A stretch of DNA of 64,000 bases from Bolinopsis microptera (Eukaryota > Ctenophora > Tentaculata > Lobata > Bolinopsidae). The notes below the pieces were generated by a model. That model was given only the letters and a program-made list of their open reading frames with translations, was not told where the DNA came from and did not search any database. Of the stretch, positions 1-64,000 are shown one piece after another. The DNA is taken from the NCBI RefSeq assembly GCF_026151205.1, contig NC_087084.1, forward strand, positions 10,319,453 through 10,383,452. Direction: 5' to 3'. The position numbers and the translations under genes are program-made. The first letter of the stretch is position 1. Each line of letters starts with the position of its first letter.

Positions 1-180
1 CTAATATGCTGATACCAGGCGAAGGGAGCTACAACCACTATTTTCGAACACGACGTAAGAGTGAACAAATGAAATGTCATGTGTGTGTCGTGTGCCTGTA
101 ATGGAGTGATAAGCCTGATATAAGCATTATATTTATAGCTTTATAGTAATGTAGTTGTTATCACCTTAATAACACCAGAA

Positions 181-222
181 TGTGTGTGTGTGTGTGTGTG
201 TGTGTCTGTCTGTCTGTCTGAT
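181..222. repeat. TG then TCTG microsatellite
   Basis: A run of about a dozen TG units passes directly into TCTG units. It is a simple-sequence repeat in non-coding DNA. Confidence 0.9.
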
Positions 223-2800
223 CGTCTGTGTGTAATTTCCGAACGGTTATACAAAAAAAACGGTAATAGTTACGGGACTGGTTTTTTCGGTATAGTGCCG
301 ACAAAACTCTGACGAAGCCAATAAGCAAATTTTATAAAAATCGGCCGGTGGTAAGTGGTTTAATTGATGGTTTTGTACCACAAAATATGTTACATAAAAT
401 GGCTTGAGAAGAACGGCAAGAGTTACGGGGCTAGCTCTCTCTCTCTGCATAATATTATGTAGCGTATATATTACATGGCGTATATATTACATGGTCATAT
501 AATACTATAAACTTATTAGGGGAAGGAGTGCTCAAACGGTCTGCTTGGACTGTAGAGAGAGTTCATACTTTCATACGACAATGTAATGCATGTTCACAAA
601 TATGATAGGCTGGTGTGGTGCATGGTGTTAAGGGTTAATTTCTATTGAATATTGATTAAGAATTACTATCTTTTAAGCATACTATTGGATACGTGAGGGC
701 ACTCCGAATAGAATTGCTCGCCTAATCCGGGTTTTGACTCAGCGGGTAATTACTTCTACCCTTTTTAACTGCGGCAGTGAAATCCCGGCCGTAGGCCGGG
801 TTACACTAGTCTTTTAATATTGTCAGGATATTATACTACTGAGTGGTGTCCCAGAAATATTACATAAATGTTAACATAAAATATGATATGAATACTGTTA
901 TGAAACTATGCTCTGGCCCAATAAAGCCAGCTACTCCAACAAACATGTCACGTGATATAGGGAATGTGAGCAGCGAATGAGTGAATGTTAGACCCTGCAT
1001 GTTGTGTAAAGTACTTTATAATATACTGGGTACTAGGTGAGAACAGAAATCTATCTGGTGTTACTGAACTTTCACAAATACTTTGTATATCTGAGGATAT
1101 GGTACGTGACTTCTCACTTCCAGGAGATATGGTACGTGATTTCCAGGTGGAATTTTCTGTACTTTGTCGATTAGACCTAAATTTGTGTTAGGCATTAAAA
1201 CCAAATACACTACGGCGTGTAATGTCTGTTACATCACTAGCGTGACATAAACAGTTTAGATATGGGAAGTTGATTCTGACCCGCCCACAATGTTTGTCGC
1301 ACTAATTATAGGAATGTGAGGTATTCTTGACATAGTTTAGTTGGGGAATATTGTGTATCTACTCAGATTTATGCTAAATAATTATACATAATCGGTATAT
1401 GTCGATATTGTACGTTTAAGTAAAGACTGGCACAGTTAGGACTTGTATTAGTACAGCACACACGTTTGAAACAGGAAAGTATCAAAAGGAAATCTAAACT
1501 ATCTTGTTATCACTACGCCTACATTATTTCATAGATACTGAACTTAATCATGGTACATATTATATAACGATCTTGAATATATGCAGTAAAAAACAGAAAC
1601 AGGTAAAGAATATTGTTGATATTTTTACTTTGAAGTGCCCATTTAAAAGATGTTTCTAACTCTCTCCCCAGAACGGCGCTAATAACTCCCTTCTCTGGGT
1701 AGATGTAGGTATCTGCTGAGTTATGGCTCTTTACTGCTACATCCAGCTATATCTAGCTATATCTAACATTAGTTAGCCCTCCCGGCTATATTATATAACC
1801 TCTGCTGAGTTAACACACTAACCCTATCTAGCTATATGTTCTTTGCTACTTGTCGCTAAATAATGCAACATAATATCCAGCTATCGCTTGCTATTTTATT
1901 GTAGTGGTTACCTTTACGTCACTCGTTGATGGTGAGTCACCATCGCCTCCAAGTATTAATAAATAAATGTATTAGCTTCTCTTTCAAGCTATCGCTTCAA
2001 TGCTCAGAGCTGCATTCAATACTTCTGCGTCATATATTTTGTTTTTATGTTAAACTTACTCTCTCATGCAAAATGCATGTTCTTTATAAAAAAAAACATA
2101 ATCAGGTTTTGAGCAGGACTGGAAGTCAAACTGTCCTGTGCAAACAAAATTGAGTGATACTCAAAATTAGATTATTTCATGAGTGCTTCCATTTATTATA
2201 GTGTACAACAAGTTAGTATTATTTTTCGCCAGCGTCGTCAGCAGAATGTAATTAATTTTGAACTGGTCTTTTGAGTAGAAATTTAATTATCTTTATGTAG
2301 TAAACATCTTCTTGCAAGGAAGTCAACGAACATTGTAATTATTTAATCATCAACTCGCAGGAAACGCCAGCTGAATTAAAACAATTAACAAGGGTAACAG
2401 AATATTTGATCTTAAACATCTCCTTAAATCTCCTTACATCTCCTTAAACATATCTTAGAGTTCTATCTTATATCTACTTATAAACACGCACCTACACAAG
2501 ATTTAAGAACGGTGTAGTTCACAGTTTTCATCTCAATAAATCTTTCTGGGTGCTCTTATTAACTTATTTCACTCTTTTCAGCCTATCGATTACACATGAA
2601 TTTTCTGGGTACTGGGTAGTTTAGCGGTTCAAGTTCATTTTGATTTCGTATAATTCATTTCATGAATCACTGCGAATTGCAACTCATCAAAACATCAAAT
2701 AAACGATTCTGTTAACTTCTAATTTAGTATTTTATCGTGTAAATTCTTATCAAGGGTTACCTTCAAACGTTGTTTGCCTATTATTGTAGAGGGATAATTT

Positions 2801-2933
2801 TAAGTTGGTGGGTTACCTCAGTAGTGCCAATCTCTTCCAACACGTGACAGCTATCACCCAATCAGATGTGTGATTAGCGGTCACGAGTAGACCAAGGTGG
2901 GACTGTCTCAAATAAGATTCAACCACCAACTTA
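2801..2933. mobile_element. Small inverted-repeat element (MITE-like)
   Basis: The left end reads TAAGTTGGTGGG and the right end is its near inverse (CCACCAACTTA), about 130 bp apart, with no open frame between. That is the layout of a miniature inverted-repeat element. The target duplication is unclear because both flanks are short TA-rich runs. A chance inverted repeat is possible. Confidence 0.4.
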
Positions 2934-3501
2934 TTATTACCCAACTTTGATCATAGTACTACAATCACTGTGCTTTTCCATTCGATGTTGTCAAAATTTT
3001 ATTGACGCAAAAAGAATATATGCATATTATATATACTCCAGGTTTTCTTTTGTTGCGTTCTCTTATTTGACCATAAATAGATTCTTCTTTTCAAGCAAAC
3101 ACAGCTTGCTAATCGATTCTTTTGTTGCTGAGTGCTACGTTTTCTAAATAGTTACAAACTTACGCAACTTCTACAGTGCTTAGGACCACATACCAATAAG
3201 AAAATAGATTATAATAACCGTGGATTTGAGTGAATGATCATGATGACAATATGAATGAAATTACTGAACTGCAACCTCACCCACATTTTACTGCTTCTAA
3301 ATTGAATTGCACTCAGTATTAAGCATTCATTACAGCTAGGCTTATTGCAAATCTCATTCTGGGTTGATACAGATTCAAGCTGAACACAAGCACTGTTTGA
3401 AACATCTAATTGATTATGGTGAATTGCTAATTAATTATTTTAATTGAGCCTTATAAATTATTACAATGAACATTCAGGTGTTTTAACTTTATATTCTGCA
3501 G

Positions 3502-6500
3502 GATAAGAACGATTATAAGGAAGTGCTAACCTCTTTTGAAGTGATGGGTCTTAGTAATCAGGTAAATCTTATCTGGTGGTAATTTAACTGCCAAACTTAC
3601 TTCTTAAACACACAATGTGTGTGATAAGTAGTGGTTTTTTGGTTTAAGGAGCTTTTAGGTGCCACATATGTCCAGGTTCATTATAATAATGCAGGACTTC
3701 TAGGCAATGAGCTTGGTTGTGGGACACACTCAACTAGTGATAAGTAGTACTAAAGTTAGTATAGTATGTAGTACTATAAACACTCGTGAACAAGTGTGAG
3801 TTACCTAGTGTTACCTAGTTTGATAAGGGTGTGTAAATTCACACTTATTGGTAATCACAACCCTCGTTTATAGCTTACATTACCACTCTAATTACCTGTT
3901 GATATTGTTAATCGTTTATCTGATGTATACTGTATAGATCAGTTCTTAATTCAGGTGTCCCATAATCCTCTATATATATGATATTATCAATTGTCACCTA
4001 TCAAGACACACAATTTATATGTGATCCTACGATATCATGATATCTACCTACCTATGTTGAGTTTTATCAAGACTTGACGGGGCCATGATATAACATTATT
4101 ATATCATGGTTTTGTTAATGATAACAACTGTCAGTGTGACAGTTCACAGTTGTGAGTTGTCAGTAAAAAGTACGCTGTATAAGATAACAATTGTTGACAG
4201 TTGTACACTGTTCAGGTAGTGGAAGAGATATTAACGATACTAGCTGGAATATTACATCTTGGTAATGTTAGATTCCATATGGACGGAGGAGCTCAGATAT
4301 CTGATAGAGATGGTATGTAAAGTATTATTTAGTTGAATTTTAGTTGGATTTCTAAAGTTGGGTAAGATTAGATTCATGTACCATGTTTATTTCTGAAGCA
4401 TATGATTTTAGTAATTACATTTTGAAATAATTCCAGGTATTAATTTTGAATAGCAACTAGATTTAACGTATTATGATAGTTTTGAGTTGGAAATGTGAAG
4501 TGAGATTAAAGGGTGGTTTAAAGTTAAATTTTGTTCCAAGTGCGCTGTGATAAAAACATTATAATAACTAAGATAAGATCGCCCCAAGTGTGATCAATGC
4601 GTGATATAGTGATGTGATAAGTGTGATAAGTGTGATAAAGTGAGTAGTGCGATATTGTTCATATTTACAGACAGGTGCGGGAACACGATGTATGCCGGAG
4701 ATAATGTCACTGTTGAAAACATGCAATGTGAGTTGAGTGCGTGATAATGTGTGATAAGACTATGTGTGATAGAATATTGCGAAGTGTAAATACTAACGGC
4801 GCATGTGTCGAAAAAGTACATATTACTCTTACGTGCGAAATGGTAGTCCTAAACCTGTAAATTGTTTGTTGCTGTTAATTTGTTGCAACAGCACGAGCTT
4901 GAGACGTGCTAAATTAAAATATTTCACGTCAAGTTCAGTGTTAATATTTAGTATCACTGGTAATGAAATATCAAGCGTAATTCCTGATAGCCCTCTTGCA
5001 GTAAGTCAGAGTAGCCGTGCTCTTTCTCTGTACTTGATGCTATGTTTTATGTATACTCCTACTGAAATTGCTTGTTTAATCGGATCGTGTTATTACTGAG
5101 CCTTCCATGCAGTGCATGAACACATTCCTGTAGCGGAATGCAACATATTTATGCAATCAGTGACCACTTGCCCTTCTTAATATCGATCACAAATATCATA
5201 CAATTATCACTTCTATATCTCAACTTTGACGAAGCCCACTAAACGGAAAAAAATGTGTAACTTCTTCGCTACATAAACTTTCACTTCCTTACTACGCTTC
5301 TCCTTTTGCAACAAACTTGACCGCTTGTTCGAAAACATATGAAGGGCGGTATCGCTGGCTTTGTAAGTTTGACATATCAGTGACGCGCGGAGACATTCTG
5401 CTGTCTAAAATACAACGCGCAGCACTCAGTAAAGTCACGTGAGCTCAGCTCTTTCCCGACGTGACCTAATTGACCATGCCCAGTTACAGTGCCGAATTAG
5501 GTCTCCCCTCAGGCGGCATTGAATTGAAAATGGTATGTTATGAAAAGGAACACCGCACTGTACAATATTGTGTATCTGGAGAAGTGGAATGGGACATTTT
5601 CACGGTCAAAAGGGACGGTCAAAATTGGGGACCCGAGATTGAGTCCACCGTTTCGTTATCAGCGCATTGATCGCGCGCTGTCGAGGAAAATTAGTTTGGG
5701 GAAGGTGGTAATATTATTTGAGTCGATTAAAGACAGGCTAACGTTATTTCTCGTATTAAGAAAATAAGTCGTCGCACTTGTTGAGTTGAGGAAAATTAAC
5801 ACATCGACTTTGCAACTGTACATATGTAAGTACAAACTGAAAGAGTAGAAGGTTCACCAAACATGTTGATTTGAAGAAATGTGAGCATTAAATTACAAAG
5901 TTAACATCCAGCACCCTACCAGTATCAATAAACAATTAGCATATAATATCAACTTCATACTGCAGTCCCTCATAGTCCCTGGTATCACCTAGATCTCATT
6001 AAAAACATAAGGCCCCTAACAAATGTGATACACACAGTATATAAAAGTCCCAACACTGTCTTCAAAACAGTATAACTGCTAGTTAACACCGGAAACTCCA
6101 TCCACTTTATTCCCTGTCTCAACCCCTGTTCTCCTTTAGTAAACCTGCTGTAGTACGTATCAGCAGGAGGTGAGATGTTGTGGAACTTGAAGAACTGTGC
6201 TGTGGTTTTAATAGAGCTCCCAAACTGTGGTACCACCTCCACACTCTGAGATATCCACGCAGGAAGCATGTCAGTATTGTCTGCAAAACGCTCATCTAAC
6301 AGTAACATCACCCCGTAGTCATGTTGGTGTCGTATAGCTCTACCCAAAGCCTGGTTTACAGCTCTGAACGCTGTGTGTTGGTACCAGGCTTTCCCTCCTA
6401 TCTTCCTTCTATCCAGGTATTCCATCTTCATGGCTACTAGTGGGTCGTTCATGTAGGTGTAAGGTATACCAACTATTATCACCCCTCTGCTTTTTTCTTC

Positions 6501-9500
6501 TTTCAAGTCTACTCCCTCCGCAAGCTTCCCTCTACACACTGCAAAGAGAACAGCCCCTCTGGGTGTGGCACTGGTACAATCGTACTCGTAACGTTTTAGG
6601 GATCGGTGAAAGTACTCTTTGTTTCTCGCTTCCACGTGCAACGACTTGATCTGGGGTACAATCAGTTTAATTATACGGCAGTCGAAATCGTGAGTATCTT
6701 TTATACGAATTGTTGCTGTTTTAAAAACTGACTAAACAAATAATTTGAAAACTTAATCGCTGAAGAAGACAAAAAACAGCACAGAACTAACCTGTTGCAT
6801 GGAGCTCCAGATATTACCCTCTTCTCTCCAGAAGCCCACTGCTATATCCATGGCTGTATAAGAAGGGAAGAATACCAGAACCCCAGCAGGGATGACCCGG
6901 AAATAGTTTATCAGACTGTTACCAAGGGAACGGAGGTAGGTTTCTGAGCTCCTGTTCTTAAAGGAAGATTGAAGTGTTTCTCCATCTGAACCTCTTGTTA
7001 CAACCTGGTAATATTTGGGATATTGTAAAAGTGTCTTCGAATAATGTTATCCGTCATCAAACCCACAAATTTGAAACAGAAAGAGGTGGATACGAGTTAA
7101 AATTATCAGGTCATACTAATATGTAAACGTCGTAATTCCACAAGTTGAAGTCGCTGCGTTGATAAGATTGACACAATAATGCGACTATCAAAAGGAAATT
7201 TACCTGAACCAGCGCTTGACATGGCTTGATCACATGATCATTCCTAAGCACCTCTGTAAACTCCGTATCCAGCTCCTTGATGAGGCTGGACAGAGGAGAT
7301 ATAGTCCCACTGGTGATGATAAGGGACCGCGTTGTGAACTTCTTTAGTGTCTTCAAGGAGATGCTAGGATCCAGACACACACAGACTAGACTCTGGGTCT
7401 CACTCTCGTAGAGAAGGTTGTAAGAGTCAGTTGTTTTGCTGTCTATTATATCAAGTATGTTTTCTAGGAAGGTTATCAGTTCGTTTAGTCCCTGGTTGTT
7501 ATCATTATCAGCTCCTCTCAAATACTTCACGTCATCAAACGAGACGAAACTCTCAAAGAACTGGAAGAAAGATGACTGGTAACCATGATCGTAGAACTCT
7601 TCCAAAAACCCACAAATCTGCTGACACTTCTCTGCTGCTTCTGAACCCTCCAGAGCATCAAGTGCTCCGTTCATCTCTGAGGCAGGAAGTGCAAACGTGT
7701 AGCCATTCTCACAAAACTTAGTGATGTTGTGAGCCTCATCAAACACTATAATAGAGTCGTTAATCAGGGACTTGAACCTGTGTTGAAGGTTCCTATCTGT
7801 TAGATAATTGTAAGGAAGGAGCACTACATCAGCGCTTTGCGCTAAGAACTGCGCGGAGTAGTACGGACACGTCTTGTGCGCCGCGCACCCCGCTACAAAA
7901 TCCTCTATATCCCTGACAGTATCCACAGGGGGTTTAGAAAACTTCTTGTAGTTAGTGTAGTGAGTACAGGAGCTGGAGGAGACAGCAGAACGGCACGCGG
8001 AGGACTGGGAGACGTTGTGGTAGGTGGAGACGGTGGGGTGGAGACAGTACTGTTCACGTGATGCGAGCAGGGAGACGCAGATACCAGGGTAGAGGGGGGC
8101 CAGGGAGGAGATCTCTTGTGCTACCTGTGGGGAGACAGTGGGTGGTAGCCAATAATATTCTGATCACGTGACACAAACTAACCGATCTGAGAGGAGCATT
8201 TCAGTCACGTGACTCAAGGCAACCAATCAGAAAGTACCTGTGAGAGTTGAGAGTGAGTCCTGGAAGCGAACAGTATCTTAGGAGGATTTTCCTGACTCGG
8301 TCTCCATGACAACAGAGAACATAACATTGCCAGCGTCTTACCAGTTCCTGCAGTTTAAACGATTTTATTATCTCTAAATATTTAAATTTGTATCAAAATC
8401 ATCTGGAAATGAGCGGGAAAATAAAATACTTGGCTTATAATCATGACGACTAAATTGCCAGCCTCAACCCTGAATATATGACTGTTTAGACCTATAACTT
8501 ACCAGTAGGAGATTCCAATATAGCGTTACCACTACAGTTTAGTGCTCTTATCACTGCACTCATGTACTTTACCTGGGAAATTAACAGAGTGATAGTACAT
8601 CTAGATTCTAGTCAATCTGATAAACTAATATTCAAGACTTTGGTCGCATATTTGGTTTTTTAAATTTCCAATAAAAATAGTATCAACATTTTGGCAGCGG
8701 CCATTTGGCTTATTTTATGGCAATTTCCATTAATTACAAAATAAACGAACCTGACAGGGGTATGGTTTGAAAGGGAACTTAACCGGAACATCTTCAACTT
8801 GAACAGTGACACTCTCCATATTGCAGATTATGTTATAGGTCCCCTAATAATATCAAGTTAGCAGTGTTTCAATGTTCATGTATAAACGCTAATATGATGG
8901 CGGGAAACATGGCAACAGCGACAAATAAAGTAAGATATGACGGCAAGGAGTCAACAAAACAGGTGACAGTACCCCTAAAATTGAACCAGGAGTCCATGCA
9001 TGAGGATTGAGGGCGGACTGAAACAAGAAACCAGACCCGGGCATAGTCCAAACAGCCTAACAAGAGGATGAATCTCAACAAGTAAACTGGCGAGTAATCC
9101 TCTAATTACAGTTAAAATAGAAGCACCATAAAGCGTCATGTATGCGCCGTCATCACAATATCTGCATCACGTAATATTATGTACATATATTTTGTACATT
9201 GTACATATATTATGTACCTTGTACATAATATGGGACTCGAAAGTTTAAACGTTTCAGTAGAATATTGTGCGTGGGAAGTACCCAACATTGTACCAGTATT
9301 AGAAATGGGGAATGAATATTATCCTGAACCACAAGTGTAGAGAAAATCGAGAGGGTGTGCCATACGATAAACGAAAAGTAAAACAATTTATGGCAGTAGA
9401 ACATAGTATTAGTACAACTTATAATCAGGCTTCACGTGTCACGAACAGATTAAAAAGAATACGTAATGCAACATATGATCTACAGTTCTGGTCATGTTTC

Positions 9501-12500
9501 CTGTCGTTTAACTGTCATGAACCGTCTAGCAATATTATTCTAGAATCTTACTCGAACTGTTACTGAAACTGTATACCAGAAATAAATATAAAATGAATAG
9601 AAAAAGGAACTGTATATCACTGTCTCCAGCAGTAAATTAAAACGGGCGAGAGGTTTGTTGATGTTTGTTGATGTTTGTGGATGTATAATGACTGCGATTC
9701 ACAGAAAACCAATGTTGCACTAGCTATTGGTAGACAAACTGTATGCTAAAAACACAAATAGTGAAGGATTGGGCTTATCTGATAACTAGATAGCTCCTTA
9801 TCTAATGATAATAATTGTGTGTGTGTTAAAACAGCTGTGAGATCCGTGATTGTGTGTGTGTCTAAATCAGTGTGAAATGAAATACAGTTCATGCGATGAA
9901 TGGAATGAGCGAAACGAGCATCATCTTAGCATTATCTTCCGAACCATTATCGAGAGCAAGTTGTATGCTAACCTAATGTTGAAACTCTTGGTATTTGTTA
10001 AAGCACCAAGTGACATTTGATGTTGAAGCACCCACTGGTTATTGATAATATTCTCAATTACTGTTACTGTTATCTAATACAATATTCCACCTTGCAGCTG
10101 TGGAGAAAGCTGCTCAGTTCCTGAGTGTTAACACGGAGCAGTTGATAGAGTCGCTTACACACAACAAGAGGGAAATGAGGGGTAAGTGAGGTTACTAGGA
10201 GGGAAATGAGGGGTAAGTGAGGTTACTAGGAGGGAAATGAGGGGTAAGTGAAGTTACTAGGAGGGAAATGAGGGGTAAGTGAGGTTACTAGGAGGTGGAG
10301 GGGAAGGGAGCATCATTTTCACTATCAAGTACCCCAAAAAAGCGAATGTCTCCCTCCCAATGTATTTTATAATTAGATGCAGTTAAATTCAATAGTGTTA
10401 CTCGATAAGTCATAACTCTGTTGAATGTAGATCATTGATCATATTTTATTGCTTGTTTTAGAAAGATCCATTTTAATATCACGTGTCACAACAAACCAAT
10501 TAAAATTGGTTATCAGGGGAAGTATTCCTCTCTCCACTGAACGAAGACCAGGCTATAGGCAGCCGGGACTCTATAACCATGGCGGTGTACTCACATCTCT
10601 TCGACTGGATCATCCGTTAGTGTTTCAAATTATGTTTGTTTGTTTGATCATGAAAATATCTTAAGGTGATGCGGTTAAGATTTCTCAAGATTGCCAACAT
10701 TTGGATCAAAAGTAACCAACTTGATAACCGTGCCCTCTCTACAGAGCGTATAAACTCGCGTATAAAGTCCCCCAAACCTCCCTTCTCCTCAATCGGTGTG
10801 CTGGACATATTTGGGTTCGAGAACTTCCAAGTTAACAGATTCGAACAGTTCAACATCAACTTTGCGAACGAGAAACTACAGCAGTATTTCAACAAACATA
10901 TCTTCTCTTTGGAGCAGCTGGAGTATAACCAGGTTTGTTTTATTGGTGAGAGGGTTGCTCTAGACGGGGAATTTAGGGGCTCTAGAAGGGGCATCTTTGT
11001 GGCCGGGTATGAGGACATACGGTGGGATATGAAGTGGGATTAGAGATTCAGCGGGATATAATTGATTATCACAGCAGTTAAGAGTAATACGAGCCATTTT
11101 AAAGCGCAGATCTTTTCTCATACAGCAGACTGAGCTATATCATAGTGATAATTGGTAATTTAACTGACCAATAATCTCGGATCTCCAATAATCTCACTCA
11201 ATTCGTTGATAGTATTAATGTTAGTATTAATTGGAACTTGTGCTCAGGAAGGAATACCCTGGAGTGATATAGACTGGACGGACAATGCCGGCTGCATTCA
11301 GTTAGTGGAGAGGAAAATGGGCATATTCTCCATTATAGATGAGGAGAGCAGGTTCCCTAAAGGTCTGTATAAACTCAAACACAAGGAAATATTTAGTATA
11401 AAATGTAGTTTCTAATTTCAGAAGTTTCAAAATTATACATACAGTTAATAATATAAATTAAAATTGTCGCTGATGACTTTCAAATTGGTAATTGCAAGTT
11501 CGTAAGATGAATAATTGGTAATGTTGGAAAATTTTACTGACTATTTTACAGGAACTGATAAAAGCATGCTTGAAAAGTTGCACAACGCTAACGCTAAAAA
11601 CACCTTCTACATCAAACCTAAGGTTAGTTAGGTAAAATATCCTCTGCTTGCTGGAATAGCGGAAACTGGTTTAACAATTATCTCAACTCTATATTTCTCT
11701 GTTATCTTGCATTTCCCTGTTAACAATTTCCGCTTCCATTCCTAGCGAATCTCGTTATCTATTTGTTTATTTTGTTAACTGACAACACTTAATAAAGATT
11801 ACAGGGTCAGATTTTGGAATCAGACATTACGCAGGTGACGTTGTTTACAACACAGTTGGGTTCTTAGAGAAAAACAGGGGCTCTTTCAGGTAAATCACAT
11901 AAACTGTCTAACGAAATTCGTAAAATGACATATGGCCAAATCGAAAAGACATTTTTTCTACCACATTATTTTTAAATGTACTGAATAATAATAATAGTCA
12001 ATCAATTATTTATCATAGGGACGACCTTATTACGCTGCTGAAAGACAGTAAATCAGACTTTATGTACGATCTGTTTGAGGGAGTGAAACTCTCATCAGAG
12101 AGAGGAGGACGGGGTAAACCCAAATCTGCAACTGTAGCTTCCTCCTTCAAAGAGAGTCTCTCTTCTCTCATGACGGTACATGCTGTGACGTAATCAGATG
12201 TGTGGTGACGTTATCAGTTGTGTGGTGACGTCATCAGTTGTGTGGTGACGTCATCATATATACTGTGACGTCATCAGTTGTGTTTTGACGTAATCAGAAC
12301 TTTGTTTTGATTGTATTGGGCTGTTAATGTAGATAAGAAGTGTTATTAGTAAACATTAATATTCATGTAAACACACGAAATGTACAACAAATTTCATAAC
12401 ATTGACTTTATTACATTTCATTGTTAACATTTTCAGACTCTCTCCGCGTCTAACCCTTTCTTCATCCGTTGTGTAAAACCCAACGCTACAAAACAATCTA

Positions 12501-15500
12501 ACAATTTCCAGAACCAGCTTATGATCAACCAACTCAGATATTCAGGTAACTAATTAATTTATACATCATGGTAATTTCAATTAACTGTAACTTAATAATT
12601 AATCGACTACGTGCGGGTTCGTTTTGAATTTGGACTTTACATATTTTTAAATGACTCAAACAAAACCCGTCCCCATTATGAGTCACATTTATTATAAATA
12701 TAATATAATAATATTATTTGATTTTACTATATTTAATTCTCAGGAATGTAGACTAATTTAATTATTATCTCAGGAATGATGCAGACGGTTGTAATCAGAA
12801 GGTCAGGATACCCAGTAAGAAGATTATACGCTGACTTCTGCTCCAGATACCAACCTCTCCTAGCTGCTATCTACACTAAAGATGCTAAAGATAAAGTCTC
12901 TCTTTATCTAACTAAAAACGGTAATTTTGGGAACAGTGTTTCACTAAAGTTGGGACTTAAACCACTTGGCATTAATCACTAATATTTTATTTGTATCACT
13001 AAAGTTGCTCATACTTATCCTCATAAATGTCAAGTCAGCTGCGTTGTTCCATAACCATTACATTTCGAAACAACAAATCCTGAGTTCGACCATTCTCAAC
13101 ACAAACTTTATCTCAGCGTCAGAGAAAGAGTGGCAGGCAGGTAAAACAAAAGTGTTTATGAAGGAGACCTTGGAGAATGTTCTAGAACAACAGCGAGTGA
13201 TTATCTTGGGATCAGCTGCTACCATGATACAGAAACACTGGCGTGGAGCCATTGCTAGGTGAGTTTACTGTTCAACTAATTTACAGTATAATTAAATGAA
13301 AGTTTTAATCAGATGCATAATTTTAGTTGGATACGGAGAATTTTTGCATGTTTTAAGTTCTTGCAGTCCAATTGGTTTTAACGTTTCAAAAAACGGTCAT
13401 GTTATTTTTAATTCTATCGAAAACTAGTACGTTCTTTAAATGATTCACTACGAGTATAAAAGTTTGAACGTTTTACCATGGGTAAGGATGTTTGTAACCT
13501 TCCCACATTCCTTAAATTATAATATGTACTAATATGTATAATTATATGAATTTTGTCAATGCAGTTCCAAATTTGATCCTAATATCTAGATTTTCAAACC
13601 TCCCTCCCTCTCAGAATGCACTACAGAAAGAGACTAGATAACATTATCAAGGTACAAAGTATTGTCAGAGCCCATCTCTACCGCAAACTCTACCTCCAGA
13701 CCAAATCAGCTGCTCTTGTCGTTCAGAAATACGTCAGAGGTAAGTTGATTATAGTGCTTCTCCGTCTGATTAGTGCTATTTATAGTACCAAACGTGCTAA
13801 AAAAGGAGTGAGACTAAGTAAATAATAATAAGTTAGTAAATAAGTTAGTAAATAATAATAGTTACTTAAAATACTGATAACTGACCAGACTTGAACTTAA
13901 CAACTGTGTGGTCTTCAATTTAGTAAGCTTAGTCAAGGATAGTCAGAAAAGGAAGAAGGAAAATAACGCTCTAAAAGAGACTAACCTAAGTAAAGAAGTC
14001 ACTCCAACTGTTATTCCCCTCAGGACACATTGCACGACAACTCGTGGCAGAAATGTGGGCGGAGAAGTGCGCACGTCTGGAAGCAGAGTTGGAATCACAG
14101 CGCCAGGCTCTGGAAGCGAGGCGCGCGGAGATGGAGCGTCTCAGGAAGGAGGCTCAAGAACAGGAGGTACGTGGGAAGTTTAAAATAAGGAGGGACTCAA
14201 ATCTGGCATACTTTTTAGCCACTCATAATTCATATATTATTTTGTCTTTTATTACGATTTTTAGAATGCACAGCTTACTAAATCATACAGGAAAATGTTT
14301 GAAGATTGATAACAGTTGTAGATTATGAAGAATGTATTTATTTGGTTTAAGTTAAACTCTCTATAATCATTGTCTTATCTATAACCTACACAATCACAGG
14401 CGGATCAGCTGCGTAAAGAGTTGGAAGAAGAAGAAGCTGCAAGAAAGAAGGAAGAAGAAGAGCGAAAGAAGGTGAGTTTAATCCTCTTTTATTTGTATAG
14501 TACTGTTACATTAAGTTGGTCTCTAAGATAAGGAGACGTTATATCAATTTTCAATGAAGAATCTATCAGCTGCATGATAACTTTTCTATGCATGTCATTT
14601 CTAAAAAATACATACCTGAAAATAGATCGAAGAAGAGAGGATGAGAGAAGCCATGAGAAAGATGGAAGAACTGGAAAAGAAGAGACGAGAAGAAGAAGCG
14701 AGGAAGCTAGAAGAAGAAAAAATCAGGCTCGAAGAAGAAAGGTTTGTTTTAATTCTCTTGCTGATCAATCAGCAAAAGTATCAGTTTGATTTGGAATTCT
14801 TTTAATGACCTCTGTGACACTTATGATTTAACGTCAATGTTTCGTAAATTGAATCAGATTTTTAAATGACATTTCAGTTTCTATGTGCCCATAAGTCGAC
14901 GTAGACCAAGATATTGCACGCTCTGATGAGTACTTTGGTAACAAAGCTCGTTAATAGCTCGTTAAGTAACAAATAAATACGCGCTCAAAGTTTAATCCAA
15001 AAGTTTAATTACATGATATAAATTGTTAACTGCCACTTTTTTTTACCAACGAGCTCCGTTACACAAAAATGCTGTTTTGTAAGCTTATTTTATTCGATAA
15101 CAAAACCTACAAAGAAGGAACCACTAATAAAGAAGTAATTTGGTTTTTTTGTTTTAAGAGCTGTAACAAAAGTGCTGTTCAGTCGCCGCTTTTAATGGAA
15201 TACAAACTTATAAAAAATGTACCAACTAATGATATTCACCTAGAAATAACACTACATCATCATTACTGATTTTCCTCCTTCAGACTGGAGAAAGAGCGAG
15301 AAGAGAAGCGTGCAGAGGACGAGAGAGCAGCAGCAATCCTGGCTGCCGAAGCTGCCGAGGCAGAAGAAATGGGCCTGGCAGACGATGAGGTGGCCCTGGA
15401 CGAGGCTGAACAAGAGATGTTCAAACACTTGCAGGATCTGGATAGTCACCTGGGAATGGAGGATGGAGAACCTGAGCAGGCTATAGGTGGGTACAATAAT

Positions 15501-18500
15501 AAAGTAATACGTGTAATGTGTATTGAACACTATTGTTGGATATAGCTATATTAGTATGTGATATTACAAAGTATTATAATGTTATTACATAATTATATGA
15601 ACCTTGTCCTCCCTACACAGACGAATGGTGGGACCTGGAGCAGGAAGATGAAGATGTGTACGCTAACATGCACGGACAGGACAACTTTGATACAATGAGT
15701 GAGGCTGGGGACGGTCCGGATATAGATTCTGAGAACTTAGCTCCTGTTCATGCAGGTTAGATTACCAGACAATTAGTCTGTTAATTAGCTAATGAGTTGT
15801 TAATTGGATGGGTTTGTCCGGACTCATTTATTAAGAATGTAATTGTGGCCCTACTATTGCATCTCTTATTTACTCTCATATGAAAATTGGAGCAATGTCA
15901 GCTTCTAGCACACTATACATTGTTGTAAATAAATGGAATAACAACAAGTTATTTAATACCTTACTACGTTTTGAAGCGACATAGTTTAAATATTTTTTCT
16001 CCAGGATACCTTAAAGTCCGTGAAGCAAGCATGGTGAGCAGATGGAAACAAAAGTTCTGTATCCTACAGGGAGACTCACTTTTGATATTCAACGCTAAAC
16101 AGGACTACTTGAAATCAGGTTAATCGAGATCGTGAGATAAAAAACTAAGCTACAATTCTGTTGATGAATTAAGTGATCAAAAGTGATTTGATTAAGTATG
16201 TTAAAAGAGTAATTAATAAAATTAATTAATAAAAAGTTATTACTTTGTCATATATTAACACCGAAAATCAAGGTTGGCTACGTAAGAAGGGTGGTGGTAA
16301 AGGAACCTTGTCAAGGAGAAACTGGCTGCCCCGTTTCTTCATTCTACAGAACACTACTCTCAGCTACTTCGAGTTTGAAGGTAATTCTCCCATTTCAGTT
16401 TGTGTTGTGACGTCATCAGTGTTAGTGACTTGATTCTCCCACTGTGTGTTGTCATGAATCTGTTCTGAACGTTGGTGTTGCAACTGTTACACCACACTGA
16501 ATTAGTGTAATATTACTCGTGACATTTATTACAGTTTGAGCGATATGTATTGTAAGAAATTTGATAAATTCGGAGGTTGTCATGGTTGTAGATTACATAT
16601 CTCTCCTGCAAAAAAGGAAACCCAAGGCTTACCAGGAATTCAGCTCACATTCTAACACAGCACTAACCCCTACCTCGCTGCCAGGTGGAGAATCAAAGGG
16701 AAGTATAAACCTACGGCAAGCTGTAAAGATCCTCGAGAACAATCTAGATAAGAACAAGAGTAACTATATTGGTATTGTGACTCCTGATAGAACTTACGAG
16801 ATTATAGCTGAGGACGAGAACGAGCATAGGTTTGCTTTTATTTACATATTTGAATCAACCAATGATAAATTAAGTAAATTAATAACATCTTTTCTAAGTA
16901 AGTTATAAGTTATTAAGTAAATTAATAACACCCTTTCCTAAGTAGGTTAGTAAGTAAATGAATAACATCTCTTCCTAATGAGTAATTAAGTTAATAAATA
17001 ACATATCATTTAAGTAAGTTATTGAGTAAATTAATAACAGTTATAAGTTATTAAGTAAATTAATAAGTTATTAAGTAAATTAATAACACCCTCTCCTAAG
17101 TAGGTTAGTAAGTAAATGAAAAACATCTCTTCCTAATGAGTTATTAAGTTAATAAATAACATATCATTTAAATAAGTTATTAAGTAAATTAATAACATCT
17201 TTTCTAAGTATGTTATTAAGTAAATTGATAACACCCCCTCTTAATGTTAAGTAAGTTATTAAGTAAATTAATAACACCCTCTCCTAAGTAAGTTATTAAG
17301 TAAATTAATAACACCCCTCCCAGGTCCTGGTTAAGAATACTAAGAGACGTACACGGAACACCTGATGAGTTGTTACACACGATGAAAGAGGAGATGAACC
17401 CTAGAAACGCTATAGCGAGTATAGATCTTATGGAGCTAGAGAGGTAGGTGTTGCTAGGAGGTTACTAGGAGGTTACTAGGAGGTTACTAGGTAGTTACTA
17501 GGGGGTTACCAATAGGTTACTAGGAGGTTACTAGGAGGTTACTAGTTTACTAGTGCCTGCTTACTCTCGAGTAAATAGGGTTACCAGCGGGTTACTACTT
17601 ACTAGCAAGTTAAAAGTTTAGGAGGGTAGCTAAAAAATAGAAGGTCACCAAATATCATTACACTACCACTGATGACGTCACTACAACTGATGACGTCACT
17701 ACAACTGATAACGTTACTTTCCTCAGCTGTAACCGGATAGAAGACAAGGCAGAGAACCACGTGTTTTGTGTTATAACTAATGATAGGTTACACTACTTTG
17801 CTGCTGAGGATAGTGATGAGATGTTCAGGTGGATAGACCTGCTCTCACCCCAGGTAATAATTATAATTATATGATTATTTAATTATACCTGCATGATGTT
17901 TATAAAACTAATCTGTTTAATTTTCAAGGTATTCGTCTTACTTATACTGATACTGATGACCGAGTTAATGAAATACCTTTGATGACGTCACACTGATGAC
18001 GTCACACTGCAATAATCTGATGACGTCACAATACTCTATATTACTTCAGGATATAAACGTGAAACAAAACGCGCTACATTCCGGCTACATGACACTAGTC
18101 AAGAACAAGATTATCAGGAGGAAGGTGTTTGTGTCCCTCACTGAGAAAGGGTTGGAGATGTCTAAACGTAGAGATGGTCCTGTTGAAGGTATTCCTGGTT
18201 GTCTCTCTTCTAGCTAGAATTTAGCGCGTTGCGTGTTTATAATTAAAATTAGCTCTTTACTAACTAACTTCATTGATGTTCATCAAATGATTTTTTAGCT
18301 AGCTGTTTATCATTTTAAAAACCGATCTTTAATTATTACCAATCAATATGATAACGAGATAATTAACTAATTATCCAATTAATTAAGTTGATAATAACCA
18401 GGTAAGATCTCGCTCCACTCCCTGTGTGTGGTTACAAACCCAGTGGAAGATGGAGGGGACTTCTGTTTCTACATTCATGTCAGAAAGAGGTCTTACTACT

Positions 18501-21500
18501 TTGCTGTTAAGACCATGTCAGAGGCGAACCAGTGGGCTGATGATATCAGTGAGGTTATCACAAGGTCAGTCACGTGATTAATTAGATAATTACATAATTA
18601 TTTAATTATTTAATTATTTATTTTATGGTTTTATCAGTGATTGAAATGTGTCCGGTTCCTGATTGTCACGACAGTGAATATGAAAAGAATCCCCTGATAA
18701 CGAAACCTTTAACAAAATGTTATGTCCACAGCAAGGAACAGTTCCAGACCCGCACAGAACGTCTTATTGTTGAACTGAGGAACTTACAAAGTGACGAAAT
18801 AGATAGTGTTTACAGAACTAACGCCATACTCAGATACACTAAACCAGCTATACAAACACCTATACTTGCTCTGCCTTATGGTAATTAATTGCTAATTGGT
18901 TAATTGGTAGATGAGCTGATTAGCAGCTTATTTACTTTTCAGGCGCCTTATTATTTGCTGTTACTGTCCAACAGTTATCAATCGGTTTAATTACCAATGT
19001 TAATTTTCTTAAAAAATCTTTCTGTCAAGATTCCTACTAATATATAAAACATAAACTTAAAAGTGTTTCAGATCCTAACACCCTTTTAAAATAAAATCTA
19101 TAGAATATTCTAGAATATTCTAAAATATTCTAGAATCCAAACACTGTCTGACCCTCTCTCCTATAGAATATTATAGAATAATCTAGACTTCTAACCCCCC
19201 TCTCCAGGACCATGCTCCGCTACAAACGCCACCTCACTTCAAGAACAAGCTGTCTCCATCTACAAGTCATTCCTCAACTACGAGGGAGCAACTTCTCCTG
19301 TCGATTTTATAGGTTAACTTTCTGTTATATTGTCATGATTATTCAGTTAAAATAACGATTCTAACAATTTAAAATAGAGCTTATAAAACTTATATTTTCA
19401 ATTTCCCACAATTGGGTTTCTATTAACATTTAACATGTACATTGTGCAAAGAAAGTATCCGAAATCATTACATAAAGACTGAACTAACGAAGCAATACAT
19501 GTTGCTAGGGGGCTACTAGGAACTAGGAAGTTACTAGAAGGTTACTAGTGAGTTACTAGAAGGTTACTAGTGACCTACTAGCAATACACCACAACTAACG
19601 TCACCCTCCACAGAAACACAGCTGGGACTATTGTTCGACTCACCCCTGCTGATAGACGAGCTGTACTGTCAGCTGATAAAGCAGACTAGTTGGGTGCGGG
19701 ATGTGGACAACCCGCAGAATCTGCGGTATTGGATGTTCTTGTTGTGTGTTCTGATCACACATACACCCTCCAGGAAGATACTCAGGTTAGTGATTGAAAT
19801 ATTTGGTGGGAACTCCTTTGTTTAAGGGACAAGTGCCAGTTAAAGGCCAGTTAAAATAACTGACTCTTCTCAATTGATTTCCAACTGATCAGTGTACAAT
19901 GTGTACATAGCTCCAGCACGAGTTTTACTCCCGGTGCGCGTACGTATTGTTAGCTAATTGTTTCGTTTGATTCATGAATTAAAAGTTTAATAAATCTATT
20001 AAACAACCAATTATCCAATTAACTAATTAACTGGCCAGGTACCTGAAGTACCACGTGCAGCACAACACTTGCAAGTACTCCGGTACGGAGATGTACAAGT
20101 TTGCAGTGTACGCAGAGGGGCTCCTCTCTTCGGGGGTGAAACAGAGAGAGTACGTGCCCAGCAGGGAGGAACTGAAGAAACTCATGTTCCTCAAGGACAT
20201 GCCTGCTAGCATTAGGTTTGTCAATTAACTTTATCCATACTGACATCGATACCATTATAAATGATTTCTTACACTAATCTTCTTTGAAATTTATCAAATG
20301 AGAAGATTAGTGTAAGAACTCATTTATAATCTTCTCATTTGATAAATTTCAACATTTGTTTAGACCATTGGCCTGTGTGTAGGAGAATGTTCCCTCTCTT
20401 CAATAAAATAACTACCTGTCTATTAACCAGTTGTTACGGTGGATGGAACTGTAAGATCGCGGTAACACCCACATTAACTGCACGTGTGGCAGTTGCGCGG
20501 CTCCTCAGCGGTATGGGGCTCAACCCACGACATAACAAATACGCCCTGTTCGAGAAACAGGGCAACATTTACAAGGTAAATATTGTATTATCTGTATTTT
20601 ATTTTTACTTACAAGGTTTCATGTGCGTCTCTTTGGATTGTTGTAACAGCACTTGTAACCAGGGTTAATTCTAAGTGATGTTTCTTTTTGTTTATTTTGA
20701 TATAAAACCAAAAGGCAACACTTACTTTTTTTAAATAAAGTGAAGATGACAGTTTAAGTGCTCCCTCTTACAATAAAATAACCGTTAACAGTTTAATTTA
20801 TATTTACTTTGTATACATAATTCCTGTTAAATTACTGTTTCCTAGGTGATAGAAGATAGAACACTGATGTCCGACGTTCTAGCCAAGTTCGAGCGTAAAA
20901 CAGCAGGAGAGGGCTGGGTTGTCTTTTTCAAACTTTTCGGGATCGTAGAGTTCAACATCTCTAAATGTGATCCGCTAGAGCTTGTGTTTTTATACGAGTT
21001 TGTTTGTGATCAGATTAGAAGAGGGCTTTGTCCTGATGACAAGGTCTCCTTGACTGAACTAGCAGGTTAGTTTTATTAGTTAATTAGTTAATTAATTAGT
21101 TATTTGATTAGTCGAGACCCGTCATCAGCTGACCGGAACTTATCAATTATTTCAGTATTGTTAATGTTATTCTATTATATTCTAAGTTAAATATTTCCCT
21201 TTGATTTAAGTTTCCATCAGTCGACCAAGTATTCACTTACTAGTTCAGATAGTGAGGTCAGTCTTATCCCAGGGTTGAGATGTCAGTACCTATACGGAGA
21301 CTACAGCCCTGAGAAGAACTTTACCGTATCAGATATCTACAAAGTAACCCTCCCTGAGGTTAAGTACAGCTCGTCTAGGAAGAACACCGGTACTTTGAGA
21401 GGACTGGGGACGTTGGGTAAAGGAACTATTCGCAAACTCAAGGTATTTTAGCAGTTCTACCCCTGGCTTTAAGGACAATTATTTTAATCCAACTCTTGCT

Positions 21501-22592
21501 TAGAATTTAAATTGCAATTTGAAATATTTGGGCCATCACGTACGTAATACGTATGAATATCTGTCAGAGATTTTCTTCTCTCGATATCTACTGAAGTTTA
21601 TCTTAATCGCACACTCGTTGACTGAGCTATAAAGACCAACGTATGGTAACTGACCTTTGGCCCCCATCAGGACCTGTACACAGACACAGAGAGGGAAGAT
21701 GAGTTGCTGATGCAGGAGGAAGTGGAGAAAGTTAAGAATACTATTAACGATTATTGGAAAACTAAGGCTGGGCTTAGCAAAGGTAGGTGGCGCCATGTTT
21801 CATGTGTGTGGGTGAGGGAGAAAGGAAGCTGTGGGGTGAAATTGAGAGTTGTTTTCATGATTCCTTGTCTTTTCTATACTAGTCCCCTAATGAACATCTC
21901 CCGTTAACAGGTGCTGCCCAACAAGAATTATTGAAGGTCACAACCAGATGGCTAGCTTTCGGGTACGGAATATTCGACGTGCTCATCATCGACAACAGGT
22001 AGTTACACAATTTCTTGGGTAGTAGTTTATAATCAATTAGCTAACTGATTAATAATCAATTAGCCAACTAATTGCAACGTATTTACATTCAGTGAGCAGC
22101 TCAAATTTAATTTAAAATCAACTTTTTATATATTTACTATCTAATTGATAACGGATAGACTATAATATCAGCACACAATTTATACTGGTCACGTGACTCG
22201 CCCATCCCTAGGTTCAGGGAGACAGAGTTATGGTTAGCAGTCGGACGGAATGACATCGCTATTTACCCTCGACAGAAGAGCTTACCTCTTGAAGTCCACA
22301 CTTACGATAGTATTATCAGCTTCGGGGCTCCTCAGGTAATTAATTAAGCGATTTTTAGAAATTGGATATAAATGGTAAACTTTTGGACTGATTTATCAAT
22401 TGTTTGATTAGCTAATAAAGTTATAATTACCTAATTAATTAATTATCTAACTGACCACAGGTAAATGTGTTCAAGATAACGATAGAAGGCCACGCCCCAC
22501 TCGAGATGAACACTCCAGAATTTTTAGACATCGCCCGGTTAATGAAAACCTATATCGGCATCATGGTAAAGATGAAAAAAGAGAAACATTAA
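3502..22592 (+). CDS. MYO10: Myosin-X (MyTH4-FERM myosin), 5' end outside window
   Basis: Actin-based motor that carries cargo to filopodial tips. Thirty-six exons: 3502-3561, 4216-4312, 10098-10181, 10517-10615, 10745-10932, 11248-11362, 11552-11622, 11798-11889, 12019-12175, 12437-12545, 12774-12920, 13117-13258, 13615-13739, 14024-14166, 14400-14471, 14626-14741, 15284-15486, 15621-15755, 16005-16118, 16273-16380, 16685-16829, 17324-17443, 17727-17853, 18050-18188, 18402-18564, 18732-18880, 19208-19312, 19614-19785, 20039-20215, 20431-20575, 20846-21065, 21273-21442, 21671-21782, 21911-21998, 22212-22335, 22461-22592. They sum to 4665 nt and every junction keeps phase. In visible residues: motor C-terminal half 1-440 ([31 protein letters not shown]), three IQ motifs 440-510, charged single-helix region 540-670, PH 719-1023 with PH2 inside PH1 as in vertebrate MYO10, MyTH4 1024-1224, FERM 1225-1554. 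Three IQ motifs plus split PH domains exclude classes VII and XV. The P-loop half of the motor is off the left edge. Confidence 0.95.
4083..4109. repeat. Perfect short palindrome in myosin intron
   Basis: CCATGATATA and its exact inverse flank a 7-base loop. It lies in the intron before the 4216 exon. No function is implied. Confidence 0.6.
4313..5984. other. Intron spacer left of the nested helicase gene
   Basis: This is the 5' part of the 5.8 kb myosin intron. It contains a cluster of GTGTGATAA-type short repeats near 4600-4640. The open frames at 4803-5099 and 5470-5767 have no recognisable motif and no supporting splice context. The 3' untranslated region of the antisense helicase gene may extend into its right end. 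Confidence 0.5.
5985..8819 (-). CDS. RTEL1: RTEL1-like Fe-S DNA helicase, nested antisense in myosin intron
   Basis: Superfamily 2 (Rad3/XPD group) 5'-3' DNA helicase; RTEL1 unwinds D-loops, telomeric T-loops and G-quadruplexes in the nucleus. Exons in transcript order: 8819-8751, 8572-8503, 8347-8238, 8124-7204, 7004-6792, 6650-5985, giving 682 residues in frame. Visible motifs: Walker A TGTGKT (about 46-51), four Fe-S cluster cysteines (109, 126, 135, 168), DEAH (211-214), LTSGT-like ITSGTISPL, and motif [11 protein letters not shown] (561-569). The first 20 residues ([10 protein letters not shown]) and the HD2 end (LPAWIS..., AQFFKFHN) match RTEL1 better than FANCJ, DDX11 or XPD. The start is the first ATG, just before the Q-motif. 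Human RTEL1 continues with harmonin-like and PIP/RING regions that are absent here, and the last about 60 residues do not look like RTEL1, so the 3' end may be mis-modelled or continue in unseen exons. Confidence 0.88.
8820..10097. other. Upstream region of helicase gene and rest of myosin intron
   Basis: No coding exon recognised. The region just right of 8819 should hold the helicase promoter, but no clear core element is visible. A TGTACATA-rich palindromic patch lies at about 9180-9232 and a GTTTGTTGAT repeat near 9656-9680. The open frame at 9312-9566 has no motif. Confidence 0.5.
10165..10300. repeat. Tandem repeat containing the exon end and 5' splice site
   Basis: The last bases of the 10098-10181 exon and its donor (GAAATGAGG then GGTAAGTGAGG) are repeated four times in a row with a unit of about 31 bp. 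All copies keep GGTAAGTGA. Only the first copy is needed for the myosin frame; the others are in the intron. Confidence 0.85.
12182..12300. repeat. TGACGTCA-type minisatellite in myosin intron
   Basis: About six copies of a unit of about 20 bp, consensus TGTGGTGACGTCATCAGT, follow the donor at 12175. Some copies read GACGTAATC or GACGTTATC. The core TGACGTCA equals the CREB/ATF palindrome. Confidence 0.8.
16838..17320. repeat. Degenerate minisatellite, TAAGTAAATTAATAACA units
   Basis: Nearly the whole intron between the 16829 donor and the 17324 exon consists of imperfect repeats of TTAAGTAAATTAATAACA followed by CCCTCTCCTAAG or CTCTTCCTAATG. The unit length varies around 48-50 bp. Confidence 0.8.
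17447..17570. repeat. GTTACTAGGAG minisatellite
   Basis: Around ten copies of the 11-mer GTTACTAGGAG with small changes begin directly after the donor at 17443. The same 11-mer recurs in two other introns of this gene. Confidence 0.8.
17660..17712. repeat. Inverted-orientation TGACGTCA repeat
   Basis: Units of ACAACTGATGACGTCACT occur about three times just before the 17727 exon. They are the reverse complement of the minisatellite in the intron at 12.2 kb. A further run at 17978-18030 has the same core in the next intron. Confidence 0.75.
17978..18032. repeat. Third TGATGACGTCACAC repeat run
   Basis: Three TGATGACGTCACA units sit immediately upstream of the branch and acceptor region of the 18050 exon. 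Confidence 0.75.
19500..19590. repeat. GTTACTAGAAG minisatellite
   Basis: About seven copies of a GTTACTAGAAG-like 11-mer precede the 19614 exon. They are related to the array at 17447. Confidence 0.7.
20255..20352. repeat. Two overlapping inverted repeats in a myosin intron
   Basis: Arms 20255-20280 and 20304-20329 pair with one mismatch over 26 bases. Arms 20284-20309 and 20327-20352 pair perfectly over 26 bases. The arms overlap, so the two hairpins share bases and cannot both form fully. They lie in the intron between the last MyTH4 exon and the first FERM exon. Confidence 0.85.
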
Positions 22593-24426
22593 AGTTAAAT
22601 AATTAAATATTTGACTGGTTGCTAATGATTTTATTAGATAATTAGTCGGTTATATAAGACTGATTTCTATATATTTAATGTTGGTAAGGGTGTGGCTCAG
22701 TTTGTTAACCATTTGAGATTTATTAAACTAACAACAACGACTGGAAAGTACAGAGTCTAGGCTGTCAACTAAAGGTATTTTGAGATTATCCCGATCCAAC
22801 TTAGGCATTATTCCAATATTTCCCGGATCGGATGCCTTACAGAGCTAAAATTATGTTTGATAGCACTTAATAACATCTTTACTAATGTGTTCTTGAATGA
22901 ATGCTATTGTTGGTTAGACTGGGTATAATAATCCTAGTTTGTTAAAATTGTTAATATGACTAAGCTTTATACGTTCTGTACGACACCATTTGTATTAACC
23001 TTCTTTTAAATTTGATATTGTTTTTAAGTAAATCGAAAATTTTATCTTAAACATCATTATTGATCTTTTTGTTGACACAATGTTTATGAATTATTTTATT
23101 GTCAACTTTTTACTTAGTACCGCGTCATATTCATATGATTTTCTGTTTGTATTGGAAGGATATGATTATTTATATTGATATTATTGGTTTGGTCGCGCCC
23201 GAATACACTAAACTCCATATCTTAACAGCCGAGAAGTTGCGAAGGTCGATTATTTTTAATGATTTAATCGTAAATATGAGCCAATCAGAATAGTAGCCGA
23301 TTACTCGATCAACCAGATTCTCATCTGTAATTTAATTGAAAATAGCAAACCGTGTATTTAAGTATTAAGAACATGATGTAAATTTTGTAAATACACATCT
23401 TTCCCTGGTCATTAATAACAATTTGAAACATTTCAAGCTCGTCTTCTTTTGATTACATTAATGGAATTCTTTCACAGACGAATATTCGTAAAATGGTTTG
23501 GGCACATGTTTTGAAATGAATTGTGATGATAGATTATCAGATACATAAAATCTGTTGGTAAATCGTAATTTTATTGGTAAAAATCGCAATTAAAGAAAGA
23601 TGATAAGGATTTTGTTATTGTAGGAAAGTCGTCAAATCATTTAAACAGATCTTGAAACACATGGCTTCTTTAATTAAAACTAAAAGATGATATAAGTTAC
23701 TAATACAGCACTGTATTTACCTATGAAGTAATTATTATTTACTGAATCTGTTAACCTGCACATTTTAATTTGGATTTTGAAATTATGTAATTAGTTTTAT
23801 TTGTAATCGGTGACACGGAAATCGTGTTTATTTAGTGCGGAGGTCCATAATTTGTATATTAGCTGAAATTAATTTAAATGACAAGATTTATTTAAATGAC
23901 AAGATGGAGCGAAAACGAATGAAAATTCTGATACCTAGCTAAAAGAGGGAAAAATTCTGGAAATGGTCAAGCGATACACGTGAATATTTATTCAAATCAA
24001 TCAAAGCTAAAAACTGACGAAAAATCGGGTGCTCATGATGAAAAACTGTTGCAACACACCAATAAAGTAAATAAAAAACAAATATAATTATGTGCCTTGC
24101 CTTGCAGATATTGGTTATTTTTAAAAGAAAACGAAACAGAAAATTAAAATATCATGATTCAAGTCAAATAAAGTCTTGTAGATCATTTGTGGTGAGTCAA
24201 TGGAAGCTCGCCTTTGCCTCAGAACAGCGTTTCGTGCTAACTGGCCAATACTTCAGTAATTACAACAGAAGTCAGTGTTTCTCTTGGATGAAATTTATGC
24301 AATGTTGAGGTTGTGGAAAATAACTCTTCTGCAGACCTTGTATTGTGTCCGTGATACCTGTGGGACGAAGTGATTTTTTACGGATTTGATGGTATTCGAG
24401 AACGGTATTTTTTACCTTTTCACTAT
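22593..24426. other. Spacer downstream of myosin-X
   Basis: No gene recognised. The first part must include the myosin 3' untranslated region. A plausible AATAAA-type signal appears only around 24061, so the end is uncertain. The open frames at 23099 and 24090 have no motif. Confidence 0.5.
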
Positions 24427-24606
24427 GGGGTCGTTAACATATTACGTAATCATTTTTTGGAACATTTTTACCCCCCCCCCCCCCCCCCCCCTCCGTCATC
24501 AGTTTTACACATAGCTATTGTGCCAAAATTACACTAGCGTAATCATTCGGAACCCCCCCCCCCCCCCCCCTCCCCTCAGCTGATTACGTAATATGTGAAC
24601 GACCCC
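24427..24606. mobile_element. MITE with GGGGTCGTT ends and poly-C core
   Basis: The left end GGGGTCGTTAACATATTACG and the right end form terminal inverted repeats that match at 25 of 26 positions. The flanks are TAT on both sides, consistent with a 3 bp target duplication. Two long C runs lie inside. GGGGTCGTTCACATATTACG-type ends are found on non-autonomous DNA elements in many animals; assignment to the PIF/Harbinger group is inference from the ends and the 3 bp duplication. Confidence 0.8.
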
Positions 24607-24890
24607 TATCACATATGTTATACTAATATCGTATGGCAAATCAATATTATAATTTCAAAAGCAGCCGCGACCCGCGTGTGGACTCAGGGCTGTAGACTTA
24701 GAGTTAGAGTTGTATACCATTAAATCCTGAGTAGTATTTCAACTGAACTATCTAAAAAATAAATATGATAAAATGTTTTAAAACCCAAGTTTTTAAAAAC
24801 ACGATGTTAATGGTTACCGTAATCATGCAGTGACAGGATGTTTCTGAGGTGTAAGTGTAAGATTTGTTGAGATCCTCGAACTTTGAGTCT

Positions 24891-25608
24891 AAGATGGCAA
24901 GTACGTACGGTACGTACCTTTAAAAATAGCTGTACGGTACGTACTTTTAAACTTGGGCTGAAAGGTACAATGCTTGCAATTGCAAAAAGATGCACAAAAA
25001 CCACGTTCACACGACAACTTTCATGGAAGCTGAATTCGCTCATCGCTGCATTTCAATTTATACCATTAGATTTAGAGCAGTTGTACAAGAATGTTCCAGA
25101 AGCAAGAAGGGTTGGACCATGTGACATTGGATTTGGCGCTTTGAATTATGTTGATTGAAAAAGTTGGCAGATGTTGTTTACGCGATTTTTAGCGCATCCT
25201 CGTTAATGTGTGAAACAAACTTTAGAGACTACGAATATCTTATTATATGAATATTTTATTATATGAATAAAAGAAGGCTGAGGCTGAAGCCTCAGCTTGC
25301 TGAAAAACTAGTGTTTATTTACTCCAATAAGCACATTAAAATGTGATACTGATTTTATCTGTCACTGTTCATTTTTATCTCTCACTGTTAATTTACTATC
25401 TTAATAATTCATGTTCCTCTTCGACTACTACCTCAAATAAAATTATGATAATACTAAAGGAACATTGCAAGTACTCCACTAACTTTGAAAAAAGTTTCAT
25501 TTTTTCCCCAAAAAAGTCTGTACCCTATAGGGCCTGTACGGTACGTACCTTTAAAAGTAGCTGTACCGTACGTACTTAAAGCCCTGTACCGTACGTACTT
25601 GCCATCTT
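24891..25608. mobile_element. TA-flanked inverted-repeat element with GTACGTAC ends
   Basis: Both ends carry AGATGGCAAGTACGTACGG in inverted orientation, flanked by TA on each side. Within each end the palindromic block GTACGTAC/ACGGTAC is repeated two or three times. About 700 bp in total. A TA duplication suggests a Tc1/mariner-type non-autonomous element. The open frame at 24883-25158 spans the left end and has no transposase motif. Confidence 0.75.
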
Positions 25609-25939
25609 AGCTTTGAGTTTGTGAGACTTTGACCGTGCTATTAACACTGCTTCCTGCATGGGGGCGAGATAATTTTAAGCAAATTTGTATGGTCAATTAT
25701 AAGACTGTTTAGCTTTAACTGATGATGAATATTAAAAACGGTAGTAATTTGCCTTCAACTATAATTATGTGGATGTCCTTGGTGAATACTTAAATGCTTT
25801 TATTTAGAACTCGAGGCTGCACTATCAAGAAATATCGTATGATCGCCCTACTGTATTTATAATTATATTTGATAGAGCAGGTACATACTGTACAAAATGA
25901 ATTGAGCACATTGTTCTGATCAGTTGCTAACAATCTCAC

Positions 25940-26620
25940 CTTCTTGACCACGAAGTTTTTTGAAGCAAGTTGCCCACTCTTTGATCCTTGAGATGACAAA
26001 GACTCTGAAAGCAGTCACCGTAAAGAAGTAAGTGAAAAAGTTTCCAATCAGATTGAGGTTGAGTGCCACTGTTAATGCTATGCCGTAGAAATAAGCAGGT
26101 GAAAAACCCTCGCATCATAGTACAGATCATCCTTATCTACGATAAGAAAAGTAACTGGGTTGTAGAGAGACAGGAGCCAAATAGCCAGACAAACTCTGTA
26201 GGCATGCTTCTTCGACCAAGTGCTCGCTCTAAGAGGGTATATAAGCATCAAGAGCTTGGTAGTGGTTAAGGCACAGACCAGTAATGTGCCGGCTGGGTAG
26301 CAGTGGTAGCTTACAATCACTTTTATGTAACTAAAGGGCATTCCAAGGTCCCAACCTCTGCCTCCCATGATCGTTGAAACAGCATTTGGCACCACCCAGA
26401 AGACACAGAGCACTAAATCAATCACAGCTATTTGCTGGATAAGGGTCACAATGATGATGTGCAACTTAAATACTTTGTGTCTTAGTGATGAGTAGAGGAT
26501 GGTGGTGTCTCCAAGGAGCGAGCTAAGGATCACAAGGATATACCAACCAGCCCAGGTGTATCTTAGTGCATCGTTCTTTATCTCAAACATGGTAGTGTTG
26601 GAGTAGTTGTAGGCCACCAT
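25940..26620 (-). pseudogene. Rhodopsin-like GPCR fragment, TM1-TM5, frameshifted
   Basis: The ATG at 26620 begins a receptor-like protein: N-terminal N-glycosylation sites (NYS, NTT), TM1 from about residue 24, TM2 with VIDLVLCVFW, TM3 region with a TTTKLLMLIYPLR stretch where DRY-like motifs sit, then TM4. Near 26112 the frame changes: the open frame runs on into a stop at 26078. A frame offset by one base instead reads YFYGIALTVALN and a TM5-like segment to a donor at 25940, including an extracellular-loop-2 cysteine. A single lost base explains this. No TM6-TM7 exon was found between here and the TA-flanked element. It is most likely a broken gene, although a sequencing or assembly error could mimic it. 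Confidence 0.65.
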
Positions 26621-27038
26621 ATCCCTAAATACCCAGCTAATATATTATATGTGTTATTTTAGTTTTTGATTATCTGTTAATTGTTTGCAAGTTAATTAGC
26701 AAAAGAAAAAATTCCCCTATTTGTAAATTTGTAGAGCAGAAACAATGGTCTTGTTTTTGAGATGACAAGATAGATCGAATAGTTAGGTCACCATATTTCT
26801 AAATACCCAGCTAATACATACGAGAAGAATCGCGTTAATAATAATATCTCAGAAAATTAATATTAATTCAACTTAATACACGTGTTTAACTTTTTTAATT
26901 AATTCGATCAGTTGATTTTACATAATAAGGTTGCCTGATCGAATAATGACAATTGACTACTTGATACGAATTTAATGAATATATACGCAGATAAAAACCT
27001 AAAAGACAGCGGTTATCTCTTAATTGCGCTCTTCTGAC

Positions 27039-27086
27039 AAACAAGAAAAAACAGAAAATAATATTATTTTCCGTTTTTTCTTGTTT
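27039..27086. repeat. Near-perfect 48 bp palindrome
   Basis: Two 24-base arms (left begins AAACAAGAAAAAAC) meet without a loop and differ at one position. GAAAAAAC/GTTTTTTC gives an A-run/T-run hairpin. Confidence 0.85.
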
Positions 27087-27366
27087 TTAGCGCTATTTAG
27101 CGCTGATGATGCAGTAGTGATACATCTTTTGATTCGTTGACAATCTACTCAGTCATCACATATCAGATATAAGTCGAACAGCATCTGGTTCACTTCATTG
27201 TGCTGATTCCGGGAAGCATTCTCTTTACGCTCTAATCGTATTAAAAATCAAAATATCGGTCATTGAAAAATGAGTAATTATAGGCCTGTCAATGATTGCA
27301 GATTGCAGCCCAATTAAGAGCTGATCAGTTGCAGCTACTCATGTGCTATATAAGGGATAACTGAAG

Positions 27367-27432
27367 TCACGTGACCGTCGATCCTATCACGTGACCTTGA
27401 TTGATGATTCGTACAAATCCTCGGTCACGTGA
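27367..27432. promoter_or_regulatory. Three TCACGTGA (E-box) sites
   Basis: TCACGTGA occurs at 27367, 27387 and 27425. CACGTG is the binding site of bHLH-zip factors (Myc/Max, USF, MITF/TFE). No gene start is visible close by, so a promoter role is not shown. Confidence 0.4.
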
Positions 27433-27608
27433 TCACATTTGTAACGTGTCGAATACTGACTAGGATATCTCGTTACCGCGTCACCAGAGTTCAAGCTACT
27501 TGACCAGGCCTTATATGGAATATATATTATCATACTTCTATTTCTATATTCAGGCCAAATTGCTTTAAAATGCACTTGAATGTCATAAATGTTATTATTA
27601 TTAGTCAG

Positions 27609-28245
27609 TGTAATAAGCGCCAAGCGCGAGCACAGAACATTTTTTCTCCGATTTCGATAAATTTGGTACCAAAATTTGTCTAAAAATGTGAATAAAATTA
27701 ATCCACCGTGTAGCAATTTTTGCTAAAAATGCTACATGGCGCTTGTTCGCCGCGCGTGCTTTTTTCGCGCAAATTTTAGTTTTTGGCCTATAACTTTCAC
27801 ATTTTCAGGTATTATCACATAATTATTATGGCAACGTAATCAGCTCATCGAGACGAAACTTTTGGTACTAACATTTTAAGATTTAAAGGAAAATTATTTT
27901 CAAAATTTTTCAATCTGAATTTTGAAAAAATTTTGAAAAATTTGGTGCTTCAAATATTATAATTTTGGTACCAAAAGTTGCGTCTGACTAAGCTCATTAC
28001 GATACTGTAATAATTATTTCAAAATATTCAATATTTTAGGAGTAATGGGCATTTTAAGCAATAAATTACCCATTTTTCGTCCTTTCTCATTTCTTGTAAT
28101 GCACAGGAGACCCACATATAGCTCGACGTTATTTTGCTACACGGTGAATTTGCATTATTCACACTTAGAGGCAACTTTTGGTACCAAATTTATCAAAATC
28201 AGAGACAAAAAATTCTGTGCCAACTCATGGCGCTTACGTATTACA
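27609..28245. mobile_element. Fold-back inverted-repeat element
   Basis: The segment at about 27609-27720 (containing AAATTTGGTACCAAAATTTG and CACCGTGTAGCAA) recurs inverted at about 28128-28245. A second, inner inverted pair lies at about 27820-27870 and 27960-28010, around CTTTTGGTAC. The whole 640 bp can fold back on itself. There is no transposase frame. A non-autonomous fold-back DNA element is the best reading. Confidence 0.65.
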
Positions 28246-29450
28246 TAGACTAAATAAATATTGAAAAGGACTACCAGTACCAAGGATTTTGAAAATGTGG
28301 CTCGCGCTGCGTCGTTTTGTTGCACTTGCATTAAACTCAAAAGTTAGAATCGTGAAATTAAACCACCTTCAGGAACATAAATATAATGTTTAACAAAAAC
28401 AACGATCCAACAACTTGCGAGTTGTGAGCGAGTTATATATATTACATAATAATTGCAGAGAAGTGTTGTCGTAAATGTCTAAACATGTCATTGAGCAATA
28501 AGCGCCCATGGCGCCGAGTACCTACGTTATCTAATTCAACTATTTCATATTTTGTGTTAACATTTTGACTTTACAAATTATGTACTAATATCACAATATC
28601 GTGTACGTCATTCCTGGAATTATGAATTTCGGTTTTTGAGTAGGTGCCTGGCCAAACATCAACCAGTAAAATGTTAGTTACAAATCTTGATTTTAGTACC
28701 GATACCTTCATGTGTATACCATCACATGATCGTATTCCTGGAATTATGAATTTCGTTTTTTTTATTCGGCCGGAGTTGTTTTACGAGTTGGTTACAGAAC
28801 GAGATCGTTCACAATTTTTAAAGGCCAAATTTTAGCTTTTTAAAACCCCCCTCACCCCGTTAATATGGGTCCATTACTATCATCAACACGTAAACCAACT
28901 TCGGCCAAAGTTAAAATTGGCCGAAGTTGGCTACGATCTTGGTGACAGTAAAGGATGGGTAGGAGAAATACCACCGACCTTAGCTTTGTCCTACCCATCC
29001 AATTATTTTATTTATGATTTAACTTCAAGGTCGTTACCATGTCAGTACAACAATAAATCGCACAAAAAGTAAAAATCTTGAACGAAATGAAACTGATCAT
29101 TCCAAAACTTGTAATGTAACCCTGTATGGGCTAATATATAAGATCATCAAGACTTATATTGATATCAGGTGAATAGTACACCGATACAAATGGCATTTCG
29201 AGTTTCGACTTACGCATTTTGTTTTTCGGACTGCAAACAATCTTTGTTGGAATGACGATGATCTGCATTTTGATTTTGTTGTCCCTGACATTTTACTGCA
29301 CTTGCTATTTTCGAGACGCTCCTGAAATTTTGCAACACAGAACTCACACTTCACAGTCACAGTTGCTGGGTGACTACTGGAGTGCTGGGTTAAAGTTGGT
29401 ATTAAATTTCATGTGATGACTCCTTAATCCTCATATCATGCTTATTTCAG
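28246..29450. other. Spacer with hairpins
   Basis: No gene recognised. A 22 bp direct repeat (CATTCCTGGAATTATGAATT type) occurs at about 28613 and 28734. Two hairpins lie at 28895-29000. Confidence 0.5.
28895..29000. repeat. Two adjacent perfect hairpins
   Basis: CCAACTTCGGCCA and its exact inverse (28895-28907, 28918-28930) form a 13 bp stem. GGATGGGTAGGA and its inverse (28953-28964, 28989-29000) form a 12 bp stem just downstream. Confidence 0.8.
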
Positions 29451-29566
29451 GTAAATCTACAGTGGGTGCTCTGTTGGAACGGTTCTACGAGCCCAAGGAG
29501 GGCACTATCTTGCTGGATGGCCGAGATATTGGAGAACTGGATACTACGGAGCTAGATCATAGATAG
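29451..29566 (+). pseudogene. Orphan ABC-transporter exon (Walker A segment)
   Basis: After a good acceptor (TTATTTCAG) the frame reads [15 protein letters not shown] and then [14 protein letters not shown]. This is the Walker A to Q-loop region of an ABCB-type (MDR/TAP-like) nucleotide-binding domain. It then reads DHR and stops at 29564-29566, well before the signature motif and Walker B. No neighbouring ABC exon was seen on either side. The sequence after the conserved part (TAGATCATAGATAGATAG) resembles a repeat copy near 30375, so the exon looks cut by a repeat insertion or duplication breakpoint. Confidence 0.65.
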
Positions 29567-30998
29567 ATAGATGATGACATTGACAATAAACTATAAGTAT
29601 AACATAACTGATTTTAAATTTCCTTGAATAAAGCTTTCAGCTAGCGGGTGTACAGGTTTGAGGAAGCCTATGAGCTAGGTAGGCGATATAAAATGTTAAT
29701 TACCATATTATAAGCAATACTTTCAGCAATACTCATAAGGCACAACACTCATACTCGAGAAAGGCTTTAAAATCGTACAAGAAAAATGTATGGTCAGGAA
29801 CAGGTTATAATAATAAGAAATATTGAAACTGCCCCTTTGATCACGAATCAATACGAACAAAAAGATAGATTGATAACAGTGTTACTGTGTCAGCGTGAAT
29901 ATGAGGTATATACGATGAGCTATAGGAATGAATGTTTCGATCTAAAGATCTAAGGCAGCTGACCCAGGCCGAGTCTATCGAGCACAAAATAAAAGGATGA
30001 AACATTTTTCCTGTAAGCTTGTAGTAAAAATATACTAGCTTGTTGAGGATTACATGCGATGAGCTATTGTTATTTCATATCACAAGATCCAATCATGTCC
30101 TAACATTCACTACTCAAAGTCAATATCCCATTCACTGTAATTGATAAGCTAAGAAGGTACACGAAACGTGTGTGAACAATGTTGCGTTATCCAGCTGAGC
30201 TATTGTCGTGCGAAGCACCTATGACCTACAGCTTTAAACGTCTAGAGGCACACTGTTCCTACTCAAGTATTGTATCCTACAATCTTCTCTCCAGATACTA
30301 TTTATTCAGGCAATACTATCGAGAATATGTCTATTGATATTTAAAACTTGACGAAAAAATCCATAATTTCTACAGTATAACAGAGCTAGATGATGAATAG
30401 AAATTAAAATATAACTGATTTTTTAAATTTCCTCGAACAAAGCTTTCGACTGACGGGTTTCTAGTATTAGATGTTAGACGTAAGCTGGTTTTGGTCATTT
30501 AATTTTAAGAGTTAAGACGCCCACCCATTCCTTTACTAGCTTTTTCTAACCAACTCCCTAGTCTTTATAGACTAGATAACGTAATGTCTAAACGATCCCT
30601 TAGCTAAGTGTATATGCTACACCCACTTAATGAAACATGATAGTATACATACCCAAACATGCTTAAGTCAACTTGACAAAGCCGATCACATGCACACTGC
30701 ACAATGCACATGGTCCTATGTGAATGCAGATCAGAGAAATACCAGTGTGGATTGTTAAGACGTGTGTTTGTGTGAATTTGATGTTGATCATTAAAGAGTT
30801 TGACTGATAACTTAACAATTAAGGAAACTATCAGCAATTCTTTTCGTTAAACTTTGTCAAACAAATCTCGCTGACGCTTTTTATATTACAGATAACGAAT
30901 AATTTATTATACCGTAATCCTCATAAACTTTGATTGATTTCGAAATTTCTTCCGGCGGAAAATTCTAAGCCAGTCGTTTTCATACTTACGTTCAGGAA
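29567..30998. other. Spacer with segmental direct repeats
   Basis: The stretches at 29555-29660 and 30375-30460 are diverged direct repeats (AACTGATTTT..AAATTTCCT..AAAGCTTTC). The part 30615-30795 is duplicated at 33071-33243 and lies upstream of both acidic membrane-protein genes, so it probably holds their shared control sequence. Confidence 0.6.
30615..30795. repeat. Upstream repeat of tandem gene pair, copy 1
   Basis: Begins TGCTACACCCACTTAATGAA and matches 33071-33243 closely apart from small gaps. It lies about 385 bp before the first ATG of the pair. Confidence 0.85.
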
Positions 30999-32253
30999 AT
31001 GCATCGGATCTCAAGAACACTTTGTGCGTCAGTTGTTGTATTACTCACGTTGCTAAGTACAGCTGAAATTCTAGAGCCTGATATAGAAAGGTTTGGGTTC
31101 ATGTTACCTTTTGCAACTTTCTCTTTCATGGTAAAATAAGATTTCAATTTTTTCAACCGTCTCCTTTAACGTTTCTATGCACAATTATCGAAAATTATTT
31201 GGTTCATGAAATATGTTTGATAAATTAGTAACGAAAGAAAATCAGCAGCACATTAGCATAAACCTTTTCAGGTTCACTAAAGTAAGAAGAATGGACAGCT
31301 TTCCCAGAAATGTTCATAAAGAAGTTTTTGGAGCTGGGGCTGTTTCAGAAGACTCAGAAGCCAATGATACTGAATCAGACGGTTCTGAGTCGAACGATAT
31401 CGGTGATGATCCTGAGTTGGACGATCCTGGTTCTGAATCTGATGAGACTGAGCTAGATGATACAAAGGAATCAAGAAAGACTGAATCTGATGCAGAGTCT
31501 GAAGAAGATGATACAAAGGAATCAAGGCAGACTGAATCTGATGTAAAGTCTGAAGAAGATGATACAAAGGAATCAAGACAAACTGAATCTGATGTAGTGT
31601 CCGAAGAAGAGGAGGATGATGGTGGTGCAAAAAAGTTTTTCTATAATCTATACTACAATATGCTGACAGGGATCTTCCATGATCTTGGAATTATCCTTAA
31701 ATTCTTTTATAAATCCGTTTCGATTATCAAAAACTTCTTTGAAGAACTATGGGTCAAAATCAAAAGAAAGGTTAAGCAGTTCGTGAAAGAGACTTTAGAG
31801 AAGATCAACAAATTGTTAAAAGCAATTTGGGAGAAAATATCACAAGAATATTATCCCATTGTCCTTGATTTTGTGGGAGTATGGAGTTTGGAAATATTCC
31901 TCGTCATCGCCATCGTTTCTGTGTGGTCCTGTTTTTTCAACCACTACGTTATCAAAAAACATAAAATGAAGAAAAAGAAGAGGAAAGAGAAGGAAAAAGC
32001 AACGATATTTGCAAATGCATGTGCGGGTTTGGTGGAACTGGACCTCGAAAATGGGTCAAGCTATTTATCTAATGAGGAGTTAGCAGGACTAGGCTCAAGG
32101 ACAGGAGATGAAATAGTAGGAGCGGAGGAAGGAGGGAGTATAATAGAGACTATACCAGAGGAGGAGGAGGAGAGTACAGAATGTAGTACTTCCATTTCAA
32201 CAGAAGATGATACTAGTACTTTGGTCACTTCTAACGCGTCTGCGCAGGTTTAG
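30999..32253 (+). CDS. Acidic single-pass membrane protein, tandem copy 1
   Basis: I do not recognise the family. Exon 1 at 30999-31090 encodes a signal peptide (MHRISRTLCASVVVLLTLLS). Exon 2 at 31272-32253 joins in phase, giving 357 residues. Order: signal peptide 1-22; acidic Ser/Asp/Glu region about 56-148 with three tandem 17-residue units (DDTKESRxTESDxxSEE); an amphipathic lysine/aromatic helical stretch about 153-225 (FFEELWVKIKRKV); a transmembrane segment about 234-257; a lysine-rich stop-transfer (KKHKMKKKKRK); then an acidic, Ser/Thr-rich tail ending NASAQV. Topology should be type I. A close paralogue follows 2.5 kb downstream. The role is unknown; a surface receptor, an adhesion molecule or a membrane-active helix protein are all open. 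Confidence 0.85.
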
Positions 32254-32689
32254 GAGGAAAGATAGAATGATATAGATGTAACAATTACACGATACCAACA
32301 ACCAACACTGGGACACGTGCAATTACCCGGTTAGACTTACCGTTTCTACTTCAAGAAAGGAAAAATGATTATAATCGTTTCGAACTTGATAGTTGAATAT
32401 GGAGAGAGCTGAGGAACGACCGGTTAATTGGTGTTTTGGCTGCCGGACCCGAAACACGAACGGCTGGATATCAATTTATTTTTCGGTTAGCCAGATTTTT
32501 CCGGACCGAAACCGGGTGTTTAGAAATAGATGAAGAAACGTTAAGCTGCTGGAAAGTTCCAATTAATTCCTTTTTGAAACTCTATCATTTTAAAATTTGG
32601 TACGGAAAGGCAATTTTACGAATTTGACAACAACATGGTCTTGCCCCTAAGTTCCGATCAGTACCTCTTGTTACATCTGAACTTTAGGA

Positions 32690-33010
32690 CCTGGAATGTA
32701 ATCTCATTCGACCACGAGATCCAAACCTGAGGACCCGGGAAAATGCAATATCCCCTAATCCTTTAGATCCTCCGTCAGCATCTTCTCAAAATCTAACACC
32801 TGCAACTTAACTTTAGGATCCCCCACCACCTTCAGCCCCTCTTCTACCTTCAGTCTCTCCTCAGTGCCTGTATTTAAATGATATGCACCGGTTACCCGTA
32901 CACAACTTGTTTTACTACCTCAGTTGATGATCCTTTCTTGTATGCTCCAGCACCTTATGATCCTTCCCCGCCCTCGTATTGAGATTTTTTAACTGAACTT
33001 TTTAACGGAG
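32690..33010. other. Coding-like segment of unclear strand
   Basis: Between the paralogues lies a stretch that is open in two ways. On +, after an acceptor near 32680, about 40 codons (DLECNLIRPRDPN..., stop TAA), then after another CTCAG near 32923 a short proline-rich end (YAPAPYDPSPPSY). On -, from about 32873 to 32761, 37 codons (LKVEEGLKVVGDPKVKLQ... ending LTEDLKD and a stop). Base composition here is less AT-rich than the surroundings. It may be the last exon or exons of a small gene, but neither reading has enough support for a CDS call. Confidence 0.3.
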
Positions 33011-33070
33011 AACAGATCTTACTGAAGATTATAATGTGCGAACACTCTAAGAGGAAGCTGGTTCTCTAAT

Positions 33071-33243
33071 TGCTACACCCACTTAATGAAACATGATAGT
33101 ATACATACCCAAACATGCTTAAGTCAACTTGACAGAGCCGATCACATGCACATTGCACATGGTCCTATGTGAATGCAGATCAGAGGAATACCAGTGTGGA
33201 TTGTTAAGACGTGTGTTTGTGTGCATCTCGTGTTGATCGTTTA
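33071..33243. repeat. Upstream repeat of tandem gene pair, copy 2
   Basis: Second copy of the 30615-30795 segment, about 450 bp before the second ATG of the pair. A short internal stretch (CACTGCACAATG part) is missing. Confidence 0.85.
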
Positions 33244-33523
33244 ATAGTTAATTGACTGATAACTCAACAATGGAGGACAATTTTCAGCTACTTATACTTA
33301 TTAAATATTACCATTAGTTGATTTATTTGGTGGTTGATAGCTATTTTTTTCATTTGAATTTTGTCAATAAAATTTGTCGAATCTTTCAATATTGAAACAG
33401 ATTTTTATTAGTTAAATTCAGTACATCACAATGAAAGTGCTGAGTCTTCCAAATGTTTGTTTGATTTCGAAATCTTCCGTCTGTAAATTTTAAACTATTT
33501 GTGTTCTTAGTAACGTTCAGGAA

Positions 33524-34710
33524 ATGCATCGGATCTCAAGAACGCTTTGTGTGTCAGTTGTTGTACTACTCACATTGCTAAGTACAGCTGATCTTCTAGA
33601 GCCTGATAAGGAAAGGTTTGAAGCCGAATTTAACATCCATCAACATTTTGTTTTGGCAAAATTAAATTTGAATTTTTGAACTATTTTTGTCATTTGTGCG
33701 AAATTATCGAGTATGGTTAACAAAAACAGTTTTTAATAACTTAAATAAGATAAGAATATCTGCGGTATACTTTTATTCACCCTTCTAGGTACATTATAGA
33801 AGCAGGAGGAATAGACTCGCCCAAAGACGTTTATAGAATAACAAGGTCTGAAACTGTTGATTCAGATGACCCAGAAGCCAATGATACTCATGAATCAGAC
33901 GGTTCTGAGTCGAACGATATTGGTAATAATCCTGAGTTGGACGATCCTAGTTCTGATGAATCAAGACAGACTGAATCTGATGTAGAGTCCGAAGAAGAAG
34001 AGGAAGAGGAGGAAGAAGAGGAAGTGGAGGAAGAAGAGGAAGTGGAGGAAGAAGAGGAAGTAGAGGAAGAGGAAGAGGATGATGGTGGTGCAGAGTTCTT
34101 CTATAATTTATATTACAAAGCGCTCACAGGGGCATTCCATCATCTCGGGGTTATCATTAAGTTTATTTACAAAACTTATTCCATCATCAAGAACTTCTTT
34201 GAAGAACTATGGGTCAAAATCAAAAGACTGGTTAAGAAGTTCGTGAAATATGCTTTGGAGAAGTTAAAAGAAATTTGGGAGAAGATAAAAGGAATTTGGG
34301 AAGAAATATCACAAGAAATTTATCCCGCCATCATTGATTTTATAGGAGAATGGAGTTTGGAAATATTCGTCGTCCTCTCCATTATTTTTGGGTGGTACAC
34401 ATGTTTTCATCACCACGTTCTCATAAAATATAAAAAGAAGAAAAAGGAGAAGAAAAAAGAAATAATACTTGAGAATGCATTGGCAGGATTAGTGGACCTC
34501 GAAAACGGGTCAAGCTGTTTATCCGATGAGGAATTAGCAGAAGAATGCTCAAAATTAACAGGAGATGAAATAGTTGGAGCGGAGGAAGGAGGGAGTATAA
34601 TAGAGACTATACCAGAGGAGGAGGAGGAGAGTACAGAATGTAGTACTTCCATTTCAACAGAAGATGATACTAGTACTTTGGTCACTTCAAATGCGTCAGC
34701 GCAGGTTTAG
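33524..34710 (+). CDS. Acidic single-pass membrane protein, tandem copy 2
   Basis: Paralogue of the 30999-32253 gene with the same two-exon layout: exon 1 at 33524-33615 (also 92 nt, same signal peptide with few changes), exon 2 at 33789-34710, 337 residues. The three 17-residue acidic units are reduced to one and replaced by a long glutamate run with valine spacers (about 30 Glu). The amphipathic helix region, transmembrane segment (SLEIFVVLSIIFGWYTCF) and lysine stop-transfer are kept. The last 49 residues are identical to copy 1. The family is unknown. The duplicated upstream block suggests the two are expressed alike. Confidence 0.85.
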
Positions 34711-36645
34711 GTAGAAAGATAGAAGTAGCAGAAATGGTAACAACACTGTGACACGTGCAATTACTTATTACTCGGTAAGACTTATCAACGGTAATCGTCC
34801 CTACTCATAACTCAATACCACAAATCCAGCCCAGAAAGGGTATTCAGAGCAAATTGGCGACTGGTTCTTATCTCAAACTCAAATAAAACTAGAGGAATAA
34901 CGGGATTACTAACCAGATTTCGTATTCGCGGGCATTAGCAATATGCATACCGATCGTGATTAACATTAATTATGTACAGACTTGATTACTTATGCTTATT
35001 AGTGTTGTCAGTTAAAATGTAATCAGTTAAAGTTAGTTTTATGTTTATTTTAATTCAGTGCTATTTTTGTCCGGTTTAATAAACTCAGACCATGGATAGT
35101 TGCTGCAGTTTTATATTTTAAATTAGCAGTATTAAGAATTTTATTCAAAGTAATTTCAGCAGTTGTAATATTTTGTAACACTTAATTTTAAGAGAAGTTA
35201 CAATTTCAGAAAATCACTCCGTCATTGTAATTGAGATTCGTATTTACAAAGAAGGCACTTAATTTTAATTAGAAACTGTAAATTTCATAGTAAATTATAT
35301 TTAATTATATCTAAGCGATTCATTGCTAGATCCAAGATTGCTTACAGAAAAAATCAAAATTAATATCGTACAAATTCCCCTCCTTGGCTTAAAGATCGAA
35401 AGTATTAAAATATCGGCCTTGAAAAAAAAATATTAAATTTATAATAACACGTCGTTAACGTTTATTGTGGGAAAATCGAAACCGTGATTAATGTTAAGAA
35501 TTTAATGAGCTAAGACAAAACTTTTAACTGGACGAACAGGCAAAACTTCCACAAAACTTGACTTTATTTATACATTTACCCATTGATTGGTCACTTACAT
35601 TAATTAAAGCAAACATGGCAAAATAAAATGCTTAATCATTTAATTGATTACCTAATTACTTAATTACTTAATTACCCCGTATAACCTCTGCAATTTATAT
35701 GAAGAATAAAATGAGCAATTACTGTGTGAGTTTATAAATGGTGAACAGTACAAACTCTTGTATAATGTATAAACACACATTTGACAATTACATAAGATAC
35801 AAGTATGATACAAACTGTGAGTTTATAAGATTATAACTTGTATAATGTATATGTATAATGTATACAATGTAAAATGTGCATATTAATGATGTGAAGTGAG
35901 GGTGAAAGTGACAAAATCAAATCATTCAAAACTTCGAAAAGAGAAAACTCTTCCTACCAATAATATGTTATAAAACGTTTAATCTGATTTACCCGAATTA
36001 TTTAGATATATTTATATAGCTATATAGCTTTTATCCAGCTTCAATAAACCGTGTTTTTGAGAGGGCTAGCCTGTAAAATTTTGGAGAAGGAGATTTGTTA
36101 AATTTTTCAAAATGCTTAATTTAAAAATTCTAAGCTAACAGACTCCGGAGCATTTGCTTTAGAAGCAAGGAAAAGATTTGGATCAAGATTTTTGGTTTTT
36201 CCACGGTATTTCAAGCAAGGTTAGGGCATTATTATTGCTTTAATGAGCTCACTTTTAGAAAATTGTGACGGACTTACGATGTTAACATTTAAGGGTACAG
36301 GATTTTATTTTTAAAAGGAGCTGTCATATTTTCAACCAATACACTTTTAGACTAGCCCATTTATCATTAAATAAGCGTCCCGATAAGCTTAAATTAAATA
36401 CATAAGGTGTAAATAAAGACACGAATATTAACCAAGCAAAAGCAGGAATGGTTCATGGCTAGAACTTACCACCTGATCACCTTAAACACACGCTTATTTG
36501 CTACGGAGCACCCTCTACTACTGGACAATAAATAACTACACCTTAATTTAGCTATAAGCTACTAGTTAGTGATTGCAACCCATCTTACTTCAAGTCTTCA
36601 CTACAAGTACTGATAAAAACAGTTCTTCTACAGGGAGGCTAGAGT
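34711..36645. other. AT-rich spacer between convergent genes
   Basis: No gene recognised on either strand. It separates the 3' ends of the + strand acidic gene pair and the - strand GalNAc-transferase and should contain both 3' untranslated regions. Confidence 0.6.
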
Positions 36646-39600
36646 CTAGACTTTAGCAATCTTCCATTTGGTGGTCAGCACACCATCTTTATTGCAGGCT
36701 CCGACTCCAACAACTCTAGATTTGAAGTTTAGGACGTTAACACAAATGTCACCGTATGAGTTGTAGAGAGTATTCGAGTCCTCATCCATCTCGAACCTGG
36801 TGAGGAGAGGGTTTACAATCTCTTGCAAAAAATATTAATATTAAATAATACCACACTAAAGTAGGATATTATATTAAAATAGGGTTTATAAGTACGTAGG
36901 AAGTGTCATTAAAGTAAATTAAAGTAAATTAAAATGACATCACATCATCACAGTATCTATATGAGAGAATATATAAATATTCCCCACATTAGGAATCTGT
37001 AACAGAATTTAGAATTTCCCGGAGGGATTGTTCATATGTTACGTAAGCCAACTAAGCAGAGTGGATTTAGAAAACCTTGTTATTTCTACGAAAAGCCATG
37101 GTTGCAGAGGGGAAGGGATAAAAATGGCAGAAATTTGTCTTACGTAATAATATGTGAAAGATCCCTAAGAGGGTCGCAGTTCCTAAAGTTGGTTACTTTG
37201 CATGATGTAAAATGTAAAATATGTAACTTTGAAAGAATGTGGAATGTAAACTTACTGTTGGTGCATGTTTCCGGTCTGACAGCGGTGCATTACAAGGATC
37301 TTGTTTCTAACCGTCAAACATACATCCTCTTGTGTAACCCAGTTCTTAGACTTGTTTATTTGCTGAAAATCAGGGGTTAAATCAGGGAAAGTTAGTCATC
37401 CACCATGGATATCACATTGAGGACCATATCGGATTATAAGTCAACAGATTCGTTTAGACTTCTGTCAGGAACTAAGGAAGTTATCTCAATGAAAAACATC
37501 TAATAACATTAATTACATGAAGGTGCCACAGGGTATGTTCAAAAAATCACATCAAATTAAGAGGTCTCACTGATCACCAAACACAAGCGGATCTTAACCT
37601 GATTACAGTTTCAACACACACTACACATATTATTGAGTAAACTTTGTCGGAACTAAATATAAGTTAAACTCACCCAGCTCTGGTTGCCACCTTTACCGTG
37701 ACACTTGTACAGTCCAACCTCGTTGTCTGTCTTTCCGAAACTATCCAAGCACCAATCATTGAAGGAAATCGTTACATCGTTGTGTTCAGGGATCTCCAAT
37801 TCTGGGTATATGTTATCCAGGTACCTGGGAGTTACTGCCATTAATTTATCGTACGTGATTTACCGCATCGGAGCTGAATTTCTATTAAGCGCAGTGAGCT
37901 GAGCTGAGTATAATATATACTACTAGCTGAGTATAATATATACTGTACTAATCATTATATAATATAATATGCAAATTTTCAAACTCTGCGCGCGAACCTT
38001 ATCACAAATTTGTATTCGCGCGCTCCAAATATAGTTATTTTGAGACACGTAGACTGGATTTCGCTATTTAAAACAAGCGCAAGCTGGCAAACCCTAGACT
38101 TTAAAAGGGATTGGCACCTTTAAAAATTGCCAATTGCTATTGTACAAATGGTGTGGCAACACAAAGCCGACAAGATTGCTAAATTTAAAGAATGTAACCT
38201 TAGTGCGTATTGGTTAAAGTGTCCTACCAAAGCAACTTTAAAATTGTAATGTTTAGACCAAAATTAAACGAACTAATAAGAATTTTATTGATTCTAAATT
38301 GCAAAAGCCTTTTGATAGATTTACCTATTACATACTCTAAAATGTATATGCAAATTTCTTTAGAGTTAATTCTATGATCTTTTATACAGAATATGTGGGC
38401 AAACAACTGCCCACATATTATATTCCTCAACAACTGTCCACATATTATATTCCTCGACCTATTGTACGAAAAATAGCCCTATAATCGACCTTACATTTTT
38501 CGTCTATTCTATAAAAGAAGGACCCTTTAACAATAAATCAATCAAATAAAAACACAATGTTACAAAGATCATCAAAAATGTTCATAAAAATAAACAAATA
38601 ATTTAAATTATAACTTCATAAAGTTGATGAATCAGACATTTCAGATTAGGCCCAACAGCACTAGTTCAAATTAATAAAATTCTTCGAATGCTAAATATGG
38701 ATAAAACCACATATATAATCATTATGATTACTCTTGTTCGCCTCATCAGACACTTTACAATGATAATGATGATAACAAATTCCTTTTAGCATGCAATTCT
38801 TCATAAAATATCCTAGATTCATCTTTAAATCATTTACAGCAACTAGTAGAGTAGTAGGGCATTCTAACAAGGTATAACTCTCAGGAAGGCAAGCTTTACA
38901 AAGATAACACCTTTAATGTACCTCTAAAATATAGCTCTACCATGTAACACACGTGGCACAACGTGTGAGCAGTTTAATGTAGTTCAATAGTATAACAATA
39001 CAGCGCACCTGTTGGTAACTATGAAGAAACACGTGGCAAATGGTTTACACTTCTCTTAAAATGAGTTAAGTTCTTTTAGAATTTCAGTTAAAATAGTTTT
39101 TATTAAACCAGTAACATTATTTAAAGTCCATTATAAAAATCATAATTTTAATTTTTAAAACACATTAAATTTGGAAGAAGAAAGTATCAGGAAACCTACA
39201 TTACTAAACCTGCTCATATTTCACATTTTCAAGCCTTGTATTTCACAGATCCTTGTGTGGAAACTTCGTTAAAGAGCAGTTCAATTTTCAAAACTTAACC
39301 AAATTAAACATTCAATTGAGGTAGTAAGGTAGTAGCAGCAATACGTGGTTGCATAATATATCGCGGAGAAACTCTGTACAGACCCATAAATCAGGATAAT
39401 ATTATGTTACATCACTTACATAACAATATTATAATTCGAAAGATTATTTCTGTCTGTATAATGTATGTACGACCGCCCACGTGCAAATTAGGTAAAAAAA
39501 ACAAAGGTTGCATAGTAACCATGGTAACGGTGTTGAACGCGCACGTGCACGTGCAAAGATTTGCGAGCGACATTTTGATCGACTTTGTAGTAATTGCGTT

Positions 39601-42600
39601 GTGTTCAGTGCGAGCTACATTTCATTGGCTGTATCTTCGGTTGTGACGGATATTTTTTGATGCAGTAAAAACTGACTACCAAAGAATACTATTACCTTCT
39701 TCCCAGTGACCTTACCACGGGCTTTCTAATTATATACAACTTCATCCATTATCTTAAGTTACAAGTCTACTGACTTACCCTCCATTTAGACCCATTTGTG
39801 GACTTTAAATATTTTCATCGCATTCAAATAACAGTCTTTATGACGCGAGCTTTTAGTCAGATTCATTTGATCAGGTAGCCATGTTCGCTTGAGAACAAGC
39901 CCTGAAGCCCGATATCCTGATGGAAAATAAATCGTTGCTTGTTATCCGAGTTCAAGTTGAATTTAACTTTTAACTAGTTTGATTCCTTTGCTAGATACTT
40001 GTGCTCTTGTGTTGCATTCCGGACGATTGCAAAATATTCTCCAACTCAGATAGTGGGATGTTGCGAGGTAGATACTGGAAATTAATTTCAGTGCTTTTAT
40101 TGATTTTTCTGCCCGTGAACATAGAAGGAAACAAAAGGCGGGAAAAGCCGTCCAGATGGAAAGAGGCAGTGGATAATGATAACGATGAAAGAATGGTTGA
40201 TTATGTTAATCGTGTGGAAAGTCGTCCTTATAATGTTAGTAACCAAGAAAAACGTTACCCAAATACATTTAAGTTCACATATTCTCCTCAATATGATGAG
40301 TCCTGCGATTGTCTAAGAAGTGTCCCCAGCAAAGTTTCAAGGGCAGACAGAGACGTAGAGACCTTAGAACCTCCTTTAAAAAATGTATACATAAAATACG
40401 ATCCCGGGGAACTATCCAAAAACGATAAGTCTTCTACGAAGATAGAAAATCTTCGGATGCATTTGATGGAACGTGACGAGCGGAGTGCCCTCATGGTGAT
40501 CAGCAGCGGTTATCAACCCATATGCGATGACGAATTTAATGATCGCACCGCCATTGCTCTATGTCAATTGCACGGGTTTGAAACTGGTCGTAGAACCTCC
40601 ATAAGTTTATAAAGTCGCCAACTTGCTTTTTGGGATATATTGAATGGGAAGACTGAGAATGAATTAGAATGGGGACTTCGCGTAAACGGAATTGTTCAAT
40701 ATGATTCCAGGAGGTTCCACTGTTTCCGTGCAGTTAGTATCGCAAACCATCCTGGGCAGGCACATAACTACCTAGGCAAACATTCTACAAATACCACCCT
40801 AGGCACACAGATGCTAAACGCGACCGATAATATTTCAATTGCTGACACATGCTCGGAACTGACGGAAACTCATATGCCCTGTTCCAGAAACCAAGCCGCT
40901 GCTGTCTTTTGCCACAACAATGACCCTCCTTTTCTGCAGTTCTACAACATCGAAATACACGTTGGATTAACAAAGTTTTATATCACATTCAATGCAAGAT
41001 ATGTCAAGCTCGGAAGGATATACGAATATTTTGAAGATTTTCCTAAGTCAAATGATGTGATGCCAAAGCGTTCTGACTTCAGTGCGACTATGTGTGGAAG
41101 GAAGGTTCCCCTGGATCTCGAGACCACGCGGGATATGGGTAAAGGCAGACACCTCGTGTTTTTGGGAAAATTCCTTAAAAAGTGTGAGGAATGTGTTCGG
41201 ATGAAATTCAAAGATTACGTCATAATTTTTGAAGACGAACATTTTATTTGTAAGCTGGAAGGAGACAGAACAAAAGAGAACGAGAAAAATGACAAAAAAC
41301 CAAAGTCCACGAAAAAAATGAAAAGTGAGGACCTAACTCGAAAGGAAAGAAAACGGTCAAAGAAGAAACAAAAAGAAATTAAAAGTGAGGACCTAACTCG
41401 AAAGGAAAGAAAACGGTCAAAGAAGAAACAAAAAGAAATGAAAAGTGAGGACCTAACTCGAAAGGAAAGAAAATGGTTAAAGAAGAAACGAAAGCGCAGG
41501 AATAAAACTAAACTTGAGCTTAATCAGGATATCAATCCATTTGTTGGTGTAAATCAATGGATAGAGTTATCATGGAGCGCATCAAACGCTGGCTTTTAGG
41601 TCTAACCATTAAAACAGTTAGAGCTTTCGCCTTCTGCGCAAAAGAAGCGGTCAAAATAAGAAACAAAACCGAAGGAATAAAATTACTACTGATTCATTTG
41701 ATAAAAAATGTTGTTGGCTTATTTGACCGCCAAAATAAAACATTCCCTAAAAGCCTAAACATACTATTATGCAAAAGATGATGCAATTCATCTTTTGGCT
41801 AATGAGGACAGAGGAATGGGCTCAACAAACATAATTGTCAACATGTGTTACATGTAAATTACAGCCGTGTAAACACCGCATGCTTAGTTTTTTCTTATTA
41901 TTGATAAATTTGAAATACTTGTCTTAATTATAATTCGAAAGATTATCTTTGTATGTCTGTCTGTACGACCGCCCACGTGCAAATTTATCGATTTTATTGT
42001 CATATTACGTTGTGTTTAGTGCGAGCAACATTTCAATCGGCAGTATCATCGGTTGTGATGGATATTGTTTGATGCGATAAAAACTTACTATCAAAGAATA
42101 CTATTAGCTTCTCTCTGTGACCACGGGCTTCCTAGTTCATGTATGATTTATTAATCTGTCAATACACAGTTGGGGATCCAAGATAGGAGCAATCAGGGCA
42201 TAAACCAAAAATCAGCTGAACCAAAAATCAGCTGGGGCACAGTCTCTGTTAAGTTTTCATTTTTCAGACTAAAATTAATATTACGCACTGCGCTGTAAAT
42301 GTAAGTCATAAATCAAGATAACAGTGTTATCGACATTATAAATCATTCACTGGGAAAAGACAATTATATTTTAAACGAAATTGCCTGGATTTTGTACGCA
42401 TGAACTCGCTCCTTTGAGAGAAACATGAATATTTGAGGTACCGTCAACCTTCGCCAAGGGCTGTCCGCTGTTATCTTTATAATACCCTGAATTCAGGTTC
42501 ATATTATAAAGGGGCTAGTCAAGTATATAATACCAGAATTTCGAAAAGCCATGGTGAATTATTGTTTGAACTGGGAATTATAATTATAATTAGTAGTTGA

Positions 42601-45600
42601 GAGCTTTAAGCCGCAAGTTTTAAGCCACTAGAGTATTGGTTCCTTTCGGCCGACTATTAACCATGAAAGTAATATTATATTGTACAAGATAGGCCTGCAG
42701 AAGAATTGTACAATAGAATGTACTACAGTGTTGTACACTGTACAGGTCACTCTGTCGGTAAACATGGTGTTTGTGACGTATATTTACAGCTCATCATTTT
42801 ATTTAGGCCGGTGCCTTTGTCTTTAACAGTAAGAAAGTATAAGTTTTAGTAGCACATATATATGTATTAAGTTACGCATGCACTAAGATATAAGTTCAAA
42901 GTTAGTAATCCTTTTAAATGGCACTAAGATTTAAGAGGCGGAACAATCCTAGAATCTCCCGATTTAGGTTACACTGTATAAATATATTACAGGCCAATAT
43001 ATACAAGAAAATGCAAATAAAGAAATCTGATATACATGGAAACGTTCTGTCTGTCATTATTCTTTTTTCATCGTTTTAGTTTAAAACTAAAAATCGATCA
43101 GGTTTTGTGGCGAGCAAAATATCGCAAATCATATCTCTTAATTTGTTCAAATAATTTATAAAATTTGGACATTTGGTGCACTTACTGTGCTTACTTATTA
43201 AAGATTACACAGAAGATAATATAATGGAATGAGGCTATATATAAGACAGTAAGTATTATTTATCATGAGAAAAGTGTCACATTGTTTACTTGACTAACCG
43301 TATTTAACGGTTGTATCAGATAAGGAGGTAACACTGGGGAAGTGTGTACCTCTTCAAGTAAATATTTCCGAGCTGTTGCTTTGTTAATCATAATTAATTA
43401 TAATTAGTATAATTAATTGTAATTAGTATATGCGATTATTTTACACGTCCCTCTCTAATATTACCTTCTAAGTGCGACTTTTAAGGAATATCCTCTCAGA
43501 AATATATGCTGTACTGAGTTTCTATAGTTAACAATGTCGACAATGCCAACAATGTTAACAATGTAGAATGATCAAACGACTAGTAACTTTACAGGATCAA
43601 ATAATAATTAGACATGATGGATCGTGCAATGAAATTTAAATTCGAACAGCACGTTGACGTTTTGTGGGCGGAATAGAATATAACCAGATTTTACACAGCA
43701 ATACATAATTGAAACATAATAAATCATTTAATGATCCACTTATGGTATGCAGGATTAAATAAACCAGAAATTGATCCTGTTAGCAATTAGCATAAAACCT
43801 TTTTAAACTATAGATATATTACGATAGTATGCTAACACGGAAATAGCTGAAATTCTTGTAAACTAAGCGCCCTGGATACAGTACACGTTAATACTTTAAT
43901 AGGGTATAATTAGTGGCATTACAGTGCACTTTATGGTATTTATATCGTTATTGTTACTGGTAGTTACCCAATTCTTTAGCTAAACATCTAACAGTTATAA
44001 TAGAACTGTAAGATGTAAAGTAAACAAACTGTGCTTCTTTCTGCTTCTTTTATTACTATACTAACCATTCCCAATTAAATTATTATAAAAGTTTGAACAA
44101 ACTACTGCCATTAACAGGGCCGCTAGAAGGAAGGCACATTCTCGGTTAATTGAGGAACTCGTGAATGAAGGCGCGGTAAACAGATGTTTGACTGTTTATT
44201 CAATATTTTACCCAAATAAATGTATAGTAAATAAATTAACTGTACAGGAAGTGGTTAGATACAGGGGAGGTAGTTGAGTGTGCCCCATATCCTAGCACTA
44301 GGCCTAATTGTCCTGTATAAAGGGACAAAGGGTGGTAATTTACTCTGGGCCACCCTGTATGCTTTGATCTCGATCCTGGACCTATGTGGCAAGTTTGCTC
44401 CCTAAACCAAATCCAAAACCAAAACCAAAACCAAAACAGACAAACTAACCACTGAAAGTTGTTGCACTTGAGTTTCTCCCTGAGTGCAAGTCTGGGGCTG
44501 GTATCTCCTATCTCAGAGTACCTAGCACTCGCTCTGTTGTGGTAGAACAACTCCTTGTAATCATCCATCCAGATCTCAGCTACTAGTTTAGTGTTCTTAC
44601 TGTACGTCTTACCGTTACCTGGTAGGATAGTTATAGTTAGTCTCAGCTACTAGTTTAGTTTTTGTGTGGTTAGATTCTGCTAAACCCCAGGTAGGATAGC
44701 TTCAGAAAAAGCTTTAGAAAAGAAGATGCGCCCTGCATTATACAGTAGTAATAACAGCTGGCAAAATATTATTACATTTGAAATGGCAGAATATAAAAGT
44801 AAGTCATCATTTGACCATGTTTGAAATACAAGTCATTGCTCTTACAATTCTGTGCGCTGCTAAGAGCCGGAGAGCCCTATTATAGTGAGTCAATGTGCAG
44901 TTTCTTCGGTTCAAATAAAATGCAAATGATCTGTGTCATTTAAAATGTCAGGTTCAGTTTGTATGTCAGCGTGTCTGTTTGTCCCTCTTTTCGTGTACAT
45001 CATTTTATCTGCAGCCCAGCCTGTTTTTCTTTAAAGCACAAGTATCAGGTTTCTTTCTGTCAGTTTAAGAGTCTGTCTTTCTGTCAGTATGGTAAGTTTT
45101 GTCTTTGTCTTTCTGTCACACTTTTCGTTCCCTCCTTACCATCAGGGAAGGTATAAGGATGTTTCTTCCTAAAGATATGCCCGACTCTTGAACAGGGCAG
45201 AATGTACAGATAACCCCCACACATCCAGTTCTTGAAACTAATCTCAAAGTTCTCACCGCCCCAAATATCCATGTTCATGTCGTACCCTCCTGACCTGGGT
45301 GATTGTATGTTAGTTTAATTAATTAGCAGTTAATGGGGGAGCCGAGAGAGAAGCTTAATTCGTTATCTAGTACATTTGATTTCTTTTGCTAGTACTGACA
45401 AAGTCGCTAAAATCCATTATAATTATGGTTGATTCACCACTGCACTGATCATCCTAGAGCAGTTGTTGATTGTTCATGATAGCTGCACAGAGATAAATAT
45501 ACCAGTATTCGGCATCTCTGTCTGCTAAATATCATCAGTGTTAGAAGCTCCATTGAGTACACGTATTAGACAGAAACTGTTTAAAATTGTTGGAGAGAGG

Positions 45601-48600
45601 CCTTGTTTTGGGGGCCTTATTTTGGGACGATGAGCAGGACGTATGCTCACTTCTTTCGTCTACTTAGCCATATTTTACGCGAGAATCTGAATAATGCAGA
45701 CACGTAAAGTTAGCGCCATATTGTAGGCCACACGGAATTCAGAGCTAGAGCTTTAGGAAAATGAGCAGGGCATTCTAAAATAAAACTAAGATCATAAGCG
45801 GCGGGGGTCTACTGGGTAAAGAAAATGAGCAGAGCACTTGAAGATGTCTAGAGAACTAAGATCTTGTGGTTGTTAACTTGGTTAAGGAAGTGACAATATA
45901 ATACAGAGTAACTGAGTAAGATCATGAGCTGCCTACTGGGCAGTGGGCACACAGTAGCATTAAATCCTTAGCACGCGAATAACAACACGTTCAACTAGCC
46001 ACGCCTCCCCTTAACAGTTAACACCACGTCCACTTGTTGTGCAGATACTTGTTTTAACCGTCTCTTAATGCAGCTGCTTTTATTGCTGGGGGAAGCCAAG
46101 GGGTATTTTTGAGTACTTTGGGGTATAATGGGGGATTTCAAAACTCCACTTAGGCATTCCCCATAATACCCCAAAATAGCCCTTGGCTTCCCTCCTATTC
46201 CTAGTGACTAACACTGCTAAGGTATGAGATGGACATGTTTTGTGATCCTACCGCTCAATTTAGAAGTGAATTTCCAGTGCTTTGCCGAACTGATTAGCTT
46301 GTAATTTTTAAAACGGAATTTTATCCGTTTAAGACAAAAAGAATTACTCATAAAGCAAGAAAATTCATCTTTAAAGACTTTACAGAAAACTTGGCTGTGT
46401 TTTTAAACAAAGTAACTTGACTTCACAGGCTTATTAATTTATAAAATATTTTGTATTTGACTTCTGTGACTATTAAAGCAATATTTCAATAGATAGCACA
46501 GGGATTTCGAAAGTTTTCCTAATTCCTGGATTCATTTCGACGAGCAAAGATGAGGATAATTCTGCTGCTCATCCTTTTAGAATCCCAACTTGTCTGTGGA
46601 GATGACATAAAAACAGTCATCAGCCCTTTAAGTGCAGCTGCAAATGATGCTCCAACAACTGCTAAATGCCCTGATGGATACACCATGATTGGTTGCAAGT
46701 TAGCAGATGGTAGCACCTACAGCATCTCCGATGGGCTTTACTTTGAGGATGGTGGCTGTGTTGCAGTAGCAAGAGGTGGTACAGGAGTTAAGGTAAGGTA
46801 GTCACTAGTCACTAGTCATAAGTATGATGGTATAAGAAGAAAAACGTGTTCTAAATATTATCACGTACACTGTAATATTTAGAATTTAAATACCTCCACC
46901 GACCGTTACTGAGGCAGCCTTATATTTCAGAGTCAGGCAACTTGTCGGAAGAACAGTCGAATGTTCCAAGTCCTACTCAAAAATAAACACCAAGTGGCCA
47001 GAGATGAAACAGACAGTCTCAAGTGTGATGACGGCTACACAATGACGGACTGTCTGTTCTACTCTATATGGTGGTAACAACCAGAAGGAGTAGAGTCTGA
47101 TGGAACGATGCCCTCCTGCTCAGTGACCTGTCTGAAAGACTATTGCTTTCTGAGTGCTATATGCATGAAACCCTGGGGTACGTTCATTTTAATTAGAAGA
47201 GAAATTGCGATTTTAATAGTGATTTTAGTCCCCCTAGATTTACTTGGTTCTGCTGAAAGTTTCTATCATTAACATTCCGATGGATTTAGAAAGCTTTTGG
47301 TTTGTAACTTAAAGGTGTCTACATTACTGGGCAATATGGACATCTTTAAGCTTACAATATGGGTAGAGCATACCCAATAGTTTTATTGCTTTATGAGTAT
47401 TGCTGAAAGCACAGTGTAAGGCCTACACGGACCGCCTCTAACTAGCCAATCCCTGTTTACATGCCGTGTAGCAGGGGACCAGAAATGTTTGTTTTCATTT
47501 TTGTTTCTAAATCCTGTAGCAGAGTGGTAACACATGGTAAAACATGGTAAGCAAAGCATCTATCAAGAATTAAACTCACAATTTTGCAATGACGTTGCAT
47601 GATGACAACATAAGGATATATAATATATATGTAAAGGAGCTCTGTGACCTGTTCAACCAAAGAATGCTTCCTAAGTGCTAATATGCACGATGACCATTAT
47701 TGGTAAGTTGTTAAACGTTATTCCCTTTCGGTCAGCATTTACCTTTTAGAGTTAACGTAACCTATTTCATTGACCTATAATTATTATTGCAACTTATAAA
47801 CTAGAAGAGTTTAATTAAGTTAATACTAGTATATAATAATAGTAGTTTAGTATCATACAATCAAATCAGTTTAAATGTGAATATCAAATGTAATAACTCC
47901 AGCTGTTGACGGTGGATGGAGTGAGTTTGGTGTTTGGTCAGTTTGGTCTTTTTACGCTACTAACTACTTCATCTCACCACACAGTCACTTAACTATTTGT
48001 ACAATGTGCCCACATTGCCACTTGTTTGCCCCAAGTACCAACAAATTCAGACATTTCACAATTTCAGTGGTACAATGTGATGAACTAAACCTTGGTAACA
48101 CCCACCTCTCGACCATTGTCCGTGTTAAGGACACTGTTGTCATAGTAACCTGCTTCAAACCTAAACACTACGTTCTAATTGGAGAACAAGAGGTCACGTG
48201 CCAGTCTAATGGACAGTGGACAACAACACCAACATGTGTAAAATGTGGTATGTACATAACTTTTGCATTCCGTAACTGCCCTCCGTACATTACTAAATAT
48301 TCCTCAAATCCTTTTATGGTGAAATTTCTCTATTGATGATATTATCATTTGAATAACATTTGAAAAACTTATCCGCCAGCCATAAACTTATTACATGATG
48401 TTTTAGGGAACATCATTAATAAGTTTATGGTAACTTTAAATTGAATTACGAGTGTAATGATTCGTTGATTCCCAGATCAGTTTATGCAAAGTACAATGAC
48501 TACTGTCAGTAACTATTCACTCCTACAAATACAACCTCAATTCTAACTATATTTTATTAATTTACAGTACAGCACACAGTTCACTTATCTACCTACAGAC

Positions 48601-51600
48601 TGCTCATTATTCATCTCTCTAACCTTCAGGATGTGCTGACCAGTACCTCTCAGTATTTCTTAGTAGGAGCTCCTGTAAACTCCTAGTTCCTGCTCTCACA
48701 TACAGCTCTAGTGGCTCCACCCATCCCTAGACCGGCAGAAATACCATTGTATTTATAGCTTTGTAGACTACGTTCTTATCTTAATCACCATAAGGCCAGA
48801 GGGGGGGGTAAATGGCACTTTTGTAGTTTTTGCATATTTGATAATAGCTACTGGAGACGAACAAAAAGAAAAAAACCGGATCAAAATCTGACCTTGCGCT
48901 TCTGAGATATCGCGCGCTCAATTTTGAGGTTTACCTGTAATTACATGTTAAACTGGAACTTTAAACGGCTGTTACTTTTTTGACCTTTCGATTCCTTAGT
49001 TGAGAAAACCGGCCAATCCCTGATCTTGAGATTTGGTACAGTGGTTCCTTGGACAATTATCCTCACATCTGGTGCAGCGATTTTTTTTATTTGACTCTGT
49101 TCTCAAATTATGAGGTTAACCATGTCAAAAATTCGGAAAATTTAATTGGTTAACCTCATAATTCGAGAAACGAGTCAAATAAAAAAAATCGCTGCACCAG
49201 ATATCTAGATAGTTGTCCAAGGAACCACTGTACCAAATCTCAATATCAGGGAGTGGCCGGTTTTCTCAACTAAGGAATCGAAAGGTCAAAAAATGTGTTT
49301 TGAGATAGATGCAATTTAGTGTTTTCAAAATTTTGAATATTCACTGGAATGTATCACAGTTCGTTAGTTAGGACTTTTTATACACTTAATAACGTTTGCT
49401 TGATCAGACCTGGCCGTCTCCTAAATGATTTTAGCCACTTTCAGTAGTTAATGTCCTTGTATTGTAAAAAATGAGGTTAACCAAGACTTCCTGTAAACAC
49501 TAACTGCTTAGAATTTGGTTGTTAACCTCGCTTTAGACCATATAACACTGGGATTGGTTTATCAATATGTTACTATGTATGTAGTAAAACATTTGTACAG
49601 TATAACGATTACGTTTTTGAGGTTAACATGTAATTGACTGGTCAGATATTCAAAAAATGAGAGGTTAACCTCATTTTTTAGCCATTTACGGGTAAAATCT
49701 TCTACTAAAATATGGTCAGTTCAAATCACCTTTGTCACGTGATTATAGTTGTAGGCATTGTGATACCAATAGATACCTCACTTCGATATTGTGGTACATT
49801 ACATAGGTAAGAATCGTATGTATATTCCCTACGGTACCAAAATGTGATGGTTAACCTCATTTTTTTCATTTTCTCAAGATAAAAGAAAGTCAATCAACAC
49901 GTCATCTATTTAGAAATTTGTATACCGTAAACTTACGATGAAAATAATAACTCTATCATTTGATCTATTCTCGATATATCTAAAAGAAGAGGTTAACCTC
50001 ATTTAATCACGTTTGGATATTACTTTTTCTGATAATTATGAACCTAAAATTTAGAGTTTACATTTGCTGACCGAAATAACAAAAAATTATGGCGTGTAAT
50101 AAAATATGAACCTCAATTTTATTAACCTCAATGTTGTATAGTCAATTTTGTGAAAATCGGTTAACCTCAATTATAAAATAAAGTTAATCAGCTACAAATA
50201 TGTGAATAGCAGCAATGTTTTTGTCATCAAAAATTAAATCGATTTAGAAAATAATATTTTGGTAGAATTTTTTGACCCCTTACCCCCCCCCCCTCTGGCC
50301 GAACACAATGATGCCTAATGGTCCTAAGACAATAACCCTAATGGTCAGTGTTTGAAAAACACTCATATGAATAGACACACACGCTCCTTCCCTAGCCGCT
50401 GCCTTGCTCACTGAGTAAATGGTTGTATTCAGTTTGGATTTGCTGCTCCTACCGTAGTCAAACAGCTGATGCTAGTAGTAGTAAATCTTTGAATTAATTA
50501 CGTTTATATAATAATAGTAAAACCACGATTTACTGTACGCACTGATGAAAGCCATGTGCTTTAACTGAGATTCAATAATCACAACTTTCATTAACCGTTT
50601 AATCCCATTTACCGATAACGAACCTTACCGTTATAACATTCAGTGAAATATCGTATGTATGCAGATTATCAAGTAGATCTCTGACGCTCTTCCGAAAAGA
50701 TGAAAAGCACCCTCAGAACTTGTCTGAACTTCAGAACTTGTCTGAATTTGCTCATACTTAGCATCTTAGTACCCCAACTTGTCTGTGGAGATGACATAGA
50801 AACAGCCATCAGCCCTTTAAGTGCAGCTGAAAATGATGCTCGAACAACTGCTAAATGCTCTGATGGATACACCATGATTGGTTGCAAGTTAGCAGAGGGT
50901 AGCACCTACCGCATCTCAGATGGGCTTTACTTTGAGGATGGTGGATGTGCTGCATTAGCAAAAGGTGCTAAAGGGGTTCAGGTGAGACAGCAATAAGTTT
51001 TCTCTTAAGATGTGCAAACCCTAGTGCAACTCTAGTGGACTGTTGGGCCTAACAATATGCACCCCTTATTCTATCATCAACACTAAAACATTTAGAAAGT
51101 TAGAATAAGAATAGCTTCTACTGATATGTACTGAGACAGGTTTTATTTGTTATTATTCCCAAATTTTGATAAAGAACAACTTTCAGAGTCAGGCAACCTG
51201 TCGGAAGAACAGTCAAATGTTCCAAGTCGTACTCAAAAACAGACACAGAGTGGATAAAGGTAAAACTGGCAGTCTCAAGTGTGATGACGGCTACACAATG
51301 ACGGACTGTCTGTTCTACACTGCTTGGTGGTCCCAACCAACTGGAGTGGAATCTGATGGAAGGGTGCCCTCCTGCACAGTGACCTGTTTAACCAGAGAAT
51401 GCTTCCTAAGTGCTATATGCACGATGACCAATATTGGTAAGTTGAAACGTAATCCCCTCTCGGTGCAGACTGCAGGTTACTTTTAATAATTACTCCAGTC
51501 TCCATAAATCTGTTAGTATTGCAACTTATAAACTAAGAGTTTAATTAAGTTTACAGTTTAGACTAAGTAGCGTACAATCAAATCCGTTGTGTGAATATAA

Positions 51601-54600
51601 TAACTCCAGCTGTTGACGGTGGATGGAGTGAGTTTGGTGTTTGGTCACAATGCTCTAAAGAGTGCGGTGGAGGAACAAAGAAGAGAGACAGAACCTGTAC
51701 TAACCCTGCACCTCAATATAAAGGAGCTGAATGCCAAGGAGAGGAATCAGAACACCAGGATTGCAACACACAAGATTGTCCAATTGACGGTGGATGGAGT
51801 GAGTTTGGTGGTTGGTCAGACTGCTCTGAAGAGTGTGAAGATGGTACCCAACAAAGATCTAGACAATGTTCCAACCCAGCACCAGCTAACGGAGGAAAGG
51901 AATGTGCTGGAGAGGACGAGGAGGAAAAGGAATGTAACACTCAAGCTTGCCCTGGTGAGTGAGAAGCTGGTTATATCAACTGCTAAACTTGGAGTTTAAG
52001 ATTCTCTTTCTTTTTACGCTACCAACTACTTCATCTCACCACACAGTGTAACTATTTGTGAAATGTGCCCACATTGCCACTTGTTTGCCTCAAGTACCAA
52101 CAAATTCAGACATTTCACAATTTCAGTGGTACAATGTGATGAACTAAACCTTGGTAACACTCACCTCTCGACCATTGTCCGTGTTAAGGACACTGTTGTC
52201 ATCGCAACCTGCTTCAAACCTAAACACTACGTTCTAATTGGTGAACACGAGGTCACGTGCCAGTCTAATGGACAGTGGACAACAACACCAACATGTGTAA
52301 AATGTGGTATGTACATAACTTTTACATTCCGTAACTGCCCTCCGTACATTACTAAATATTCCTCAAATCCTTTTATGGCAACATTTCTCTATTGATGATA
52401 TTATCATTTGAATAACATTTGAAAAACTTTTCCGCCAGCCATAAACTTATTACATGATGTTTTAGGGAACATCGTTAATAAGTTTATGGTAACTTTAAAT
52501 GGAATTAAGAGTGTAATGATACGTTGATTTCCAGATCAGTTTAAACTTTAAGCAATCTAGGTAAACTATAGGTAAAAATATAATATTAATCATAAGCTAA
52601 AATGTACTAATCTTTGTATTCTAAATGGGGAAAAGAAGAAACATTGTCAGTCAGTCGAGAAAATTGTCAGTCGGGCTATATGGCAGCTTTGTAGATGTTG
52701 TGACAATGCTAGTAGTGGTCCCAGGCTTGCGACTGGAACTGCGGTGTTTTAAATCGATTTAACGGTATACCAACGATCCACCTCCCACCTTGTTGTTTGG
52801 TACTTAGCATTAATAGTGTTAGCTGTAGCCATTTATAGCAAGAATCTTAAAACTAAAGGGGATGACAAGGAAAAGAGGAAGGAAAAAGAATAACGGAACA
52901 AACAATTAATTAAAGTATTTACAGGAGCATTAGTTATTGTAATTACAAGCTTCAATAATAAATCACAGACTAAAACATCTAATTAAAATGACACTTGGTA
53001 CGCTCGCCCATTTTCACTGGTCAGTCTGAACTTCGGTTTAGCACGTTGTACACTTATTCACCTAAGTTTCAGAATTTTTTCAGTTTAGCAGAGTTAGTAC
53101 CCGTGTTTCAATATAATCAAAAGATATCAGGGGAGTTCTTTAATAATGTTATGGTACAATGACTACTGTCAGTAATTATTCACTCCTACACATACAACCT
53201 CAATTCTAACTATATTTTATTAATTTACAGTACAGCACACAGCTCACCTATCTACCTACCTACAGACTGCTCATTATTCATCTCTCTAACCTTCAGGGGG
53301 TGCTGACCAGTACCTCTCAGTATTTCTTAGTAGGAGCTCCTGTAAACTCATAGTTCCTGCTCTCACATACAGCTCTAGTGGCTCCACCCATCCCTAGACC
53401 GGCAGAAATACCATTGTATTTATAGACTCCGTTTTTTTCCTAATCACCATAACGGTCCGAACACAATGATCCCTAATGGTGCTAAAACAATAGCTCTTAA
53501 TAAACGCACACGCTCCTTCCCAAGCCGCTGCCTTGCTCGCTCAGTAAATGGTTGTACACAGTTTGGATTTGCTGCTCCTGCCGTAGTCAAACAGCTGATG
53601 CTAGTAGTAGTAAATCTTTGAATTCTTAGTAGGAGCTCCTGTAAACTCCTAGTTCCTGCTCTCCCATACAGCTCTAGTGGTTCCACCCATCCACAGACCG
53701 ACAGAAATACCATTGTATTTATAGACTCCGTTCTTATCTTAATCACCATAATGCTCATAATGGTCCTAAGACAATGACCCTTAATGGTGCTAAAACAATG
53801 ATCCTTAATGGTCAGTGTTCGAATAGCGCTTATCTTAATAGATGCACACGCTCCTTCCCAAGCCGCTGCCTTGCTCTCTCAGTAAATGGTTGTATTCAGT
53901 TTGGATTTGCTGCTCCTGCCGTAGTCAAACAGCTGATGCTAGTAGTAGTAAATCTTTGATTTAATTACGTTTATATAATAATAGTAAAACCACGATTTAC
54001 TGTATGCACTGATGAAAGCCATGTGCTTTAACGGAGATTCAATAATCACAACTTTCATTAACCGTTTAATCCCATTTACCGCTATAACATTACCGCTATA
54101 ACGTTCAGTGAAATATCGAATGTATGCAGATTATCAAGTAGATCTCTGACGATCTTCCCAAAAGATGAAAAGCACCCTCAGAACTTGTCTGAACTTCAGA
54201 CCTTGTCTGAACTTGCTCATACTTAGCATCTTAGAACCCCAACTTGTCTGTGGAGATGACATAGAAACATTCATCAGCCCTTTAAGTGCAGCTAACGATG
54301 ATGCTAAAACAACTGCTACATGCCCTGATGGATACACCATGATTGGTTGCAAGTTAGCAGAGGGTAGCATCTCCCGCATCTCAGATGGGCTTTACTTTGA
54401 GGATGGTGGCTGTGTTGCAGTAGCAAGACGTGGTACAGGAGTTAAGGTGAGACAGCAATAAGTTTTCTCTTAAGATGTGCAAACCCTAGTGCAAATCTAG
54501 TGGACTGTTGGGCCTAACAATCTGCACCCCTTATTCTATCATTTACACTAAAACATTAAGAATTAGAATAGCTTCTACTGATATGTACTGAGACAGCTTT

Positions 54601-56850
54601 TATTTGTTATTATTCCCAAATGTTTATAAACAACAACTTTCAGAGTCAGGCAACCTGTCGGAAGAATAGTCAAATGTTCCAAGTCGTACTCAAAAACAGA
54701 CACAGAGTGGATAAAGGTAAAAGTGGCAGTCTCAAGTGTGATGACGGCTACACAATGACGGACTGTCTGTTCTACACTCCTTGGTGGTACCAACCGGCTG
54801 GAGTGGAGTCTGATGGAACGATGCCCTCTTGCTCAGTGACCTGTCTGAAAGACTATTGCTTACTGAGTGCTATATGTATGAAACCCTGGGGTACGTTCAT
54901 TTTAATTATAAGAGAAATTAGAAGAGTGTTTTTATTCCCCTAGATTTACTTGACAGAGTCATTTGGTTCTGCTGAAAGCTTCTATCATTGACATTCCAAT
55001 GGATTTAGAAAGCTTTTGGTTTGTAACTTAAAGGTGTCTCCATAACTGGGCAATATGGACATCTTTAAGCTTACAATATGGGTAGAGTATACCCAATAGT
55101 TTTATTGCTTTATGTTTTCATTTTTGTTTCTAAATCCTGTAGCAGAGTGGTAACACATGGTAAAACATGGTAAGCAAAGCATATATCAAGAATTAAACTC
55201 ACAATTTTGCAATGACGTTGCATGATTGTGACAACATATACTGGATAATGGATATATGTAAAGGAGCTTTTCCTTGTTACATATTATGTTTTAGTATTAA
55301 CTGAAACATAAGGTCAAACTAAGGGTAAGTTTTGTAAGAAATGTTATTATGTTTAATGACGTGTAGAAAAAGGGTCAGAAATTGAGAACAAGGTTTTTTC
55401 AAGTTCGTTTTAAAATTTAAAATTTTGTTTTTATTTTTGGTAGGCTATAATTGATGAATAATAAGATAAATAATTGTGTATTATAGAAGTGGCAGGTAGT
55501 ACTTAATAACTTACTCAAAGAACCATTCCTTTTCGATAGAAAAGAGGCCACCAGCAATCATTGGTGTGACGATAGGATCTGATTCATGTCTTCCCTCCAT
55601 CTCCTTCGCGGTAAGTTGCACCCATGTGAAATGAAGGGCCCAAGTAAAACCACCTAGTTGGGATTGAGACAAATAACGGGTATAGATCAACTGTTATCAA
55701 TCGTATATTAGTTTATCAAATGAACAATTGAATAATGATAATTATTATCATGAATAATTATTATTCAGGATTACATAAAGCTGTTGATTTAACTTTGTAA
55801 GGGCTTAAATTTAGTTTAAATTTCTGACTAAATTTGCTGTTCTATCAAGCTATTGAATAACAGCAACACATGTGACCAGAACATACGACAACTAAATTGA
55901 ATATCGATATTATCAATAGGAATACAAGAGAAGATGGTGGTTTTTAAAAATACAACTGAACTTGCTAATTCAAAATGATTTAAAGAACACTCACCTTTAA
56001 TATTGCTGCTTGCCACTTTATACGTCAAATCTTCTGCTTTTATTGGATCAATGATAGGACTAACAATACCACGAGGTTTTTGAGTCAGCTGATAAAGTAG
56101 AGGTTCTATCCAGTCCACATTACATTCAATATGAGAGTCTAAAAAGGTTAGAATAGGACCAGCTGCATTTAGAGCACCATAAATACGAGATCTTACCAAA
56201 CCTTGACGTTCAATGTTTCGTAAGACTTTAATTTTCGGGTCAAGTCCTCTGAGTAACCTTCCGAGATCCAGATCATCACTACAATCATCAACTAATATAA
56301 TATCTGCTAACAAGTGGGGAGGTGTCCTTTTTAAGACTGAAGTAACTGATCTCAACAGAGCAGATCGAGCCTCATTATAAAATGTCATGATGACACTAGT
56401 AGCAGGTAAATTACTCCAATCTTCTTTATGGTTCAGACATGTCCAATGCCGAGAATCAGAGATAAAACGGAAAGCCCCGATATTATCACTACGATTTTGA
56501 TCAAATGAATTGAGCTTCATTGGGTCAGCATCATGAGCTGCATTGTCAATGTACTCTTTGACATTAAAACTATCGACAACTGATGTGTCTACTCTATATT
56601 TGACATTAAGGTAAGGATCATGATAAATATCCTCCTCAGTTTGAAGCTTAGTCTCTACAGCTATGTGATTGTCATCTAAATGACCAACATCCCCATCATC
56701 TAGAGGGTTAGGGAAGATAAAGTCTGTTTTGGGCTCAGGAGTAGGTCTAAGGGTGATGAGTATGCTGTCTGTAGCTGGCATTGTCACCACATATATTATA
56801 ACTAGACATGCTGAGATTCCAACTAGGAATAGTTTCGCAACTGTTTTCAT
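36646..56850 (-). CDS. GALNT: Polypeptide N-acetylgalactosaminyltransferase
   Basis: Golgi type II membrane enzyme that starts mucin-type O-glycans by moving GalNAc from UDP-GalNAc to Ser/Thr. Exons in transcript order: 56850-55995, 55653-55515, 45294-45140, 44618-44450, 37824-37674, 37362-37256, 36796-36646. They sum to 1728 nt (575 residues and stop) with every phase matching. Visible: signal anchor about 7-25, stem, GT-A catalytic domain with [15 protein letters not shown] (about 155-169), VDDCSDD, the metal-binding DSH (238-240), WGGEN and the C-terminal catalytic half ([24 protein letters not shown]), then a ricin-B lectin domain (CLDSFGK...GGNQSW, ending KWKIAKV). Length is normal for the family. 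Which GALNT subtype it is cannot be settled by eye. Introns of 10.2 kb and 6.6 kb carry other genes on the opposite strand. Confidence 0.95.
37825..39427. other. GALNT intron, left part
   Basis: No exon recognised. The segment 38690-38780 has an inverted diverged copy at 57610-57730, so it is an interspersed repeat of unknown type. CACATATTATATTCCTC is repeated in tandem at about 38411 and 38439. Confidence 0.5.
39428..39735. repeat. Direct repeat left of the SRCR-like gene
   Basis: Begins ATAATTCGAAAGATTAT and includes CGACCGCCCACGTGCAAAT and a run through ACTACCAAAGAATACTATTA. It matches 41932-42140 in the same orientation. This copy has about 80 extra bases with CACGTGCACGTGC. Confidence 0.8.
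40058..41599 (+). pseudogene. Secreted SRCR-like protein with lysine-rich repeat tail, one in-frame stop
   Basis: An intronless frame of 514 codons nested in a GALNT intron. ATG at 40058 with signal peptide ([16 protein letters not shown]). From about residue 150 the text resembles a scavenger-receptor cysteine-rich domain: [20 protein letters not shown], and later [14 protein letters not shown] as its end, with an unusual insert between. The tail has three 20-residue units ([19 protein letters not shown]) from 60 bp DNA repeats at 41320-41500; the third has diverged. A TAA at 40610-40612 splits the frame inside the SRCR part, and the same frame resumes directly after it. So it is either a recent pseudogene, a read-through or intron case I cannot see, or a sequence error. 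The frame otherwise stays open for 330 codons, which argues for recent or no loss. The exact family is unknown. Confidence 0.6.
41320..41500 (+). repeat. Three 60 bp in-frame repeats
   Basis: Exact 60 bp period, in frame, starting AAAAGTGAGGACCTAACTCG each time. Copies one and two are nearly identical, and the third departs after its middle. They encode the lysine/arginine-rich tail of the SRCR-like protein. Confidence 0.95.
41932..42140. repeat. Direct repeat right of the SRCR-like gene
   Basis: Diverged second copy of 39428-39735 (TTCGAAAGATTAT, CGACCGCCCACGTGCAAAT, TCAAAGAATACTATTA), 2.5 kb away in the same orientation. Confidence 0.8.
42141..44449. other. GALNT intron, right part
   Basis: No gene recognised. 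A short TTTTGG repeat (read on the - strand) at about 44400-44440 starts just after the GALNT donor at 44450. Confidence 0.5.
45295..46549. other. GALNT intron before the surface-protein array
   Basis: No exon recognised. It contains the long imperfect inverted repeat at 46089-46192. The last few hundred bases should hold the promoter of array copy A. Confidence 0.5.
46089..46192. repeat. Long imperfect hairpin
   Basis: GGGAAGCCAAGGG and TTGGGGTATAATGGGG on the left pair with CCCCATAATACCCCAA and CCCTTGGCTTCCC on the right, around a loop of about 22 bases. Confidence 0.8.
46550..48247 (+). pseudogene. Array copy A: chimeric, broken TSP1/CCP surface-protein gene
   Basis: Exon 1 at 46550-46792 (signal peptide [17 protein letters not shown] and a first cysteine module, [10 protein letters not shown]). 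Exon 2 at 46931-47177 (second module, [10 protein letters not shown]), with an in-frame TAA at 47075-47077. A fragment at about 47643-47702 repeats the end of the other exon-2 type (TGTTCAACCAAAGAATGC). The TSP1 exon is cut to 47903-47940. The CCP exon at 48068-48247 is intact, and the last exon is missing. Head and spacer resemble copy C while the tail resembles copy B, so A looks like a fusion of two units by deletion. It could still give a short secreted protein ending at the TAA. Confidence 0.75.
48615..48790. repeat. Array spacer repeat, copy 1
   Basis: The text CTCAGTATTTCTTAGTAGG through ACCATTGTATTTATAG recurs at 53293-53450 and again in part at 53617-53755. It is the spacer unit of the tandem gene array. 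Confidence 0.85.
48794..50300. mobile_element. Palindromic inverted-repeat element rich in GGTTAACC
   Basis: The left end GGCCAGAGGGGGGGGTAA and the right end TTACCCC...CCTCTGGCC are inverted. The element interrupts the array spacer, and the related spacer at 53440-53470 reads straight through (CACCATAACGGTCCGAACAC), so an empty site is preserved. Inside, a near-perfect palindrome with arms of about 130 bases is centred near 49140 (48983-49290). GTTAACCTC or GAGGTTAAC recurs about a dozen times across the element, several as GAGGTTAACCTC. There is no long open frame. It is a non-autonomous DNA element of no family I can name. Confidence 0.75.
50340..50699. promoter_or_regulatory. Probable promoter region shared by array copies B and C
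   Basis: The 300 bases before the ATG of copy B are nearly identical to those before copy C (53860-54164), from TAAATGGTTGTATTCAG to the start codon. This marks the duplicated control region. No core promoter motif is certain. Confidence 0.5.
50700..52893 (+). CDS. Array copy B: surface protein with PCSK9-like modules, two TSP1 repeats and CCP
   Basis: Exons 50700-50981, 51187-51436, 51610-51954, 52127-52306, 52808-52893 sum to 1143 nt (380 residues) with matching phases; the three middle junctions are phase 1. Order: signal peptide (with a duplicated [12 protein letters not shown]), module 1 ([10 protein letters not shown] ... SQATC), module 2 ([10 protein letters not shown] ... SAIC), two TSP1 repeats ([30 protein letters not shown]), one CCP/sushi domain ([12 protein letters not shown]), then [13 protein letters not shown] and a lysine-rich end. 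The C..GYTMTGC...C...AxC pattern resembles the repeat modules of the PCSK9 C-terminal domain; that is a pattern match, not a proven relation. The last hydrophobic run is short for a membrane span, so anchoring is uncertain. TSP1 and CCP suggest extracellular binding. Only this copy of the array is whole. Confidence 0.8.
53293..53755. repeat. Array spacer repeats, copies 2 and 3
   Basis: Two partial tandem copies (53293-53450 and 53617-53755) of the 48615-48790 spacer, with a further CGCTCCTTCCCAAGCCGCTG block repeated at about 53511 and 53850. Confidence 0.85.
54165..54890 (+). pseudogene. Array copy C: two-exon head of the surface-protein gene
   Basis: Exon 1 at 54165-54446 and exon 2 at 54644-54890 give a signal peptide and two cysteine modules ([20 protein letters not shown]) with all splice sites and no stop. 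No TSP1, CCP or tail exon follows before the GALNT exon at 55515. Exon 2 ends [15 protein letters not shown]...KPWG, which is the copy A type, not the copy B type. It is a truncated copy. It could still make a short secreted two-module protein if the transcript reads into the intron. Confidence 0.75.
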
Positions 56851-59629
56851 GTTCTCCTTTCAATGTGCTAAAACAATCCTTGTATCATCACAAGCCTATC
56901 ATTGCTGCTGAAACAGTTCAACTTAAAATCTAGCTCCATAATTTGACAAATACTATTGTTAGAAAAACTACGATTTACTGCACCGACAATATATTGCAGC
57001 TAAATTTATGCTCACTGAAGATATCAGATTAAATTGAATTTTAACTTATTAAAGAACTCAAGTGATTTAAAGGCAAATGTGAATGCACACTTTTAATGTG
57101 ACAGATAATTGGACAATTGTGCAGTGTCCAACCAGTTATTAGAATTAGAATTAGAATGAGAATCAAATTTACACAGCAATACAATAAAAAAATAAATAAT
57201 TTAAAGATTCTTCGATCCGCTCTGCAGATCGAAGTCAAAAACTGTTAATAGTTATAACAATTGCGTTTCATGTCTTTCATAAATTTAAGCTTGTACAATG
57301 TGCATTTACAGCACAGCACTGACCTAGCCGGTGTGAACTCAAATAAAACTCTATGTGGATTGCTTACCAAATTTACTACCACATGCACAGCAAGAGCAAT
57401 CCTCTCTGTGAATGAACAATATACAGCCTACTATAAGAGCCCAGATTTTCACCAAATACTGGCCAGTGCACAATGCTTATTGGACCTCAAAATCAAACCG
57501 AACCCTACAAATTCGAATTATTTGCATACTAAAATTAAAGTAAAGTAAATTAAAGTAAAAATATAACATCACATCATCAAAAAGGAATTTATTGTGATCA
57601 TCAGATCATCACTGGAAAGTGTCTGATGAGGTGGTTTGTAGAATCGAAGTAGATAATTATTCGGAGAAAGAATAAAAGAGAATAAAAGTAATATAAACAT
57701 AGTCATAATGATTATCTGTGGTTTCATCCCTATTTATCAAAGAAGAAGTTTATTTAAAACCTGAACTAGGTTGTTTGGGTATACCCAAACATAATTTACT
57801 GATTTAAATTATTAAGATATTTCTATGAATATTTGTGATGATTTTATGTATCATTATGTTTCGTTTCGATTCGATTTGATTTGATGTCTACAAAGTATCA
57901 TGGCACTATATGGGAAAATACGTAATAAATATTTCCCAACCGACAGTAATAATTTATCAAATAAACTTTTATTAAATATTATTCAAACAATATGTACTAT
58001 GTACATTCAATTAAATCAAGTGATACAATTGGCAAAGCACAATACATAGGTAACAGAAATGGTCCATTGCTACCAATATTTCTGAACTTTAAACAATCAA
58101 ATATATATACACGTGTATGTACCATTCCAGTAGGACTAAGATGAAGGAGCCCACAAAGTCTTTGCTATTTCATGACATGAAGAGCCAAGAAAACAACAAT
58201 TTCAAGAAAACAACAATTTTATTTAGTATCAATTAAAGCAGACAAAAGTATATTTCATATATATATAACTAGCACGAACTTTAGATCAGATATCTTGTGG
58301 GACTTGGAGTAGCAAGAGATTGACTAGAAGGTATATACCTTTTACAAAGATACGTCGAGAAGAATCCAGGGTGATACAGGATCGGAGAGTGCAGACCAAA
58401 AGTTTACGCACCCACCTTTGCCTCCTGAGCTCTTGGTTGGATAGAAATTTATGCAAACTTGGTCTCCAAGTCCCTTTGTTAAAAGAAGTAATATTAACTA
58501 TGTCTAGAGTTAGTTGTTTTCCTGTTAGGGTTTGTGTGCTTTTTTCGCTCTTTTTAGTAGCTTCTATTTTGACCGATTTGCACTCACCTCTGGCTTTAGA
58601 GTGACAACATGACATTTTGGTAATGGTTTTCTCTCCTTTTTTGGAGTTCGGACTTTGGATTTATTTTGTAGCAACGCCGATCTAACGTTATTATACTGTA
58701 ATATAATATAGATCTATCTTTGTAAACCTTGTAAACCTTGTAAACCTTGTAAACCTTGTAAACCTTGTAAACTTTGTAAACCTTGTAAACCTACGCATAA
58801 TTTTCAAACACATATCATCTACATTTTTTATTATAATTATTTGCCTCATGCTGTTGGCCTGCCACTCACAAGTGCATGTGCGCGGCAATATCGTGGCATT
58901 CATGAAATGAAATCAGTTAAACAAAAATTTCAGTTAAACAAAAATTTCAATTTTATGCCATTTATTACAGATTAAACAAGTTTACAATAAATCAATTTGA
59001 TATTTAACGGAATCCTAATTCAATGTGCAGTATGGTTGTCACTCTTTAAATAGATTAGATATAGGTTGACGGGGCAAAGGAGTGTGCGTGCTGTTCGCTA
59101 TTGCTCACACCAAACGGCAACCTAGTAAATGTTTTGTATGAACACCGGTCTCCATAACGATACAAAATTAGGATTGTAGAATTTATTGTATAACTATTAG
59201 TGCAGTGGAGGTAGCGGTGTGGTGCATTAATAGAGTGACAGCCTACTGATTTAGAGTTGTTTTTAAGTGAGCATAATGGGTGTATTTTTGGATCTAATGG
59301 CAACTTTAAAATTTCTTTTAATCATTTATTAAATATCAGTTTAAAAATATATAAATCTGGAATCTGTTCACTCTGTGAACCAGTCCTATAAAAATGTCAA
59401 AAACCCTCCTAAATTAAATATTAAAAACGTCTCAGTAATGGAAATAGTCATACAATTAAGAAATTAACCAAATTCTTAATATCTACCTAAGAGAAAAATA
59501 CCTACCTAAGTCAATTTCTACCTGTAATACACTAAATATTAGGTTAAATACATAGGTGGTGGAGTCAGCACACATTTACCAAAATCAAAATTGTTCAATA
59601 GGAGGAGCCTGTGGGCCGAGATCACTGGA
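56851..59629. other. Region upstream of GALNT; repeats, no gene
   Basis: It holds the GALNT promoter side, an interspersed repeat at 57610-57730 (inverse of 38690-38780), an ATTAAAGTAAATTAAAG motif at about 57530 also seen at 36905, and a 9 bp minisatellite at 58722. The open frames at 57261 and 58286 have no recognised domain and may be remnants of mobile elements. Confidence 0.5.
58722..58793. repeat. GTAAACCTT minisatellite
   Basis: Eight tandem copies of the 9-mer GTAAACCTT with single-base changes in the sixth and eighth. Confidence 0.9.
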
Positions 59630-59956
59630 TTAAATTTGACGAAGGGGATTGTTTTCAAATGACAGCTGCATTATGTCATAATCGCTTGTGGTCCATGCCG
59701 AATCATTATAAGCATGTTGCAGCTTTAGAAGTGCTTTTTTCAGGCGACTTTTAGCAAGGCTAATCTTGTAGGAGTAGTCAAAGAGCTTAAGTTTAGGTGC
59801 AATTGTGTTCCAAATTTTGGTGGATCTTGATATAAAGTCATTAGATGGGAGTTGTGAAATGATAGTGGTTTCCTTTCTAGAAGATGACTGATAATGCTGT
59901 CGCAGTGATGCTGGGCACCTTAGTTTTAGTATTTTGAGCATTGCAACGTGAAACAT
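59630..59956 (-). mobile_element. LINE 3' fragment (end of ORF2)
   Basis: A frame of 108 codons ends in text typical of the extreme C-terminus of non-LTR retrotransposon ORF2: FISRSTKIWNTIAP followed by FKxxLKKAL-like spacing (SRLKKALLKLQ). No reverse-transcriptase core precedes it, so it is 5'-truncated as usual for LINE copies. The clade cannot be told. Confidence 0.55.
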
Positions 59957-60169
59957 TTAATTATTTGATTAGTTCTTAACTGTAAGTAGTACTTAACGTG
60001 GTTCTTGTTATCCATTCGGTATCTAAAACGGGCCTACGTCACTATCATGGGATAACTAGTACATTTATAATATTTTTACAATGGTAACTTAAAGCTAAGC
60101 ATCTCAATACTCAACACTCAATATATTACATCGCAGCAGCCGACAGCAATAAAATAAAACTGTTTTTAG

Positions 60170-60791
60170 TTGCAACTTGCAAAAAACATTATGTTTGCGC
60201 AAACTTTTAAAGCTTTATCACGTGGAGGTCATGTGAGAGGAATAGAGGGGTCCATTCACTGCAAAAACTGTTCTAGACAGTATATCAAACCCTACCATAT
60301 TTCAAAGAAACTAAGTGGTGTCTATAACGTCCAGTTACGTACTTTCTCCATGCTTGAAATACAAGATTATTTATCAAATATGTTCCACCACCAGACGGCT
60401 TTTAAAGTAAAAATCTCCATCGCATTTATCCTGCGGAATATCGGAGATGGGACTCTTCATTTTTATTATTCTAGTCGGAACAACCAACTACTATTTGACA
60501 CACCCGTTTTTATTGGAAATTCACACGACTTTCTCTAATAAAATTGATGGATTGGATCTGCTACAACATGTAACTTACCCCAGGCCCAACTCAAAGTTCA
60601 CGTTCGTTAAAATAACAAATGTCAACTTCTTTTTGACGAGAATATTACAATGTGCAATCGGTACTGCAATTCGTTTACCGCTGTATTTGATGAATAACAA
60701 AGGTCTTCACTCTCTGGTCACCAGAAAGGGTGTTCCCTACAAAGATCACCTGTGCTTTTTCTGCTGTCTTTCACTTCATTTCAGCGCTTAA
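60170..60791 (+). mobile_element. Fossil fragment, Polinton-like
   Basis: The text resembles a conserved region found ahead of the protein-primed DNA polymerase in Polinton/Maverick-type elements: FILRNIGDGTLHFYYSSRNN, and later a KGVPYKDHLCFFCCLSLH motif. It is a short piece of a larger element, broken with at least one break. Termini, capsid and integrase parts were not seen. Age cannot be judged from one copy, and the family assignment is tentative. Confidence 0.4.
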
Positions 60792-61078
60792 ATAACATGA
60801 CATAACATAACATTATAAATAAAATATAATGCCTCTCTGGTCATCTCAAAAAAGAAATTCACAGAAAATGAACAATTTACGTTTGAAACCATATAATTAC
60901 AAACTTTAAAAAATCAACTAAATACCTTTGATATTAACAGCTTATTCCTCTTAGCTACCATTGGATTCTCTTTCATATAACTTACATAACTATTCCTATT
61001 AGACACAGACACATCTATCCTATCAAAGATAAATGAATTCGTTAGAAAGACAAAGCGTGACCCTATTTAAACACTATC

Positions 61079-61387
61079 GTGATGAGATGGTACTTAGAGA
61101 GAGACCACCTCAAGCTACTCAGGTATCACAATACGAAACTGGTATCACAATATGAAACTGGGCCACTGTTTGGCTATTATCCCAAGGCAGCCAAGACATG
61201 GCTCATTGTTAAACCACATTGCAAAGAGAAAGCAGAAAAAATGTTCCCAAATATACAAGTATCGGAGGTTGGGCACAGATATCTTGGATCATTCATTGGA
61301 ACTGCTATAGAAAACGGAGTTTCTTGGTATTTAGTGTATGCTAGTCAAGCTCTAGTCACGAAGCACGAACGGCAGGGCGTACCGTAA
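61079..61387 (+). mobile_element. Fossil reverse-transcriptase fragment
   Basis: GPLFGYYPKAAKTWLIVKP and the following RYLGSFIGT are typical of the part after the catalytic YxDD box in reverse transcriptases of animal retroelements, possibly DIRS-like or LTR. Only this piece is present; the rest of the polymerase is not seen. Broken copy, family uncertain. Confidence 0.45.
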
Positions 61388-62218
61388 GGTAGAAATGAAA
61401 CGAGTATATTAAAAAGGATAATTAATAAAAGGGAAAAGTAATACAAAGTGAACGTCAACAGATAAAAACCTCCAAGTGTTCGCTCTAATCAATTGACGTG
61501 ATTATAGATCACTCGACGTGTCTAATCACAGCTGGTAGTGCTCAGTAAGACTGGCTACCGTCAATTTGAATCCCTTAAAATGATTAAGGGGCAACTAAGA
61601 AGTGAGCTCTCCACTTCCGGCTCTTCGGGTATACTCTCAAAACTCGTCATGCCACACTGCGTGACGGCACAACGCATTTGCTTGTACCACGTGACACGCT
61701 GTCTCGCCAATGAGCACTCCACTAGCAGTCACCCTGCGTCCGCGAGGACCAACCACAGGTCTGGCTGTTAGTCAGGTGCAAAGTGAGCGGACGGCTCGTT
61801 TCAGACAGTTAGTCTGACAGTAGGTCTGCCAGCCAACCGACTTACACTCAAAATGTGTAACTCCCAAATACGAACATATAAAAACATTGGTTATTATATA
61901 CCCGGAAATACATACTAAATTCTACGTCCCTTAAACGTTATACTAAAACTAAGATATCCTAAAAGATATCTCTAAATACCATATTACAACATCTCTACCC
62001 AAAATTTTTTTTCGAATATTTTAAAACAATAAAATAATCGCCCTTTTCAAAATTTAAATTTCAATGCTTCCACGCATCAAAAGTCCAAAACTTAAAATAA
62101 GTCAAGTCTCAAAATAAAATACACGGCCCTAACCCTGTGCATTAAATTTAAATCCTCAAAATCCTAAAGTTAAAACTGAAATTGACTTCCACAAATCTTT
62201 CAAAACTTTCCAAAACCT
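61388..62218. other. Unassigned sequence between retroelement fragments
   Basis: No gene recognised. The part at 61500-61850 is less AT-rich than its surroundings and may be a terminal or control region of the adjacent retroelement-like stretch. No matching second copy lies in the window, so a terminal repeat cannot be shown. Confidence 0.3.
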
Positions 62219-64000
62219 TCAAATACTTCCCTTTTGCACCAAGTTGTAGAGTCTTTGGTGTTGAGTCTTCATCATTAGATAGAGATGTACCGAATCTCTA
62301 AATCGTTCTTGACAAGCAAACAAAGAAGTCAAAATAAATTCGAAAGTTTCTACGTTTCCACCACTAAAGCAGCCCTGAGCGAGTCGTGTTGCGAGTAAAG
62401 ATCCTAATATCCCTATCAGTACTGTTCTGAAAGATAACACGTGTTATACCTAAGTAAGGTACGGTTCCACTGCTAAATACTAAGTGGAAAGTCTAGCTAA
62501 GTGAGTAAGACTATACTGTTCTGAAACTAGATTCCAAAAGTAAGTGTACTTCCCTATCCGGGCATCTCCTCGTCTTCTACTGGTTGAAGAGTTTTATAAG
62601 ATCCGTAACTAGTCTAACGTTGTATCCTAGACGATCAGGTTGTCTCCGTTCCTCAGGTCTCCTAGTGTTATATCTGCGCTCCTCCCTCGGAAGGCTCTGT
62701 CTTCTTAGATCCACAGGAGAAAGCGATCCTGTTGTGTCAATGTCGTGCCCCACTGTATCATATGAACTGTTAGGACCCATCGTTCCTTCACCAACAACCG
62801 GACTCGATGATCTTCTAGCGGCCGATCTTTCTCTAGCCGGAGTGAAATATTCTGCAGAATTATCAACTGTTTCTACACTATCGCCTGAGGGAATGTTATG
62901 TGTGAGAGGTGTTACCGTACGAAAACTAGGATTTATAGAATTCAGATCTAGTTGAGCAGGTCTATTAACAGCCCTAGGAGTTGAACTAAAACTAGGTTGC
63001 TTGTAAATGCTAGCTGCACCATCCTTCTCCAGACGAAACTTCTTCGGATGAACCTCTCTTCTCCTCACAACTGGTGCTCTTCTCAGTTGAAAATCTGTTT
63101 CCTCTTCACTATTACTATCGGAATAATCTACAAATCGCTCCGATGAGTCTGTCTTTAACTCAGCTCCACTGCTCTTAGCCTTATTGTAAATGTATGCCTG
63201 AGGTGGCTTACTTGCTGTACACAAGACCCCTCTCTCTAGAGAGCTTACATCTCTAGTAACCGCTGAAACATTTTCCACCGCATCAACTGCTCCCGCATCT
63301 ACTGATGCCTTCTCTGTAGTATCAGCCTGAGTAAGACTACAATTGCAATGGTGGCTATCAACTTCAGGCGTAATCTGAACAACGTTTACTGTGCTATGGT
63401 CATCACTAAACTTCTCATCAATCAAGAACCCCGGAATCATACTATCCTCAACACTCAACTCATTGCAAGATTCCTCGATCATATTACTGCAATCATCCTT
63501 AACCACTGTCTCGCTGCTAACCGGTACCTGCAGCCTCTTAAACAGTATCGGGTGTTTACATCTATAATGTTCACGTGTCACCCGGTTTACTCCCTCTAAG
63601 GCAGCTTCAAGACTAAAAGTGCAACTGCTACTAATGCTCGCTACATTTTCTCGAGATTTACCATAACCCTGGTATTTATAGCGGTTAACTCCACCACACT
63701 TCTGGTTTCTCTTCCCCGAGATATGCTTCGTGGTAAAAGTACAGTTAGCAAGCTCCTGAAGCTTCCTGATGACAGAAGACGACACTTTCGAAAATCTCAT
63801 TACAATCTCATAAATACGTGTGTTTTTGACCGCGGGTGACCTCCTCTTAAATCTAGGGCCACCCTTTAGAAGTTTAAAGGCACCTGACTGTTAGGTCTAT
63901 ACACTCTGTTCCAACTCTGTTGGCCATAACCACTCTCATATGAAGACCCTCTGTCTTGATATCTACCTCTATTACCAGCTAATCTGCTCGGACAGTTCCT
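62219..64000 (-). mobile_element. LTR-retroelement-like stretch, runs off the right edge
   Basis: On the - strand the edge of the window reads RNCPSRLAGNRGRYQDRG and ends in a stop near 63862. This looks like the tail of a gag-type nucleocapsid with a zinc knuckle just outside the window. A second open frame of 407 codons (63800-62577) follows; it is Ser/Arg-rich and I do not recognise it. A short frame with a signal-peptide-like start is at 62440-62219. No terminal repeats can be paired within the window. Treated as an old retroelement; whether it is whole cannot be judged. Confidence 0.4.

Follow-up and report, generated by a model that had tools for sequence, protein, structure and literature searches.

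A gene-less, probably Kolobok-like TTAA transposon family with a conserved array of internal palindromic sites in Bolinopsis microptera

The window, a stretch of 64,000 bases of the Bolinopsis microptera genome (NC_087084.1, positions 10,319,453 to 10,383,452), carries a tandemly duplicated region that includes a thrombospondin-type frame. In the eight frames of the window that we scanned, Pfam matches included a glycosyltransferase, thrombospondin type 1 and a DEAD_2/Helicase_C_2 helicase, and a rhodopsin-type receptor fell just below the cut-off; such a set fits an animal. The element that we describe here sits in a spacer of the duplicated region (Table 1), and no frame of 100 aa or more is listed within it. 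Its ends form an inverted pair that is perfect over 15 nt in the repeat analysis of the window. Its internal palindrome lies off-centre, with arms of 147 nt that are 93% complementary and have 24 nt between them; the DNA fold of 48970-49299 has z = -31, and 0 of 100 shuffles were as stable. An earlier note on this DNA had claimed inverted-repeat ends and palindrome arms of about 130 bases. Both are real, with arms slightly longer than it had said. A second long imperfect palindrome, of about 650 nt and 66% self-complementary, lies at 27601-28253 of the window.

Table 1. Features of the element and of its surroundings, in window coordinates.
Feature	Position	Strand	Basis or remark
Complete non-autonomous TTAA-family transposon copy, 1,507 bp	48794..50300	.	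near-full-length copies and ends
Left terminal inverted repeat GGCCAGAGGGGGGGG	48794..48808	+	15-nt inverted pair; G-run length variable among copies
Right terminal inverted repeat	50286..50300	-	15-nt inverted pair
Internal palindrome, left arm	48976..49122	+	matches centre of shorter palindromic relatives
Internal palindrome, right arm	49147..49293	-	
Left junction CATAA	48789..48793	+	native spacer, not TTAA
Right junction GAACAC	50301..50306	+	native spacer, not TTAA
Paralogous spacer B without element, CATAACGGTCCGAACAC	53448..53464	+	
Site 1 (GAGGTTAA)	49112..49119	-	
Site 2 (TTAACCTC)	49150..49157	+	divergent pair with site 1
Site 3	49473..49480	-	
Site 4	49522..49529	+	divergent pair with site 3
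Site 5	49619..49626	-	
Site 6, full palindrome GAGGTTAACCTC	49661..49672	.	paired with site 5
Site 7	49851..49858	+	
Site 8, full palindrome GAGGTTAACCTC	49989..50000	.	
Site 9	50122..50129	+	sole site with a varying column (3/30 copies)
Site 10	50161..50168	+	

We describe the internal sites as GGTTAACCTCA-like. The earlier note had counted about twelve of them in 1.5 kb, and we count 12 GAGGTTAA or TTAACCTC octamers at ten sites, two of which are the full GAGGTTAACCTC, plus seven copies of GGTTAACC. First-order Markov simulation of the element, run 500 times, gave a mean of 0.08 octamers and a maximum of 2. Outside the element, the window has one octamer and no GGTTAACC in 62,493 bases, and there is one octamer in 94,764 bases of piggyBac loci. 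The sites begin with three divergent pairs, whose spacings in the majority sequence are 34, 45 and 42 bp, and continue with four sites of one orientation; they concentrate in the middle and the right of the element, not near both ends. The core TTAACCTC is preceded by GG at seven of the ten sites and followed by A at nine and by CATTT at four. The perfect 16-mer ATGAGGTTAACCTCAT is found at one place in the genome, which says little on family specificity because the family's sites differ from this exact form. A literature search by site and end sequences returned nothing about transposons, judged by the titles listed, and no known binding protein in the literature was matched to the site. GGTTAACC occurs in a hairpin oligonucleotide in the available part of the piggyBac structure paper (PMC7351741). 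Within the literature that we searched on the sites, the ends and TTAA transposons, the internal site array is new to print.

The DNA search of the genome (264.65 Mb in 232 contigs) gave 442 candidates, of which 40 were scored. All of these except one, which covers element positions 1-1320, are near full length at 95-100% identity; these 39 include the window copy. We write the ends of the family as GGCCAGAG(G)n, and also TTAAGGCCAGAGG, with the termini GGCCAGAGG. The 17-mer TTAAGGCCAGAGGGGGG from the family end has 275 occurrences in the genome and its reversed control has 0. Searching the genome with the ends, as the earlier note had suggested, gave 289 ends TTAAGGCCAGAGGGGG, the sum of 74, 159 and 56 five-G versions by preceding base; this would amount to about 145 copies if each had two ends. 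Pairing neighbouring plus and minus ends used 261 of the 289 and gave 85 pairs, with further pairs possible: 54 are of 1.4-1.6 kb, 9 of 620-760 bp and 10 above 2 kb. The terminal G/C run goes from about 7 to more than 20 across copies (L009, L017, L020). In some places element ends stand in tandem, about 29-38 bp apart, as if amplified as a short repeat (four at C5:13514304-13514413 and three at C5:13296137-13296225).

We read 30 copies, in which the ends set the element boundaries. Both termini, 5'-GG...CC-3', are present in all 30, and TTAA is on both sides in 28 (57 of 60 flanks). The two exceptions are L022, with TTAA and ATAA as flanks, and the window copy, with no TTAA on either side. 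The TTAA duplication is defined by the other copies, which is what came of the comparison of target sites that the earlier note had proposed. G precedes TTAA at 102 of the 289 ends, and among the read flanks G is outside TTAA at 20 of 57, whereas at other TTAA sites it is there in 325 of 1,686 flanks. The target preference is TTAA with G just outside. As in a MITE or other non-autonomous family, the copies are numerous, homogeneous and gene-less, and they have inverted ends and target duplications; at 1.5 kb the element is longer than the usual MITE size (<500 bp in the available part of PMC2872659). The transposon origin that the earlier note had supposed is borne out, as what we found was not a single copy without related ends but 39 near-full-length copies and 289 ends. 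The element at 48794-50300 is a recent copy of a large gene-less transposon family.

The window copy is without the TTAA duplication of its family and so its site does not define the target. We compared the filled site, CATAA-GGCC...GGCC-GAACAC, with the empty spacer B and found that 4-6 bp are missing, that there is no target duplication and that the end bases of the element are intact. The loss is given as 4 to 6 bp because the CC with which the element finishes matches the CC of the target as well. The element is also absent at the same point in another spacer of the window (CATAATGGTCCTAAGAC) and in spacer D on C5 (CATAATGGTCCTAACAC). The earlier note had taken 53440-53470 to be the uninterrupted target; the element is indeed absent from this spacer, but the missing bases in the filled site and the lack of a TTAA duplication keep it from being a clean empty site. 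Because the site is not TTAA and bases are missing, we believe that the window copy was probably captured into a break or abnormally joined, and did not arrive by the usual integration. We rejected a simple target duplication, as TTAA is absent at this point from the other three spacers, of which two are in the window and one is on C5. Loss of the TTAA by mutation is unlikely since both junctions are native spacer, and a later two-sided deletion that ran exactly to the end bases of the element is possible but contrived.

The element and its nearest copies are 99.5% identical (about 0.5% difference), whereas the spacers are about 92% identical to each other (about 8% difference). Since the three other spacer copies also have no element, this supports the view of the earlier note that the insertion is later than the spacer duplication, which would be the simplest reading if gene conversion between spacers is left aside. 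About 15 bp downstream of the insertion point, the spacer copy on C5 (L073, C5:7340460-7341300) is broken by another sequence, which starts with CTTAA followed by GGGGGCCGGGGG. G-ended TTAA elements may have entered the spacer on two occasions.

Some of the shorter members of the family are palindromic, and the internal palindrome is common to them and to the element. Element positions 1-482 match both L062 and L063, which are about 690 bp long and palindromic, in both directions at about 71%, and for this reason we read the internal palindrome as the centre of an element of that type. In L062 and L063 a pair of sites flanks the palindrome centre. Most simply, the right part of a shorter palindromic element would have been replaced by about 1 kb with eight more sites; the opposite order of events is possible. 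Among the 20 largest of 35 repeat families we did not find long terminal direct repeats, which characterize KolobokP, for the element.

To describe conservation at the sites we used 30 copies, the best-scoring ones, which have 7 to 54 differences from the majority sequence. Of 88 site columns one is variable, against 16.6% of the region columns; so low a value came up in none of the 1,297 circular shifts or the 20,000 random placements. For private changes the sites show 0 against an expectation of 8.2, a value reached in 1 of 1,297 shifts, and for shared changes they show 1 against an expectation of 8.7 (7 of 1,297). For columns 500-1480 taken by themselves, there are 0 private changes against 7.4 expected (1 of 979 shifts as low), and the mean divergence and the variable-column fraction are as low in 3 and 0 of 979 circular shifts; the shared changes, 1 against 4.3 expected, are a weak result (120 of 979). 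With CpG columns excluded, 1 of 86 site columns and 168 of 1,110 other columns vary (Fisher p = 3.5e-5), and the same comparison in columns 500-1480 gave 1 of 70 and 107 of 840 (Fisher p = 0.0018). With one half of the copies (15) used to define the sites and the remaining 15 to test them, 9 of 20,000 placements were as low, and the reverse split gave 465 of 20,000. Counting gaps at the sites gave no information, since 623 of 1,297 shifts had counts as low.

The more distant members give a similar picture. L057, L059, L062 and L063 each keep all 16 of the site columns that they cover, against 30-32% difference in their other covered columns, although the shared history of these four keeps them from counting as four separate tests, and local alignment is biased towards conserved sequence. 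There are no site changes in L058, L070, L071 and L072. L064 has 2 changes in 37 site columns against 13% elsewhere, and L067 has 2 in 52 against 11% elsewhere. Both the copies and the relatives that are about 30% diverged conserve the internal sites. The sites are not strictly required, because L061, a 531-bp relative whose ends are good, lacks them altogether and L060 has a single one.

The earlier note had also proposed looking for an autonomous partner, and none turned up among the pairs that we read. We found no transposase gene between the family ends in six of the ten pairs above 2 kb (L057, L058, L059, L070, L071 and L072; the four left out are of 10.3 kb on C4, 7.1 kb on C5, 18.2 kb on C6 and 4.7 kb on C10), and no partner in three stretches from unpaired ends (L065-L067). 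Among the matches listed for the genome, at least 34 to Kolobok, at least 26 to piggyBac and at least 43 to THAP, none is inside or up to 500 bp from the twelve family end pairs above 1.6 kb. A tblastn search with three Kolobok-locus proteins and three piggyBac frames had no match in L057, L059-L067 and L070-L072 (L058 was excluded). L057 (C2:16129248-16136401) is a family copy of 6.7 kb that contains a tandem array of units of about 331 bp, most of which have an 82-aa open frame; the one unit scanned had no Pfam match. L058 is a family copy with a LINE-like insert (980-5892) that has one open frame of 486 aa and another of 1154 aa; the longer of these has endonuclease and reverse transcriptase domains. 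L070 carries reverse-transcriptase fragments, and the longest frames scanned in L059, L071 and L072 match no Pfam family.

Koloboks with THAP and Mutator-like transposase domains are present in the genome, and none of them is linked to the ends of this family. One of them, kol796 (L068:981-5201), has an open 796-aa frame with both domains and three near-identical copies. It has the end TTAA followed by AGGACCAG at one end in two loci, the only end seen, and more than 30 shorter relatives have this end; the kol796 family is possibly recently active. Another, kol749 (L069:1469-3715 and the 246-959 region), is a 749-aa Kolobok with both domains beside a 238-aa frame that matches the P2X7 C-terminal 'ballast' domain, and there are direct repeats of 147 and 96 nt near it. 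The pairing of kol749 with a P2X7-type frame resembles the published Kol0 lineage with KolX. Both proteins are like the Kolobok type in their THAP and Mutator-like domains and in a D-x-x-H seen by eye, as is kol796 in its end of TTAA followed by AGG. However, there is no GGCCAG... end around either of them and no GAGGTTAA or TTAACCTC octamer in L068, L069 or L074 (a kol796 derivative). Shorter derivatives of its own exist for kol796.

The superfamilies named as makers of TTAA duplications are Kolobok and piggyBac (in the available parts of PMC9587614 and PMC2872659). The former paper, in the part available, gives Kolobok termini as 5'-RR and YY-3', unlike piggyBac, with a TTAA duplication, and the latter gives piggyBac termini as CC[C/T]T. 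The family has the TTAA duplication that both superfamilies share (in 28 of the 30 copies, the window copy itself being without it), and by the rules in these excerpts its GG...CC termini in 30 of 30 copies are of the 5'-RR/YY-3' kind, and with GGCCAGAGG in all 30 they are not of the CC[C/T] type. TTAA targets together with 5'-GG...CC-3' ends make Kolobok-like, not piggyBac, the best reading for filing the family, with the transposase itself only inferred. The earlier note could not assign the element to a known family. By target and termini it can now be called Kolobok-like.

Gene-less transposons are usually thought to need little beyond their ends. Our reading, which we hold to be probable, is that this is a non-autonomous Kolobok-like cut-and-paste transposon whose internal palindromes are putative protein-binding sites kept for mobility; the protein and its role are inferred. 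A Kolobok-type transposase, encoded elsewhere and supplied in trans, would recognise the GGCCAGAG(G)n ends, cut the element out and place it in a TTAA target, with a preference for those that have G next to them on the outside. A protein that mobility requires or profits from would bind the ten GGTTAACCTCA-like sites, most likely through a DNA-binding domain of the transposase or as an accessory protein. Copies that lose sites would leave fewer descendants, and the sites would be kept in this way. Our working analogy for such putative binding sites is piggyBac, in which the cysteine-rich domain of the transposase binds, as a dimer, to a palindromic internal repeat of 19 bp close to the ends (in the available part of PMC7351741).

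Low variation at the sites might have nothing to do with selection and come from recent amplification from a few masters, plus chance or a low local mutation rate. The 30 copies are all young and only the best-scoring ones were read, and the weaker tests (the reverse split half and the shared changes in columns 500-1480) would fit. Against this, the placement, circular-shift, base-by-base and CpG-excluded comparisons concur, and the relatives that are about 30% diverged keep all of the 16 site columns covered, so we regard this explanation as quite improbable. It is also unlikely, if somewhat less so, that a host transcription factor or chromatin protein binds the sites and that they are conserved for a benefit to expression of the element or to the host, not for transposition. 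There is a precedent in carrot MITEs, which carry host-factor sites for LHY/RVE factors (in the available part of PMC13102513). The lack of private changes exceeds what selection for mobility predicts if the changes arose after insertion; it would fit post-insertion constraint and may leave room for constraint in place, for example through a host factor. However, simultaneous constraint at 30 scattered loci is demanding, the octamer is rare outside the family, both in the rest of the window and in the piggyBac loci, and no known factor was matched to the site.

A piggyBac-type transposase could instead move the family, with the GG ends as an unusual variant. TTAA is the piggyBac target, and several of the at least 26 piggyBac transposase matches in the genome are in long open frames. 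We nevertheless think this a poor prospect, since GGCCAGAG is absent from all 26 piggyBac loci that we examined, and 25 of these have a TTAACCC/GGGTTAA word, a candidate end only, as in published piggyBac and coral CMITE ends (available part of PMC2872659); in addition, Kolobok termini are purine-purine, the same as those of the family (available part of PMC9587614). Lastly, the conserved array might consist of copies of the target context that the element prefers (TTAA with G/C on its outside, GGTTAACC), and the transposase would bind these copies as it does a target or assemble on them. This we consider very doubtful; we did not meet such a layer of control in the literature that we examined on TTAA transposons. 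If it were true, the internal array would govern transposase loading, titration or self-avoidance.

In kind this is an ordinary element, and it is notable for its conserved internal site array: short sites hundreds of bases from the ends stay nearly unchanged across copies and relatives that are about 30% diverged. If, as we favour, the transposase or a partner binds the sites, then it can be cis-acting sites in the interior that determine which of the gene-less copies spread, and the site would be a ready probe for finding its protein. If a host factor binds them, the element distributes about ten binding sites with each insertion.

Non-autonomous Kolobok members such as the Xenopus T2-MITE, in the available part of their published description, are like this family in their TTAA duplication, their purine-purine/pyrimidine-pyrimidine termini and their gene-less amplified copies. 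The ends of T2 are AGGRR in that description, compared with GGCCAGAGG here, and the internal array of ten conserved palindromic sites is a feature of this family that sets it apart from such members. The family is like piggyBac in its TTAA target and differs from it in the termini, which are CCY in piggyBac, and in that the internal repeat of piggyBac is near the ends whereas the sites here are spread over 1 kb. The piggyBac/TTAA MITEs of Acropora corals, called CMITE, likewise target TTAA and have an internal stretch of high conservation, which its authors suggested might aid transposition (available part of PMC2872659). In the same source CMITE is about 100 bp long, with mostly CCC ends and one conserved block of 75 bases, whereas the element here is 1.5 kb long, with GG ends and ten dispersed copies of one short site.
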